Assembly: GCF_000007305.1 (NCBI RefSeq)
Contig: NC_003413.1
Coordinates: 1,421,318-1,485,317, forward strand
Length of the DNA: 64,000 nt
Direction of reading: 5' to 3'
Origin: Pyrococcus furiosus DSM 3638
Lineage (GTDB): Archaea > Methanobacteriota_B > Thermococci > Thermococcales > Thermococcaceae
In this document: piece after piece, positions 1 to 64,000 of the stretch
How the letters are laid out: each line of letters begins with the position of its first letter
Position numbering within the stretch: position 1 is the stretch's first letter
The notes under the pieces: generated by a model
What the model was told of the DNA's origin: nothing
The model's input: only the letters and a program-made list of their open reading frames with translations
Databases searched by the model: none
Program-made: the position numbers and the translations under genes

Positions 1-462
1 CTTTTCCAAATCTGAGTAGGGGTTAGTCTGAATCCCTGCTCCTAGAGTTAGCTTTAAGGCGTGTACACTTGATTCATGACACAATCTAGCACAATTGTCT
101 ATGTTGTTTGTGCCCAAAAGTCTCGCAATTTTTTGGAGCAAATAATTTTCTTCATTAGTAATCTTTGATGAGGCAATAAAAGCTATTGAACTCGGTCCAT
201 AATTTTCAATAATTTCTCTTATCTTCTCAGCTATCTCGGAAATTGCTCTCTCCCAGGATATTCTCTTAAAGTCACTGCCTTCTCTTTTTAGGGGGTATCT
301 AAGTCTATCTTTTGAATAGACATGCTCAAGTGCAAATAATCCTTTTGGACAAAGCTTACCCCTGTTTGGCTCGCCCCTATAAGGCCTAACTTTCTTTGTA
401 ATTGTATCTACCAAAAGATTGCAACCAAAACCACAGTAGGGACAAACTACTTTCACACTCAT
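1..462 (-). CDS. fdhA: Formate dehydrogenase alpha-like molybdopterin oxidoreductase, 5' part (cut by window edge)
   Basis: The first 154 codons are present; the rest lies beyond the window edge. The N-terminus carries a [4Fe-4S] binding pattern, Cys7-x2-Cys10-x3-Cys14 and Cys38-Pro-Lys-Gly. Around residues 119-131 it has NNIDNCARLCHES, which matches the active-site segment of formate dehydrogenases; Cys128 sits where E. coli FdhF has selenocysteine and is followed by His129. The family oxidises formate with a Mo or W bis-pterin cofactor. The ATG at 462 is chosen because GGTGTGAG lies just upstream; an in-frame ATG at 480 is possible. The electron-transfer partner and any hydrogenase lie outside the window, so formate oxidation is inferred. 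Confidence 0.8.
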   Translation of the reverse strand, partial: MSVKVVCPYCGFGCNLLVDTITKKVRPYRGEPNRGKLCPKGLFALEHVYSKDRLRYPLKREGSDFKRISWERAISEIAEKIREIIENYGPSSIAFIASSKITNEENYLLQKIARLLGTNNIDNCARLCHESSVHALKLTLGAGIQTNPYSDLEK

Positions 463-514
463 TCTCACACCTATAGACATGATAATGTCAAAAATTAAAA
501 GTTTTTTGGTCTGT

Positions 515-534
515 ATTTACACATAAATGTAAAT
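515..534. promoter_or_regulatory. Inverted repeat upstream of fdhA
   Basis: ATTTACA at 515-521 and TGTAAAT at 528-534 form a perfect 7-bp inverted repeat with a 6-bp spacer. It lies upstream of the leftward fdhA gene, beyond an AT-rich TATA-like stretch (about 490-505), and ends at the stop codon of the neighbouring ABC ATPase gene. It could be an operator for fdhA or part of the ABC transcript's 3' end. Regulator unknown. Confidence 0.3.
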
Positions 535-1308
535 CTAAAACATCTTCATCAGCCAATCTTCAATAGAAATTGGTTCTATCTTAACAAGCTTCTTTCCTTG
601 GGAGATTAGGGAATTCACTTTTTCCACATCGTTTATTATCACATTTCCATCCTCAAATATAGCCCTAAATCCTGTCAAATCAGATAGTTCTTTTCCTCTA
701 TAATTTGCAAGAACCTTGCCATGATAAAGAACCACAAGGGAATCTATTTCTTCAATGTTTGTAAATACGTGAGAGACAATTACTATGTTGAGCTTTTTCT
801 TTAGCTCCAAAAATGTCCTCATCATACTTCGCTTAGCTATTATATCAACGTTACTAAACGGCTCATCAAGAAATACAGCCCTAGGATTTCCAACAAATGC
901 TGAAGCTACTAAAAACCTCCTCTTGAACCCCTGGGAAAGCTCTTTAAATCTCTTATTTTTAACTTTATCTAGTTCAAAGAGGGTTATTATTTCATCAGAG
1001 TTATCATTCCCCCTAAGGTGTCCGACGGCACTAAGGTATTCCTTAACTCTGATGTTCGGTGGAAACACAATTTTTTCATACGCAAAACCCAATTCAGAGG
1101 CAGGAACATCCAGATAGTCCCTGCCGAATATCCTTATATTTCCAGAGTCTGGCCTTATTATATTGCTCATAATTTTGATAAAAGTTGTCTTTCCACTTCC
1201 ATTTGGCCCTAGAATAAATGACAGTCCCTCATCAAGTACAAATGAGACATTATCTAGAGCTTTTATTTCTCCGTACGATTTACTTACGTTCCAGCACTCT
1301 AAAAACAT
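535..1308 (-). CDS. ABC transporter ATP-binding protein
   Basis: A 257-residue nucleotide-binding subunit. Visible motifs are Walker A GPNGSGKT (34-41), a variant signature LSQGF (124-128) in place of LSGGQ, Walker B AVFLDE (144-149) and the switch His180 in VSH. The usual Q-loop glutamine appears to be Glu78 (FAYEKIVF). It is the last gene of a leftward cassette with an ABC-2-like permease and small membrane-anchored proteins, so it probably powers export of an unknown substrate. The ATG at 1308 is preferred over an in-frame ATG at 1326 because GGTGGGGGG lies directly in front. Its start overlaps the end of the upstream gene by 29 bp, which suggests coupled translation. Confidence 0.85.
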   Translation of the reverse strand: MFLECWNVSKSYGEIKALDNVSFVLDEGLSFILGPNGSGKTTFIKIMSNIIRPDSGNIRIFGRDYLDVPASELGFAYEKIVFPPNIRVKEYLSAVGHLRGNDNSDEIITLFELDKVKNKRFKELSQGFKRRFLVASAFVGNPRAVFLDEPFSNVDIIAKRSMMRTFLELKKKLNIVIVSHVFTNIEEIDSLVVLYHGKVLANYRGKELSDLTGFRAIFEDGNVIINDVEKVNSLISQGKKLVKIEPISIEDWLMKMF

Positions 1309-1693
1309 ATCCCCCCACCACGCCAATTATTATAATAAGGGCTACATGAGGAGTTGGAAATTTAACTTTAGGAAGCAACTTAACGGTAGCTTTGCTATTG
1401 AGGCTCTGAACTACCATCAACACAGCACCTCTGAGGTTAGTAGAAAATCTACCCTTGTGTGTACCTTCATAAGTAACTACGGTAACGTTTTCTCCTTTAA
1501 TGAGATATTCCCCCGCTATGGGAATTGTTATAAGCTTTATATTAACTGCACACGTTTTTGTTTCTTCTTCCCCTTTAGAGACTCCGAAGGATAAAAAGGT
1601 CATTTCTAGGGGATGAGAAGCTAAGAAAGTAATCACTCCTAATGTTCCAGCCAAAAATAGAGATGACAAAATAATCGTCATCCAAAACCTCAA
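1280..1693 (-). CDS. Membrane protein of the ABC cassette, unknown function
   Basis: A 137-residue protein with a hydrophobic segment at about 5-25, a middle region of about 85 residues likely outside the membrane, and a C-terminal hydrophobic helix (about 116-132) ending in RVLERK. It is not a family I recognise. The start is probably the TTG at 1693: it overlaps the stop of the permease gene (TTGA) and has GGGAGGTGA a few bases upstream; an in-frame ATG lies at 1681. The position between permease and ATPase genes suggests an accessory subunit of the transporter. Confidence 0.6.
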   Translation of the reverse strand: MRFWMTIILSSLFLAGTLGVITFLASHPLEMTFLSFGVSKGEEETKTCAVNIKLITIPIAGEYLIKGENVTVVTYEGTHKGRFSTNLRGAVLMVVQSLNSKATVKLLPKVKFPTPHVALIIIIGVVGGYVFRVLERK

Positions 1694-2481
1694 TAGTAGT
1701 CACCTCCCTCAAAGATTTTAATTGTTACAAGAGGTGTAATGCCCAATAAGAGCAAACCAACAATGGACGTAAACTTCAACTCCACAAATTCAGGGAAGAG
1801 CATCCATTGAAAGAGGTCTAAGAAAGGAAAAATAAGTTCATTTCCTGGCAGTTCCGACAAGAATGCCCCAACCACTAGGAAAGAGAGTAGAACAGAAAAA
1901 GAGTATTCCCTTGAAGAAACAGAAATTAGCGATGAAAAGAAAATTCCCCAGGTTGAAGCTAAAAATAGCGAAATAAAGAGCTTTAACATAACACCAACTT
2001 CAATGTTCATTCCATATAGCTGAAGAAGGAAAGAAATAGCAATGCTAACAAGTAGGGAGCTGAAGAGAGAATAAACTAGAACTGGGGATAATCTCGTCAA
2101 GATTATGGCCCTTTTATTTCTCAAAATTCCAATGTCATATATTATGGTTCCCATAGAGATAGATTTTCCCAGGATAAGAGCAGATAAAAGAGAAGCAGAC
2201 AAGAAAACTCCACTAAATACAATTTTTATTCCCTTTTTAAGTGCTTTAGTTTGGGAACGTGCTACCTCATCAAAAAAGTACATGAGCGAGTGAGAGCTTT
2301 CCTCTATAACATTTCCTACTTCCTTGCAGGGAACTGTCTTCATGAACTCTGTTCCCTCACTAGGAATTTCCCCTAAGTCACTGAGAGCAAACCAAGTTAT
2401 TACCAACAGGAGGGAGGGGAGGATTATCAGGAGAATAACAAGACCTTTATTTGACTCAATTTCAAGCAAGATATGCTTCAC
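1690..2481 (-). CDS. ABC-2 type transporter permease-like protein
   Basis: A 263-residue protein. The N-terminus starts in the cytosol (MKHILLEIESNKG), followed by a first membrane helix at 13-31, a loop of about 60 residues, and then about five more hydrophobic helices (about 90-260). This layout is typical of ABC-2 export permeases. It starts with GTG at 2481, preceded by AGGAGGTGAT; that Shine-Dalgarno overlaps the stop codon of the upstream gene. Its 3' end overlaps the next gene by 4 bp. The ATPase two genes downstream is the obvious partner. The substrate cannot be told from the sequence. Confidence 0.7.
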   Translation of the reverse strand: MKHILLEIESNKGLVILLIILPSLLLVITWFALSDLGEIPSEGTEFMKTVPCKEVGNVIEESSHSLMYFFDEVARSQTKALKKGIKIVFSGVFLSASLLSALILGKSISMGTIIYDIGILRNKRAIILTRLSPVLVYSLFSSLLVSIAISFLLQLYGMNIEVGVMLKLFISLFLASTWGIFFSSLISVSSREYSFSVLLSFLVVGAFLSELPGNELIFPFLDLFQWMLFPEFVELKFTSIVGLLLLGITPLVTIKIFEGGDYY

Positions 2482-2485
2482 AAAA

Positions 2486-3031
2486 TCACCTCCTTCTTAA
2501 AATTAGGTATGCAATTAATCCAAGGATTCCAAAAACAATGAGTGGAGTCCTTGATGTTCTTTGAGAGATAAGATGCTCTATTTGATCCCTAGAGAGTTCA
2601 GGGTTGAATATTAACAGAACACTACTATTGGTTACTCCAAAAGGATCCACAGGGTAAAAAGCTGAGGCCTCTATAACGAAGTTGTTCTTATAACTTACAT
2701 CTATGGTTTTTAAGGGGACAGGTGCATCACATATTATATTACTCCAATTTCCCCACTCAACTAGGCAGACCTCATAGTTAAATGTTGTGGAGGAGAACAG
2801 ATACTTTACGTCATTAATAACGATTCCACTTGAACCTGTGCTAATTCTAAAACTTTCGTAGTCCCCCTCTCTAAGATACTCAACTAAATGGAATGGCCTT
2901 TTTGTGTTTGGATTTATATAAAAAGGAAAGAAAACTGGCGTGTTGTTTAGATAGAAAGTGTTAGTGTCTTCTCTTATTCTAAAGTCTTTGTAATTGATTT
3001 GTTGATAAACCCCTTGAGATCTGGGCTGGCA
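2486..3031 (-). pseudogene. C-terminal part of an exported membrane-anchored protein, separated from its N-terminus by a frameshift
   Basis: This frame is open for about 180 codons but I find no ATG, GTG or TTG near its beginning. It continues the protein encoded at 2974-3282: moving by one base at the GGGG run (minus strand, 3010-3013) joins ...DLKG to VYQQINYKDF and then IREDTNTFYLNN. The product ends in a hydrophobic helix (TPLIVFGILGLIAYLIL) followed by RRR, a classic C-terminal membrane anchor with positive cytosolic tail. Together the two parts would give a protein of about 265 residues with a signal peptide and a C-terminal anchor. Either a real mutation or a sequencing error. Confidence 0.6.
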
Positions 3032-3282
3032 TCATCTATATGTAGGACAACAGTCACTTCATGAGTGTTTTCTGGTATTATGATTTCTACTCTCCCTAGA
3101 TATTCTCTAAATCCGCTCAAATTTTCAGGAATAGCTACTGGGATAGTTTGATAAGTATTGTTTCCTACCCCACATAGTGGGATAATAACAACTGTCCCTT
3201 GAACAATAGTTGTGGAATATCCTAGAGATAATAAACCAACAAAAAATACAAGAAAGAAATATGAAATAAATACTCCTCTCAT
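2974..3282 (-). CDS. N-terminal part of an exported protein, probably frameshifted
   Basis: 102 codons. The first 25 residues (MRGVFISYFFLVFFVGLLSLGYS) look like a signal peptide. The rest is beta-rich, with runs such as VVIIPLCGVG and EVTVVLHIDD, and contains no recognised domain. The ATG follows GGGGGGTAG, which also contains the stop of the upstream gene, so the two are coupled. The frame ends abruptly at a TAA while a second frame continues the protein-like sequence (see 2486-3031), so this is probably the front part of a broken gene. Confidence 0.55.
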   Translation of the reverse strand: MRGVFISYFFLVFFVGLLSLGYSTTIVQGTVVIIPLCGVGNNTYQTIPVAIPENLSGFREYLGRVEIIIPENTHEVTVVLHIDDASPDLKGFINKSITKTLE

Positions 3283-3286
3283 CCTG

Positions 3287-3481
3287 CTACCCCCCGATAT
3301 AGAGTAAACCTCCTACATCTGCATTGGGATTAAATATCACTATCTCTTCAGAATCTTTCCAGAGAAAGTGATATGTTTTTCTAACTACTTTTACATAAGC
3401 TCTTGCATCAATCCTATATCCATAGGATGTTTTCGTTGATAATTTTCGTATCCAATAGTTAGGTTTTATAGTACCTAACAT
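3287..3481 (-). CDS. Short ORF, probably the C-terminal part of the upstream gene
   Basis: 64 codons with an ATG at 3481 inside the end of the previous gene and only a weak GAGAAAG before it. The sequence (NYWIRKLSTKTSYGYRIDARAYVKV) has no signal or membrane segment. Removing one A from the AAAA run at about 3468-3471 would fuse the two frames as ...VRYYKPNYWIRKL. It is therefore either a small separate gene of the ABC cassette or the rear half of a frameshifted gene; I lean to the latter. It ends 4 bp before the next gene. Confidence 0.45.
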   Translation of the reverse strand: MLGTIKPNYWIRKLSTKTSYGYRIDARAYVKVVRKTYHFLWKDSEEIVIFNPNADVGGLLYIGG

Positions 3482-3860
3482 CTTTCTCTAAGCTATCATA
3501 ATCTTTGCTCCTCACTTCTAGTAAATACAATGGAGAGAATACAGTTCTCTCCTTATCTCCATTTGTATACCATGTGAGGCTATAGCCAGATGCTGCAGCT
3601 GCTACTACACCATATTTTCCATTAATAGAAACATCAAAAGAGAGGTACGCGCTCCCATACCCTCTAGAAATTGACACCCTAGCATATGATACACTATCAG
3701 CAGTGTCAACCCATTTGCCAAGCAACTTTGTTACTGTTCCATGACCAGCAAGTTCAGGAGTAATTTCATTCTTTCTACTATTTACATAGGTAGATACTAC
3801 TAAAATAATAAGCAATATTACACTAAATAATCTGTATGTAAATTTCAATACCACTGTCAT
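3459..3860 (-). CDS. Membrane-anchored protein of unknown function, first gene of the ABC cassette
   Basis: About 133 residues. A hydrophobic helix near the N-terminus (RLFSVILLIILVVSTYV) is followed by a region that probably sits outside the cell, with beta-like repeats (VSYARVSIS, SAYLSFDVS). No family is recognised. The start is uncertain: ATG at 3860, GTG at 3863 or TTG at 3866; none has a good Shine-Dalgarno, as expected for a first gene with a short leader. The C-terminus ends suddenly and may be truncated by a frameshift into the frame at 3287-3481. Confidence 0.5.
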   Translation of the reverse strand: MTVVLKFTYRLFSVILLIILVVSTYVNSRKNEITPELAGHGTVTKLLGKWVDTADSVSYARVSISRGYGSAYLSFDVSINGKYGVVAAAASGYSLTWYTNGDKERTVFSPLYLLEVRSKDYDSLEKDVRYYKT

Positions 3861-3885
3861 CACCAAAACTTTATCGTAATAATTT

Positions 3886-3900
3886 TCCTTATAAAATTTT
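3886..3900 (-). promoter_or_regulatory. TATA-type promoter of the ABC cassette
   Basis: On the minus strand GAAAATTTTATAAGG reads as a BRE/TATA box about 25-30 bases before the first gene of the cassette at 3860. No other gene lies between it and pdxT. Confidence 0.45.
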
Positions 3901-3985
3901 CATTGTACAGATATATAACAGAACATAGGTAGGTATAACTGAGAACTTAATTAAGTTAAGGACAAAAATAAAATTCCAAAATAAT

Positions 3986-4579
3986 TTAGACAATCTTCTT
4001 TAGGAAATACTCGTGAATTCTAGTATCGTCAGTAAGCTCGGGATGGAATTCTAGACCGATAACGTTTCCTTGTTCAACCCCTACAACTCTATCTTCCAGC
4101 CAAGCAAGGGGCTTAACCTTGTCTGACAAAAGCTCAACTATCCTCGGAGCCCTAATGAAAACACCAATGAATGGTTTATCGTCAAATGCCAACTTTACAG
4201 GAGCTTCAAAGCTGTCAACTTGCCTACCATAGGCATTCCTGTTCACCTTCACATCAAGAACCTCAAGGAACTTTTGCTCTGGTGTAGCTCCAATAACTTC
4301 CTTTGCAAGCATTATCAGCCCTGCACAAGTACCCATTGCGGGGAGGCCATCCTCAATCATCTTTTTTAATGGATCAAATAATCCTGTTCTCTGCATTAGT
4401 CTTGAGATTGTTGTGCTTTCCCCTCCTGGGATTATTACTCCATCAATTTGGTTGAGTTGTTCGGGTCTCTTGACCCATATAACACTCCCTTCAATCCCTA
4501 ATCTTTCCAAGGCCCTTTTAGTAGCTTCAATGTGCTCGCTTACATCTCCCTGAAGGCCAATAACACCTATCTTGACCAT
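3986..4579 (-). CDS. pdxT: Pyridoxal 5'-phosphate synthase glutaminase subunit
   Basis: A 197-residue class-I glutamine amidotransferase. It hydrolyses glutamine and passes ammonia to PdxS for vitamin B6 synthesis. Visible are the oxyanion strand PGGESTTISRL (51-61), the nucleophile Cys85 in MGTCAGLIML, and the His/Glu pair in LEFHPEL close to the C-terminus. The length is usual for the family. The ATG at 4579 has GAGGTGAT upstream. It follows pdxS by 31 bp on the same strand, the standard operon order. Confidence 0.96.
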   Translation of the reverse strand: MVKIGVIGLQGDVSEHIEATKRALERLGIEGSVIWVKRPEQLNQIDGVIIPGGESTTISRLMQRTGLFDPLKKMIEDGLPAMGTCAGLIMLAKEVIGATPEQKFLEVLDVKVNRNAYGRQVDSFEAPVKLAFDDKPFIGVFIRAPRIVELLSDKVKPLAWLEDRVVGVEQGNVIGLEFHPELTDDTRIHEYFLKKIV

Positions 4580-4610
4580 TAAATCACCTCAAAAAATAGA
4601 GAAGAGAAAT

Positions 4611-5618
4611 TCAAACTCCCCTCTCTTCCATTCTAACTTCTAACTCCGCTATATCTTGCCCACGCATTGGTTCACCAATTTCCCTGCTTATCTCGGCAAG
4701 AACATCAGGCTCATCCCAGTGGTTCACTGCCTCAACTATTGCCCTTGCCATTGCTGGTGGGTTTGAGCTCTTGAAGATTCCAGAACCTACGAACACACCG
4801 TCCATACCCATTGCCATCATTAGAGCTGCATCAGCTGGTGTGGCAACTCCACCTGCAGCAAAGTTCACTACTGGCAACCTTCCAAGCTTCTTTATCTCTA
4901 AGAGAATCTTGTAGAGACCATCAACGATTTCCCTGTATGTAAAGCCCTCATAGATGGGCTCATTTTCGAGGACTCTCTTTGGTAAACCGCTTATTTCCTT
5001 AACGCTGAATGCCAACCTTAAGTATGGTTCTGCAAACTTCTCTGCAACACCATATATTTCCTCATCAGTCATTCTCTGAATTAATCTTATGTTTTCATTA
5101 ACTAGCCTCACATGCCTCACGGCCTCAATAATGTTTCCAGTTCCTGCTTCTCCCTTTGTTCTAATCATTGCGGCTCCTTCCCATATCCTCCTCACGGCCT
5201 CTCCTAAGTTCCTTGCACCACAAACGAATGGAACTGTGAACTTCTTCTTATATATGTGGAAGAATGGATCTGCTGGAGTTAGAACTTCACTTTCATCGAT
5301 CATATCAACCCCTAAGGCCTCAAGAATTCTTGCCTCAGCTTCATGGCCAATTCTAACCTTTGCCATTACTGGAATTGTAACGGCATCCATTATCTCCTGA
5401 ATCTTCTCCACTGGCGCCATTCTAGCAACTCCACCAGCCTTTCTAATATCAGCGGGGACCTTGTGAAGAGCCATTACTGCTACAGCACCAGCTTCCTCTG
5501 CAATTCTAGCCTGTTCAGCATTCGTAACGTCCATAATGACTCCGCCCTTTACCATCTTTGCAAATCCTCTCTTGAGCCTTTCAGTTCCCTTCTCCATAAT
5601 TATTTTCATCTTATCCAT
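4611..5618 (-). CDS. pdxS: Pyridoxal 5'-phosphate synthase, lyase subunit
   Basis: A 335-residue (beta/alpha)8 enzyme that makes PLP from ribose 5-phosphate, glyceraldehyde 3-phosphate and ammonia. By alignment in memory with the Bacillus enzyme, Asp30, Lys87 (VMAKVRIG) and Lys155 ([10 protein letters not shown]) are the catalytic residues. The phosphate-binding region [14 protein letters not shown] and GSGIFKS is intact. The ATG at 5618 is chosen over upstream GTGs because GAGGTGG sits 5 bases before it. The glutaminase partner pdxT follows. Confidence 0.97.
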
Positions 5619-5664
5619 GCTAACCACCTCAAGTATAGTCTTTCAACAAAATATCAAGTTAAAA

Positions 5665-5677
5665 CTTTATATAAACC
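5665..5677 (-). promoter_or_regulatory. pdxS TATA box
   Basis: GGTTTATATAAAG on the minus strand, about 50 bp before the pdxS start, is a strong archaeal TATA box. No inverted repeat was seen next to it. Confidence 0.6.
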
Positions 5678-5718
5678 TTACCTAAAATTTAGCAAACCAT
5701 TGGCAAAAAAGAATAAAA

Positions 5719-6477
5719 TTAGAGGCCAAGTTTTTGAAGTATTTCCATAGCAGCTTTTCTACCGCTCAAAAACATTCCACCAAAGATTGGCCCCATCCTT
5801 GGAGCTCCGCTAACAGCATTCGCCGCCATTCCAGTAACATAAAGTCCTGGGAATACTTCTTTTGTATTCTCAACTGTCAGCTTTTCACCCATCTCAGCCC
5901 ACATTGCACCTTCTCCTGGGATCTTCTCGATTAACCCTCTTTTTAGAAGGAATTGAGTCACTTGAGCCCCGTGTCCTGTGGAATCTATGACGTACTTTGC
6001 CTCAACTGTCAATGGGTCAACGTGAAGCCCAGTCATCTTAACTGGAGTCCAATTAATAACAATTCCACTTACCCTATCGTCTTTTACAACCAAATCTTCA
6101 ACCTCTACCATATTGAATATCTTAACTCCTGCCTTTACAGTTTTACTAGCTATTGTTGTGGCAACCTCTATGGCATCCGCAACATAGTATCCCTTCTCAA
6201 ATTCTTCGTACCTTATATCGAATTCATCGAGTATTTCTTTTGCTTCCTCTTGAACCACTATTTTGTTGAATCCCATACCTCCTCCCCAGATGCCTCCCCC
6301 TATGGAGAGTTTCTTTTCAAATATGGCCACTTTGGCTCCACCTTTAGCAAGATAATACCCAGCCACCATCCCTGAAGGACCTGCGCCTACTATAGCAACG
6401 TCAAGTTCCAAGTTGTTTAAGAGGTCTTTGAAATAACTCTCAACTATAGCCCTACTTATAACAACGTCCTTCAGCAT
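5719..6477 (-). CDS. thi4: Thiazole synthase, archaeal Thi4 (sulfide-using type)
   Basis: A 252-residue flavoprotein-fold enzyme of thiamine synthesis that builds the thiazole moiety from NAD and glycine. The Rossmann motif [18 protein letters not shown] is near residues 27-44, and [11 protein letters not shown] follows at about 61-71. In yeast and plants a conserved Cys donates its own sulfur. This protein contains no cysteine at all, so it must use external sulfide, as shown for the methanogen Thi4; the corresponding region reads [12 protein letters not shown] 6477 is preferred because GGTGAT lies before it. It is divergent from thiC with shared control DNA. Confidence 0.92.
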
Positions 6478-6491
6478 CTTTATCACCACTC

Positions 6492-6504
6492 AAAACTGAG
6501 TTTT
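6492..6504. promoter_or_regulatory. Inverted repeat over the thi4 promoter (thiamine operator candidate)
   Basis: AAAACT-G-AGTTTT is a perfect 6+1+6 inverted repeat. It lies between the thi4 TATA-like element (6501-6517, minus strand) and the thi4 start codon, so a bound repressor would block transcription start. It resembles the second repeat at 6555-6573, 66 bp away. The archaeal TPP-responsive repressor ThiR (HTH plus ThiN domain) is a plausible binder; this is an inference. Confidence 0.5.
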
Positions 6505-6535
6505 ATAATATAAAAACTTTGTTTTTTTCATCATG

Positions 6536-6549
6536 GAAAATGTTTTAAG
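6536..6549 (+). promoter_or_regulatory. thiC promoter, BRE/TATA-like element
   Basis: GAAAATGTTTTAAG lies about 25 bp before the centre of the inverted repeat at 6555-6573, which would therefore cover the transcription start of thiC. Confidence 0.4.
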
Positions 6550-6554
6550 TGCCC

Positions 6555-6573
6555 TACAAAACCAAGTTTTGTA
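6555..6573. promoter_or_regulatory. Inverted repeat over the thiC promoter (thiamine operator candidate)
   Basis: TACAAAAC-CAA-GTTTTGTA is a perfect 8+3+8 inverted repeat, 33 bp upstream of the thiC ATG. Its core AAAAC..GTTTT is shared with the repeat at 6492-6504. No TPP riboswitch was seen in this region, consistent with repressor control. Confidence 0.55.
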
Positions 6574-6605
6574 TTACAAAAACCCTATTATCTGGAGGTG
6601 CAAAT

Positions 6606-7895
6606 ATGACTCAGATGGAAGAAGCCAAAAGAGGAGTAATTACGGAAGAAATGAAGAAGATTGCAAAAATTGAGAAAATAGACCCAGAAAAATTAAGGAG
6701 AAGTGTTGCAAAAGGACATACTGTTATTTTTAGGAATGTAAATCACGATTGGGTTGTTCCGGTGGCGGTGGGTCAAGGGGTTAGGGTTAAGGTCAACGCA
6801 AACATAGGGACTTCAAGGGATATAGTAAACGTGGAAGAAGAGATCGAAAAGGCAAAGATAGCTGTAAAATATGGAGCCGACACTATAATGGATCTCTCCA
6901 CGGGAGGGGATCTAGACTTCATTAGAAGAAAGATAATGAAAGCTGTGAACGTTCCCGTGGGAACAGTGCCAATATACCAAGCTGCAGAAGAAATGCTTGC
7001 AAGGGGAAAGGCCATAATAGAGATGACAGAAGATGATATGTGGAAAGCGGTAGAGAAACACTTTAAAGATGGCGTAGACTTTGTCACAATACATGCTGGA
7101 GTAACAAAGGAAGTTGTTGAGAAGTTAAAGAGAGTAAATAGGGTAGTTGGAATGGTATCAAGAGGAGGCACATTTTTGGCAGCATGGATACTTCACTGGG
7201 GCGAAGAAAATCCCTTCTATAAAAATTATGAGTACTTACTAGAGCTTGCAAAGGAGTATGACGTAGTTCTCAGTTTAGGCGATGGTCTTAGGCCTGGAGG
7301 GCTTCCCGATGCCGGAGATGAGCTTCAAATTGCAGAGCTCTACACTATAGGAAGACTAGTAAAGAGGGCTAGGGAATTTGGAGTTCAAACTATGGTAGAA
7401 GGGCCAGGTCATGTGCCAATAGACCAGATACCAACTCATATAAGGCTCATGAAGATTGCAAGTGACAATGCACCGGTTTATGTGCTTGGTCCAATAGTTA
7501 CCGATATCTTCCCTGGCTATGACCACATTTCCGCAGCCATTGGAGGTGCAATTGCAGCTTTAAATGGAGCAGACTTCCTCTGCTATGTAACTCCAGCTGA
7601 GCATTTAGGCCTTCCAACCATAGAGCATGTAAAAGAAGGAGTAATAGCAACGAAAATAGCAGCTCATGCAGTAAACCTAACAAGATTTGAGGAAGACTTT
7701 AAGATTGACTACCAGATGAGCCTTGCTAGAGGAAAGCTCAACTGGAAAGAGCAATTTAAGATCGCATTTGACAAAGAGAAATTTATCGAGATAAGAAAAG
7801 AGAGGCCAACAAAGAGTGAAGCGTGCTCCATGTGTGGAGATCTTTGCGCAATTAAGATTGTAAGGGAAATGCTTGGACACAAGGCAAGAAGCTAA
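6606..7895 (+). CDS. thiC: Phosphomethylpyrimidine synthase ThiC
   Basis: A 429-residue radical-SAM enzyme that converts aminoimidazole ribotide to the HMP phosphate of thiamine. The C-terminal cluster motif is Cys407-Ser-Met-Cys410-Gly-Asp-Leu-Cys414, which is CxxCxxxC, in place of the CxxCxxxxC common in bacteria. Core family stretches are visible: MDLSTGGD, GTVPIYQA, VSRGG, EGPGHVP, VLGPIVTDI. The ATG at 6606 is chosen for GGAGGTG at 6594-6600; a longer frame starting at 6549 runs through the operator and is unlikely. It is divergent from thi4. Confidence 0.96.
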   Translation: MTQMEEAKRGVITEEMKKIAKIEKIDPEKLRRSVAKGHTVIFRNVNHDWVVPVAVGQGVRVKVNANIGTSRDIVNVEEEIEKAKIAVKYGADTIMDLSTGGDLDFIRRKIMKAVNVPVGTVPIYQAAEEMLARGKAIIEMTEDDMWKAVEKHFKDGVDFVTIHAGVTKEVVEKLKRVNRVVGMVSRGGTFLAAWILHWGEENPFYKNYEYLLELAKEYDVVLSLGDGLRPGGLPDAGDELQIAELYTIGRLVKRAREFGVQTMVEGPGHVPIDQIPTHIRLMKIASDNAPVYVLGPIVTDIFPGYDHISAAIGGAIAALNGADFLCYVTPAEHLGLPTIEHVKEGVIATKIAAHAVNLTRFEEDFKIDYQMSLARGKLNWKEQFKIAFDKEKFIEIRKERPTKSEACSMCGDLCAIKIVREMLGHKARS

Positions 7896-8000
7896 GTTTG
7901 AACAAATGCTAATTTTTCACCTCCAATACTGTGATTTTTTGGATTTTTTAAAGATTAAATATTTAATGTCACTCAAACTTTATTATCTCTTGGTGGTCGA

Positions 8001-9317
8001 ATGAGAATAGTTGTTATAGGTTCGGGAACTGCAGGAAGCAACTTTGCACTTTTTATGAGGAAATTGGACAGAAAAGCCGAGATAACAGTAATTGGAAAAG
8101 AAGAAACAATGCAATATTCTCCCTGCGCTTTGCCTCACGTCATAAGCGGAGTTATAGAAAAGCCCGAAGATGTAATAGTTTTCCCCAATGAATTTTATGA
8201 AAAGCAGAGAATTAAGCTCCTCCTAAACACTGAAGCTAAGAAAATAGACAGGGAAAGGAAAGTCGTTGTCACTGATAAGGGTGAAATTCCATACGACAAG
8301 CTTGTTATAGCAACAGGTTCTAAGGCTTTTGTCCCTCCAATAAAGGGAGTAGAAAATGAGGGAGTTTTCACACTGAAGAGCCTAGAAGATGTCCGAAAGA
8401 TAAAGGAGTTTATTAAAAAGAGAAATCCAAAGAACGCCGTTGTGATCGGCGCGGGTTTAATTGGGCTGGAAGGAGCCGAAGCTTTCGCAAAGCTAGGAAT
8501 GAAGGTTACAGTTGTTGAGCTTTTAGAGCACCTCTTGCCCACCATGCTGGACAAAGATATTGCTAAAATAGTCGAAGAAAACATGAGAAAGTACGGAGTA
8601 GACTTCAAATTTGGAGTTGGAGTGGATGAAATAATAGGAGATCCAGTGGAAAAAGTAAAAGTGGGAGAGGAGGAAATCGACGCTGATATAGTTCTTGTAG
8701 CTACTGGTGTTAGGGCGAATGTAGAGTTAGCCAAAGAGGCAGGACTTGAGGTCAACAGGGGAATAGTCGTAAATGAATACCTCCAAACTAGTGACCCAGA
8801 TATCTATGCAATAGGAGACTGTGCTGAGGTTATAGATGCAGTCACTGGAAAAAGAACTCTCAGCCAACTTGGAACTTCAGCAGTTAGAATGGCAAAAGTT
8901 GCTGCAGAGAACATAGCTGGGAGAAATGTGAAGTTTAGACCAGTATTCAACACTGCCATAACTGAGATCTTTGATCTTGAAATTGGAGCCTTTGGTATTA
9001 CAGAGGAGAGGGCCAAGAAGGAGGAAATCGAAGTGGTTGTAGGAAAATTCAGAGGTTCAACGAAACCTGAATACTACCCAGGAGGAAAGCCGATAGTTGT
9101 TAAGTTAATCTTTAGGAAAGAAGACAGAAGACTAATAGGTGCTCAAATAGTGGGCGGAGAAAGAGTTTGGGGGAGAATAATGACACTTTCTGCATTAGCC
9201 CAGAAAGGAGCTACCGTTGAAGATGTTGTCTATCTTGAAACTGCCTATGCTCCTCCAATAAGCCCAACTATAGATCCAATTACGATAGCAGCTGAGATGG
9301 CTATGAGAAAGTTATGA
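8001..9317 (+). CDS. NAD(P)H-dependent FAD disulfide oxidoreductase (NADH oxidase / CoA-disulfide reductase family)
   Basis: 438 residues. The N-terminal FAD motif is GSGTAG (7-12), a redox-active Cys42 lies in YSPCALPHVISG, a second nucleotide-binding fold VVIGAGLIGLEGAEAF lies near 150, and the FAD motif YAIGDCAE near 275. The single Cys42 pattern is that of water- or peroxide-forming NADH oxidases, CoA-disulfide reductases and the sulfur reductase NSR; sequence alone cannot choose among them. The C-terminal dimerisation domain is complete. The start ATG follows GGTGGTCGA. It is monocistronic, with a T-rich stretch after it. Confidence 0.85.
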   Translation: MRIVVIGSGTAGSNFALFMRKLDRKAEITVIGKEETMQYSPCALPHVISGVIEKPEDVIVFPNEFYEKQRIKLLLNTEAKKIDRERKVVVTDKGEIPYDKLVIATGSKAFVPPIKGVENEGVFTLKSLEDVRKIKEFIKKRNPKNAVVIGAGLIGLEGAEAFAKLGMKVTVVELLEHLLPTMLDKDIAKIVEENMRKYGVDFKFGVGVDEIIGDPVEKVKVGEEEIDADIVLVATGVRANVELAKEAGLEVNRGIVVNEYLQTSDPDIYAIGDCAEVIDAVTGKRTLSQLGTSAVRMAKVAAENIAGRNVKFRPVFNTAITEIFDLEIGAFGITEERAKKEEIEVVVGKFRGSTKPEYYPGGKPIVVKLIFRKEDRRLIGAQIVGGERVWGRIMTLSALAQKGATVEDVVYLETAYAPPISPTIDPITIAAEMAMRKL

Positions 9318-9327
9318 TAACCTGGGC

Positions 9328-9347
9328 TTCTTTTGTATTATTTTTTT
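9328..9347 (+). terminator. T-rich probable transcription terminator
   Basis: Oligo-T runs (CTTCTTTTG then ATTTTTTTGG) begin 11 bp after the oxidoreductase stop codon. Archaeal termination commonly uses such T stretches without a hairpin. Confidence 0.4.
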
Positions 9348-9370
9348 GGTGATTTTTATGGAGGATTGAT

Positions 9371-9404
9371 TAACCTCTCAAGGTTATGAAGGTCAAAACT
9401 TAAA
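9371..9404 (+). promoter_or_regulatory. Promoter of the NfeD-stomatin operon with inverted repeat
   Basis: TAACCT-CTCA-AGGTTA (9371-9386) is a perfect 6+4+6 inverted repeat. It sits just upstream of a BRE/TATA-like element CAAAACTTAAATACC (9394-9408), about 30 bp before the start of the next gene. The position upstream of TATA would suit an activator. The binding protein is unknown. Confidence 0.35.
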
Positions 9405-9435
9405 TACCTGTATTACTACTTTTAGTTGATTAGGG

Positions 9436-10779
9436 ATGACCATGAAAAAGGCAATAATGATACTTACGATCTTCACTTTGCTACTCTTTGCCCAGGGTGT
9501 GAAAGGAAGAGACAGCAATGTTGTTTATGTAGCTCAAATTACAGGCCAGATAACATCATACACCTTTGACCAATTTGACCGCTACATCTCAATAGCTGAA
9601 AGAAACAATGCTAGGGCAATAATCATTGAGCTAGACACGCCAGGAGGAAGAGGAGACGCAATGATGGAAATAATTCAGAGAATACAACAGGCAAAGGTTC
9701 CTGTAATAATTTATGTCTATCCTCCAGGAGCATCAGCTGCTTCTGCGGGAACTTACATAGCCTTAGGCGCCCATTTAATAGCCATGGCTCCTGGGACAAG
9801 CATAGGAGCCTGTAGGCCTATTCTCGGATATTCACAAAATGGATCAATAGTAGAAGCACCCCCTAAGATCGTTAATCATTATATAGCCTACATAAAAAGC
9901 CTCGCCGAGGAAAGTGGGAGAAATGCCACTATAGCTGAGAAGTTTATAACAGAAGACCTCAGCCTTACCCCAGAAGAAGCTCTAAAGTATGGAGTTATTG
10001 AAGTCATAGCAAGAGATGTCGATGATCTTCTGGAGAAAGCAAACGGAATGACAACTAAAATCCCAGTGAATGGAAGATACATAAAACTAAACTTCACTAA
10101 TGTGGAAGTTCGGTATTTAGAACCCTCCTTAAAAGACAAACTAATTACCTACATAACTGATCCAAATATATCCTACATACTCTTAACTCTGGGAATCTGG
10201 GCCCTAATACTCGGGTTTCTAACTCCTGGATGGCATGTTCCAGAGACAATTGGAGCAATAATGATAATCCTTGCAATCCTAGGGTTCGGTTACTTTGGCT
10301 ACAACGCAGCGGGCCTATTATTAATAATAGTGGGGATGTTGTTCTTTGTTGCAGAAGCCCTAACACCAACATTTGGCTTATTCACAGTAGCTGGTCTTAT
10401 TTCCTTTATCCTAGGGGGAATTCTACTGTTTGGAGGGGGGAACGTGGAGTATCTAGTGAGTAAAGATGTCTTTTCCCAGCTCAGACTTATAATAATAATC
10501 CTGGGGGTGATAATTGCACTGTTCTTTGCCTTTGGCATGGCTGCAGTAATAAGAGCACATAGAAGAAAAGCTGCCACAGGAAAGGAGGAAATGATAGGAA
10601 GTGAAGGAACCGTTGTTGAGGAACTAAATCCGGAGGGGATGATAAAGGTTAGAGGAGAATTGTGGAAGGCAAGGAGTAAGGATGGAGAAAAAATAGAGAA
10701 AGGTGAAAAGGTAAAAGTTGTGGGAATGGAAGGCTTGACCCTTATTGTTGTTAGAAAGAAAGAGGAGGGTGGTAAGTGA
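9436..10779 (+). CDS. nfeD: NfeD-type membrane serine protease (stomatin-cleaving, 1510-N family)
   Basis: 447 residues. A signal-like helix (about 5-22) is followed by a ClpP/SppA-like protease domain with the nucleophile Ser103 in ASAASAGTY and the general base Lys144 (PPK), spaced 41 residues apart as in P. horikoshii PH1510. Then come several membrane helices (about 235-375) and a C-terminal OB-fold domain (about 385-440). The P. horikoshii homologue cleaves the hydrophobic tail of the partner stomatin. The stomatin gene follows directly, overlapping the stop codon. Start at ATG 9436 or ATG 9442. Confidence 0.93.
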
Positions 10780-11588
10780 TGGCCACGCCAATAGGGTTTT
10801 TTACTGCAGCAATAATTTTGTTATTTATTTTGATTTTCCTTTCAAGTGCAATAAAGATAGTAAAGGAATATGAGAGGGCGGTGATATTCAGGCTAGGTAG
10901 AGTTGTAGGAGCAAGAGGACCAGGATTGTTCTTCATAATCCCAATATTCGAAAAGGCCGTAATAGTGGATCTTAGAACTCAAGTACTTGACGTCCCCGTC
11001 CAGGAGACAATAACCAAGGACAACGTTCCAGTTAGAGTAAATGCTGTAGTTTACTTCAGGGTCGTTGATCCTGTTAAAGCTGTCACCCAAGTAAAGAACT
11101 ACATTATGGCAACCTCTCAGATTTCTCAGACGACATTGAGAAGTGTAATAGGTCAGGCCCACCTGGATGAACTCCTCAGTGAAAGAGATAAGCTCAACAT
11201 GCAACTTCAAAGAATAATCGATGAGGCAACGGATCCATGGGGAATAAAAGTAACAGCTGTAGAGATTAAGGACGTGGAGCTACCAGCAGGAATGCAGAGA
11301 GCCATGGCAAAGCAGGCTGAAGCTGAGAGAGAAAGAAGAGCAAGGATTCTATTGGCAGAAGCTGAAAGGCAGGCAGCTGAGAAGCTTAGAGAAGCTGCAA
11401 GAATTATAAGCGAGCACCCAATGGCACTGCAACTTAGAACTCTCCAAACGATAAGCGACGTGGCAAGTGACAAGAGCAATGTTATTGTTCTCACCCTACC
11501 AATGGAAATGCTAAAGTTATTCAAGACACTTAGTGAAGCTGCAGAAGCATACAGAGAAAAAGTTGAAAAAGAGAAAGAAAAAGAGTGA
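10779..11588 (+). CDS. Stomatin/prohibitin (SPFH) domain membrane protein
   Basis: 269 residues. One N-terminal hydrophobic helix (about 7-27) is followed by an SPFH domain ([26 protein letters not shown], about 35-190), then a long charged coiled-coil (about 180-220) and a C-terminal region with a conserved hydrophobic stretch ([11 protein letters not shown]) that is the likely substrate site of the upstream NfeD protease. The ATG overlaps the nfeD stop codon (TGATG) and has GGAGGGTGG in front, so translation is coupled. Stomatins organise membrane microdomains; the role in archaea is little known. Confidence 0.93.
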
Positions 11589-11592
11589 ACCT

Positions 11593-14112
11593 CTACTCTT
11601 TCTTTTCAATATCTTTCCATTTTATGTAACCACCCAGGAGGAATTTTGTAGGTAGCATTGGGTGGTGGGCATAGATTCTAAGCTTGTACATCCAGCAGGG
11701 CTCTTGAAGCCTCTCAAGAGCTCTACCCTCATACTTGTATATGTATTTTCCATTTCCAAGTGCTTTTACTGGCCTTAGCTCGACTGTGTTGGCATTTATC
11801 AAGCCTTGTTCCCCATCGACGAGACCATAGTAGATTTCTAATCTTACGTCCTCTGGAGTTAGATCTCCAAGATTTACTATCGCCTCTATAACGTGTTTGT
11901 TGACCTTCACATCTTCAATGTTAACATTCTCCCACTCTCTTGCAATTTTTTCTTTCCACTTAGCTATTTCTTTTGCCCATCTGTAGTCATCTCTACTCAA
12001 GAATATTCCTAGTTCTATGGCTTTTGAGTAGAACTTCGTTATATACTCTTTTAGCATTCTGTGAGTGCTAAAGTTAGGAGCAATGCTCTTTATGCTCTCT
12101 TTCATCATCCTTATCCAAGCTTCCCTGTTCTCATAATACATTGGAATTACGACGTTTTCCAAGAGGTCATAAAGACTCATTGCATCCCAGTAGTCATCTT
12201 CCTCGCTTTCTGGTTCTGTAGTAGTGTCACCGACTACCCAACCGTTTCTACCATTATATCCTTCAACCCACCAACCATCGTAGACGCTCAAATTTATTAC
12301 ACCGTTAAGTCCTGCCTTCATTCCGCTTGTTCCGCTAGCCTCCAATGGCCTCCTGGGAGTATTCAACCAAACATCCACTCCCGAAACAAACAGCCTTGCT
12401 GAACCCATGTCATAGTTCTCTATGAGGATTATCTTACCCTTGAATTCTGGCATTTGAGAGACTTCATACACTCTTCTCAGGAATTCCTTACCAGCCTCGT
12501 CCCTGGGATGAGCTTTGCCACCAAAAACAATGTATACAGGCCTTTCTGGGTTATTTACTATTCTCTTAAGTCTCTCTAAGTCTGTAAATAGGAGCACTGC
12601 TCTCTTATAAGTTGCAAATCTTCTGGCAAATCCAATTATGAGTGCGTTCTCATCTATATCTGGGAGAGGCTCCTCTATTCCCAGTCTCTCGTTTCTTCTC
12701 ATAATCTTCCGTCTTACTAGGTCAATGAACTCTCTCTTTGCCTTTAGGTGAGCCTCCCACAACTCTTCGTCTGGAATTCTCTCGATTGCATACCATATAC
12801 CCTCAAGGTTTATATGCTCTCTCCAAATCTTTCCAAGATAAATATCGTAGAGCTTTGCTATGCTCTCATGCACCCAAGTAGCTGTGTGGACTCCGTTGGT
12901 AATACCCTCAATTGGGATTTCATCTATTGGCACTCCTTTCCATAAATCAGCCCACATTTCTCTAGTTATCTTTGCATGTAATTTGCTCACACCGTTAACA
13001 AAGTTTGAAGTCTTAATAGATAATACTGTCATGTTAAAGTTCGAATCTCCTGGGAATCTTCTTCCAAGGTCGAGGAATTTTTCTGCTGGCAGTCCTTCAA
13101 AGAACTTAGCAAGCTTTTCTCTAACAAAGTCCGCTGGAAAGACATCGTGCCCTGCTGGTACTGGGGTGTGCGTTGTAAAGACACTCGTTCCCCTCACTAC
13201 TTCTAAAGCCTCTTCAAAGCTCAAACCTTCATCCATTAACCATCTTATTCTCTCGAAGTTTGCAAAAGCTGGATGGCCTTCATTTAAGTGAATAACTCCA
13301 GGTTCTATTCCTAAAGCTTTTAATAGTCTCATTCCTCCAATACCCAGTAGAATTTCCTGCTTTATCCTCTTATCGGGCTCTGCATTATAGAGATAATCAC
13401 AGATTTTTCTATCTTCCTCGTTATTTTCAGGAACATCAGTATCTAAGAGGTACAAATCTACTCTCCCCACTTTTACCAGAAAAACTCTCGCTTTAACGAT
13501 TCTATTCTCCATCGGAACATCTATCAGGAGGGGAGACCCATCTTCATTTAGAACTTGTCTTATGGGCATCTCAGAGATATTATACTCGGGGAAGATCTCT
13601 ATTTGTCTTCCATTCTTGTCTATTTCTTGCTTGAAGTACCCATGTTTGTAGAGTAATCCTATTCCAATCAAAGGAAGGCCAAGATCACTGGCTGTCTTTA
13701 AGTGATCTCCGGCAAGTATTCCAAGCCCACCTGAATAGATGGGAAGGCTCTTACTTATACCGTACTCCATACATAGGTAAACTATTGGCTTATCCCACTT
13801 TGGATAATTAGTTGAAAACCAAGTGGTTTCTGGATTGAGGTAAGAGTTGAACCTCTCAATTACGAGTTCATATAAGTCTAAGAAGGTATCATCCCTTGAT
13901 AATTCTTTCAATCTAGACTCTGGAACATCAAGAAGTAATTTCACTGGATTCTTATACTCTCTCCAGTGATCTTCATCAATTCTCTGCCATAGCTTCATTG
14001 CCTTATCATCCCAGCTCCACCAATAGTTGTAGGCCAATTCTGCGAGTTTCTTTAAGTTTTCAGGAAGCTTTTTCTCAATTTTTTTCTTAATTGAATTCTC
14101 CACTTTAACCAT
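11593..14112 (-). CDS. glgP: Alpha-glucan (glycogen/maltodextrin) phosphorylase
   Basis: An 839-residue GT35 phosphorylase that releases glucose 1-phosphate from alpha-1,4-glucans. The PLP-binding lysine lies in GTSGMKAGLNG, near residue 600. The N-terminal domain contains YWWSWDDKA and GGLGILAGDHLK, typical of the short archaeal/bacterial branch that lacks the allosteric sites of muscle phosphorylase. The P. furiosus enzyme of this type has been characterised. The ATG at 14112 is preferred over a TTG at 14118, with GGAGGTG upstream. It is the last gene of a four-gene leftward operon. Confidence 0.95.
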   Translation of the reverse strand: MVKVENSIKKKIEKKLPENLKKLAELAYNYWWSWDDKAMKLWQRIDEDHWREYKNPVKLLLDVPESRLKELSRDDTFLDLYELVIERFNSYLNPETTWFSTNYPKWDKPIVYLCMEYGISKSLPIYSGGLGILAGDHLKTASDLGLPLIGIGLLYKHGYFKQEIDKNGRQIEIFPEYNISEMPIRQVLNEDGSPLLIDVPMENRIVKARVFLVKVGRVDLYLLDTDVPENNEEDRKICDYLYNAEPDKRIKQEILLGIGGMRLLKALGIEPGVIHLNEGHPAFANFERIRWLMDEGLSFEEALEVVRGTSVFTTHTPVPAGHDVFPADFVREKLAKFFEGLPAEKFLDLGRRFPGDSNFNMTVLSIKTSNFVNGVSKLHAKITREMWADLWKGVPIDEIPIEGITNGVHTATWVHESIAKLYDIYLGKIWREHINLEGIWYAIERIPDEELWEAHLKAKREFIDLVRRKIMRRNERLGIEEPLPDIDENALIIGFARRFATYKRAVLLFTDLERLKRIVNNPERPVYIVFGGKAHPRDEAGKEFLRRVYEVSQMPEFKGKIILIENYDMGSARLFVSGVDVWLNTPRRPLEASGTSGMKAGLNGVINLSVYDGWWVEGYNGRNGWVVGDTTTEPESEEDDYWDAMSLYDLLENVVIPMYYENREAWIRMMKESIKSIAPNFSTHRMLKEYITKFYSKAIELGIFLSRDDYRWAKEIAKWKEKIAREWENVNIEDVKVNKHVIEAIVNLGDLTPEDVRLEIYYGLVDGEQGLINANTVELRPVKALGNGKYIYKYEGRALERLQEPCWMYKLRIYAHHPMLPTKFLLGGYIKWKDIEKKE

Positions 14113-14114
14113 TT

Positions 14115-14666
14115 TCAAACACCTCCTTGCCCTACTATTTTTAGAGCTTTTTCGTAATCCTCTTGAGAGTACAAGACTAGAAACACTTCTCTTAGGGATT
14201 TAGCGGAAGGCAGGAATTCCTTAACTACTTCTACAAAAGTCTCAACAACCTTCTCCAAAGGACAACCATAGATTCCAGCACTTATTGCTGGAAATGCTAT
14301 GCTTTTAACCCCAAGTTCATCAGCCTTTTTCAAAGCTCCCAGTATAGCCAACTTTAATTTGCTCTTTTTATCTTCGTCCCAGGAACCTCCACAATAGGGA
14401 CCAACGGTGTGAATCACGTATTTAACTCCATTCTTTTCTAATTGAAGGGGTGGGGTGACTACAACTTCACCATGATCAATCCAATCTTTCCCCAGTTGCT
14501 CTCGCATAGCTTCCTTGCTTATTCTGATGTACTCCCTAACGTCTCCAGCAGCAGCTTTTGCAATTGCATAAGCTACTCCCCCTCCATGCTCTAGATACTT
14601 GTTAGCAGCATTGACAATTGCCTCAGCTCTAAATTTTGTAATATCCCCTTTAACAACCTTGATCAT
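14115..14666 (-). CDS. Macro-domain protein (ADP-ribose binding/deacylating)
   Basis: 183 residues forming a single macro domain. Diagnostic pieces are VKGDITKFRAEAIVNAANKYLEHGGGVA at the N-terminus, the loop SAGIYGCPLEK, and YVIHTVGP. Members bind or hydrolyse ADP-ribose, O-acetyl-ADP-ribose or related esters. The ATG at 14666 is chosen for GGTGAT upstream. It lies between a DUF835 membrane protein and glycogen phosphorylase, with overlap at the front and near-contact at the back, so it is co-translated with them. The physiological substrate is unknown. Confidence 0.9.
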   Translation of the reverse strand: MIKVVKGDITKFRAEAIVNAANKYLEHGGGVAYAIAKAAAGDVREYIRISKEAMREQLGKDWIDHGEVVVTPPLQLEKNGVKYVIHTVGPYCGGSWDEDKKSKLKLAILGALKKADELGVKSIAFPAISAGIYGCPLEKVVETFVEVVKEFLPSAKSLREVFLVLYSQEDYEKALKIVGQGGV

Positions 14667-15597
14667 GGTAATCACCCATTATTTTTTCCAACATGGCAAG
14701 CTCTTTTTTTGAAAGCCAGCTTAAATCTCCAACGCAAATTACTTTCGAGTTGTTCAGAATACTAACATCTCGAAGATATGCCAGCATCTTTGCAACAGGT
14801 TCAAATCCATTTTCCAAAATTAAATAGTCAAGACAGTCTATTATAACGATTTTTCCATTCTCTAGTTTCTTACTCGCGATATCAACTAATTTTTCTAGTT
14901 TATTGGGATCTATTGTATTTTTTCCTTCAACCTTTGTAATCCAGAACCAATCCTCTTTATTTTGAGGCTCTCTCGAGAATACAACAGCATTATCTAGTTC
15001 AATTTCTGGAAATTCCTTGCATATTCTCAATCCAGACTTATTAGTCTGCAGTTCTTCACCCACTGGAGAGAGAAAAGTCAAAATTTCTTTTTTACTAGTT
15101 GATAACATGAGATACCCAAACGCCACTAGAATGGCGAATATCAAGTATATGGAAATTTTAGTTGGCAATAAGAGCACTAGAGAAAGTATTCCCACCAACA
15201 TCCCGCTGGCTTTTACGGGTTTTTCATGAGCTATTATCATTACTATGGCTGCCATTAGGAGAAAGGCAATGCTAACTACGAGAGATATAGAACTTTTGTA
15301 GAATAATATTGAGGCTGCAAATGGAGCTATAGCAACCCACTTTATTCCCCTTCCATTTCTTGGGAGTAATGTTCCATTTAAAATCTCTAAGGTTCCAAGC
15401 CAAATGGCTCCAGAAAACATTGCAAGGGTAAGTGGCTTAGTGTAATCTCCCACAAATACCCATAAGGCCATAGCTAAGAATGCTATTGAAAAGTATAGCA
15501 TCTCTAACTTATTCCGTGTATAGTAGAAGTAGAAAAACATGGCATAGAGAAATAGGAAAGAGAGCCCTATAATGAAGTTTGGCTGGAAGATCCACAT
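14650..15597 (-). CDS. Membrane protein with C-terminal DUF835-like domain
   Basis: 315 residues. The N-terminal half (about 5-168) holds around seven hydrophobic helices; the C-terminal half (about 195-310) is soluble and contains IVIIDCLDYLILENGF and SKVICVGDLSWLSKKE, which match my memory of the archaeal DUF835 domain (a RecA/KaiC-like sensor-associated fold of unknown role). It starts at the stop codon of the upstream amidohydrolase (1-bp overlap) and runs 17 bp into the macro gene. Possibly a membrane sensor; the function is not established. Confidence 0.7.
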   Translation of the reverse strand: MWIFQPNFIIGLSFLFLYAMFFYFYYTRNKLEMLYFSIAFLAMALWVFVGDYTKPLTLAMFSGAIWLGTLEILNGTLLPRNGRGIKWVAIAPFAASILFYKSSISLVVSIAFLLMAAIVMIIAHEKPVKASGMLVGILSLVLLLPTKISIYLIFAILVAFGYLMLSTSKKEILTFLSPVGEELQTNKSGLRICKEFPEIELDNAVVFSREPQNKEDWFWITKVEGKNTIDPNKLEKLVDIASKKLENGKIVIIDCLDYLILENGFEPVAKMLAYLRDVSILNNSKVICVGDLSWLSKKELAMLEKIMGDYHDQGC

Positions 15598-16862
15598 TAT
15601 TCGATCACCTTCAAAAACTTATCTAATATTTTTTCTTCATTTACCGTTAAAAACTCTCCATCTAATATCACTATCTCTCCATTTACAAAGAGTGTATCAA
15701 CGTCCCCTCCTCTTGCCGAATAGATCAGCAGAGATGTTGGAGAATTGAGAGGTAATAAGTGCGGCCTTCTTAGGTTTATCAGCGCTAAATCTGCAATATA
15801 CCCCTCTTTTATCACTCCACTCTTGAGTCCTAATGCCTTTGCTGGATTCACTGTCGCCATTTTCAAAATTTCTTCTGACTTTACTATTGCTGGATTTAAA
15901 TGGGCAACTTTTTGAAGAAGGCTGGCCAATCTCATTTCTCTCAGCATATCAAGAGTATTGTTACTTGCAGCTCCATCCGTTCCGAGGGCCACATTCACTC
16001 CAAGGTCGAGAGCTTTTCTCAATGGAAAGACACCACTTCCAAGTTTCATATTGCTTGCTGGGCAGTGAACTACAGTGGCATTTGCAGAAGAAAGCATCCT
16101 CAACTCTTCCTCACTTAACCAAACTCCATGTGCAGCTATTAATTTTTCATTGAGCAGACCAACTTCATCCAACAATTGGGTAGGGGTCATTCCATATTTC
16201 TTCCTTATTTCCTCCACTTCTTTCTTGGTTTCAGAAAGATGAATTGTCACTGGAACGTTCCATTGATTGGCTTTTTTAGAAACCCACTTTAAACACTCTA
16301 GAGAGCAAGTATAGGGAGCATGAGGAGCTAAGACAAAGTTTACAAGCGGAGAATTTATTTTTGTTACATACTCATAAAATTTCTCAGTCTCCTTAATCTC
16401 AACTTCAAGCTTCTCTCTGTTTTCCAAATCAACCATTCCGTATCCCAAGAACCCCCTCAGACCAACTTCTATTGTCGCTTTTGCTACCTCCTCTATGTGA
16501 AAGTACATGTCAACAAACGTGGTTACTCCAGAACGAGCCATTTCAACTAATCCAAGAAGAGTTCCCCAGTATATATCCTTCCTCTTAAGCTCTCTTTCCC
16601 TGGGCCATATATAATTTTGAAGCCATTCTTGGAGTGGGACATCCTCTGCCAAACCTCTGAGTAAAACCATTGACACATGAGTATGAGCATTAATTAACCC
16701 AGGAATTACTAGATGAGAAGAAGCGTCGATAACCATATCAGCCGGAGCTCTAATGTTTTTCCCCACTTCCTTTATCACACCATCTTCAATAAGTACATCA
16801 GATCTCACAATTGTAAACTCATCACCATAAATGATCATTCCATTTTTAATTATCACTGACAA
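15597..16862 (-). CDS. mtaD: Amidohydrolase, 5'-methylthioadenosine/S-adenosylhomocysteine deaminase family
   Basis: 421 residues of the ATZ/TRZ amidohydrolase family, often mislabelled N-ethylammeline chlorohydrolase. Metal ligands are visible as INAHTHVSM (about 57-65), a His in APHAPYTC (about 180), HLSETKKE (about 215) and Asp in LGTDGAASNN (about 295). Characterised relatives deaminate MTA, SAH and adenosine. First gene of the operon that ends in glycogen phosphorylase. Substrate assignment is by family only. Confidence 0.85.
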   Translation of the reverse strand: MSVIIKNGMIIYGDEFTIVRSDVLIEDGVIKEVGKNIRAPADMVIDASSHLVIPGLINAHTHVSMVLLRGLAEDVPLQEWLQNYIWPRERELKRKDIYWGTLLGLVEMARSGVTTFVDMYFHIEEVAKATIEVGLRGFLGYGMVDLENREKLEVEIKETEKFYEYVTKINSPLVNFVLAPHAPYTCSLECLKWVSKKANQWNVPVTIHLSETKKEVEEIRKKYGMTPTQLLDEVGLLNEKLIAAHGVWLSEEELRMLSSANATVVHCPASNMKLGSGVFPLRKALDLGVNVALGTDGAASNNTLDMLREMRLASLLQKVAHLNPAIVKSEEILKMATVNPAKALGLKSGVIKEGYIADLALINLRRPHLLPLNSPTSLLIYSARGGDVDTLFVNGEIVILDGEFLTVNEEKILDKFLKVIE

Positions 16863-16876
16863 TGATACATCACCTA

Positions 16877-16906
16877 CTTAAGAATTAAGCGGACAAATAT
16901 AAAAAC
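16877..16906. promoter_or_regulatory. Divergent mtaD/pyrD promoter region with inverted repeat
   Basis: CTTAA-GAA-TTAAG (16877-16889) is a perfect 5+3+5 inverted repeat. It lies at the expected transcription start of the leftward operon, next to the element AAATATAAAAACC (16894-16906), which can serve as a TATA box in either direction. The region between the two start codons is only 75 bp. Confidence 0.35.
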
Positions 16907-16937
16907 CTTGCCCAGTTTTTTCATGAGGGGATAATTA

Positions 16938-17840
16938 ATGAGCATAAAAATAGAGCTTTTTGGAATTACTTTCGAAAATCCGCTCATATTAGCCTCGGGA
17001 GTTGTTGACATGACACCAGAGTTGCTAAGAAGAGCCCACAAAGAAGGAGCAGGAGGAGTAGTGACTAAATCAATCGGAATAGAACCCAGAAAAGGATATG
17101 ATAACCCAACTGTAGTAGAAGTCCCATGTGGATTAATAAATGCTATGGGACTACCAAACCCTGGATGGAAAGCATTTCTTGAGGAATTTGAGAAAGAGTC
17201 ATTCGATTTTCCAGTTATAGTCTCAATCTTTGGAGGGAATCCCGAAGAGTTTGCATTCCTTGCGGAGAAACTTGAACGTGTAGGAGATGCCTTTGAATTG
17301 AACTTAAGTTGTCCCCATGCAAAAGGATATGGATTGGAGATAGGACAAGATCCAGAAAACGTATATAGGGTTGTTAAAGCTGTTAAAGATGTTACAGATA
17401 AACCCGTAATAGCAAAACTAACTCCAAACACGAGTGATATAACCAAGCTGGGCCTAGCTGCAGAAAAAGCTGAAGCAGATGGAGTTTCTGCCATAAACAC
17501 ACTAAAGGCTATTGCAATTGATATCTATGCTAAAAGACCGATACTCAGCAACAAATTTGGGGGATACTCTGGCCCAGGGATCAAACCAATAGCACTTAGA
17601 GCTGTTTATGATCTGGCTTCAAAACTAGATATTCCGATTATTGGAATCGGAGGCATAACTACTTGGCAAGATGCAGTAGAATTCCTATTAGCCGGAGCTT
17701 CTGCAGTTCAAATTGGAACTGCTGTTTATTTAAAAGGATTTTCTGTATTTAGGGAGATTGCAGAAGGGATTAGAAAATACTTGGAGGAAGAAGGATTTTC
17801 CAGTGTAAAGGAAATAATAGGGCTTGCCCAAAAAGTTTAA
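16938..17840 (+). CDS. pyrD: Dihydroorotate dehydrogenase, class 1B-like catalytic subunit
   Basis: A 300-residue FMN (beta/alpha)8 barrel that oxidises dihydroorotate to orotate in pyrimidine synthesis. Features are ASGVVDMTPELLRRA at the N-terminus, PNPGWKAF, the active-site Cys in LNLSCPHAKGYG (about 125), AKLTPNTSDI, SGPGIKPIALRAV, and the phosphate-binding GIGGITTWQDAVEFLLAGASAVQIGT. The active-site Cys marks class 1B/dihydropyrimidine dehydrogenase-like enzymes rather than class 2. The usual PyrK partner is not in this window. ATG 16938 is preceded by GGGGAT. Confidence 0.9.
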   Translation: MSIKIELFGITFENPLILASGVVDMTPELLRRAHKEGAGGVVTKSIGIEPRKGYDNPTVVEVPCGLINAMGLPNPGWKAFLEEFEKESFDFPVIVSIFGGNPEEFAFLAEKLERVGDAFELNLSCPHAKGYGLEIGQDPENVYRVVKAVKDVTDKPVIAKLTPNTSDITKLGLAAEKAEADGVSAINTLKAIAIDIYAKRPILSNKFGGYSGPGIKPIALRAVYDLASKLDIPIIGIGGITTWQDAVEFLLAGASAVQIGTAVYLKGFSVFREIAEGIRKYLEEEGFSSVKEIIGLAQKV

Positions 17841-17879
17841 CATCTGCCGATCAAAAGTTCGTTAAAAGCAGAAGGATAA

Positions 17880-17891
17880 AGTTATAATATT
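17880..17891 (+). promoter_or_regulatory. acdA TATA box
   Basis: AGTTATAATATT, about 45 bp upstream of the acetyl-CoA synthetase start, in the short gap after pyrD. Confidence 0.4.
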
Positions 17892-17934
17892 AAGAGAGAA
17901 CGGATAGATGGAAGCAATTTCAGAGGTGATTTAA

Positions 17935-19323
17935 ATGAGTTTGGAGGCTCTTTTTAATCCAAAAAGCGTCGCAGTTATAGGAGCTTCTGCAAAGCCTGGG
18001 AAAATAGGATATGCAATTATGAAAAATCTCATAGAATATGGGTATGAAGGCAAAATATACCCAGTAAACATCAAAGGCGGGGAAATAGAGATTAACGGAA
18101 GGAAATTCAAAGTCTACAAGAGCGTTCTTGAGATTCCTGATGAAGTAGATATGGCAGTCATTGTAGTTCCAGCTAAGTTTGTCCCTCAGGTTCTAGAGGA
18201 ATGTGGTCAAAAAGGCGTCAAGGTCGTCCCAATTATAAGCTCTGGATTTGGAGAGCTAGGAGAAGAAGGAAAGAAAGTCGAGCAACAACTTGTCGAAACT
18301 GCCAGAAAATATGGAATGAGGATCCTTGGTCCTAACATCTTCGGAGTTGTATACACTCCAGCAAAGCTTAATGCAACATTCGGTCCAACTGACGTTCTCC
18401 CAGGGCCATTAGCACTAATTAGCCAAAGCGGTGCCCTTGGAATTGCACTAATGGGATGGACAATACTGGAGAAAATAGGACTTTCAGCCGTTGTTAGCGT
18501 TGGGAATAAAGCCGACATTGACGATGCAGACCTTCTAGAGTTCTTCAAGGATGATGAGAATACGAGAGCTATTCTAATTTACATGGAAGGTGTGAAAGAT
18601 GGAAGGAGGTTCATGGAGGTAGCAAAAGAGGTTAGCAAGAAGAAGCCAATAATTGTCATTAAAGCCGGAAGAAGCGAGAGAGGAGCAAAAGCAGCCGCTT
18701 CACACACGGGATCTCTTGCAGGTAGTGACAAAGTTTATAGCGCAGCATTTAAGCAGAGTGGAGTCTTAAGAGCATATACCATTGGTGAAGCTTTTGACTG
18801 GGCAAGAGCTTTAAGCAATCTACCTGAGCCACAAGGAGATAACGTTGTGATAATCACCAACGGAGGAGGAATTGGAGTAATGGCAACTGACGCCGCAGAA
18901 GAAGAAGGCTTACACCTCTATGACAACCTTGAAGAGCTCAAGATATTCGCAAACCACATGCCACCATTTGGAAGCTATAAGAATCCCGTTGACTTAACTG
19001 GAATGGCAGATGGAAAGAGTTATGAAGGTGCTATAAGGGATGCTCTTGCTCATCCAGAAATGCACTCAATAGCAGTTCTCTATTGTCAGACTGCCGTCCT
19101 TGATCCAAGAGAACTGGCTGAGATAGTGATAAGAGAGTACAACGAAAGTGGAAGAAAGAAGCCTCTTGTAGTTGCAATTGTGGGTGGTATAGAGGCAAAA
19201 GAAGCCATAGACATGCTAAACGAGAACGGAATTCCTGCATATCCAGAACCAGAAAGGGCAATAAAGGCATTATCAGCACTGTACAAGTGGAGCAAGTGGA
19301 AAGCAAAACACAAAGAAAAGTAA
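17935..19323 (+). CDS. acdA: Acetate-CoA ligase (ADP-forming), alpha subunit
   Basis: A 462-residue subunit of the archaeal ACS/ACD enzyme that makes ATP from acetyl-CoA, ADP and phosphate, the main energy-conserving step of peptide and sugar fermentation. The N-terminal CoA-binding Rossmann domain begins VAVIGASAKPGKIGYA (about 12-27); the two succinyl-CoA-synthetase-like domains follow. The phosphorylated residue is His257 in AAASHTGSLAGSDKVY, the same number as reported for the P. furiosus enzyme. The ATP-grasp beta subunit is not in this window, as expected. The start has GAGGTGAT upstream. Confidence 0.96.
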   Translation: MSLEALFNPKSVAVIGASAKPGKIGYAIMKNLIEYGYEGKIYPVNIKGGEIEINGRKFKVYKSVLEIPDEVDMAVIVVPAKFVPQVLEECGQKGVKVVPIISSGFGELGEEGKKVEQQLVETARKYGMRILGPNIFGVVYTPAKLNATFGPTDVLPGPLALISQSGALGIALMGWTILEKIGLSAVVSVGNKADIDDADLLEFFKDDENTRAILIYMEGVKDGRRFMEVAKEVSKKKPIIVIKAGRSERGAKAAASHTGSLAGSDKVYSAAFKQSGVLRAYTIGEAFDWARALSNLPEPQGDNVVIITNGGGIGVMATDAAEEEGLHLYDNLEELKIFANHMPPFGSYKNPVDLTGMADGKSYEGAIRDALAHPEMHSIAVLYCQTAVLDPRELAEIVIREYNESGRKKPLVVAIVGGIEAKEAIDMLNENGIPAYPEPERAIKALSALYKWSKWKAKHKEK

Positions 19324-19331
19324 AGAAGAAA

Positions 19332-19520
19332 TCAATGGGCGTTCTTTTTCTTCTTCCACTTCTTACTCCATCTATATTTCCTTAGCCTTCTGCTTCTACC
19401 GAATCCACAAGCTGCACAATAGCCTTTCTTTACATTATATGAAACTCTACCGCATCTCCTGCATCTAATGTGAGTGGGAGTGCTATTTCTTTTTCCAAAG
19501 GTCGCTGTTCCACTACCCAT
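19332..19520 (-). CDS. rpl37e: 50S ribosomal protein L37e
   Basis: A 62-residue zinc-ribbon ribosomal protein. Two CxxC pairs are visible: CRRC and CAAC. The N-terminus [12 protein letters not shown] and the basic tail [13 protein letters not shown] are typical. ATG 19520 is chosen, with GAGGTGAG upstream. It follows the Sm-like gene by 11 bp. Confidence 0.97.
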
Positions 19521-19531
19521 CAACACTCACC

Positions 19532-19762
19532 TCAACCTTCTTCTGTTGGAGAAATCGCCAAGACATTGTCACCTCTGATCACGATTTTGCCGTACTTCTT
19601 TACAACTTCTCCATCTTGGAGCAATTCAGCATTGGCTAAAACTACGTTGAGGTGAATGTCATATCCAATGAGCTTACCCCTAAATTCGAATCCCTTCTTT
19701 AGTATCACGAGCACATCTTTATCCAAGGACTTGTGTATGACATCGAGAGGCCTTTCCGCCAT
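19532..19762 (-). CDS. lsm: Sm-like archaeal protein SmAP1/LSm
   Basis: 76 residues with Sm1 (VLVILKKGFEFRGKLIGYDIHLNVVLANAE) and Sm2 (GKIVIRGDNVLAISP) motifs. It forms a heptameric ring that binds U-rich RNA. Pairing with L37e in one operon is widely conserved in archaea. Confidence 0.96.
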   Translation of the reverse strand: MAERPLDVIHKSLDKDVLVILKKGFEFRGKLIGYDIHLNVVLANAELLQDGEVVKKYGKIVIRGDNVLAISPTEEG

Positions 19763-19969
19763 TTTTATTCCCCCCTTTGTTTCACAAACATAATTGGAAG
19801 TTCCTTTATAACTCTTTCCTTATGGAACTCAACCTTCTTCCCAGGAAATAAGGGCCGAAAGTTTCGTGAATTAATTGTTTATTCTTCACGCCAAGCTACT
19901 CTCCAAGGATATTTAAAATTTTCTTGCTTATGTATATATTACAAACGACAATATCCCCACCAAGCCATC

Positions 19970-20002
19970 AAATTTATATCTTATGATGATGAAAATTTTT
20001 TA
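19970..20002 (+). promoter_or_regulatory. Promoter of the FL11-type regulator with possible self-binding site
   Basis: AAATTTATATC (19970-19980) is a TATA box. About 20 bp downstream TGAAAATTTTTTA (19990-20002) half-matches the TGAAAnnnTTTCA-type site described for feast/famine regulators, at the expected transcription start. Auto-repression is plausible, not shown. The remainder of the 250-bp gap back to the SmAP gene shows no other element I can support. Confidence 0.4.
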
Positions 20003-20015
20003 GAGGTGTTAATAG

Positions 20016-20471
20016 ATGAGAGGAATTCTTGATGATATTGACAAGAAGATAATAGAGATTCTTCAAAAAGATGGAAAAGTCCCCCTAAGAGAGATATCAA
20101 AAATTACCGGCTTAGCAGAATCAACAATTCATGAGAGAATCAAGAGATTGAGAGAAAGTGGAGTAATAAAGAAGTTTACGGCAGTTGTAAATCCAGAAGC
20201 CTTGGGATACAATATATTAGCCTTTATATTGATAAAGGTGAAGGCTGGAAAGTACTCTGAGGTAGCATCAAAGCTAGTCAAATATCCAGAAATTGTTGAG
20301 GTTTATGAAACCACTGGTGACTATGATATGGTTGTGAAAATTAGAACAAAGAATAGTGAGGAGCTCAACAACTTTCTTGATATGGTGGGGAGCATAGAAG
20401 GGGTTGAAGGAACACACACGATGATAGTTTTAAAGGTTCACAAGGAAACGACTGAATTACCTGTCAAATAG
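20016..20471 (+). CDS. Lrp/AsnC (feast/famine) transcriptional regulator, FL11 orthologue
   Basis: 151 residues. The N-terminal winged HTH (about 5-52, LREISKITGLAESTIHERIKRLRESGVI) is joined to a C-terminal RAM/ACT-like effector domain (about 70-143). The sequence is nearly that of P. horikoshii FL11 (pot1216151) as I remember it, a lysine-responsive regulator whose octamers repress many promoters. The effector-binding segment VYETTGDYDMVVKI is intact. GAGGTG lies before the ATG. The HEAT-like gene follows after 17 bp, probably co-transcribed. Confidence 0.9.
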   Translation: MRGILDDIDKKIIEILQKDGKVPLREISKITGLAESTIHERIKRLRESGVIKKFTAVVNPEALGYNILAFILIKVKAGKYSEVASKLVKYPEIVEVYETTGDYDMVVKIRTKNSEELNNFLDMVGSIEGVEGTHTMIVLKVHKETTELPVK

Positions 20472-20488
20472 CCTCCTGGGGGAAAAAT

Positions 20489-21955
20489 ATGGCAAAGGAG
20501 TTCTCTATAATCAACATAAGACAAGTTAGAAATGATGTTAAAAATTGGAAGATCAAAGATGCTGCTGAAGCTATTGCATTAGCAAAGAATAAGGTTAGTA
20601 TTTTAGAATATTTGTTAAATGACAAGGACAGCGAGGTAAAGTCAAATACCCTTTATCTAATTGAAAAATTAATCAAAGAAAAAGTCCTTTCTCCAATTGA
20701 AGTTGAAAATCTTCTGGACAAGATAATAGAACTAACTAAGCACCCTTACGAGAAAGTCTCATTAGACGCAATAAAATTGTTAAAATTTATATTAGAGAAC
20801 GTTGATATTTCGGAAAATTCATATACAAAGATATCTGAAGCCCTCACAAATGTTATCAAAGAAGGAAGAGGAGTTCTCAGCGAATATGCTGCTGAAAGTT
20901 TAGGTGTTTTAGGGATAAAGGTAAAGATCCTTGTGAGAAAATTAGTTTCAGCACTTTTATCCATATTAAAAGGAAGCACAAAAAGAGAAGTCCAAAGTGC
21001 AGCTATAACTGCGTTGACAGAAATAGCGATTAAGTCCAACGACAAAGAGATATCGGAGAATATAATAAATGAACTCTCTGAGTTAGTGAAGTCGGAAGAT
21101 GAATACTTACGAGAAAGAGTGCTAGCAGCGATAGAGAGAATTATCAGTAGACATCCACAAATTTCCGAAGAAGCAATCAAAAACTTATCAAATGCCTTAA
21201 TGACACTTAGCAAAGAAAAAGGATCAGAAAAGATCGATAGGATCATTAATACACTTAAAGAAAAGAAAGAAGAATTGTTGGAGGAATTCTCAAAATATAA
21301 AGTAGAGGAGTTGTTTGATTTAGAGAAACATGAAATTGTAGCGGAACTAGCCAAAAGAGATGAGAATGTTCTCGATGCTGTGATAGATTTATTATCGTCA
21401 GAAGACTATATAAAGCGAACGGATGCTTTATGGGTACTATCTAAAATTGTTGATAACCTAGGGCCCAGCAAGGCGTATTCAATATTGCCAAGCTTGGGCA
21501 GTTTTGTAAAATCTAAGAATCCTTGGGTTAGAGATACTGCAACAAAGATACTGGCAACGATTTATTTCCTATATCCCGGGACTAAAAACTACATATTATC
21601 TCTTCTGGATTCTCTAGTAAAGTCTCCAAAGAAAGAGGACTTAGAGGCTGGTCTTAAGATTGTAGAAGAAATGTCAAAGAACCCCGAAGCTATTGACTTA
21701 TTCAAGGCTGTTCTTATCCTGACATTAAAAAGGCTTCAAGAAAATGAGGTAAGGCTACCAATCCTTAAATTCTATGCTCGCATGTCTGACAAATTTTTGG
21801 TTCTGGATGAAGATGTCCTAGAGGTTATGTTTAATGCGTTGAATTCAATTTATGAAAGAGCTACTGACGAAGAAAGATTAATAATTACTCAACTTCTTGA
21901 TTTAATAGCAACTCTAAAAACTAAAAAACAAGAAGCTAAGGAGAGCCTTCAGTAA
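20489..21955 (+). CDS. HEAT/ARM-like alpha-helical repeat protein, unknown function
   Basis: 488 residues, almost wholly helical, with repeated units of about 38-40 residues carrying paired helices such as [55 protein letters not shown] and [14 protein letters not shown]. This fits HEAT/armadillo repeats, which usually scaffold protein-protein contacts. It has no signal peptide or membrane helix and is very rich in Lys and Glu. It sits 17 bp after the FL11-type regulator and converges on the NAC gene with a 20-bp overlap of the coding ends. Partner unknown. Confidence 0.75.
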
Positions 21956-22271
21956 GCTTTAGTATCGCTTCCGCTAAATCTCCATTAGCTTCTTCCAAAG
22001 CCTTTTTTGCTGTTTCATAGTCAACACCAGTCTGCTCCATTACAAGTTTAATATCTTCTTCAGATATTACTAGTTTTACTTTCTCCTCTTCTTCTCCTCC
22101 AGCAATTTGATATATCTTTTCTCCCATGGCTTTTATCACGGTCACAGTTGGATTTTTTATTATAATCTCTCTGTCTTCGAGCCTTATGATAACTTCAACA
22201 ACGTTATCAAGCTGTCTCATGTCAAGTTGCTTCATCAATTTTTTGAGCTGTTTTGGGTTCATTGGCATCAT
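21936..22271 (-). CDS. nac: Nascent polypeptide-associated complex protein (archaeal NAC)
   Basis: 111 residues. An N-terminal basic helix ([18 protein letters not shown]) is followed by the NAC beta-barrel (about 22-58) and a C-terminal UBA domain (about 70-108, [37 protein letters not shown]). It binds nascent chains at the ribosome as a homodimer. Its 3' end overlaps the HEAT-like gene on the other strand. Start ATG 22271 or the adjacent ATG 22268. Confidence 0.95.
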
Positions 22272-22292
22272 TTCCTATCACCTAAGAAGAGA

Positions 22293-22380
22293 TGGTGCGG
22301 GGGGCGGGATTCGAACCCGCGCAGCCCTACGGCACCGGATCTTAAGTCCGGCCCCTTTGGCCAGGCTCGGGCACCCCCGC
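22293..22380 (-). tRNA. tRNA-Leu (anticodon TAA)
   Basis: Reads GCGGGGG at the 5' end pairing with CCCCCGC at the 3' end. The anticodon stem CCGGA/TCCGG encloses loop CTTAAGA, anticodon TAA. A long variable arm (TGCCGTAGGGC...) marks it as a class II tRNA. The T arm is GCGGG-TTCGAAT-CCCGC. CCA is encoded (22293-22295). No intron. Confidence 0.96.
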
Positions 22381-22803
22381 TCACATCCACATGAATAATT
22401 GAAGTTTAAAAATGTTATTCTTCTCATAAAGGCCACGTCTATCTACAAAGTGTATAGAACAAGTAGTGAGGTAACAGGTTTAAGTTAGTGACAATACTTC
22501 AGAAAAAGAAGGGAGAACATGAGAATTAAAACCATTATTTACTGTATGGTTTCGGCCTTGAAAACCTTTCGCCGGAACAAAATCCCCCCAGAAAAGTGCT
22601 TCTGAAACAATTTTAGAGCTAGAGACTAGTGGAGGAGTCACAACTTAGTTTTCTGTTTACCTTCTGGTATAATTTGTCAGGGATTTATTCTAGGTTTGAT
22701 AGACCTCCTGGTAATGTTACTGAATGGATCCAGGAGGAGATCACCATAACAGTATCGCTATGTGTAAATTAAATTAAAATAGAGAGTTAGAGCCCTTAAG
22801 CAT
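22381..22803. other. Gene-free gap of about 420 bp with possible gene remnants
   Basis: Beyond the tRNA promoter no intact gene is present. Two short protein-like stretches stand out on the plus strand. One is 28 codons from ATG at about 22519 (MRIKTIIYCMVSALKTFRRN then KIPPEKCF). The other is an open stretch at about 22662-22755 reading WYNLSGIYSRFDRPPGNV then TEWIQEE. They are in different frames and broken by stops. They may be relics of a lost gene, possibly a transposase; the assignment is a weak inference. Confidence 0.3.
22401..22414 (-). promoter_or_regulatory. tRNA-Leu promoter
   Basis: CATTTTTAAACTTC on the minus strand lies about 25-30 bp before the tRNA 5' end, the standard distance for an archaeal TATA box. 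Confidence 0.45.
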
Positions 22804-23145
22804 CTACTCTTCTTCTATTTCCTCGATTTCCTCTAATATGTGCTCAAATTTCTTAAAGTCTTCTGTTTTAGCGAGTAATGTTATGAACTCATCAATTTCG
22901 TCTTTCTCTAGGAAAGCTCCAGCGAGCATCCTACCTGTATACTTGTTGTCCTTGATCTCCCAGAACAGATAAAATTCTGGGAATACTTGCTTAATTTTTC
23001 TATATGCAACTCCATATTTTGAGTCCTTTAATGGATTTTGCTCAAGATAAAAGTGGTTTGGACTGAGCTCTATCATGTGAAGTATTGCTCCTCTTTTTGT
23101 TCTTACAAGCTTAACTTTTACATTCCATTCTTTCAATACCCTCAT
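22804..23145 (-). CDS. Conserved small acidic protein, unknown function
   Basis: 113 residues, soluble, with a compact N-terminal basic part (KVKLVRTKRGAILHMIELS) and a strongly acidic C-terminus ending EEIEEIEEE. No domain recognised. GGTGATTCTGG precedes the ATG. It is 34 bp downstream of the TET aminopeptidase gene on the same strand, so probably in the same transcript. Confidence 0.7.
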   Translation of the reverse strand: MRVLKEWNVKVKLVRTKRGAILHMIELSPNHFYLEQNPLKDSKYGVAYRKIKQVFPEFYLFWEIKDNKYTGRMLAGAFLEKDEIDEFITLLAKTEDFKKFEHILEEIEEIEEE

Positions 23146-23179
23146 CCAGAATCACCTAAAAAATAAGGTAAGAGAGTAA

Positions 23180-24280
<1,101 letters not shown>

Positions 24281-24335
24281 ATTTTGGGCGAGACTTTTAA
24301 GGAGAAACTACGTAGATAATTTGAGGAGAGCTAAT

Positions 24336-26539
<2,204 letters not shown>

Positions 26540-26550
26540 GGTGAGGAAAA

Positions 26551-27063
26551 ATGAAAGTCGGAATAATGAGTGATACTCACGACAATTTGGAAGCAATAAA
26601 GCTTGCCGTGGAGTACTTCAATGAAGAGGGGGTTGATTTAGTTTTGCATGCAGGAGATTATGTAGCCCCATTTGTGGCAAGAGAACTATCGAAACTAAGT
26701 GCACCTTTGAAAGGAGTTTTTGGAAACAACGATGGAGAAAGAAAAATGCTTGAAGAGAAGCTTGGAATAAAAGATGAAATACTAACCCTTGACATAGACG
26801 GGCTAAAAGTAGTACTCTTGCACGGAACTGACGAAAGGGTTGTAGAGGCTTTCGCAAGAAGTCAAATGTACGATATTGTAATTAGGGGCCATACTCACAA
26901 ATATGGAATTCAAGAAGTTGGAAGAACTCTGATTGTAAACCCAGGGGAAGTTTGTGGGTATATAACAGGAATTAAAAGCTTTGCAATTCTCAACACAAGG
27001 GAAAGAGAAATTAAGATTATAAACCTAGAAAACAGAGAAATCTTAGGGATAATGAGCATTTAA
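26551..27063 (+). CDS. Metallophosphoesterase, YfcE/MJ0936 family
   Basis: A 170-residue calcineurin-like phosphodiesterase. Metal motifs are visible in order: Asp8 and His10 (SDTHDN), Asp in HAGDYV (about 37), GNNDG (about 58), His in VLLHG (about 91), and GHTHKYG (about 116-122). Relatives hydrolyse phosphodiesters in vitro; the natural substrate is unknown. It follows rtcA by 11 bp with GGTGAGG upstream, and converges on EndoQ with a 4-bp overlap. Confidence 0.9.
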   Translation: MKVGIMSDTHDNLEAIKLAVEYFNEEGVDLVLHAGDYVAPFVARELSKLSAPLKGVFGNNDGERKMLEEKLGIKDEILTLDIDGLKVVLLHGTDERVVEAFARSQMYDIVIRGHTHKYGIQEVGRTLIVNPGEVCGYITGIKSFAILNTREREIKIINLENREILGIMSI

Positions 27064-28334
27064 TTTACCTCTTTATTTTTAATATATTGAAGCAGGGTCC
27101 TCTGCTTAGGTTTCGGCAACTCGGCTTCTCCTCCCGATATCTCAATACTATTCAAATCTTCAATTTTAGCCTTTAGAATTTCTTCTGGGATCCTTATCTC
27201 TCCGTACTTACCTCCCCCTCCTGGGACTATAATGAGTTTGTTATTCCTATATGCCCATATCGCCTTCGCAACTCCTTCATGAACACTAGCTATTGATTCT
27301 ATTGGCAAATCTATCAGCACTCTTATTTCACTTCCAAATTCCCTAAGGAATCTATTCCATAGAAGCTTAACAGCCTTACTTTCAATTCCCTTCCCAAGTA
27401 CCATAGCTATAATCTCAGCCAAAGGAGCTAACCTAACATATGGAGGCCTATCTTTTGGTTTTTCACTCGTATCTGCCAACTCAAGAATTCTGTCTCTTAC
27501 CCCCTTTTTGATAATTCCTCCACACTTGGGACACTTCCAACTGAGGGAAACCGCATCTTGAAGTGTGTATTTTGTATAACACCTACTGCAGGCAGTTAAA
27601 TGATATTTCCCAAGCCTTGGATCTAAACCAGCATTTAACATGATCTTTCTCCCACCTACCCCCTTTATTGCTTTTCTAATTTCCTCAAAAGTCACATCTT
27701 TAACTTCAAATCTGTTAAACTCCCTTCCCAATCTATGGGGGTTCGGGGAATGAGCATCGGAATTGCTCAAGTATGGAATTGAATGGTGAGCCTTTATCAT
27801 GTCAGCCATGTCACTATCCGCTGAAAGTCCTAACTCCAGAAAATCTATTTTCGCATCTCCATATGCATCTTTCAACGAATCATATTCCTTATACAAGCTT
27901 GTCCAAGGTGTGAAGGCATGAGCGGGGCCTATTAAAATATCTAACTCATTTGCCATTTCAGCAATTTCTTCGGCTGTTAAATTTAAGTTAGGCCTACCCT
28001 CACTCTCAATATTTGTGGAGTATATCTTTACTTTCTCCCTAAACTCTCTCACCTGGGACAATGTTGGGAATATAAGAAGATGGTGAACTCTTCTTTTATC
28101 CTCAACCTCACAGGTTAGTATGAACTTAACCCCGTTAACTTCAAAAGTACCATCATCAATAGGCTTTGAGTGTTTTAATAACTCCTTTTCCCAGTGAGGG
28201 TTTAGACTATCCCCCGTCCCTACTAAGTTGAGACCCTTAAGTTTTGCATTTTCAGCAATTATTGGGAAGGTCATGAGCTTGGAAACTGCTTTAGAATAGT
28301 GAGAATGAATGTGAAGATCTCCATCAACTATCAT
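27060..28334 (-). CDS. endoQ: DNA endonuclease Q (EndoQ), deaminated-base repair nuclease
   Basis: 424 residues. An N-terminal PHP phosphoesterase domain (GDLHIHSHYS at about 4-13, GTGDSLNPHW, SNSDAHSPNPHRLG near 190) is followed by a zinc-binding region with two Cys pairs (CSRCYTKY and WKCPKCGG, about 244-270) and a C-terminal domain of about 150 residues. This is the layout of P. furiosus EndoQ, which nicks DNA 5' of hypoxanthine, uracil, xanthine and abasic sites, important where heat drives base deamination. Single gene. Confidence 0.92.
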   Translation of the reverse strand: MIVDGDLHIHSHYSKAVSKLMTFPIIAENAKLKGLNLVGTGDSLNPHWEKELLKHSKPIDDGTFEVNGVKFILTCEVEDKRRVHHLLIFPTLSQVREFREKVKIYSTNIESEGRPNLNLTAEEIAEMANELDILIGPAHAFTPWTSLYKEYDSLKDAYGDAKIDFLELGLSADSDMADMIKAHHSIPYLSNSDAHSPNPHRLGREFNRFEVKDVTFEEIRKAIKGVGGRKIMLNAGLDPRLGKYHLTACSRCYTKYTLQDAVSLSWKCPKCGGIIKKGVRDRILELADTSEKPKDRPPYVRLAPLAEIIAMVLGKGIESKAVKLLWNRFLREFGSEIRVLIDLPIESIASVHEGVAKAIWAYRNNKLIIVPGGGGKYGEIRIPEEILKAKIEDLNSIEISGGEAELPKPKQRTLLQYIKNKEVN

Positions 28335-28385
28335 GGAGAGAAATCATTAAAGTCAGTTTATAATTTTAACTTAGGGGGATGAAAA

Positions 28386-28814
28386 ATGAGACAGTGGGAA
28401 CACTATGAACATACGGCTGATATAGGAATTAGGGGCTATGGAGACACACTTGAGGAGGCTTTCGAAGCTGTGGCATTAGCTCTCTTTGATGTAATTGTAA
28501 ATGTTAGAAAGATTGAGAAAAAAGTGGAAATAGATATTGAAGTAGAGGGAGAGGATTTAGAAAGCTTGCTATATTCATTTTTAGAGGAACTATTATACCT
28601 CCACGACATAGAGGGACTTGTTTTTGGAGACTTTAAAGTAAAAATAGAGCAGAAAGACGGAAAATATATATTAAGGGGAAAGGCCTACGGAGAAAAATTT
28701 GATCCAGAGAAACACGAGCCAAAGGAAGAAGTCAAGGCAATAACATATCACGACATGAAAATAGAGAGACTACCAGATGGAAGATGGATGGCTCAGCTAG
28801 TTCCAGACATATGA
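28386..28814 (+). CDS. Archease, tRNA splicing/methylation chaperone
   Basis: A 142-residue archease. The N-terminal metal-binding part has [15 protein letters not shown], the fold carries acidic stretches ([22 protein letters not shown]), and the C-terminus [11 protein letters not shown] completes the Asp/His site. Archease speeds guanylylation of the ligase RtcB and, in P. abyssi, prevents aggregation of the tRNA m5C methyltransferase encoded next to it. The same arrangement is seen here, 13 bp apart. Confidence 0.95.
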
Positions 28815-28827
28815 TGGAGGTGTAAAA

Positions 28828-29763
28828 GTGGAGTATTTAGAAGAATTCAGAAAAATAAACGAAAAATTAGTGGAGAGATACTCAAAACTTGACGAAAGCG
28901 AAGACTTTTGGAAGTATCTGTATAAACCCCTCCGCCCTAGTATAAGGATAAACACGTTGAAAGGCCATCTAAACGAGATTAAAAGCTTACTAGAAGAGAA
29001 GTTTGAACTAGAACCAATACCATGGACTAAAGGAGAGGGGTTCTTCATAAAGAGATATGAAGTAAACTTCGGAGAGCTAATTGAATACTCGCTGGGCCTT
29101 ATAATTCCCCAGGAAGCAAGTTCAATGATACCTCCCGTCGTCCTAGATCCACAACCTGGAGAATTAGTTCTAGATATGGCTGCAGCACCTGGGAGCAAAA
29201 CAACCCAGATAGCCCAGTACATGAACAATGAAGGTTGTATAATTGCAAATGATGCAAAAAGAGACAGGGCAAACATACTGATATCAAACCTCAATAAGGC
29301 TGGAGTTCTAATTGCAAAAGTGACTGTCAAAGATGGAGCATACTTTAGAAGATATGAAAACACATTTGATAAAATCTTATTAGATGCTCCATGCTCCTCC
29401 GTTGGGATGATAAGGAAGAACTTCAAGTTTGCACGAACTTGGAGCATGGGGAAAGTTTACTATCACTCAAAGCTCCAAAAGAGACTAATACTTGCGGCAT
29501 ACAAAGCTCTAAAGCCGGGGGGAGTCTTAGTGTACTCCACATGTACAGTGGATCCTCTAGAAAACGAGGAAGTGGTGGATTTCTTGCTCCAGAAAACTGA
29601 CGCAAAACTTGAGAAGATTAACCTCCCATTAAAATCAACTGAACCGGTGTTGGAGTGGGAGGGCAAAAAGTATTCTGATGAACTTAAGAAGACCCTTAGA
29701 ATACATCCCCAAGATAATGATACGGAAGCGTTTTATATTGCAAAGATAAGAAAACCTAGGTGA
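28828..29763 (+). CDS. tRNA (cytosine-C5) methyltransferase, Trm4/NSUN type
   Basis: A 311-residue SAM-dependent RNA m5C methyltransferase. The SAM loop is LDMAAAPGSKTTQIA (about 113-127). Both catalytic cysteines are visible, in LDAPCSSVGMIRK (about 190) and YSTCTVDPLENEE (about 240). It starts with GTG at 28828, with GGAGGTG 5 bases upstream. The upstream archease is the known partner in P. abyssi. The target tRNA positions cannot be told from sequence. Confidence 0.92.
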   Translation: MEYLEEFRKINEKLVERYSKLDESEDFWKYLYKPLRPSIRINTLKGHLNEIKSLLEEKFELEPIPWTKGEGFFIKRYEVNFGELIEYSLGLIIPQEASSMIPPVVLDPQPGELVLDMAAAPGSKTTQIAQYMNNEGCIIANDAKRDRANILISNLNKAGVLIAKVTVKDGAYFRRYENTFDKILLDAPCSSVGMIRKNFKFARTWSMGKVYYHSKLQKRLILAAYKALKPGGVLVYSTCTVDPLENEEVVDFLLQKTDAKLEKINLPLKSTEPVLEWEGKKYSDELKKTLRIHPQDNDTEAFYIAKIRKPR

Positions 29764-30021
29764 ATGATTATGCTTGTAAAGAAGAAGGGTGTATTCACTG
29801 AACTTGACGCTCAAAAAGTAATAGAAATGGCAAGTAAAAGCATGGAAAAAGAAATAATTGTCATGGCATACAAGGTTACAGAGGAAGCAAAAAGAAGACT
29901 TTGGGATTACCAGAGAGCTGTAAGTTTAATGGCCGATTTGACAGGAGAGAAAAGAGAGGTAAAAGTTGAGATCCTGGAGGGTTATGTGAGTGACAAGGTT
30001 AAGGGAATAGAACTGGATTAG
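29764..30021 (+). CDS. Small protein of unknown function
   Basis: 85 residues, mostly helical and charged, with no recognised motif. It starts immediately after the stop of the m5C methyltransferase gene (ATG 29764; a second ATG lies at 29770), with AGGTGA in front, so it is part of the archease-methyltransferase operon. Its end overlaps the convergent truD gene by 4 bp. It may be an accessory factor of tRNA modification; that is only a context guess. Confidence 0.7.
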
Positions 30022-31241
30022 TTTTTCATTATCTCCCTTAAAACGCTTGTTGCGTAAACTCCTTTAGGAAGGAAAAACCTAAAGATAACATCCCTATCCT
30101 CAACTTTGTATGCAAATTTCATTGGCCTTATCAGTAATTCCCTTCTTCCCCCAGGCTCCCTCATTGGTTTTGGAAGCTTCTTAAAGTATTCAAGTTTGAC
30201 TCCCGCTTCTTCTAAAATCTCTTCCTCCAATCTTCCAGGAATTCCCTTTCCTTTTCTGTACATATAGCCAAAAATAGGGCCAGAAACCATCGCCTCACCT
30301 TCTTTAATTTTTCTATTAACAAAATCAACGTTATTCTCGGTGACTCTATACGTTCTCTTTCTCAAGGGTATGCCTTTCTTTACTTGAATAACTATATCAC
30401 CTGGGAGAGCTTTATTTAAAGGAAGTCCCTCTTCAATTCTCCTAGAAAGATAAAGGTTAAAGAGATAGGACTGGAAGGAGTGAATAAATATCCTCAGTAT
30501 CGGTCGAGGAAGAACTAAAAATGCTTTCTTCCAGCTACCTGTTTCTTTGTATCTGTAGAGCATTGCTCTCTCATATCTCAAGAAGTTTGGAAACTCCCTA
30601 AGAGCAAGATCAACATCCTTAGTCTCCAGAAATTTTCTTCTAGCTTCATCTCCTTCCATTCCTTTTCCTGGGAATCCCAAAAATACTTCCGCAGCCTCTT
30701 CATATTTTCCCAAGAGAAGTAGCTTGCCAACAACATGATTTACACTCCTCTTTTCACCAAACCTTTGTATGCCAAAATAATTTGGAAAGCCTCCCTTTTC
30801 TTTGGCTTCTTCAATTACACTTGGCAACAGTGAGGGATTGGATTCTCTAACCCTAATCTTAAAGAAGTTCCCCAGGAGAAAGCCAAGCTTTAGAGGTCTT
30901 CCATATCCAACGAACTTGAGCTCAATATCTCTAATTTTCACCTCTTCCAAGTTAACATCTCTACAAATGCTAATATACTGGTAAGTCACAGCATGTCGAT
31001 CTTTGGTTCCTGCAAAGCCAATTTCCGAATAATGAACTCCTACTCGTTTTGCAATCTCCTTTATTGCGGCCATGGTTTCCCAATTTTTCTTCTTTAAAAT
31101 ATATATTTTGCATTTCCCAGCTTTAAAAATGGACTTTGGAATAACCTCTTTAACTATGAAATCTTCGGGATATACCTTAATTTTCCCACCTATCCCAGGA
31201 GAAGTTGTCAAGTACTTCAGCCCTCCAACAGGATCACTCAT
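30018..31241 (-). CDS. truD: tRNA pseudouridine synthase D (TruD/Pus7 family)
   Basis: 407 residues. The catalytic Asp lies in [17 protein letters not shown] (about 80). The family stretch [24 protein letters not shown] (about 155-178) and [16 protein letters not shown] are clear. The archaeal enzyme makes pseudouridine at tRNA position 13 and possibly 35. Gap of 10 bp from the upstream pth2 gene, same transcript. Confidence 0.95.
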
Positions 31242-31251
31242 ACTCTTCTAC

Positions 31252-31611
31252 CTATAGAAGTTTTAAATGTCCTGTCACCTTATCTACAACTTCCTCTGGC
31301 CCAGGCCCTATGGCTAAAACTGTTATTGTTCCTGGAGGAATTTCAGTTAGCCCTGCATCTCTTATTAAAGCTGTAGGAAGACCTAGCTTTTCGGCTTCAC
31401 TTTTCAGTTTAAATAACTCTTCCTCGTTTTGGGCCTTGACAACAACTTTTTTCTGCCCCTCCCTGAACCATGCTTCGAACCACTCTCTCTTCTTTTTGTA
31501 TGCCTCAAAGGCCGCAGTAACGGCACCATGAGCCACTTGAACTGCCAGCTTCCCTTTACTTAGTTTAAGATCACTCCTAGCTACGATGACTTGTTTGTAT
31601 CTAAATCCCAC
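31252..31611 (-). CDS. pth2: Peptidyl-tRNA hydrolase 2
   Basis: 119 residues. It recycles peptidyl-tRNA. The family core is [29 protein letters not shown] at the N-terminus and [27 protein letters not shown] at about 78-104. The likely start is GTG at 31611 (MGFRYKQ), because GAGGTGAT lies 5 bases upstream; an earlier GTG at 31620 overlaps that ribosome site. Length then fits P. horikoshii Pth2. Confidence 0.93.
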
Positions 31612-31623
31612 AAAAATCACCTC

Positions 31624-32457
31624 TCATTCACATGGAATTAAGAGGGTAGGCAATTTGCAATCTCTAATTACTCTTTCAGCAGTGCTTCCAAGAAGTAGAT
31701 CCTTTAGTACACTTCTTCCCTTCTTCCCAATAACAACAAGTGTAACATTATTATCTATGGCCGCACCTATTATTCCTTTAGAGGCTATTCCAGCCTGCAC
31801 TTCTATTTTTGTTTTCCATGGTAAAAGTTTGCCATATTTAGATAGCTTTTCCTTAGCGTTTTTGATGTTATTTTCTAACTCCTCAACCTTTCCATAATCA
31901 ACAACGTGGAAGAGAACAGCCTCCCTAACACCTGGAAGATCTTTAATAGTTTCAATAATTTTTTCTGAGCATTTAGAGAGGTCTAAAGCTACTAGTGGCT
32001 TCTCGAATATTCTAGAACAGTCTTGGAGAGATTTAATTTCCCCGTTTTCAACCTCATATCTAAGGAGTAAAACTGGTTTGTGAGTTATTCTCGCTAAGTT
32101 TGAAGCAGTACTACCCAAAAGCATCTGCCTTAATATGTTCTCTCCCTTTGAGGGGATTATAATAAGATCCACGTTTTCCTCCTTTGCCACTTCTGAAATT
32201 TCTAAAGAGGGAATACCAATTCTCACGATTGGTTTTACCTTAATACCCTTCTCTCTAAGCTGACTAGCCAAATTGTTCAACTCTTCTTTATCTACTTCAG
32301 CTAATTCAAGAGCTCCGATCTCTGAGGCCGTTATGTCAACTACATGAAGCAATATTAACTCACTACCCTCTCCAATTCCTAAAATAATGCTCGGAACACA
32401 TTCGGTTAATGCCTTTTGAGAAACTTCAGAAAAATCTGTTGGATAGAGTATCTTCAT
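31624..32457 (-). CDS. Universal stress protein with two tandem UspA domains
   Basis: 277 residues made of two UspA domains (about 1-140 and 145-277). Each ends with an ATP-binding type motif: G-ENILRQMLLGSTASNLAR and GKKGRSVLKDLLLGSTAERV. The N-terminus MKILYPTDFSE is typical. It is the first gene of the leftward run with pth2 and truD. The function is not known beyond ATP binding in relatives. Confidence 0.9.
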   Translation of the reverse strand: MKILYPTDFSEVSQKALTECVPSIILGIGEGSELILLHVVDITASEIGALELAEVDKEELNNLASQLREKGIKVKPIVRIGIPSLEISEVAKEENVDLIIIPSKGENILRQMLLGSTASNLARITHKPVLLLRYEVENGEIKSLQDCSRIFEKPLVALDLSKCSEKIIETIKDLPGVREAVLFHVVDYGKVEELENNIKNAKEKLSKYGKLLPWKTKIEVQAGIASKGIIGAAIDNNVTLVVIGKKGRSVLKDLLLGSTAERVIRDCKLPTLLIPCE

Positions 32458-32524
32458 TTACATCCCCAATTATACTTAAGGGGAGAAGGTATAAGAATTT
32501 TATGTGGAAAAGACAAGAGAAGAG

Positions 32525-33172
32525 CTAACGTGAAGATTCGGCAATTCTCTCGATTTCAAGCTTCTTACTGTATGCGTAGCTCTTTGGATCCTTGTTAGCT
32601 GCAAGAATTATTTCCTCTGCTAAAGCTTCAGCAAAGCTCATCTTGTTTCTATAACACTTTGCTGAAGCTCCGAGGGCTATGTTTCTAAGTGCAACATCTA
32701 GCCTTCTCATTGGAGAGATATCTACTGCAACGTGGTATCTTATACCACCGAACATTACGCTTGTAGTATCTTCTCTCGGCGCAGCATTTTCAATTGCCCA
32801 TACTAGAACTTGAATTGGATTCTTCCCTGTTCTTTGCTCGATTATCTTAAAGGCCTCTTTAACGACTTCATAAGCCTTAACCTTTTTGCTGTTGAGGGAT
32901 CTGTGCTCTCTTCTCATGAAGTGTCCTGCCACCTTGTAGTGGCTTCCACCACTTCTCATTATCTTGTTTATTAACCTCTCGACAATGTGAACATTGGCCT
33001 TCCCAAAGTGCTTCTTCGCATGTCTTCCATGGGTGTGGGGGAGAAGTCTTGGCTCAAGGTTTATGTAGGGCTTAAGAGAGGGATCTCTAACCTCAACGTC
33101 CTCTGTTGACCATCTTCCCATGACTTTTATTTCATGAGGAATAAAGAATCTCTCGTTTAGTGGCTTTGCCAT
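32525..33172 (-). CDS. rps7: 30S ribosomal protein S7
   Basis: 215 residues, the archaeal long form with about 60 extra N-terminal residues. Core motifs are [32 protein letters not shown] and [21 protein letters not shown]. Last gene of the RNA polymerase/ribosomal operon; 6 bp after rps12. Confidence 0.98.
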
Positions 33173-33178
33173 ACCTCT

Positions 33179-33622
33179 TCACCTCCTGGGCTTTTCTTTT
33201 CTACCCTTCACTAATTCCTTTAGGGAAACTCTGTTGACTTTGACTACCTTGTATCTAATTCCTGGGATGTCACCCATTGAACCACCCTTTGGACCACCGA
33301 TACCCTCAATAATAACCTCGTCGTGTTCGTCTATGAACTTAATTGCACCATCACCAGGACAGAATGCTGTTACTACTTTACCGTTCTTGATTAGCTGCAC
33401 TCTTACAGCCTTTCTCATTCCAGAGTTCGGCTGCTTTGCCTCAACTGCAATCTTCTCTAGTACAATTCCTCTAGCCTGAGGAGCACCTTCAAGTGGATCG
33501 CTCTTTTCCTTTAGCCTGAGGACTCTTCTCTTGTATCTGATATCGCTCCACCTAAACTTCTTTCTCTTGAGCTTGAGTTTTCTACCAGCAAATTCACCAT
33601 TTGGAGCTTTCTTACCAGGCAT
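33179..33622 (-). CDS. rps12: 30S ribosomal protein S12
   Basis: 147 residues. The decoding-centre loop [20 protein letters not shown] is intact, as is [23 protein letters not shown]. The N-terminal basic extension is of archaeal type. GAGGTGA precedes the ATG. Operon position between nusA and rps7 is conserved. Confidence 0.98.
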
Positions 33623-33632
33623 GATCTCACCC

Positions 33633-34070
33633 TCAAATTATTATTACATCTTCAATCCCATGGTGTCTTTCCATTAACTGTTTAACAATATTAATGTTAC
33701 GTCCCCCTCTTCCGATTGCTCTCGGCTTATCACGTGGGTTAACATCAAGGAGGGCAACTTTCTTACCGTCTCTCTTTTCAGTTATATGGACTTTTTTAAC
33801 CTTTACGCCCATTGTTCTGTAGATGTTCTTTATGAATTCCTCTGGGTTCTCTGAATGTTCAACTAAATCGATTTCCTTTCCAATTAATCCCTCTATCCTT
33901 CTTACGTTTATTCCCCCTCTTCCTAAGGCTAAACCCATTTCCCCCTTCTTTATGACATAAATTAGCTTATTCCTCTCTTGATCAATTAAACAATCCAGCA
34001 CTGTAGCTCCCGTAAAGCTCTCGAAAAGAGCTATGTACTTTATTTGGTCAGTCGTTAATTTTAGTGGCAT
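33633..34070 (-). CDS. nusA: Transcription elongation factor NusA-like (two KH domains)
   Basis: 145 residues consisting of two KH domains only, as in all archaeal NusA; the bacterial N-terminal and S1 domains are absent. KH loops are visible at [15 protein letters not shown] and [14 protein letters not shown]. The place in the rpoA2-rpl30e-nusA-rps12 operon supports the call. Confidence 0.95.
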
Positions 34071-34078
34071 TTCTCAAC

Positions 34079-34378
34079 TCACCTCTTGGCTATTGCTAGA
34101 ATCTTGCTTTCTCCTGGGTCAACAATTGCAAGGGATGCCACCACAAATGGCTTTCCTAAAAGGGTTCCAAGTTCAACACTTGTTCCTTCAAACTCATAAA
34201 CTGGGATGTCACTGAGCTTTGCGTAGTAGTAGATGTCATCCTTTATTTCCTTGGGAGCATTCTTTGCCACTATAATTAGCTTTGCTCCTCCAGTCTTTGC
34301 TAACCTAATTGTTTCATTAGAACCGAGGACAACTTTTCCAGTTTCCATAGCTTTTCTAAGCTCAAATGCTAAATCCAT
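34079..34378 (-). CDS. rpl30e: 50S ribosomal protein L30e
   Basis: 99 residues of the L7Ae/L30e fold. [30 protein letters not shown] is diagnostic of L30e rather than L7Ae. Spacing to rpoA2 is 3 bp. Confidence 0.97.
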
Positions 34379-34381
34379 CTA

Positions 34382-35575
34382 TCACACCTCCTCCTTTTCT
34401 TTCTGTGGTCTTAGTGGTAGTTTCATAGTTAACTTAACCATGCCCGTTCCCACTGGAACGGGCTGCCCGATTAAGACGTTTTCAATTACACCGTTTAAGT
34501 TGTCAACTTCACCTTTTTCAGCAGCCTCAAATAAGTGCTGGACAGTAATCTCGAAGGCAGCTCTTGCAAGTACACTACTCTTCTCTCCAACAACTCCATG
34601 TCTACCAATTGGCCTCACTATCCCATCTAAAGTCATCATGTCTGCAACGAGCATGATGTGCCTTATATCTACTTCTAGACCTTGTTCCTGCATTGTACTC
34701 ACTATTTCATCAATTATTGCATTTCTTGCGGCCTCTATTCCAAGCACCTCTGCAATTTCGTGTATGTTATTTGTCCTAGTTCTTGTCGGATCTACACCCG
34801 GGACTTTTAAGACTTGCTTAAAGTTGGAGCCTTCAGTGTATATTACGTACTCGTCTCCCTCTTTCCTCACTATTGTTTTACCGACGCCCGAGAGACCCTT
34901 AAGACGGTGCTTTTTAATCTTTTCGGCAAATCTTCTGAGGTCAGAAATCTTATCTGCCTTCTTTGGCCTTACAATTAGGGTATACCCATCAACCTCAAAC
35001 TCAGCGCTCTTGAATGAACTTTCTAGCTTTTTGACTACTTTTTCCATAGTAAGTCCACTTCTCTCGAGCCTCTCAGGATCAATTTCAACTATAAATTCAA
35101 AGTTTATTAAGTCCAAAGTTGTTGATCTGGCAAGATTTTCTAAAGTTGTTCCTTCAATTCTTCTAGCCACTTCCTCGGCCTTTGCCCTGTCATATCTGTG
35201 TTCCTCATCTAAGTATACAGTCATCATGGGGGTTGATGGATTTTTCCTAGCATCCACGATTTCTATAATTCTTGGCAAACCTAAAGTAACGTTAATTTCA
35301 GCAACACCTGCATAGTGGAAAGTGTTGAGAGTCATCTGGGTTGAAGGTTCTCCAATAGACTGGGCAGCAACAGTACCAACTGGCTCCCCAGGTTCAACTA
35401 ATGCCCTTTCATATTCTTTTACAACATCATCAATGATTGCCTCAATTTCAGCCTTCGTTAATTTGTACTTCTCGTTATACTTCTTAAGCTTCTCATAAAG
35501 TTCAGATTTCACATTTTCAGGAAGATTTGCTCCCTTCTTTTCAATTAAAGATTTAATAGTAGAAAGAGAGACCAT
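34382..35575 (-). CDS. rpoA2: DNA-directed RNA polymerase subunit A''
   Basis: A 397-residue C-terminal part of the largest subunit. It carries the trigger-loop/bridge-helix region: EPGEPVGTVAAQSIGEPSTQMTLNTFHYAG. ATG 35575 is chosen for GAGGTGG 5 bases upstream; an in-frame GTG at 35584 is less likely. Split A'/A'' genes are the archaeal norm. No intein present. Confidence 0.98.
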   Translation of the reverse strand: MVSLSTIKSLIEKKGANLPENVKSELYEKLKKYNEKYKLTKAEIEAIIDDVVKEYERALVEPGEPVGTVAAQSIGEPSTQMTLNTFHYAGVAEINVTLGLPRIIEIVDARKNPSTPMMTVYLDEEHRYDRAKAEEVARRIEGTTLENLARSTTLDLINFEFIVEIDPERLERSGLTMEKVVKKLESSFKSAEFEVDGYTLIVRPKKADKISDLRRFAEKIKKHRLKGLSGVGKTIVRKEGDEYVIYTEGSNFKQVLKVPGVDPTRTRTNNIHEIAEVLGIEAARNAIIDEIVSTMQEQGLEVDIRHIMLVADMMTLDGIVRPIGRHGVVGEKSSVLARAAFEITVQHLFEAAEKGEVDNLNGVIENVLIGQPVPVGTGMVKLTMKLPLRPQKEKEEV

Positions 35576-35585
35576 AGAAACCACC

Positions 35586-38318
35586 TCACACCTTCGCCTT
35601 GTTATTTCCTCTCATCTTTAAGAGAGTCCTCACAATAATTCTATCTACATCAACTGTCTTGCCTCTCCAACTCTTCATTGGATCAACTCCATCCTCACCG
35701 TACTTGAACTGAACAATGATTCCTTCTGGACTTCTAACTGTACCATCATACTCAACCTTTAGGTCTTGTAGAGCGTTAATTAGTCTTCTCTGCATGTAAC
35801 CGCTCTGGGCTGTTCTAACTGCGGTATCTACGAGACCCTCTCTACCACCCATTGCGTGGAAGAAGTACTCTTGAGGTGTTAAACCGCTCTTGTAAGAGTT
35901 TACAACGAAACCTTTCGCTCTTGCCCCAAGATCCCCGGGCTTAAAGTGACTTAGCACTCTACCTCTGAATCCTCTATAGAGTCTCTTTCCTCTAATTGAC
36001 TGTTGACCGAGCAGAGCAGCCATCTGGGTAATGTTCAGGATTTTACCTCTAGCTCCAGTCTTTGCCATTATTACAGTATGGTTGTCCATACCCAGGTACT
36101 TCTCTGCAACGGCACCTGCATTATCTCTAGCCTCGGCAAGAACTGCCATTATCAAGCTCTCCAGGGTATCTTCAAGGCTCTTTCCTGGGAGAGGTTCCAG
36201 CTCACCTCTCTTATATGCCTCTATAAGCTTGTTAACCCTTTCTTCGGCTTCTCTGATTATCTCTCTTATTCTATCCCTAGCTTCTTCTGGAAGGTCTTCG
36301 TCATCTATGCCCGTTGTAAATCCTTTGTGGGTAATTACCCATATTGTTAGCTTTGTAACTTGATCAAGGAATTGTCTGGCTCTCTCTACGCCATATTCTC
36401 TCACAATCAAGTCAAGGATAATTCCATCCTCTCTACCATAGGCCTTCTTGTCAATAGCTCCACTTAAGAGCTTTCCATTCTGAATGTACACGAATCCATC
36501 GTAAGCAAGCTTTCTTACTTCCTCCGGATCTGGCATTAACTTCTCTTCTATCAGCTTCTCAAGAGCTTCACAACGCTCGGGCTCGTCACACAGCTTATTC
36601 CTATACCACACTGTCAGGTCTTCTGGAAGTAAGAGAGAGAATATTGTCTTCCCACTCCACAGTGGATTTCCATTCTCGTCATACTTATCGGGTTCTGGGA
36701 GTTCTGTTATATCTACACCAGCGAACATCAACATTTGCTCAACTTCGTCTCTCGTGAAGTATGCGCCCTCCCTAGTTAACAGATAGCCTCCAGAGATGTG
36801 ATCTTGAATTCCACCAATTATTGGACCACCATATCTTGGAGAGATTATGTGGTTTTGAACTTCCATTAGAATCCTAGCCTCAGCTTGAGCTTCCTCCGTT
36901 TGTGGAACGTGCAGATTCATCTCATCTCCATCAAAATCAGCATTGTATGGTGGACATACAGCCAAGTTGAGACGGAATGTTCTGTAGGGCATGACCCTTA
37001 CTCTGTGAGCCATAATGCTCATTCTGTGTAATGATGGCTGTCTGTTAAACAGCACTATATCTCCATCCATTAGATGCCTCTCAACTGTCCATCCTATGTC
37101 CAGTTGATTGGCGAGAGTTTCCTTGTTGCTATCCATGATTCTCCTTCTTCTACCCTCGGGGTCTATCACGTAGTTAGCTCCGGGATATTTGTCTGGGCCA
37201 TTAAGGACCATTTTCCTTAGTCTCTCAATATTAAATTCAGTGACCTTTTCTGGAACTGTTAATTCCATTGCGACTTCAACTGGCACTCCAACTTCGTTTA
37301 TGCTTATCATTGGGTCTGGACTGATAACTGTTCTAGCTGAGAAGTTGACTCTCTTACCGCTCAGGTTTCCTCTAAATCTACCTTCTTTTCCTTTAAGTCT
37401 CTGAGCTAGAGTTTTTAATGGCCTACCACTCTTGTGCTTGGCAGGAGGAACTCCTGGAGCTTCATTGTTAATGTAAGTTGTAACGTGATACTGCAAGAGA
37501 TCCCAGAGATCCTCAATAATCAACTGAGGAGCTCCAGCTTCTATATTCTGCTTTAGCCTGTTATTTATCCTTATTATGTCAACAAGTTTATGAGTTAAGT
37601 CATCTTCAGCTCTTATACCGGTCTCCAAAGTTATAGAAGGTCTAGCAGTTACTGGGGGAACAGGCAAAACTGTGAGAACCATCCACTCTGGTCTTGATTT
37701 TTCTGGGTCAAGTCCCAGGAGGGGTAAATCCTTGTCAGGTATTTTTTCTAACCAATCTCTAACTTCAGTTGGCATCAATCTGTGCCTATATTCATTTCCT
37801 TGCTCATCTTTTCTAATTTCCCAGTAGATTGTTGGTTTTTCGAATTTTATAGGATACTGAGGAGCTCCACAGTGAGGACATACCATTCTCTCTTTTGCCT
37901 TTTTGTGAATCTCTTTAATAATTTCATTAAATTCACTTCTTCTATTTCTCGCTAGTTCAATTTTCTTCATGTACTCTTCGATTTCCTCATCTGTGAGTTT
38001 TATTCTTCCACATTCTCTACATGTACTTTCCAAGATTCTATAGATCGTCTTTGCAAATCCTACGTGAATAACAGGACGAGCAAGTTCAATGTGACCAAAG
38101 TGTCCTGGACATTCTCCTGCCCTTCCTCCACACGTTTCACATCTAAGTCCTGGGTCTATTACCCCCATTCTTTTGTCCATTACTCCGCCTTCTATTGGAT
38201 AACCATCGTCATCGTAAGTATCTGGTACTGTGACTTCCACAGCACTCATTTTTCTAATTTCTTGAGGAGAGAGGATGCCAAACTCAATACTTCCAATAAC
38301 TTTTTTCATGGATTGCAT
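35586..38318 (-). CDS. rpoA1: DNA-directed RNA polymerase subunit A'
   Basis: 910 residues. The catalytic magnesium motif NADFDGDEMNLH is complete. N-terminal zinc sites are visible in CETCGGRAGECPGHFGH (about 58-74), CRECGRI and CPHCGAPQ. Start is ATG 38318 with AGGGTG upstream; an in-frame ATG (MKKVIGS) at 38309 is also possible. Followed at 10 bp by rpoA2. No intein. Confidence 0.98.
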   Translation of the reverse strand: MQSMKKVIGSIEFGILSPQEIRKMSAVEVTVPDTYDDDGYPIEGGVMDKRMGVIDPGLRCETCGGRAGECPGHFGHIELARPVIHVGFAKTIYRILESTCRECGRIKLTDEEIEEYMKKIELARNRRSEFNEIIKEIHKKAKERMVCPHCGAPQYPIKFEKPTIYWEIRKDEQGNEYRHRLMPTEVRDWLEKIPDKDLPLLGLDPEKSRPEWMVLTVLPVPPVTARPSITLETGIRAEDDLTHKLVDIIRINNRLKQNIEAGAPQLIIEDLWDLLQYHVTTYINNEAPGVPPAKHKSGRPLKTLAQRLKGKEGRFRGNLSGKRVNFSARTVISPDPMISINEVGVPVEVAMELTVPEKVTEFNIERLRKMVLNGPDKYPGANYVIDPEGRRRRIMDSNKETLANQLDIGWTVERHLMDGDIVLFNRQPSLHRMSIMAHRVRVMPYRTFRLNLAVCPPYNADFDGDEMNLHVPQTEEAQAEARILMEVQNHIISPRYGGPIIGGIQDHISGGYLLTREGAYFTRDEVEQMLMFAGVDITELPEPDKYDENGNPLWSGKTIFSLLLPEDLTVWYRNKLCDEPERCEALEKLIEEKLMPDPEEVRKLAYDGFVYIQNGKLLSGAIDKKAYGREDGIILDLIVREYGVERARQFLDQVTKLTIWVITHKGFTTGIDDEDLPEEARDRIREIIREAEERVNKLIEAYKRGELEPLPGKSLEDTLESLIMAVLAEARDNAGAVAEKYLGMDNHTVIMAKTGARGKILNITQMAALLGQQSIRGKRLYRGFRGRVLSHFKPGDLGARAKGFVVNSYKSGLTPQEYFFHAMGGREGLVDTAVRTAQSGYMQRRLINALQDLKVEYDGTVRSPEGIIVQFKYGEDGVDPMKSWRGKTVDVDRIIVRTLLKMRGNNKAKV

Positions 38319-38321
38319 GGT

Positions 38322-41300
38322 TCACACCCTCTCTGAGAGGTTTAACTTAGGTCTAATAACCATGGCCTTCAACTCATCAAGCAACAATTTGAACGCGTAG
38401 CTCATCTCTACTTTGCTAATTCTTTCTTCTTCTCCACAAACAGGACAGTAGACTCTTCTTCTTCTCTTGTCCTCTAGTGCTATGTGTCCACAGTTCTCAC
38501 ATACCCATACTTCAGTCTTATCGCTCTCCTCAAGTAAACGCTCTATTAGTAACATGGCAGCTCCATGGCCAACAAGAACGTCTCTCTCCATTTCTCCAAA
38601 TCTTAGACCACCCTCTCTTGCTCTACCTTCCGTCGGTTGCTTAGTTAGAACTTGGACAGGACCTCTTGAACGTGCATGTATCTTATCTGCAACCATGTGG
38701 TGGAGCCTCTGATAGTAGATCACACCAATGAATATATCAGCCTCTAATCTCTTCCCTGTTATACCATCATACATTATTTCTCTACCCGTATGCTTGAATC
38801 CAAGCTCTTCTAGCTCTTTTCTTAGCTTCTCTTCTGGTTCTCCGATAAATGCTGTTCCATCAACTCTCCTTCCCTTAAGTGAAGCAACCTTACCACCTAT
38901 AGCTTCAATTAGCTGACCCACGGTCATTCTTGATGGTATACCGTGTGGATTAACTATGAGATCGGGTACAATTCCACTCTCGGTCCAAGGCATGTCCTCC
39001 TGGGGCACAATAAGTCCAATGACACCTTTCTGCCCATGTCTTGAAGCGAATTTGTCTCCGAGTTCTGGGATTCTCAAGTCTCTCACAGTAACCTTAACTA
39101 ACTTAGTTCCATCTCCCGTCTCGGTTATTATTACTTTATCAACAACTCCCTTCTCACTCGGCCTTACAGCCACACTAGTCTCTCTTCTCTCCTGAAGAGA
39201 CACAGTTCCAAGACCTCTCTCTTCAAGGAACCTTGGTGGAGAAGTTCTTCCTACTAAAACGTCCTTCCCCTCGACTTTTGATTCTGGGAATATGAGACCA
39301 TCTTCATCAAGGTTTCTATAGTACTTTTCTCCTCTGTAACCTCTTACAGTAGGATCCGGAATTTCAAACTTGTCAGTCTGACCTCCAAGGTATTTCTTCT
39401 CCTCAGCTTCATACGTTCTGAAGAAAGTTGATCTGGCGAGTCCTCTCTCTATGGAGGCCTTGTTTATTATGATAGCATCCTCCATGTTATAACCTTGGTA
39501 AGCCAAGACTGCAACCACGAAGTTCTGACCAGCAGGCCTATCCTCATATCCTACTGCTTTCATTATTCTTGAGTTCACCAGTGGAATCTGTGGATAATGA
39601 AGTAAGTGACCTCTAGTATCTACCCTAATTCTAAAGTTTGCCCATCCAAGTCCAAGGCTCTGCTTGGCCATACCTGCTCCATACGTGTTTCTTGGAGCTG
39701 CGTTGTGTTCAGGATAGGGAACAAGGGAAGCCGGTAGGCCAAGAATGGCTGCAGGCATTAATTCTAAGTGAGTGTGCTCTTCAGTAACTTCCCAGGGCCA
39801 CATTGCAACATATGCGTTTTCCTCCTCTTCTGCGTCAAGGTATTCGATAATTCCCATTTTAATTAAGTCACTCCACTTGAGCCTTCCTTCTTTAACTGCT
39901 TGAACATGCTCTTTAGTTAGTTTAGGAACGCCATTTTCAACAATGATTAGAGGCCTTCTAACCCTACCATCGTCGCTGTTAACGTAGACTTCTTTAACGT
40001 CCTCATAGTATGCCACATTGATAACATCGCTGATCTTTCCACTTCTTCTGTCTTGCCTAATTCTCTGAACTAAAGCTTTTCCATCCTCTATTGTTCCGAT
40101 GAGGACACCATTAAGGTAAACTCTCCACAATGTTGGATCTGGTCTTCTAACTTCAATTGGAACTATTCCCAAAGACATTAAGTACTCCCTAATCTCCTCT
40201 TCAGGAACGGCTGTTGTTATTTGAGCCATCAATGCTAAATTCTTCACAAGACCACAGTTTGGACCTTCAGGAGTCTCCGTTGGACAAATTCTTCCCCAGT
40301 GAGTTCCGTGAAGGTCTCTAGCCTCGAAGTGGGGCTGTTCTCTGTCTAGTGGAGACGTGACTCTTCTAAGGTGGGATAATGTAGACATGTAGTTAGTTCT
40401 ATCTAGCAACTGACTGACACCCGTTCTCCCACCAGGCCAAGCTCCAGTTGCAAGAGCATGTTCAATTCTCTCGGTGAGAACGTCTGGCCTTATGGAGTTC
40501 CTAATAAATCTATGGATGTTTCCAAAAGTATATTTGTCCCCTTTTCTTTGGTATGTCTTGGTCATTTGATATTGTATGTCTTTAACAAGTTGAGAAAATG
40601 CTACACGGAACAAGTCCTTTAGAAGATCTCCAGCCAGCCTTAGCCTCTTATTTGCATAATGATCTTTGTCATCTTCAGGTCTTCTTCCGAGGGAGAGCTC
40701 GATGACCTTAAGAGCCATCATTCCCAGGTAGTAAGCCTTCTTTATTCTATCCTCTGGAGAAACACCCATGTGAGGCAACAAGTTGTTATCAATTACATAT
40801 TCTGCCCTCTTAAGTCTGTATTCTCTGGCCTGCCCAGGAGCTACAAGCTTACCTATGAATTCAAGAGCCTCTTGTTGGGTAGTTATATCGCTGGCATCCT
40901 CAAGGTTATCAAACATAATTTGTTGAACTTCTGGATCATTACCTACTGCCTCAACGATATCCTTATCTCTCTCCAGCCCAAGAGCTCTCATCACATAAAC
41001 GAATTTAACAGGCTTAGGTACGTTAGGTATATCAACGTAAAGAATTCCATCCTTTCTTCTCTCAACAGCAACTAAAGCCCTATACCCATGTCTATAAGAA
41101 AAGACCTTTGCTATGTACTTTTCTTGCCTTTCGTCCTTCTCTACCAAAGTCCTATTGGGAGCTATGTCTTCAATAGAGACTATAACTCTTTCAGAACCGT
41201 TGATTATGAAGTAACCACCTGGATCCTTGGGATCCTCTCCAAGCTTTATTAATTCTTCATCGCTAAGTCCGTACAGCCTACAAACTTTAGATTTTAGCAT

Positions 41301-41675
41301 TATTGGAAGTTCTCCAATTCTAACCTCTACTGGATCTTGCTCAACTCCTTTTATAACTGGAATCATTTCTAGGTAGAGTGGTGCGGCGTAGGTTAGGTTT
41401 CTTATTCTTGCATCCATTGGATAAAGGGGCTTTCTTTGACCATGAGGTTCTTGAAACTCGGGTTCTCCTACTCTAATCTTACCGAACTTTACTTCAAAGT
41501 CTGGAATATCCGGCTTTATTCCACCAAACTCATTTACCACCTCTTGAAGTCCTCTCTCAATAAAGGCATTGTATGAGTCAAGATGCTGTCTCACAAGCCC
41601 TTTCTCTTGCCAATAGCTCTCCATTACAATCCAAAGATCGTCGGGAGTAACATCTACAACAGTCGGACCTCTCAT
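38322..41675 (-). CDS. rpoB: DNA-directed RNA polymerase subunit B
   Basis: 1117 residues as one intact chain, unlike methanogens where B is split. Features include the fork region [72 protein letters not shown] and the C-terminal zinc ribbon [18 protein letters not shown]. It follows rpoH by 20 bp. Confidence 0.98.
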
Positions 41676-41695
41676 TTTCTCACCCCTTCAGAACT

Positions 41696-41944
41696 TTAGT
41701 CTTCAACAACAACCCTATAGTAGTAGTAGACACCCGCAGTTGGACTTTTCCTTTTAATTTCGATAACATCTCCCGGCTTAGCTCCCAAAGCTTTTACAGC
41801 AGGATCGCTAGCTTTGATTTGAGGTAATTGAGCTAAGGTAATTTTGTACTTTTCTAGCAATGCTTTCTTTTCCTCTTCACTAAGTACTCTATGTTCAGGT
41901 ACTAACACATGATCAAATATGCTAAATTCCTTTTTCCCCGCCAC
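41696..41944 (-). CDS. rpoH: DNA-directed RNA polymerase subunit H (RPB5-like)
   Basis: 82 residues matching the C-terminal assembly domain of RPB5: [19 protein letters not shown] and [22 protein letters not shown]. It begins with GTG (41944), with GGGGGG about 9 bases upstream. First gene of the polymerase operon. Confidence 0.97.
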
Positions 41945-42002
41945 GGAGAATTGCCCCCCAAAAAGTTTTTACAAATGTCATCTACACCAGCCCTTTAGTC
42001 TC

Positions 42003-42014
42003 TAGTATATAAGC
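42003..42014 (-). promoter_or_regulatory. rpoH operon TATA box
   Basis: GCTTATATACTA on the minus strand, about 60 bp upstream of the rpoH start and about 35 bp downstream of tRNA-Thr. This is the main candidate promoter of the polymerase operon. Confidence 0.5.
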
Positions 42015-42047
42015 TTTACTCAACCTTAATAAACATTATTAAAAACA

Positions 42048-42124
42048 TGGAGCCCCGGCCGGGCTTTGAACCCGGGACCTGCCGCTTACCAAGCGGCCGC
42101 TCTACCAGGCTGAGCCACCGGGGC
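42048..42124 (-). tRNA. tRNA-Thr (anticodon GGT)
   Basis: 5' GCCCCGG pairs with CCGGGGC, discriminator T, then encoded CCA (42048-42050). Anticodon stem GCCGC/GCGGC encloses TTGGTAA, anticodon GGT. T loop GGTTCAAAG. A TATA-like CTTATATATCC lies at about 42151-42160 (minus strand). Confidence 0.96.
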
Positions 42125-42173
42125 ATTGTCGGAGTTTTCTCGCTCGAGAGGATATATAAGATTTTCGGTCAAG

Positions 42174-42794
42174 TTAAGCAGCTCCTCCCCTCATACCCCA
42201 CAAGAACATTGTGAACTCAAAGTCATAGGCCTTAGTTAAGAAAGTTGCTGGGCTATATGGATAGTATATGTAGAATTTCCTCAAACCTATAATTCTATGG
42301 GAATCCTTAGGATCAACTTTATAGTCCCAAACTTCAACGGCGGGAATAGGGGCTAGGGATCTTATGATAACTACCGAATTCACGCTTTCAAATCTACCCT
42401 TTGAGGGGTTGTATTTTCTATCAACTAATCTAAATGCCATCATAAGTCCAGCTCTTGGCATTCCGTACGATTTTATTGCTGTTATATTAAAATGGTAATC
42501 TCTATTTCTTTCCATTTCAGAGATTAGGCAGGAAGATGTTAAACAGACCCCTGTTCTTGTCAAAGAGTATACGTAAAGGTAATCATTTGTCAGCTTAAAC
42601 TGAAGGAGGGAGGTTATTAATGAGGATATGAAAATCGCTATTATAAATGCTTTTAGAACAGATCTCCAGTACCTCCTTACTATGTAATTCCACTTAATTC
42701 TTAGAGTTACTAGAAGAACTGCAGGAATCAATGTATAGTAGAGGACCATGCTAAATATATATCCCCCAAATGTTGGAAAATGATCAAAGTACAT
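42174..42794 (-). CDS. Membrane protein of unknown function
   Basis: 206 residues. Two hydrophobic helices at about 10-31 and 47-65 are followed by a domain of about 140 residues that probably faces outside. There are two Cys in CLTSSC (about 95). No family recognised. ATG 42794 is chosen for GGGTG upstream. It lies between tRNA genes on the same strand, 23 bp after the CCA end of tRNA-Pro, so it may be read from the tRNA promoter. Confidence 0.65.
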   Translation of the reverse strand: MYFDHFPTFGGYIFSMVLYYTLIPAVLLVTLRIKWNYIVRRYWRSVLKAFIIAIFISSLITSLLQFKLTNDYLYVYSLTRTGVCLTSSCLISEMERNRDYHFNITAIKSYGMPRAGLMMAFRLVDRKYNPSKGRFESVNSVVIIRSLAPIPAVEVWDYKVDPKDSHRIIGLRKFYIYYPYSPATFLTKAYDFEFTMFLWGMRGGAA

Positions 42795-42816
42795 AGATAA
42801 CACCCGAAATTACTTT

Positions 42817-42894
42817 TGGTGGGGCCGCCGGGATTTGAACCCGGGTCACGGGCTCCCAAAGCCCGCAGGATGGGCCAAGCTACCCTACGGCCCC
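42817..42894 (-). tRNA. tRNA-Pro (anticodon TGG)
   Basis: 5' GGGGCCG pairs with CGGCCCC, discriminator A, then encoded CCA (42817-42819). Anticodon stem CGGGC/GCCCG encloses TTTGGGA, anticodon TGG. T arm CCGGG-TTCAAAT-CCCGG. It begins only 2 bp after the CCA of the preceding tRNA-Thr. Confidence 0.96.
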
Positions 42895-42896
42895 AT

Positions 42897-42973
42897 TGGA
42901 GCCCGGGGCGGGATTTGAACCCGCGACCTGGGGATTACAAGTCCCCCGCCCCACCAGGCTAGGCTACCCGGGC
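42897..42973 (-). tRNA. tRNA-Thr (anticodon TGT)
   Basis: 5' GCCCGGG pairs with CCCGGGC, discriminator T, then encoded CCA (42897-42899). Anticodon stem GGGGA/TCCCC encloses CTTGTAA, anticodon TGT. Leads a tandem with tRNA-Pro. Confidence 0.96.
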
Positions 42974-43004
42974 TCTAAAGGTCGAAATGAAAGGAAGAAG
43001 TTAA

Positions 43005-43016
43005 GTTTATAAATAT
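43005..43016 (-). promoter_or_regulatory. Promoter of the tRNA-Thr/tRNA-Pro pair
   Basis: ATATTTATAAAC on the minus strand lies about 32-43 bp before the tRNA-Thr 5' end, between the rrp42 stop and the tRNA. Confidence 0.45.
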
Positions 43017-43022
43017 TTCCAT

Positions 43023-43856
43023 TTATTCCTCAGAGTTATTTGCCTTCTCTAGAGCATTTAATATTATTTTTCTGATCTCTTCGGCCTTTTTGAAAGCTGT
43101 TTCAACAGCATACATAACTTCCTCTAATTTAAAGGCTCCTCCCTCGCTTTTTTGGACTGCAGATATGTGGCCTGTTTCGTCAGTGGTTATTGTAAGTCTG
43201 CCATCCATAATCTGCTCTTCCTCTAAAGTTGGATCAACAACCAAGTAGTTTCCAATCTTAGCAAAGGTCACTGAAATTGGTATTTTTTCTACAGGCAAGG
43301 GCTCTTTCTCCTCAAGGATCTCAACTTCTCCAGTTTCTTCATTATACAAAACTTTTGGAACTCTTGCATTTAACAAAGCAGCTATAGCTCCGATTCCAAT
43401 GGCATCCATAAGGTTGCCGTCGTGGTCTAGGACATGGACATCGATAAAGACGACTCTCACAATCTTGCCCGGAGCTATAACCATTTTCTCCAAATTCAAT
43501 GCTCTGCTTTCCCTTATCCCTCTGTCAATAACTCTTGCAAGTTCAATTGCCCTTTCATCAGGAGGCCCAGGCTCAAATGTTGGAGAGGCAAGAGGTACTA
43601 GCTCCACGTTAGTTGTCATGACACCCATGTTTGGGGTATCTGGGAAAGGCTCTCCGAGCGTTGCCTTTATCCCAACTAAAACTTGAGTATTTCCAAGTTT
43701 CACAAGTGCGGATCCTTCTGCCTTCTCTATTACTCCAACTTCAACTTCTATAGGCCTATAATCTTCAAATCCTCTATCATCAATTCTTTTTTTCTCTTTA
43801 AGGAGATTTAGAATATAATCCCTCATTATTCCAGCAACAATCTCGTCATTGCTCAC
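43023..43856 (-). CDS. rrp42: Exosome subunit Rrp42
   Basis: 277 residues of the RNase PH fold, the non-catalytic partner that forms the hexameric ring with Rrp41 and is needed for RNA binding. Motifs are [42 protein letters not shown] and [17 protein letters not shown] 43856 (MSNDEIV) is preferred because GGAGG lies upstream; a TTG at 43865 would overlap it. It overlaps rrp41 by about 11 bp. Confidence 0.95.
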
Positions 43857-44598
43857 TTCCCTCAACCTCCTGGGCTATTTTAAGGTATTTTTCTTTAAGA
43901 GCTTCCCTCTGTTTTTGATAAACAGCCTTTGCTCCCTTTATTGCTAATTTTACTGCTTCTATGAACTCTTCCTTTGTTAGATAACCGTCCATCTGAAGAA
44001 GGGTTATGTCATTCTTTATAGGCATAATAGCTACTGGTACATCTGCCTCACCGTAGTTATCTTCTTCCTTATTTAGATCAAGCACTATTTCTCCCTCAAT
44101 TTTTCCAGCACTACACGCTGCAACGAGATCTCTCATTGGTATCCCCGCATCAGCGAGTGCAAGAGATGCTGCAGTTATTCCTGCAACTCTAGTTCCAGCA
44201 TCAGCCTGAAGAACTTCTATAAACACATCGATTGCAGTTCTTGGAAACATTTCAAGAATTAATGCAGGTTCAAGAGCTCCTCTGATTACCTTGCTTATCT
44301 CAATACTTCTTCTGTCCGGACCTGGCTTTTTCCTTTCTTCTACGCTAAAAGGAGCCATATTGTATCTAACTCTTAGTATGGCCCTATCAGGTCTTTGAAG
44401 ATGCTTCGGATGAATTTCTCTAGGCCCATAAACAGCGGCAATTATCTTATTTTTTCCCCACTCAATGTATGCAGACCCATTTGCATTCTTTAAGACACCG
44501 ACTTTCATTTTAATAGGCCTGAGCTCATACTTTTTTCTACCATCAAGCCTTCTACCATTCTCATCAATTAGTTTAAGGCCCTCTGGCTTCAACATCAT
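43846..44598 (-). CDS. rrp41: Exosome catalytic subunit Rrp41
   Basis: A 250-residue phosphorolytic 3'-5' exoribonuclease. Motifs are [35 protein letters not shown] and the phosphate/metal region [25 protein letters not shown], with Asp in [10 protein letters not shown]. Start ATG 44598 or the adjacent ATG. Overlaps rrp4 by 26 bp. Confidence 0.97.
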
Positions 44599-45367
44599 TT
44601 TCCATCACCGTTTCTTCCTGTGTTTCCTCCTCTAGGGAGGGAATTTCTTCTATAACTCCCCGTTCCTTTAATTCTTGCAATTTTGAAAGAAGCATATTTT
44701 TTATTCTATCAGTCAACCCTCTTGTGTGGCTTTCTCGCTCTATCTTGAGTATTGCCTCTATGGCGAGCTTCTCTAGCTCAGGATTTTTACTACTTATCCA
44801 AATCCAGCCGTTTTGGCCAACTATAATTCTGCTCTGAGTTAGCTTTTTGATCATATTAATCATTGATCCTCCCTTTCCTATTACTCTTGGAACCTTTGAT
44901 GATGTAATCTTGATTATTTGTCCTCCCCTAAGAGGCCCCCCATTAAATGGCATGCCCTTTGTCGTTAGCTCTATGTTATTGACCTCATTAATTCCCTTTA
45001 CCTTGGCGTAAATAATATCCCCTATATCAAAGAATTTCCTTAGATCTGTCCTCAGGAGGTCTATTTTTTCATCTGTATAGTCCTGAATTTTCAAAGTTGC
45101 AGAATAGGGAGAACCTATGTCAACGGTCCAGCTTGAGAATTTAACGTCGACAATTTTCCCAAGTACATTATCCCCAACTTCAGGTATATAGGGCCCCTCT
45201 AAGGGGATAACTCTGATTGTGTTTCCCTTTATGTCTACAAGTCCTATTACCGTTGAGTATATCCTTGAACCTTCTTTGAAAGTTCCTCTCCCATTTTTAT
45301 AAGGCCCTTGGGCCAATAGCGTTCCAGGTACTACTAATTCTCTATTTTGAACAAAAATTCTCCTCAT
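44573..45367 (-). CDS. rrp4: Exosome RNA-binding cap subunit Rrp4
   Basis: 264 residues with an N-terminal domain (about 1-60), an S1 domain (about 65-140) and a KH domain (about 150-215, [21 protein letters not shown]). It caps the Rrp41/Rrp42 ring. Acidic C-terminal tail. The ATG overlaps the stop of sdo1 as ATGA. Confidence 0.96.
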
Positions 45368-46074
45368 AACCCCTTCCTCTCTATTAGTTTAGTTTGAGCA
45401 CTGCTCTTTGTAAGGGCATTTAGCTTCTCGTAAAACTCCTCCTCAACTCCACCTGGGATTTCAATTAAGAACATCCAAGAACCATCACTGCCCCACTCCT
45501 CCTTCTTAATTGTTCCAAACTTTCTTACTTCACCATAGGCTTTACCCACGTACTCCCCTGGGATCTTAACTGCTATTACCTTTGTCTCAATTCTAAGCGG
45601 GAGAACTTGTCGAATTGCTTTTATAACATCTTGAACTTGGGCTTCCGCATCTTTGAATATATCCACTCTCACTCCCACTTCTTCCATAGCCCTAAGAATT
45701 CTCTCTACTGGATGTGGATATCCAGTTCTTGGATCTACTGCATTTCTATGAATTATAGTAGCTATTTGCCTCTTCTTTTCCTCAAGCATCTCTCTTCTCT
45801 GTTGAGCAGTGAGCTGGATTTCCCCTTTTCTTAAAATTATCTTAGCTACTTCATAAGGATCACTTGTTCCAAAAATTTTCTCCATTTCATGCTCACTAGC
45901 TTTATCGCCCTTGTGAGCATCCTTAAACACATATGGAGTTGCTAAAATTTCTTCTATTGGAACATCCTTACCTTCTCTAAAGTCTCTAGCAAGATAAGGA
46001 TCGACCAATATTTCAAAAACTTCTCCATGAATTTTTAATCTTGCGATCACAGCCTTATCAACACTAATTGGCAT
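45364..46074 (-). CDS. sdo1: Ribosome maturation protein SDO1 (SBDS homologue)
   Basis: 236 residues in three domains: an FYSH domain (about 1-85, [23 protein letters not shown]), a helical middle domain and a C-terminal ferredoxin-like domain. [17 protein letters not shown] is diagnostic. It helps release the anti-association factor IF6 from the large subunit in eukaryotes. ATG 46074 is preferred, with GGAGGTGG upstream. Confidence 0.95.
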
Positions 46075-46107
46075 TCCCACCACCTCCAAATAAAAATTAG
46101 AGAAAAG

Positions 46108-46890
46108 TCAGTAGTTGCTATCCAGCTCCGAATAATCCTCTTCCTTTTCCTTGACTTCTTCCTCTTCAACTTCTTTTAGCACTTCCGACAGGTACTTTTC
46201 TATTTCATCCCTAGTAAGTTTTCTAAACTTTTTGTCCTTTACAGTTATTACAGCCACTTCTATATTATCTGCACTAGGATTTTCCATTGTCTTTGCCAGT
46301 GCCATCAAAGCCAGCTTTATTGCATCTTCTAAATTCATGTCATCTCTATATTTTTCTTCGAAAATTGCCATTGCTGTGTTCCTTCCACTTCCTATAGCTA
46401 CAGCTTTCCAAGCAAAATATGCACCACTTGGATCTGTCTCATAAAGCTCTGGTCTGTCATTTATACCCGCCATTAAAAGCGCTGCTCCAAATGGCCTTAC
46501 GCCTCCATACTGAGTATGCATCTGCTTAAGGTCACAGATTTTTTTGACTATAACTGAAACTGGTGCTGGTTCACCATATGTTAGTCTATAAATTTGAGCT
46601 TCTAATCTTGCTCTGTTAACTAGAACTCTCGCATCGGCTATAATACCACTTGAAGCTGCAGCGATGTGATCATCAATTTGAAAGATCTTCTCATAACTGT
46701 CAGGTTCAATTAACCTGCTCGTTATCCTTTTCTCAACAGCTAAGACAACACCCTCGCCACACTTAACTCCCACAGCTGTAGCTCCTCTTTTTACTGCTTC
46801 CCTTGCATAATTTACTTGGAATAATCTTCCATCTGGACTAAAAACTGTAATTGCTCTGTCGTACCCAGCCTGAGGTGGAACAAATGCCAT
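46108..46890 (-). CDS. psmA: Proteasome subunit alpha
   Basis: 260 residues. The alpha-type N-terminus [28 protein letters not shown] forms the gate, followed by [13 protein letters not shown]; no N-terminal catalytic Thr. The acidic tail ends DYSELDSNY, close to the HbYX-binding pocket requirements for ring contacts. ATG 46890 is chosen (GGAGGTG upstream). First gene of the psmA-sdo1-rrp4-rrp41-rrp42 operon, a conserved archaeal arrangement. Confidence 0.97.
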
Positions 46891-46922
46891 TCCGTTCACC
46901 TCCAAGTTAGCTTTATCGTGGA

Positions 46923-46935
46923 GTGTTTATATACC
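46923..46935 (-). promoter_or_regulatory. psmA operon TATA box
   Basis: GGTATATAAACAC on the minus strand, about 33 bp upstream of the psmA ATG. A second TATA-like sequence GGTTTATATC (46951-46960) could serve the divergent regulator gene or an upstream start for this operon. Confidence 0.55.
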
Positions 46936-47050
46936 TTCCGTGGAAGCAAAGGTTTATATCTCTACCCAAAGGTATATTTGATGACATGGAAACATTTTTA
47001 ATAATAATGTACCTAAAAGTATAATGTTGAACTTTGTTGGAGGGAGGCTC

Positions 47051-47551
47051 ATGTGGGGGAAGATTGAACATTATTTTGATGAATATCCAGTTAGAAAGTT
47101 AATAGCAAAAACCTTGCTGAGGTATGGGCTAAGAGTCTCAGAGGACATGAAAATTAAAGCTGGTGAAATTGAAGTTCCCTATACTAAAATAGCAAAAGCA
47201 TTAAACGTTGACAGGAGAGTTGTTAAAGAGACCGTAGCAATGATACTCAAAACACCAGAACTTAGAGATATCTACATGAACCTTGAACCTACAGTACATA
47301 TGAAATATGTAGGAAAGCACGTGGGATATGGTGTCATAGAAATAGAACCTGAACCTAGAGCTATTGGAATTCTGGCTAAAATCGCTCAAAAGATAGCAGA
47401 AAGAGAGATAAACATTGTACAGGTTGTTGCCGAAGATCCTGAACTTTATCCAGAGGCAATACTTACAATAATTACTGAAAAACCCATCCCAGGAGATTTA
47501 ATTAACGAACTATCAAAATTAGAAGGCGTAAAGAGAATATCGATCTATTGA
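47051..47551 (+). CDS. Predicted regulator with N-terminal HTH-like and C-terminal ACT domain
   Basis: 166 residues. The N-terminal half (about 5-75) contains an HTH-like stretch IPYTKIAKALNVDRRVVKETVAMI (VPYTKIAKALNV as read here), and the C-terminal half (about 90-165) an ACT domain (AIGILAKIAQKIAEREINIVQVVAED). ACT domains bind amino acids, so it is likely an amino-acid-responsive transcription factor (COG2150-like). ATG 47051 has GGAGGGAGG upstream; an earlier ATG at 47024 has no ribosome site. It is divergent from the proteasome operon. Confidence 0.8.
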   Translation: MWGKIEHYFDEYPVRKLIAKTLLRYGLRVSEDMKIKAGEIEVPYTKIAKALNVDRRVVKETVAMILKTPELRDIYMNLEPTVHMKYVGKHVGYGVIEIEPEPRAIGILAKIAQKIAEREINIVQVVAEDPELYPEAILTIITEKPIPGDLINELSKLEGVKRISIY

Positions 47552-47658
47552 TTCTTTGAGCATTCTTTGAGATTTTAGTTTTTACCCATACATCCAAAAA
47601 ATTTTTATAATTTCAGAATGCTAAATTATTTGACAAACGTAAAAATATGGTGATTAGT

Positions 47659-49026
47659 ATGGAAGTTCTAGAAAAAGTACTTCGTTGGGCTGAAGAAAAT
47701 ATTAAAGCTGAGTATATAGAACTGCGTTATGAAAACCTCAAAAAGACAAGACTTACTTTAAAAGACGGAGTATTCACCAATTTTACTGAAAAATTGAATA
47801 TGGGAGTAGCAGTAAGAGTCCTAGCAAATGGAGCATGGGGATTTGCTTCTACGAGCAATTTAGACAAACTCCAAGATGCGATAAAGGAAGCATATAAGTT
47901 AGCAAAGGCAAGTGCCGAGACAAAAAAAGAAAAAATTACACTCGCAGAGATAAAGCCAGTAGAAGATTTTGTAGAAAGTAAAATGAAGATCAAACCCAGG
48001 GAAGTAGATATTGAAGAAAAAGTTAATCACTTGAAAGAATTAGAAAAACTCCTTAAGGAAGATAAATCCGTAAAGAGCGTAAACGTGAGATACGAAGATG
48101 GTGGAGGCCAAAAAATACTCCTCACAAACGAAGGAACTCATATAGAGTGGGACTACAACTATCTATACCAAGGAGTTTATGTCACTGGAAAGAAGGAAGG
48201 AAAGCTAGCAATGGCGAGAGATAGTATCGGAGCGGTAGATTATGGCTGGGAACTCATGACAGAAAAGGAGCCAAATGAAAAGGTTGCAGAGAGGTTACTC
48301 AGAAAATTACATGCTCAGCTTAACGGAGTGCCACCTAAAAGAGGAGAATGGCCCATAGTAGCTGGCCCAATAGTTGTCGGAATAATCGCTCATGAGGCGC
48401 TTGGACACTTAGCTGAAGCAGACTTAACAATAAACTCTCCATTTAGAGAGTTAATTGGAAAGCAAATAGCACCAGAATTCGTAACAATGAGCGAGAGAAT
48501 TGTAGAAGGTGGATTTGGAAATGACAAGTACGATGATGAAGGAGTTCCAGTAAAGGACATTCACATAATAGAAAATGGCATCCTAAAGGAGATAATGCTA
48601 AACAGAGAATATGCAGCAAAATGGAATATGGAGCCAAACGGGCATGCAAGAGCTGAAAGCTACAAGTATCCCCCAATAATTAGGATGAGAAATACTGTGT
48701 TTGAGCCAGGGGATTGGAGTTTTGAAGAGATGATTGAGGATATAAAGTTCGGATATTATGTAGTTGACTTCAGAGGAGGACAAGCTCAGTTAAATTCTGC
48801 CTTCCAAGTGGGTATCCAGGAGGGCTATGTAATTAGGAACGGAGAAATTGCAGAACCTATAAGAGACACATCAATTACTGGAGTTGCTATTGAAGCATTA
48901 AAGAAAATAACTGCAGTAGGAAAAGACTTTGGAATAGAAACAGGATTCTGTGGAAAGGGGCAAATTGCATTTGTGAGCTCTGGAGGTCCTCACATGAGAT
49001 TTGACGGAGGAATTATTATTGGATGA
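47659..49026 (+). CDS. tldD: TldD family metalloprotease
   Basis: 455 residues. The zinc motif is His245-Glu246-x3-His250 (HEALGH) in AHEALGHLAEADL, and the third-ligand region near the C-terminus contains GFCGKGQ. TldD with its partner forms a heterodimer that cleaves small unfolded peptides. ATG 47659 is chosen because GGTGAT lies upstream; the in-frame ATG at 47647 contains that site. It is followed after 12 bp by the partner gene. Confidence 0.93.
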   Translation: MEVLEKVLRWAEENIKAEYIELRYENLKKTRLTLKDGVFTNFTEKLNMGVAVRVLANGAWGFASTSNLDKLQDAIKEAYKLAKASAETKKEKITLAEIKPVEDFVESKMKIKPREVDIEEKVNHLKELEKLLKEDKSVKSVNVRYEDGGGQKILLTNEGTHIEWDYNYLYQGVYVTGKKEGKLAMARDSIGAVDYGWELMTEKEPNEKVAERLLRKLHAQLNGVPPKRGEWPIVAGPIVVGIIAHEALGHLAEADLTINSPFRELIGKQIAPEFVTMSERIVEGGFGNDKYDDEGVPVKDIHIIENGILKEIMLNREYAAKWNMEPNGHARAESYKYPPIIRMRNTVFEPGDWSFEEMIEDIKFGYYVVDFRGGQAQLNSAFQVGIQEGYVIRNGEIAEPIRDTSITGVAIEALKKITAVGKDFGIETGFCGKGQIAFVSSGGPHMRFDGGIIIG

Positions 49027-49038
49027 GGAGGGTAAGAA

Positions 49039-50367
49039 ATGGAAGAACTAATTAGGTATGGAGAGAAATTTTTTGATGAACTAGAGATTGTAACAAGAGT
49101 AGGAAAGGATTTCAGCGTTGATATTCAGCTTAATGAAGTCTTTGGTGGAGGCGTAAGAGAGGACATTCTAACAATAATTAGAGGTATAAAGGACAAAAGA
49201 ATTGGAATAGTTTTACTTGATACAATAGACAAAGAAGAGATCAAGAAAGGAATTGAAACTGCTGCTAAGATGGCAAAGCTTAACGCTCCCGATGAAAAGT
49301 GGTCATCTCTCCCTCAACCAGGGAAATACAGAGAAAAACCAAAGATTAGTGAAGATTTAAAGTCCGCCTCTTCCGATGAATTAGTTAACATGGCAGTGGA
49401 GGGAATAAAGTTAGCAAGGGAACTTGATAAAAATTTAACCGTTGCGGGGGGAAGCATTGGAACTTCATGGAATGAAATTACTATAGTGAACTCCCATGGC
49501 ATAAACGTTACCCAAGAACTTGGAGTTGCCTATGCATTTTTTGAGTTCGTAGGAAGAAAAGAAGGTATTGTAACCCCAGGAATCTTTGAATTTGACGCCA
49601 AGGACAACCTCAACTTGAACATCGAAGAAACAGTAAAGAACGGAGTCAAAAAAGTCCAGTGGGCTTATAACTTTAAACAAGCAAAAAATGAAGAAACAAC
49701 CCTAATATTTGGCCCCTGGGCAATATCAGGATTGCTTAACTATGCCCTATTCCCAGCGTTTAGTGGAGAAAGATTGGTTAAAGGCACAACTCCTCTTGCA
49801 GATAAAGTGGGAGAAAGAATTACAAGTGAAGTAATTACCCTTTACGACGACCCGTTCCACGAGTTAAGCATCACCAAAATAATCGCTGATGGGGAAGGAA
49901 TACCAACAAGAAGGTATGAGATTATCAAAGATGGTGAATTTAAGGGATTCATCTGGGACAACTACTGGGCAAAAGTCCACGGAACTGAAAGCACAGGACA
50001 TGGAGTAAGAGATTGGAGCGGGGGTGGAATAACTATTGGTCTTCACGTTCCTATCATCGAGAATGGTAAGAGGAGCCTTGAAGAGATCATCGGGGAAATT
50101 AAACATGGTTATTTAGTAGATGGCGTTCAAGGAGCACATTCAAGCAATCCAGATAATGGCAACTTTGCAGTAACGGCAAATCCTGCTTACATAATTGAAA
50201 ATGGTGAAATTGTTGGATCAACAGTGTTCTTAATAGCTGGGAATATCTATGAATTGCTCAAAAAGGCTACAGAAGTTAGTAAGGAACAGAGAACTCTAGT
50301 AGGAATGACTAACGTCATTACCCCATACATAAAATTTGAAAACGTCAAGATAGCCGGAAAGAGTTGA
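49039..50367 (+). CDS. pmbA: TldE/PmbA family partner protein
   Basis: 442 residues, homologous to TldD but without the HExxxH motif, as is normal for the non-catalytic TldE subunit. Conserved pieces are STGHGVRDWSGGGITIGLH, GVQGAHSSNPDNGNFAVTANPAYIIENGE. GGAGGGT precedes the ATG. Its end overlaps the convergent membrane-protein gene by 23 bp. Confidence 0.93.
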   Translation: MEELIRYGEKFFDELEIVTRVGKDFSVDIQLNEVFGGGVREDILTIIRGIKDKRIGIVLLDTIDKEEIKKGIETAAKMAKLNAPDEKWSSLPQPGKYREKPKISEDLKSASSDELVNMAVEGIKLARELDKNLTVAGGSIGTSWNEITIVNSHGINVTQELGVAYAFFEFVGRKEGIVTPGIFEFDAKDNLNLNIEETVKNGVKKVQWAYNFKQAKNEETTLIFGPWAISGLLNYALFPAFSGERLVKGTTPLADKVGERITSEVITLYDDPFHELSITKIIADGEGIPTRRYEIIKDGEFKGFIWDNYWAKVHGTESTGHGVRDWSGGGITIGLHVPIIENGKRSLEEIIGEIKHGYLVDGVQGAHSSNPDNGNFAVTANPAYIIENGEIVGSTVFLIAGNIYELLKKATEVSKEQRTLVGMTNVITPYIKFENVKIAGKS

Positions 50368-50938
50368 CTTTTCCCTTTTTTACCATCATTATTCCCGTAA
50401 ATAGCCCAAGAGTATCAGCAATAATATCCCTAATTTTATTTCCCAGGGATTCTGTAATGAAAGAAATTTGGGACTCACTAAGCTTTTCTATACTTTCCCA
50501 TCCTACTGCAAGTGTGTAGAATATCACTATTGAATAAAAGAGCACTTCCTTATTTGAAAGCTTGAGCTCATACAAGACCTTTGCAATTATTAGCCAAAGG
50601 ACTAATCCACCCAAAAAGTGACTTATTATATCTGCATTTCTCCACTCTTTATGAAACAAGTCTATTGTTGTGAAAGGAAGATTAACTAGAGAAACATGAA
50701 CAGCTCCAAAAAGAGCTAAAATTGCCATAATATCTTCTGAATAAAATGGAGATAGTAGGGCATCTAGGACCTTTGACCCAAAGGAAAAGCGCTTCCTTTG
50801 AAGCAAGATAATTGCCAAGAGTCCTAGAATCCAAGCGGTACATCTATATATGTGATCAACTCTTTTGTAATAAATTCCAGTTATGAGACCCAAAACTAGG
50901 ATACCCAAAGAAAAATATATAATCTTCCTAAGATCCAC
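50345..50938 (-). CDS. Membrane protein of unknown function (VanZ-like tail)
   Basis: 197 residues with five or six hydrophobic helices. The C-terminal part WESIEKLSESQI..GNKIRDIIADTLGLFTGI resembles the conserved acidic/Asp-Asn pattern at the end of VanZ-like and DUF2238-like membrane proteins; the match is loose. GTG 50938 is preferred over TTG 50962 because GGAGGT lies 7 bases upstream. Last gene of the top6-containing leftward operon; it overlaps the HTH gene before it. Confidence 0.65.
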   Translation of the reverse strand: MDLRKIIYFSLGILVLGLITGIYYKRVDHIYRCTAWILGLLAIILLQRKRFSFGSKVLDALLSPFYSEDIMAILALFGAVHVSLVNLPFTTIDLFHKEWRNADIISHFLGGLVLWLIIAKVLYELKLSNKEVLFYSIVIFYTLAVGWESIEKLSESQISFITESLGNKIRDIIADTLGLFTGIMMVKKGKVNSFRLS

Positions 50939-51338
50939 CTTTTTTACCTCCAGAAACTTCAATAAGATAGTATAGTGTTCTTATTGGAATCCCGAGGGCC
51001 TTACTAATCTCCCTGGGGCTTTTTCCTTCTTCTCTCATTTTATTTATGAGTTGTATTACTTTTGGCGAGTACTTTTTTGGCCTGCCTCTTCCTTTTTCAA
51101 TGGGGATAATTTTTATTCCAAGTTGCTCAAGTGCTCGAATAACCTTCTTCGACACCATAGGATAAAGGCTGGGAGGGCATCCAATAACTTTAACGTTCGG
51201 AGCATTCTCAAGTATTCTTACAACAACTTCCTTAGTGGGTCTTAAGTTTATGTAAACCTCGGTAACATCTTCATTAAGAGTCTCATCAATTTTTTTCAAG
51301 AGCTCCTTTACATTTCTCGCGGTTATCTCAACTCTCAT
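50928..51338 (-). CDS. Small HTH DNA-binding protein, DUF1699-like
   Basis: 136 residues. The first 80 residues form an alpha/beta domain (MRVEITARNVKELLKKIDETLNEDVTEVYINLRPT), which I associate with archaeal DUF1699. An AT-hook-like RGRPKKYS (about 84-91) then leads into an HTH resembling those of resolvases (VIQLINKMREEGKSPREISKALGIPIRTLYYLIE). It is likely a transcription or nucleoid factor. It starts 4 bp after the 415-residue gene of the top6 operon. Confidence 0.75.
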   Translation of the reverse strand: MRVEITARNVKELLKKIDETLNEDVTEVYINLRPTKEVVVRILENAPNVKVIGCPPSLYPMVSKKVIRALEQLGIKIIPIEKGRGRPKKYSPKVIQLINKMREEGKSPREISKALGIPIRTLYYLIEVSGGKKGGS

Positions 51339-51342
51339 TCTC

Positions 51343-52590
51343 TCACCCCTGAAGGAGCTCTAAAAACTTTCTAGCTTTGTCACTCTTTGGCATGAATTTT
51401 TCAAACTTACTAACATCTGCAAAAACAACTTTATGGAGACCAGAAACGACAAACTTTCTTATCCCAGCTTTGAGTTCTTCCAAATCTATACCCAAAATTT
51501 CGGTGACTTCTTCTTCTGTAAACGGTGAGGCACCATAAAGTAATATACCTCCAAGGATGTAGTTTGGTATCCTTGATATGTCACTTTTCTTTTTTACGAG
51601 CAACTTCTCAGCTTCACATTTTCTTATGAGCAACATACTCCCAAATCCCGTTTTAAAGTCTTTTCTATCTCTAAAAGGGAGATCAAATAAAGAATAGTGA
51701 CAGTCAATACAACTCCTCAGACCAGGATATAGGCCTAGGTTTTCTCTCTCTTTTTCAGAAGTTAGGAAATAGTACCTGAAAAGATCAAGAGCTAGTAGTT
51801 TTGCCCCTTCTCTTGGATTTAGGGTTCCATAGGCTAAGGCCAAGTTATCCACGGTGTAGTGATTATTTATCAGGACTCCCATTGTTTTTACATAGCTTAA
51901 AACTCTCCATCTAAATCTCCTTCCATACCTTTTACGCAACTCTCCTTCTATGTCAGAATCCACTGGCAATTCCACCTTTTCTTTTTTTAATCTTCCATTT
52001 TCCAGATATTCCACCTCTATTCTAAATTTTTCTTTTCTAACAACTCCCTCCTCTCTGAGCTTACTCTTTATGAACTTAAAATGCTCTCTAACCTCTATTC
52101 CACGTTGTCCAAGAATCCTCAACACATCTCCGGAATAAGCCAAATAGGGGAGTATTTCCACCCTACCAAGCTTGATGTCTTTCTCTATAGCCTTAATCTT
52201 AGATAAATTCTCCTTTTTTAGCGCTTCTAAGGAGATTTCAGATCTGTTGATCTTAAGTATGTAGTTAGCCTCCAGTATTGAGAGAGCTATCTTGTGTGCA
52301 GTAATAGCAGACTTTAGCCTCTCAAGTGTCAAAACTCTGTAGTGTCTTTTCCTATATACCCAGGATAGATGAGGATCCTTGGATTTCTTGTCTTTTATAA
52401 TTGGAGTAGGCCCCAGTTCACCAACTCTTCTTTCAAGTTCTTCTTCAAGCTCTTTCAAGGTCTCTAATCTACTCTTAAAGGTAAAAATAAGTTTTGGAAC
52501 ATCAAAATCTTCAAATAACCCAGGGGTATCTATCGCTATGTCATCGAGTATTTTGTTTATTCTTGCTATAAGCTCTTCAGTCGTTGGCAT
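51343..52590 (-). CDS. Conserved protein of unknown function in the topoisomerase VI operon
   Basis: 415 residues, soluble, highly charged. A helical, partly coiled-coil N-terminal third (about 1-140) is followed by a region with a Cys pair in RSCIDCHYSLFDLPF (about 305-319) and a third Cys in IRKCEAEK (about 336). CxxCH here is more likely a zinc site than haem, since there is no signal peptide. The C-terminus looks winged-helix-like (FTEEEVTEILGIDLEELKAGIRKFV). I faintly associate it with archaeal DUF530. It begins 6 bp after top6A, so a link to DNA topology or meiosis-like functions is possible. Confidence 0.65.
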   Translation of the reverse strand: MPTTEELIARINKILDDIAIDTPGLFEDFDVPKLIFTFKSRLETLKELEEELERRVGELGPTPIIKDKKSKDPHLSWVYRKRHYRVLTLERLKSAITAHKIALSILEANYILKINRSEISLEALKKENLSKIKAIEKDIKLGRVEILPYLAYSGDVLRILGQRGIEVREHFKFIKSKLREEGVVRKEKFRIEVEYLENGRLKKEKVELPVDSDIEGELRKRYGRRFRWRVLSYVKTMGVLINNHYTVDNLALAYGTLNPREGAKLLALDLFRYYFLTSEKERENLGLYPGLRSCIDCHYSLFDLPFRDRKDFKTGFGSMLLIRKCEAEKLLVKKKSDISRIPNYILGGILLYGASPFTEEEVTEILGIDLEELKAGIRKFVVSGLHKVVFADVSKFEKFMPKSDKARKFLELLQG

Positions 52591-52596
52591 ACTCCA

Positions 52597-53745
52597 TCAC
52601 GGTAGCAGTTTACCTTCTCTAATTTTCTCAGGCAGATACTCCTTTGCGACAAACTCTAGAGATTTGTTTGCCAATGCCTGTTGCTCTATTCTCACTCCCC
52701 ACTTAAGAGCAAGCTTTAATTGTCTCTGCCACTCCTTGTTTTGGAACCATGGATAGTTGAGTTCCTCAATTAACCTCTTGTAGTCTCCAGTTGGTCCTCC
52801 TTTCTTGTCTGGAGGTATTCCTTTGAGCTTCTCTGTAACATGCTCAAGGCCGTATTCTTTTATGTCATCCATAGTCATTCCAACGAATTTTGCATCTGGA
52901 GTTGCTAGCTTTTCGCTGAGATAAGCTAAGTTTATGGATCCCTGCTTTATTGTTGAATATATGTACCAACCGTAGGGATCTCCATCCGTGAAGACAATTA
53001 TCGGCAACCCCTCTTCATAGTGAAGCCTGTGAATTAGCCTTCTTACACCCCTTGAAGCCTGTCCCTGGGTCGCAATTATCAGTGCTCTTTCCCTCTTTGG
53101 ATACTTTTCTTCTATCAATCTATCAGCCATTGCTGCAGTCTCAACAACTAGAACATAATCAACGTTTATCTCTGGGAACTGAATGTGCTCTACAGTCCCA
53201 GGAACTGCCCAACCACCCATTCCAAGCTTTGATGCGTTAAATTCATCTTCCCCATCCTTAATTACAATATCTCCATAAACATATCCACGTCTATCTGCAG
53301 TGATGTGCATCTCCTCTCTGAGTACTCCAAGCATTCTCTCGAGATCCTCTATAATTGGATCGCTTTCACTCTGATCTTCAAATGTATTTTCATGAGTACC
53401 CGGAATAGTGTGCTTGTTCGCATAATAGGCTTCTCTTAAGCTCGCATGTTTCCCTTCTGAAACTAACCTTTTTACATAGGCCATCAAGATCAACGTCTGC
53501 ATAAACTTCCTTGCATGGGCAACGTTGAGGAAGTATCTCCTTGATAGCTTATCTCCTAGCTTAATCAATCTGGCCTCTTCATCAAAGTAGACATTACTTA
53601 ACCCCCTTGTTGGAACATCGAAGTATGGATTCTTGCCTGCTTTAACCTCCTCTAGTATCTTATAAGCAAGATCCTCAAGCTTTTTTAATACCTTTTGAGG
53701 ATCATATGAGAATTTTTCTTTAGGCTTCCCCCTCTTCAACTTCAA
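52597..53745 (-). CDS. top6A: DNA topoisomerase VI subunit A
   Basis: A 382-residue Spo11-type subunit that cuts and rejoins double-stranded DNA. The catalytic tyrosine lies in [11 protein letters not shown] (Tyr107/108) of the winged-helix domain; the Toprim domain (about 205-260) has the metal motif [13 protein letters not shown]. The best start is TTG 53745, because GGGGTGAG lies 5 bases before it and an in-frame stop precedes that; no ATG is available. It overlaps top6B by 26 bp, so translation is coupled. Confidence 0.96.
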
Positions 53746-55426
53746 CTTCGCTCACCCCCTCTTGTGCAACGGTGATTTTGCTTTCTATCAACCTAAGGAA
53801 ATATTCCTTGATTTTCTCCTCAGGCTCGCCAGTTAAAATGTGAAGTGACCTTGCAATCTCAGGAAGGTATTTTTCGAAGATTTTCTTTCTCCTAATCTGA
53901 TATAACCTCCTATATTTCCCACCAAGATATGCTGCAAGCCTTCTAGCAGCTTCCATTAAAGCCAACCTAATTTCATTGTAAATCTCATCAATGCTCGCAA
54001 TGCTCTGCTTGCCAGTGCTAGTATAGGGCACGTGAACACTTACAACATTAACGAGGACAACAAGCGGAGCGTTATCAAAGGACTCTACCCTATATCTCCT
54101 CCAGTCTATGCTTCTGACTGCTGAAGTTATTACACATGAACCCGCATCAAACAGCAACGGCACCCTGTTAGCATATCTCAAAATTTCTGAGTTAGTAATT
54201 TCCCCTCCATATGCTATTCCCACCTCTACCTGGAAGGGAATTCCACCCGAATATACCTTTGGTGGTCTTGTCACTGCCGTTACAAACTCTGGCCTGAGAA
54301 TTGATGAAAGTCCTTTCTCTATGTTTTCCTCCCCTATTGGCCTCAGTCCATAGGTAGGAGGAGCCAGGAATTTCATTAGCTTAAATGCCTCAACTATTTC
54401 TTCCGCCTCATGCCAGGTTAGTTTCTCTGGAGGCTTCTCCATTATCTTCTCGACTTCCTCAACGACTTTCTTCCACTTTCTCCCAAAAGACTTGAGAACT
54501 TTCTCTACCTCCCCATTAGCAAGCCTTTCAATGAGTTGAGACTTGAGGTTTTGATCTGTAACCTCTCTGTTTATTAGCCTCAAAGCAGCTATGTACAGTA
54601 CCAGCTCGTCAACTTTTTTGTCACTTATTCTTGAAAATTCACTTACTAGGAATCTCCTTACAGTGCTCCTCTTACTTCTATGGGCCATTGTATATACATC
54701 GTCCGTCATTACACCCTTAGGATGAGGTTTCATTTCCACTGGTGGTTCTGGAATGTCCTCACTCGACCTGGGAAAGACTATTAACTTCCCGTCCGGCTCA
54801 ACCAATTCTATATGAGCGTGAGGATTTGCAATCGCAGTTAACTTTAGATACCAATAAACACCCTGCTTTGAGCGAACATATTTAACGTTCTTAACTTCAA
54901 GCTCTATCCTTGTTCCTCTCCACCTTTTGGGATTTGGATGCTTTATCTTCTTCACAATTTTACCTTCATTTTTCTGAACGTCAATCTTCACCCAAGCTTC
55001 AACAATTTCATCGTCACCCGTGGAGGTTATTACCCTGGTAGCCTTTCCACTTGTAATTTGAGCAAACATTACAGCACCACTTATACCAATTCCCTGCTGT
55101 CCCCTGCTCTGAATGTTTCTATGAGCCTTTGTTCCGGCGAGCATTTTTCCAAAGACATGAGGAATGTAATCTTCTGGAATTCCTGGTCCATTATCCTCAA
55201 CTATGACTTTATAATGCTCCTTTCCAAGCTCTTCAATTTCCACTCTAACATAAGGGAGAATTCCTGCCTCTTCACATGCGTCAAGGGAATTTGTAACGGC
55301 CTCGTGAATGACTGTAGTTAGCGACCTTATGCTTCCAGTGTATCCTAACATTGCTGCATTTCTTCTGAAGAATTCACTTACACTCTGAACTTTAAACTCC
55401 TTAAATAAATCCCTTGCTTCAGCCAT
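53720..55426 (-). CDS. top6B: DNA topoisomerase VI subunit B
   Basis: A 568-residue GHKL ATPase subunit. Motifs are the N-box [11 protein letters not shown] (about 42-52), VEDNGPGIP (about 75-83), and [10 protein letters not shown] (about 109-118). These are followed by an H2TH-like insert and a transducer domain with the switch lysine expected in [11 protein letters not shown] (about 478-488). Together with subunit A it relaxes and decatenates DNA. The tail is acidic ([11 protein letters not shown]). Usual Pyrococcus length. Confidence 0.97.
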
Positions 55427-55435
55427 ATGCTCACC

Positions 55436-56101
55436 TCACAAGTTTTCATAATACATTGATCCTTCAAGTTCAAGGTCTTTCTTCCTTCTTTCTAAATACC
55501 TATACACAGTGCCGTGGGGAGAGCCTCTTGCAAGCTTTTCTATTGCCGTTCTTGCTATTTCGATCTGAATTGGATTCCCAATTATGGCAACTGTCTTTCC
55601 GTATACACTAATACTCGCCCCACTCATCTCTTCTATTATTTCCCTTGTCCGTCCTTTTCTTCCTATTATCCTGCCTCTAACCCTTGGGAGAGCATTTTTC
55701 TCATTTCCTATTATTATGTCAGTAAGGTTAATTATCTCCAAGTATTCGCCCTCATTTAGTAGTCTAAAAGCTCTCTCAGGCGAGAATCCTCTCCCTATAG
55801 CTAGTACAATGTCTCTCGCCTTCCAAACAGCCAGGGGATCAGTAGTTTCTTTTGTAGAGGTTATCCAGACTTCACCAGTCTCACTATCGACTTCAATCTT
55901 TGTCTTTGTTCTTTTCTCAATTTCTCTTTTTGTTTGCCCCTTTTTGCCTATAAGGACACCAATTCTCTCCTTTGGAATCTTAACATATTCTTCTTGCTTG
56001 AAGAATTCTTCCCACTCTTCATCCTCTTCCTCTTTAATAATCTCACCATCTTTACTAACCTTCTCAAATTTTTTCATAAGTTTCTCAAAGTCCTCTCCCA
56101 T
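55436..56101 (-). CDS. Archaeal Dim2/Pno1 KH-domain RNA-binding protein
   Basis: 221 residues with an acidic N-terminus and two KH domains: the first has GVLIGKKGQTKREIE (about 50), the second GRIIGRKGRTREIIEEMSG (about 145). The P. horikoshii homologue binds the 3' end of 16S rRNA together with aIF2alpha, and the yeast protein Pno1 acts in 40S maturation. It sits beside rio1 with a 28-bp overlap, fitting a small-subunit biogenesis role. Confidence 0.92.
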   Translation of the reverse strand: MGEDFEKLMKKFEKVSKDGEIIKEEEDEEWEEFFKQEEYVKIPKERIGVLIGKKGQTKREIEKRTKTKIEVDSETGEVWITSTKETTDPLAVWKARDIVLAIGRGFSPERAFRLLNEGEYLEIINLTDIIIGNEKNALPRVRGRIIGRKGRTREIIEEMSGASISVYGKTVAIIGNPIQIEIARTAIEKLARGSPHGTVYRYLERRKKDLELEGSMYYENL

Positions 56102-56874
56102 AACTCATCACCCGCCAACTCTCTGAATTTCTCCTCAGGATTTTCCACGCTAACACCCTTTCTACCGAAGTAATTAGTGATATTTCTAATATCTCTGTAA
56201 AGGAGGGTCAAGCTCATTCTATTTCTCTTTACAGTTGCTTGGGACCAATCTATAATTACAGGTTCGTTCCAGATAAGGATGTTGTATTCACTCAGATCTC
56301 CATGAACCATATCCCCTCTTTTCCACAATTTCTCTATACTCCCCATAGCAAAATCGTAGAGCTCTTCAAAGTCTTTAAGCTCCAAATCTTTCTCAATGTC
56401 CTTTAACCTGGGAGCTGGTCGATCATCTCCAATGTATTCCATTATAAGAACATTATTTCTAAACGCTATTGGCTCTGGTGCTCTTACTGCATACTTCATG
56501 GCTCTTTGCAGATTTTTAAACTCTCTTCTTGTCCAAACAAACACCAACTTTCTAATGTCTTTAGGTAGGTAGCCCACTCTTGGATCTGCTGCCAAATACT
56601 CCCAGATCCTTCTAAATTCGGTAGTGTAAGTCCGATATATTTTAACGGCAATTCTGTTTCCTTTTGAGTCGAATCCAGCAAACACATTAGCTTCTTTTCC
56701 CGTACTTAGAACTCCATAGAGACGTTCTATCTTCCCCCTTCTGTAAAAATAGCTAATGGTCTCTACTGTAGTTCTGTCAAATACTTCACTAAATACTTTA
56801 AAGAGCTCACTATCCTTCTCTCTCCTCTCAGTTAACCCAAGAACTTCTGCAATTTCTTTATCTAGCCATTCCAT
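56074..56874 (-). CDS. rio1: RIO1 family serine protein kinase/ATPase
   Basis: A 266-residue atypical kinase in ribosome small-subunit maturation. The P-loop is YGVLSTGKEANVFAG (about 54-68), the ATP-binding Lys is in IAVKIYR (about 79), the catalytic Asp is in MVHGDLSEYNILI (about 200) and the metal Asp in VIIDWSQA (about 215). Lies between aIF1A (6 bp) and Dim2 (overlap). Confidence 0.95.
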   Translation of the reverse strand: MEWLDKEIAEVLGLTERREKDSELFKVFSEVFDRTTVETISYFYRRGKIERLYGVLSTGKEANVFAGFDSKGNRIAVKIYRTYTTEFRRIWEYLAADPRVGYLPKDIRKLVFVWTRREFKNLQRAMKYAVRAPEPIAFRNNVLIMEYIGDDRPAPRLKDIEKDLELKDFEELYDFAMGSIEKLWKRGDMVHGDLSEYNILIWNEPVIIDWSQATVKRNRMSLTLLYRDIRNITNYFGRKGVSVENPEEKFRELAGDELWERTLRNL

Positions 56875-56880
56875 GTCCCA

Positions 56881-57222
56881 TCACTCTAGCAGCAGAGAGC
56901 CACCTGTGAGAAATTCCTGACTGATCTTTCCTTTTCTAAGTAACCATTCCACTTGTGTTTGGGTATATCTGTAAACTATGTCACCTCTTTTGTCACTCTG
57001 CACAGGCCATGGTTCAACAATTACAAGGTCACCAACTTTAATCCACACTCTTCTCCTTAGTCTACCTGGGATTCTGCATCTTCTAACTTTCCCATCCTCA
57101 CATCTAACGTCCATCCATCCTGCCCCTAAGGCTTGTTCTACTACCCCAAATAACTGGTTTCCTTCTGGTAGAGGAACTCTAATAACCTCTTCTCCCTCAA
57201 CTTTCCTCTCTTTCTTAGGCAT
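56881..57222 (-). CDS. Translation initiation factor aIF1A
   Basis: 113 residues with an S1-like OB fold ([46 protein letters not shown]). ATG 57222 is preferred over GTG/ATG at 57231/57228 because these overlap the strong GGAGGTGA ribosome site. First gene of the leftward aIF1A-rio1-dim2-top6 operon. Confidence 0.95.
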
Positions 57223-57241
57223 GAGCATCACCTCCTAATTT

Positions 57242-57293
57242 TGCAAAAATTTTTCTGTCTCTCTCTTCACATGAGTGTTTAAAAATTTTTGCA
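57242..57293. promoter_or_regulatory. aIF1A promoter region with inverted repeat
   Basis: TGCAAAAATTTTT (57242-57254) and AAAAATTTTTGCA (57281-57293) are inverted copies of 13 bp. The right copy overlaps the likely leftward TATA box (AAATTTTTAAACAC) and the left copy lies in the mRNA leader. The composition is almost pure A/T, so chance is possible. Confidence 0.3.
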
Positions 57294-57325
57294 TAGGACA
57301 CACAATTACATGACCAACACCTTGC

Positions 57326-57337
57326 AAACTTATAAAC
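57326..57337 (+). promoter_or_regulatory. sppA TATA box
   Basis: AAACTTATAAAC, about 40 bp upstream of the sppA start codon. Confidence 0.45.
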
Positions 57338-57372
57338 TTTGATTTTGTTAGAGTGGATTAGGGGAAAAGAAG

Positions 57373-58362
57373 ATGCCAGAGGGTGTGTGGAAATACATAT
57401 CGTTTATCTTAGCTCTAGTCTTAAGTTTTTCAATAGCAGCAAATGCGCTTTTGTATCTTCAAGTTGGGGAGCTCCAGTCAACTACATATAAACTACAAAA
57501 AATTCTGCCATCCCAGACAAATATAACAACAAACTATACAACTCTGCAGCTAAAAATAGAGGAATTAAAGAAAGAAATTGAATATCTAAGAGCGTATATT
57601 CAAAAACAAAATGAAACAGCTAACGGAAGTTTAGCAATAGTCCCAATATTTGGATTAATAGACGAAAACATGGCGCTGGAGGTAGTTAAGAAACTTGAGG
57701 TTATAAAGTCAGATCCATCAATAAGGGGAGTTCTTCTCTGGATTGATAGCCCAGGAGGATATATAGGACCAGTCAGAGCTATATACAAGGAGGTAAAGGA
57801 ACTCGCTTACATAAAACCAATTGTTGCATACATTAGTGGCTACGCAACATCTGGGGGCTACTATATAGCATGTGGAGCCGATAAAATAATCGCTGATCCC
57901 TATGCCCAGGTCGGGAGCATTGGAGTAATTTACGTTCATTTTAATGCTCAAAAATACTATGAGATGAATGGAATAGAAGTAGAAGTCTTTAAAACCGGGC
58001 CATATAAGGATATGGGAGCCGATTGGAGAGGATTAAAACCTGAAGAGAGAGAAATTATACAAAAGCAAATAGATGTTTACTTTAAGACGTTTCTAGATGT
58101 AGTCATGGAAGGAAGAAACCTCAACGAAACTAAAGTTAAAGAGTATGCAGATGGGAGAGCTTGGTTTGCATATGAAGTCAATGGAACCCTCATTGATGAC
58201 ATAGGAGATTTGCAGTACGCGATAGAAGAGACAAAAAAATTAGCAAACCTTAAATCTGCAAACATAGTAATATTTGACGTAAAACCATCAAACTTTGAAA
58301 TTAGGGGAAGTTCAGCACTGTATCTCCCCCAAGAATACGTTTACAAGTACATTAGAAGGTGA
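57373..58362 (+). CDS. sppA: Signal peptide peptidase SppA
   Basis: A 329-residue membrane serine protease with one N-terminal helix (about 8-27) and an extracytoplasmic ClpP-like domain. The nucleophile is Ser160 in YATSGGYY and the general base Lys212 in TGPYKDMG, 52 residues apart as in the Thermococcus kodakarensis enzyme. It degrades signal peptides left in the membrane. Short archaeal form with a single protease domain. Confidence 0.93.
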   Translation: MPEGVWKYISFILALVLSFSIAANALLYLQVGELQSTTYKLQKILPSQTNITTNYTTLQLKIEELKKEIEYLRAYIQKQNETANGSLAIVPIFGLIDENMALEVVKKLEVIKSDPSIRGVLLWIDSPGGYIGPVRAIYKEVKELAYIKPIVAYISGYATSGGYYIACGADKIIADPYAQVGSIGVIYVHFNAQKYYEMNGIEVEVFKTGPYKDMGADWRGLKPEEREIIQKQIDVYFKTFLDVVMEGRNLNETKVKEYADGRAWFAYEVNGTLIDDIGDLQYAIEETKKLANLKSANIVIFDVKPSNFEIRGSSALYLPQEYVYKYIRR

Positions 58363-58367
58363 GTAGT

Positions 58368-58826
58368 ATGTTGTGCGAAGAGAAGCTAGAAGTCTTTGAG
58401 AATGGATTTAAAGACGACAAGCACAACATAGAGATTCATGTGTATGGAGGAGATGGCAGAAAAGTACTTCTGGCACTAATCTATGAGCTCTATTCCCCAG
58501 AATACGGGAGTGAGTACGTCTATCCTTTTGAATGTGCAAAAGAATTCTGGGGAATTTACTTAGATTCTTCAGAAGTTAAAGGTGAAGAAGCTGAGCTTAA
58601 ACCACTAAAGTTCATTAGTGAGTCTGTTAAGTCCAAAATTGAGAAAGAGCTTGAAGATATCAAAGCGCCAATAGAAGTTGAGCTAGAGAAAAGTACAATC
58701 TATAAAGTAAAAGATGGCTACATAGTTTTGGGAAAGAACTTTCTCTTAGATCATAAGGGGAGACTCTTTGTTTTCAATAAACCACAGGTAGGTGAAATAA
58801 TACTCAAATATATTTGGAAGTGGTGA
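58368..58826 (+). CDS. Conserved protein of unknown function
   Basis: 152 residues, soluble, acidic, with no recognised motif. ATG 58368 has GGTGAG from the end of sppA upstream. Overlap and near-contact with both neighbours (sppA and the AI-2E-like permease) put it in one operon. Confidence 0.65.
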
Positions 58827-58828
58827 GT

Positions 58829-59854
58829 GTGGAAAGGGAAAAAATATTTTGGATTGCAGTAGTTCTCTTGATATTATTTTTAGTTTGGGAAACGATTAAG
58901 TACCTAATTACTCCAATAGTATTTGGACTAGCTGGGACATACATTGCATATCCCTTCCAAAGAAAACTCAGCAAAAAAGTTGGAGAGAAAAAGGCCACAT
59001 TAATAGTTCTTGCAATTGTTGCGGTATTATCAACTCTCTTTCTAATTGGAGTCACGCTTTGGATAACGGATACTTTAAAAAATCTATACTTGTACCTTGA
59101 TAGGTTCTTTATTTGGTTAAGTGGCCTTAATATGCCAAGCTTTTTAGGTGCCTTGTTTGATGCTCTGGCCCAAAGTTTTCCAGAAAAATTAAGGAGTATT
59201 CTCTTACAATACACACTTTCTCTCCCCAAATTGGCCCTACAGCTAATAGTGTTCCTAGCAGTATTTTACTCTTCTCTCCTTAATGCCGACTTTCTGAGCA
59301 AAGAAATCTATACCCTCCTGCCCTCCTCTAACAATGAGTTAGGTAAGAAACTAATAGAAAAAACTAGGGACACACTTGATGCCATTTTAAAAACGTGGTT
59401 ATTCTTTAGTGCGGCTAAAGCAATATTCCTCGCACTAGGATTTTATATTTTTGACATAAGTAACGTAGGTGGATCAATAGCAGCAGGTATACTATGCATG
59501 ATTCTAGAGCTACTTCCAGTCCTTGGAGGATGGATAATGTGGATTGTAGGAGCTATAATTCTATGGCAAAAATCAATAATGCTGGCGATACTATTCGCAC
59601 TATACGGAATTCTAACAGTTTCTCCCTTCCCAGATTATTTTATAAAACCAAGATTAGTCAGGAATAGAGCCAGTGTCAGCTCTGTCGTAGCTCTAGTTGG
59701 AATATTTGGAGGAATAATGGCCTTTGGTGCTGTAGGCATTCTTCTGGGCCCCATATCAATAGGATTGTTCTCAGCATTGCTAGAAGCTTGGAAAGAAATC
59801 GAAGAAAGAGAAACTACACAACCTTCCAAAGCTCGTCAGTCTCAGGACGCCTAA
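58829..59854 (+). CDS. AI-2E/PerM family membrane transporter
   Basis: About 341 residues with around eight hydrophobic helices. Typical features are an early helix pair, [19 protein letters not shown] at the end, and [30 protein letters not shown] (about 265-295), a hallmark of this family. Substrates vary (autoinducer export, Na+/Li+ transport); unknown here. Start uncertain: GTG 58829, GTG 58823 (overlapping the previous stop) or TTG 58814. Confidence 0.85.
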
Positions 59855-60797
59855 GAGGTCTCTCAACACCATTTTCTATTATGACCCTCTTCTTCTCAGC
59901 TAAAAATTCTCCTATTATACTTGCTTTTATTCCATTACTTTGCAATTTTTGAACAACCAACTGAGCGCTGTCCCTGGGAACAGAGATAAGTAAAGCCCCA
60001 GAACTTATCAGAGACAGCGGGTCAATGTCATAAAATGTGCAAATCCTCTTTGTCTCTTCTCTAATTATCAACTTATTCTTGAAAACTCTAAACCCCAAAT
60101 CATTTATGTCTGCCATCTCATGAAGCCCATTTGCAACTCCTCCCTCTGTAGGATCGTGCATTGCAGTTGCAAATTCTCTAGCTATTAAAGCTTCCTTAAC
60201 CACACTTATTTCATTGATGTATGATTTGGCCCTCTCAACAAACTCTTTTCCAAATATACTTCTCAGCTCTTTTTCCCTCTCATGAGCAATTATAGAAGTC
60301 CCCTCAATTCCAACTCCTTTAGTTAATATTATAGCATCTCCTGGCCTGGGATTTGGAATTACCAGCTTATCTTTTTCCACTTCTCCCAGCATAGTTCCAA
60401 CAACTATTGGCTTCTTCAATCCTGGAGTAACCTCAGTATGTCCCCCAATTATTGAAACGTCCAGCGAAGAGGCTACTTCTCTTATTTCATCCATGATTTC
60501 CCTTAAAGTAGACTCATCACTTCCCTCTGGAAGTAATATGTTAACAAGAAACCACTTAGGTTTAGCTCCAAATGTTGCCACGTCATTGGCATTTACATGA
60601 ACAGCATAAAATCCAATTCTCTCCTCAGCACCTGTGATTGGATCAGTTGAAGCAACTACTACGTAATCCCCAAAATCTAAAGCAGCAGCATCTATTCCAA
60701 CTCCTGGGCCAATTATTAGCCTATGAGCCTTTTCCACGTTCAAGTTTTTAAAAACGATTTCTTTAAGTACCTCTGGTGGAACTTTACCTGCAAACAT
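59814..60797 (-). CDS. AIR synthase/HypE-like (PurM superfamily) protein
   Basis: 327 residues. The N-terminal PurM-like domain has [28 protein letters not shown] and [18 protein letters not shown]; the C-terminal domain has [19 protein letters not shown]. True HypE proteins end in PRIC with a Cys used for cyanide transfer; this one ends DELWKVV, so it is not a hydrogenase maturase of the classic kind. The ATG at 60797 has GGGGGAG upstream; a longer frame to 60920 would cover the divergent gene start. The 3' end overlaps the permease gene by 41 bp. Confidence 0.85.
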
Positions 60798-60853
60798 TTT
60801 GCTCCCCCAAATAGGAAGGATTCCCCAACAAAAAAATGTTTTCGGTGATAATA

Positions 60854-61708
60854 ATGAAGGTGCAGTATGAATGCTTAGCATGTATAGCAAATCAATGCCA
60901 AAGAATAGCCGAGATGGCAACAGAAGACTTAAATTTTAGAAAGCAAGGGATGATACTCGCATCAAAGCTAATTGCTAATGAATATCATGAAAAAGCAATT
61001 CCAGCAATTGCTGGTAGTAGAATTTTTGTAGAGCTCTACAAATTCTTTGGAAGTGAGGATCCCTTTAAGAAATACAAGGAACTATCCAGAAAAAAGGCAA
61101 AAATCGTTGTAGATACTCTTAAGGCAAAGATAAAGATCGACATAGAAACGGCAATAAAGCTGGCAATTTTAGGAAATGTGATAGATTTTGCCGTTGGATT
61201 TTCCCCAGAAGACCTTGAAAAACAAATAGAGGAGATGCTAGATAAACCCTTGTACATCGATGAAAGAGATGAGTTAATAAAAGAAGTGAGAAAAGCAAAA
61301 CAAATTCTATACCTTACAGACAATGTAGGTGAGCATTTGTTTGACAAGATTTTAATAGAGGAAATAAAGAGAACATCTAATGCTGAGATATACATTGCTG
61401 GAAAGGAAAAGCCAATAATAAATGACGTAACAGTTGAAGATTTAATTCGAGATGGTTTTGAAGCTTTGGGGAAGGTAGTATCTATTGGGACTCAAATAGT
61501 GGGAGTACCTTTAAATGAGGTTTCCCAGGAATTTAGAGAAGTTTACGAGAATTCTGATGTCATTATAGCGAAAGGACAGGGAAATTTTGAAACCTTAAGT
61601 GAGGTTAAAGATGAAAGAATATTCTTCCTGCTCAAAGCAAAGTGTCCAGCTGTAGCTAGAGAGTTAAAAGTTCCCAGGGGAAGCTTAATATGTAAAAGAA
61701 ACGGCTAA
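60854..61708 (+). CDS. DUF89 family, damage-control phosphatase-like protein
   Basis: 284 residues. The N-terminus has paired cysteines in YECLACIANQCQR (about 5-17). Later motifs are LTDNVGEHLFDKILIEE (about 155) with the metal Asp/Asn, and IAKGQGNFETLSE (about 237). A P. horikoshii member of known structure binds a metal, and relatives dephosphorylate damaged sugar or cofactor phosphates. ATG 60854 follows GGTGAT. Divergent from the HypE-like gene with only 56 bp between start codons. Confidence 0.88.
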   Translation: MKVQYECLACIANQCQRIAEMATEDLNFRKQGMILASKLIANEYHEKAIPAIAGSRIFVELYKFFGSEDPFKKYKELSRKKAKIVVDTLKAKIKIDIETAIKLAILGNVIDFAVGFSPEDLEKQIEEMLDKPLYIDERDELIKEVRKAKQILYLTDNVGEHLFDKILIEEIKRTSNAEIYIAGKEKPIINDVTVEDLIRDGFEALGKVVSIGTQIVGVPLNEVSQEFREVYENSDVIIAKGQGNFETLSEVKDERIFFLLKAKCPAVARELKVPRGSLICKRNG

Positions 61709-62328
61709 CTCCCTCCAAAGAGTTTTTCTAACTCTTCATCTTCAACATCTTCTTCCATGTATCCTAGCTCTTTTTTCTGGAGCTCTATTAATCCGGGAGT
61801 CAGGAGAAGCTTCCCATTCACTTTTGGAACAGCATAGTGCAAAGTTATCTCACTAAACTCGTCAAGCTTTATTGTCGGACTCTCTACATACTCTATCTCT
61901 TCAAGTCTTTTCCCCTCAGAAATTAGCTTTGCAATTATTGAAGCTCCGTCAATTGAGAACTGCACACTTCCTATGTGCCTCGCCTTTGCACCTTCAATTT
62001 TAGATGTTATGAATTCCTTAGTTTTTCCTGTAAATTCAAAATCCCCCAGTATTCCTCCAACTACAATCAAGGAGTCTTCTTCAATATCTTCAGGCTTTAG
62101 TTCCTCTTCTGCAAATGGATCAAGAATGATTAGCTTGGACTTGTCAAAAGGTAACTTTGTCACGCTTTCAGCAACAACACTACCAATCTCGGCCAGAATC
62201 TTTCGTTCTTCTGGCTCTTTAACATTGGTAAATATTAGCTTATCCCCCCACCACTGAGCAGTGTGTCTATACTCAAGCAGTAACCACTCACTTATCTTTT
62301 CTAAATGCTCAATTATCAGGTAAGGCAT
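61705..62328 (-). CDS. SPOUT methyltransferase, SFM1-like (DUF431)
   Basis: 207 residues. It matches the yeast protein arginine methyltransferase Sfm1 in pattern: YLIIEHLEKISEWLLLEYRH at the N-terminus, IILDPFAEEELKPEDIEEDSLIVVGGILGDF in the middle, and a knot-region segment AKARHIGSVQFSIDGASIIAKLI. Sfm1 methylates ribosomal protein uS3. Whether the archaeal protein modifies the same target is not known. It overlaps the DUF89 gene end by 4 bp (convergent). Confidence 0.82.
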   Translation of the reverse strand: MPYLIIEHLEKISEWLLLEYRHTAQWWGDKLIFTNVKEPEERKILAEIGSVVAESVTKLPFDKSKLIILDPFAEEELKPEDIEEDSLIVVGGILGDFEFTGKTKEFITSKIEGAKARHIGSVQFSIDGASIIAKLISEGKRLEEIEYVESPTIKLDEFSEITLHYAVPKVNGKLLLTPGLIELQKKELGYMEEDVEDEELEKLFGGS

Positions 62329-62384
62329 GATGTGGTGTTAAAAAGAATCCTTTTAAATTTACCTAATGCCAAATAAGAGTAGAC

Positions 62385-63140
62385 ATGAGGATTGGAGTAA
62401 TAGGAAACTTGACAATCGATATAGTTAATGGGAATAGAAAGCCTGGGGGAGGGGCATATTATTCTGGACTAGTATTATCGAAATTTGCGAAGGTAACGAT
62501 ATATACAAAAATAGGGCCAGAATACCCTAAAGAGTGGATTGAAAATATAGAAAGCTTCACCAAAGTTGTGCCATTTGAAGGAAGCTCAACCACAACTTTT
62601 GAGCTCCTATATTCTGGGGACAGAAGGGAGATTAAAGTAGTCTCTAAGGGAGATAAATTCACTTACGAGGAGCTTGAGACAGTCAGTGAGAAAGAGGTAA
62701 TCATAAATCCGGTCGCGAACGAAATAAAACCTAAAAATGTTTATATGTTTGAAAGACCATTCTTAGATATTCAAGGATTCGTTAGACAGCTTGATAGAGT
62801 TGTAACATTGAAAAGAATTGAAGGGAAATTTTTGGAAAACGCGTTTGTTGTTCATGCTTCAAAGGAAGAATACTCAATGATAAAAAACCCAGGAACTCCA
62901 GAAATTTTAGCTATTACGGATGGGTCAAAAGAAGGAGTAGTAATAACAAAAGGTGAGAAAATTAAATTTATACCAAAACAAATCGATGTTAAAGACCCAA
63001 CTGGTGCTGGCGACTGCTTCTTAGCTCTTCTCGCTTATAGTGCTAGAAGATATAACTTACAAAAGGCCATTGAATTTACACTGGATGAAACTGCAAAGTT
63101 TTTGAAGTTAGGACTAGAGAAGTATTTAGAGGAGCAATGA
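62385..63140 (+). CDS. PfkB family carbohydrate kinase
   Basis: 251 residues, shorter than most PfkB kinases (about 300). N-terminal MRIGVIGNLTIDIVNG, GGGAYYSGLVLSKF, and the C-terminal anion-hole/base motif VKDPTGAGDCFLALL (about 204-218, catalytic Asp in GAGD) are present. The lid region is reduced. Substrate not deducible. The stop codon lies inside the C box of a guide RNA (63137). Confidence 0.88.
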   Translation: MRIGVIGNLTIDIVNGNRKPGGGAYYSGLVLSKFAKVTIYTKIGPEYPKEWIENIESFTKVVPFEGSSTTTFELLYSGDRREIKVVSKGDKFTYEELETVSEKEVIINPVANEIKPKNVYMFERPFLDIQGFVRQLDRVVTLKRIEGKFLENAFVVHASKEEYSMIKNPGTPEILAITDGSKEGVVITKGEKIKFIPKQIDVKDPTGAGDCFLALLAYSARRYNLQKAIEFTLDETAKFLKLGLEKYLEEQ

Positions 63141-63186
63141 TGAAGCCTCGATTGGCTGATTTGATGATTGGGAGGGACTTGGCTGA
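63137..63186 (+). ncRNA. C/D box guide RNA (archaeal sRNA, 2'-O-methylation)
   Basis: Boxes in order: C box ATGATGA (63137-63143), 12-nt guide (63144-63155), D' box CTGA (63156-63159), C' box TGATGA (63162-63167), 15-nt guide (63168-63182), D box CTGA (63183-63186). Spacing and box sequences fit archaeal C/D sRNAs, which pair with L7Ae, Nop5 and fibrillarin. By the D+5 rule the guides would methylate U in CCAAUCGAGGCU and G in CCAAGUCCCUCCCAA. It overlaps the PfkB stop and ends just before the Nudix ribosome site. The same DNA could encode an 18-residue peptide, which I consider less likely. Confidence 0.8.
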
Positions 63187-63198
63187 GCGGTGATTAAA

Positions 63199-63708
63199 AT
63201 GGATAGGTATGTGCTCCTTGTGAAGGCTCCAAAGGAATATGATATTTCAAAATTTAGAGAGGAAGTTGAAAAAATAGCAAAAGATTATGGGCTTAAAGTA
63301 GAGGCACACAAGTGCATTGGAGTTACAGTAGACATAGTGATTATTCACAATGGCAACATTGTCCTCATAGAGAGGAAAAACGACCCATACAAGGGATATT
63401 TGGCACTCCCAGGAGGCTTTGTTGAGTATGGGGAGAAGGTGGAAGAAGCAGCAATAAGAGAAGCAAAAGAAGAAACTGGATTAGATGTTAAGTTGTTGAG
63501 AGTTGTAGGAGTTTATTCAGATCCCAATCGAGATCCCAGGGGTCATACAATAACGGTTGCGTTTTTGGCCATTGGCCTGGGAGAACCAAAGGCTGGAGAT
63601 GATGCAAAGAAAGTTCACCTAATCCCAATTGAAGAAATTGAAAAAATAAAAGCAAAGCTGGCTTTTGACCACGCTAAGATTATAGAAGATGCCTTAACGC
63701 TAAGATAA
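63199..63708 (+). CDS. Nudix hydrolase (ADP-ribose pyrophosphatase-like)
   Basis: 169 residues. The Nudix box runs [24 protein letters not shown] (about 72-95; the last part REAKEETGL binds metal). An N-terminal extension of about 45 residues ([29 protein letters not shown]) precedes it. The downstream sequence [21 protein letters not shown] is typical of ADP-ribose pyrophosphatases. ATG 63199 is chosen for GGTGAT upstream; an in-frame GTG at 63190 is within that site. Confidence 0.92.
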
Positions 63709-63749
63709 ACATAAAAATGGACAGAGATAATTTATTTCGGTGAAATATC

Positions 63750-64000
63750 ATGAAGGCCTTCATATCTATAGATTTAGAGGGGCTTCCCTACATCGTTAGT
63801 AGGGAGCATCTATTTGTAAAGGGAGCCCTATATAATGAGGCCCGAAAAATCGCCACAAAAATTGCAAAAATTGCTGCAGAAAAGTTACACGAGGAAGGAT
63901 TTGAGGAGATAGTAATAGCAGATTCTCACGGCCCTATGGTGAATATAATACCTGAGGAAATGCCAAGTTATGTTTCCATAGTTAGAGGATTTCCCAGGCC
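63750..64000 (+). CDS. M55 D-aminopeptidase DppA-like, 5' part (cut by window edge)
   Basis: The first 83 codons are present. FISIDLEGLP places Asp8 and Glu10 and IADSHGP places His60 exactly as the zinc ligands of Bacillus subtilis DppA. The family cleaves D-amino-acid or other short peptides in a decameric ring. GGTGA precedes the ATG. The rest lies beyond the window. Confidence 0.85.
   Translation, partial: MKAFISIDLEGLPYIVSREHLFVKGALYNEARKIATKIAKIAAEKLHEEGFEEIVIADSHGPMVNIIPEEMPSYVSIVRGFPR

Follow-up and report, generated by a model that had tools for sequence, protein, structure and literature searches.

Overlaps between C/D box guide RNAs and protein-coding genes have been described in archaea: one study reports stop codons overlapping C boxes and start regions overlapping guide RNAs (PMC7994747). 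In the six Pyrobaculum species treated in the same study, most rRNA guides are dual, with their sites within 100 nt (PMC7994747), and predicted methylation in archaea is reported to have hot spots in domain II, at helices 35 and 35a (PMC4644070, PMC7994747). The closest described relative of the RNA considered here is that of Thermococcus kodakarensis. Its sR61 is a circular RNA of 62 nt with its junction from 2070055 to 2070116 (± 5 nt), for which 100,212 aligned and 92 circular reads were obtained from the wild type, and 31,284 and 0, respectively, from an RNA-ligase knockout (PMC9014305). The corresponding RNA also appears in transcript data, where two lists of the 25 transcripts with the most reads include the TK2284 entry "Tko-sR67 + 7, 8-dihydro-8-oxoguanine-triphosphatase", and where Tko-sR67 was located in the 5′-terminal region of the TK2284 transcript (PMC4247193).

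The RNA analyzed here lies in a window of 64,000 nt from Pyrococcus furiosus DSM 3638, between a gene for a PfkB-family kinase and one for a Nudix protein. Among the relatives used for comparison, genome G046 is presumably that of T. kodakarensis KOD1. Its rRNA positions agree with the coordinates in Table 1 of the circular RNA study (PMC9014305), and its match to the Rfam family sR20 (2070061-2070115, minus strand) lies inside the published sR61, alias Tko-sR67. The orthologue, and the fact that it leads the Nudix transcript, have therefore already been seen.

The guide RNA at the PfkB-Nudix junction and its relatives

The covariance model of sR20 (RF01140) matched the window at 63133-63188 on the plus strand with 64.4 bits (E = 1.5e-11), which is above the curated cut-off of 44 bits. 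Beyond this match, four tRNAs were all that exceeded an Rfam cut-off in the window; tRNA-Pro (TGG) and tRNA-Thr (TGT) are adjacent on the minus strand (42817-42973), with tRNA-Thr (GGT) nearby (42048-42124). Direct reading of the plus strand confirmed the four boxes as the original prediction had placed them: C (ATGATGA, 63137-63143), D′ (CTGA, 63156-63159), C′ (TGATGA, 63162-63167), and D (CTGA, 63183-63186), in this order and with guide spacing. The D′ guide, GCCTCGATTGG, occupies 63145-63155, and the D guide, GGGAGGGACTTGG, 63170-63182. A strict four-box pattern occurred once in the window, both strands considered, and not once in 100 first-order Markov sequences of window length. Folding of three sequences revealed no excess folding energy (z = 0.78).

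The RNA is wedged tightly between its neighbors. The upstream PfkB gene (62385-63140, plus strand) is supported by a partial match to Pfam PF00294 over cut-off, and its stop codon TGA (63138-63140) falls in the C box. The downstream gene (Pfam PF00293; 63199-63708, plus strand) likely starts at ATG 63199 rather than at the listed GTG 63190, because the first methionine of its relatives aligns there. Its Shine-Dalgarno sequence, GGTGAT (63189-63194), begins 2 nt past the D box, and the 3′ strand of a terminal stem (63187-63188 paired) continues directly into it (63187-63194).

The distribution of this arrangement was followed in class-level searches of 115 genomes, which were centered on the genome of L001, the sole Thermococci-titled locus among the matches listed (at least 80 Nudix loci). 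The sR20 model matched with E ≤ 0.001 in 45 genomes and exceeded its cut-off in nine, all nine matches being flanked by PfkB and Nudix homologues. Of 21 weaker matches inspected as loci (L090-L110), 14 were located before a Nudix gene and seven elsewhere. At L081, an Rfam sR18 C/D box RNA (255-310) is encoded on the strand opposite to the sR20 copy, at a distance of ∼1.2 kb and near a tRNA (580-654). A Nudix homologue was matched in 103 of the 115 genomes, and the stretch upstream of it was examined in 86 of these (the 17 omitted were the lowest-scoring), using a pattern that allowed one-letter box changes. A four-box RNA was recognized in 67 of the 86, nine times with the D′ guide of the window (Pyrococcus-type) and 58 times with another (Thermococcus-type); of the 77 genomes outside the Pyrococcus-type, 58 thus have an orthologue with the other D′ guide in front of the same Nudix gene. 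The pattern recognized no copy upstream of the Nudix gene in the other 19 of the 86 genomes, which, inspected by eye, contained a decayed or atypical copy (eight genomes), a contig cut short (one), or nothing (10). A PfkB homologue is located upstream in 9/9 Pyrococcus-type and 54/58 Thermococcus-type cases; the C box is exact in 9/9 and 43/58 copies, and the D box in 7/9 and 48/58, respectively. Thermococcus-type copies stayed under the Rfam cut-off in the class search, and neither of two passed it in a separate test; at its cut-off, the sR20 model therefore misses orthology that is visible by synteny. Searches of plasmids returned two weak Nudix matches, and those of phages none.

Bases following the D box pair with bases preceding the C box, with one base skipped. 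This terminal stem comprises 2 bp in the window but at least 3 bp in 8/9 Pyrococcus-type and 57/58 Thermococcus-type copies (65/67 relatives); its bases are CC/GG in the Thermococcus-type and mostly CGC/GCG in the Pyrococcus-type. According to the T. kodakarensis report, 16 of 17 non-circular guides have two pairs or fewer (PMC9014305), and because its own stem has 2 bp, the RNA of the window may likewise be non-circular. With respect to transcription, a crude test, which looked for a strict TATA-like hexamer in the stretch 18-50 nt before the C box, was positive in 33/58 Thermococcus-type copies but in 0/9 of the Pyrococcus-type, and it was negative for the window. Judged from these upstream sequences, many Thermococcus copies likely have their own promoter, and those of Pyrococcus are likely co-transcribed with PfkB. 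The original prediction, which required the RNA to be excised from the coding transcript or produced by read-through, fits the Pyrococcus-type copies but need not hold for Thermococcus-type copies with the hexamer. In the window, the RNA would most likely ride on the PfkB-Nudix transcript and then be cut out; the hexamer in 33/58 Thermococcus-type copies implies that the Nudix transcript can begin with this RNA there, as published for T. kodakarensis, and in that genus the Nudix mRNA could also carry it as a 5′ leader.

Overlap with the ribosome site of the Nudix gene

This proximity raises a tentative, rather less probable reading, namely that the element is also, or instead, a cis-acting leader of the Nudix gene: an L7Ae-bound k-turn and the stem would hide the Shine-Dalgarno sequence, excision would remove it, and guide production would compete with translation. 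An SD-like run (GGTG, GCGGTG, or GCGGGTG) directly follows the D box in 56/58 Thermococcus-type and 9/9 Pyrococcus-type copies, its first bases being paired with the 5′ strand, and the 3′ bases of the stem hold or touch the Nudix Shine-Dalgarno sequence in the relatives' copies. In the window copy, the Shine-Dalgarno sequence adjoins the C/D k-turn, as such a leader calls for; however, the stem has only 2 bp there, and the Shine-Dalgarno sequence lies beyond the paired bases. The distance from the D box to the ATG is 9-13 nt in 62 of 67 copies; in the remaining five it is 22-24 nt, with a second SD-like run nearer to the start, which speaks against a leader function. The published T. kodakarensis circle ends ∼2 nt before the AUG and hence includes the Shine-Dalgarno sequence (with junctions given to ± 5 nt), which is in line with its removal by excision. 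There is precedent for either kind of effect: L7Ae represses its own mRNA by way of a 5′-UTR k-turn, for which the authors propose masking of the Shine-Dalgarno sequence (PMC5539422), and 5′ overlaps reduced reporter transcription (PMC7994747). That TK2284 is among the most-read transcripts counts against this reading, but the reads may be those of the guide RNA itself.

A broader version of this reading would apply to all Thermococcales. One transcript would act as an rRNA guide and also provide the ribosome-binding leader of a Nudix gene (8-oxo-dGTPase-like). Nudix translation would be shut off when the guide RNP is assembled or excised, and one guide would have been swapped between genera with the arrangement kept. 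We consider it unlikely that all of this applies. If it did, clean-up of the nucleotide pool would be tied to ribosome production; in any case, the locus offers a simple test of whether a guide RNA and its carrier mRNA compete for the same bases.

Predicted rRNA targets and exchange of one guide

Targets of the guides were scored on the rRNA (16S and 23S) of seven relatives rather than on that of the source genome. The methylated nucleotide is the one paired to the fifth base upstream of the D or D′ box. The D′ guide, GCCTCGATTGG, forms 11 mismatch-free Watson-Crick pairs with CCAAUCGAGGC of 23S rRNA in 7/7 relatives, a length reached anywhere in the 16S and 23S rRNA of the Pyrococcus-type genome G028 by 0.27% of 20,000 shuffled guides (P = 0.0027). 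It is thus predicted to direct 2′-O-methylation of the U at the fifth base of CCAAUCGAGGC, which is position 926 of the G028 23S rRNA and, in an alignment with a 23S copy of E. coli, falls at position 787. We take this site to be near U790 in standard E. coli numbering, and it may match Um898 of yeast exactly. In the yeast 25S rRNA, a cluster of methylation sites extends from Gm805 to Gm908.

The D guide pairs less extensively. Its part GAGGGACTT forms nine pairs with AAGUCCCUC of 23S rRNA in 7/7 relatives, 85 nt upstream of the D′ site, and the predicted product is Gm at the G of GAAGUCCC, i.e., G841 in G028, aligned to position 707 of the E. coli copy. A match of nine pairs is reached rRNA-wide in 9.7% of shuffles (P = 0.097), and taken alone the 23S match of the D guide is weak; within ∼100 nt of the D′ site, only 0.18% of 50,000 shuffles reach it (P = 0.0018). 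Of the targets originally proposed, matches of at least 9 bases in the 23S rRNA of relatives stand for both guides, but the length of 15 nt given for the D target does not, as 9 nt pair and the whole 15-nt sequence was not found in the rRNA of the seven relatives. The two guides would direct ribose methylation at two 23S sites 85 nt apart.

It is conceivable, but in our judgment quite improbable, that the target of the Pyrococcus D guide is not in 23S rRNA but in 16S rRNA, at AGUCCCUCCC (position 1083 in G028). The guide of the window forms 10 contiguous pairs with this site in 5/5 Pyrococcus-type 16S rRNAs, in the same register at position 1083 or 1084, and nowhere in the G028 rRNA does the D guide match over more than these 10 nt, compared with nine in 23S. 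The match is, however, shortened by two Pyrococcus-type guides (those of G028 and G030), and the 16S site can itself pair with GGGAGG slightly downstream. What also counts against it is its absence from 2/2 Thermococcus-type 16S rRNAs checked, despite the fact that 43/58 such copies retain the GGGACTT core; because of this absence, the 16S site is held less likely than that in 23S rRNA.

Returning to the 23S sites, the D′ guide of the Thermococcus-type, ACGUCAGCA(C/U)(G/A), forms 10 pairs with GUGCUGACGU of the KOD1 23S rRNA, which lies between the two sites predicted for the window; the nucleotide predicted to be modified is C861. The other methylation predicted for KOD1 23S rRNA is at G825, both positions being counted from the model match. 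Where this guide varies, the rRNA varies with it: guide C coincides with a G in 23S rRNA in 27/27 genomes and guide U with an A in 20/20, i.e., in agreement in 47/47 (65 genomes carry the Thermococcus-type guide by pattern, of which 18 without the 23S piece were left out). On a tree of PfkB proteins (55 rows, built by a quick method), the guide letter switches three times and the rRNA letter four, with one independent pair on starred, i.e., well supported, branches. The agreement of 47 rows therefore rests on few events (∼3), which are too few for a sign test. A second letter of the 23S target is C in 47/47 genomes with the Thermococcus-type guide and U in 8/8 of the Pyrococcus-type for which a 23S piece was at hand; of six genomes that lack the RNA here, four have U and two have C (the sixth, G101, having been read by eye). 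This pattern is consistent with a loosened constraint in genomes that lack the guide, again with few independent events. In the 23S rRNA of G098, G101, G102, and G106 (L243, L249, L242, and L244, respectively), four genomes with no copy of the RNA at the Nudix locus, U replaces C in the Thermococcus-type target, as in the Pyrococcus-type.

The D guide is less uniform within the Thermococcus-type: its exact core GGGACTT is missing in 15/58 copies, six of which keep GAGACTT. In L128, L131, L132, L133, L135, L143, L160, and L163, the D guide lacks the core and the D′ guide is retained; judged from its letters, the D guide may be drifting or retargeted in these loci. A second copy of the window's D′ guide was also sought elsewhere, but the pattern hit the nine Pyrococcus-type loci and six other genomes, and the hits in those six lacked a C box. 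A search of 14 genomes for a displaced Thermococcus-type guide hit 35 places, with no C/D RNA at the six loci inspected. A pair of such places in G098 (L282:1470-2220) is a repeat-spacer-like stretch resembling CRISPR DNA, occurring twice, 667 bases apart.

Guide rearrangement in general has already been described (PMC4644070). Two modest additions are made here, namely the exchange of a guide at a locus that stays in place and the conserved use of the same bases by the RNA and the ribosome site of the Nudix gene; neither is claimed to be unpublished, no literature search having been aimed at either. The locus provides a well supported case in which the genomic place of a guide RNA is fixed, one guide is exchanged, and guide and rRNA letters change together.

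Identity of the RNA and comparison with known systems

Taken together, the family match, the boxes, synteny, rRNA complementarity, and the published small-RNA data from T. kodakarensis back the identification as a C/D box guide RNA, and we hold it to be almost certain that the element is an sR20-type RNA of Thermococcales, predicted to guide methylation of 23S rRNA. L7Ae, Nop5, and fibrillarin would assemble on its C/D and C′/D′ motifs. The original prediction had named three absences that would count against it, i.e., of any match of at least 9 bases, of a small RNA, and of conservation in sister Pyrococcus genomes, and all three are contradicted by the relatives. That the boxes are a chance run of letters at a gene junction, with parts supplied by the stop codon TGA and the Shine-Dalgarno sequence, is already refuted by the Rfam E value of 1.5e-11, by the 0 hits in 100 simulated windows, by the conservation of the element and the agreement of guide with target, and by the RNA published from T. 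kodakarensis; its probability is negligible.

The RNA of the window is an ordinary guide RNA, already catalogued and of a known kind. It matches sR20 over its full length and above cut-off, carries the boxes of this archaeal C/D box family, and shows no notable difference from it; it is the Thermococcus-type orthologues that score under the cut-off. With sR61/Tko-sR67 of T. kodakarensis, published as a circularized small RNA, it shares the gene junction, the core of the D guide, and the boxes, but it differs in the D′ guide and its 23S target, and the T. kodakarensis RNA has an upstream TATA-like box and a longer terminal stem. Its two 23S sites, 85 nt apart, show the same pattern as the dual guides of Pyrobaculum (PMC7994747). 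Finally, the k-turn beside a Shine-Dalgarno sequence is a likeness to the L7Ae-bound k-turns in archaeal 5′ UTRs (that of l7ae and others); for those, regulation has been demonstrated, whereas in the window the likeness is one of sequence, and the k-turn is part of a complete guide RNA.
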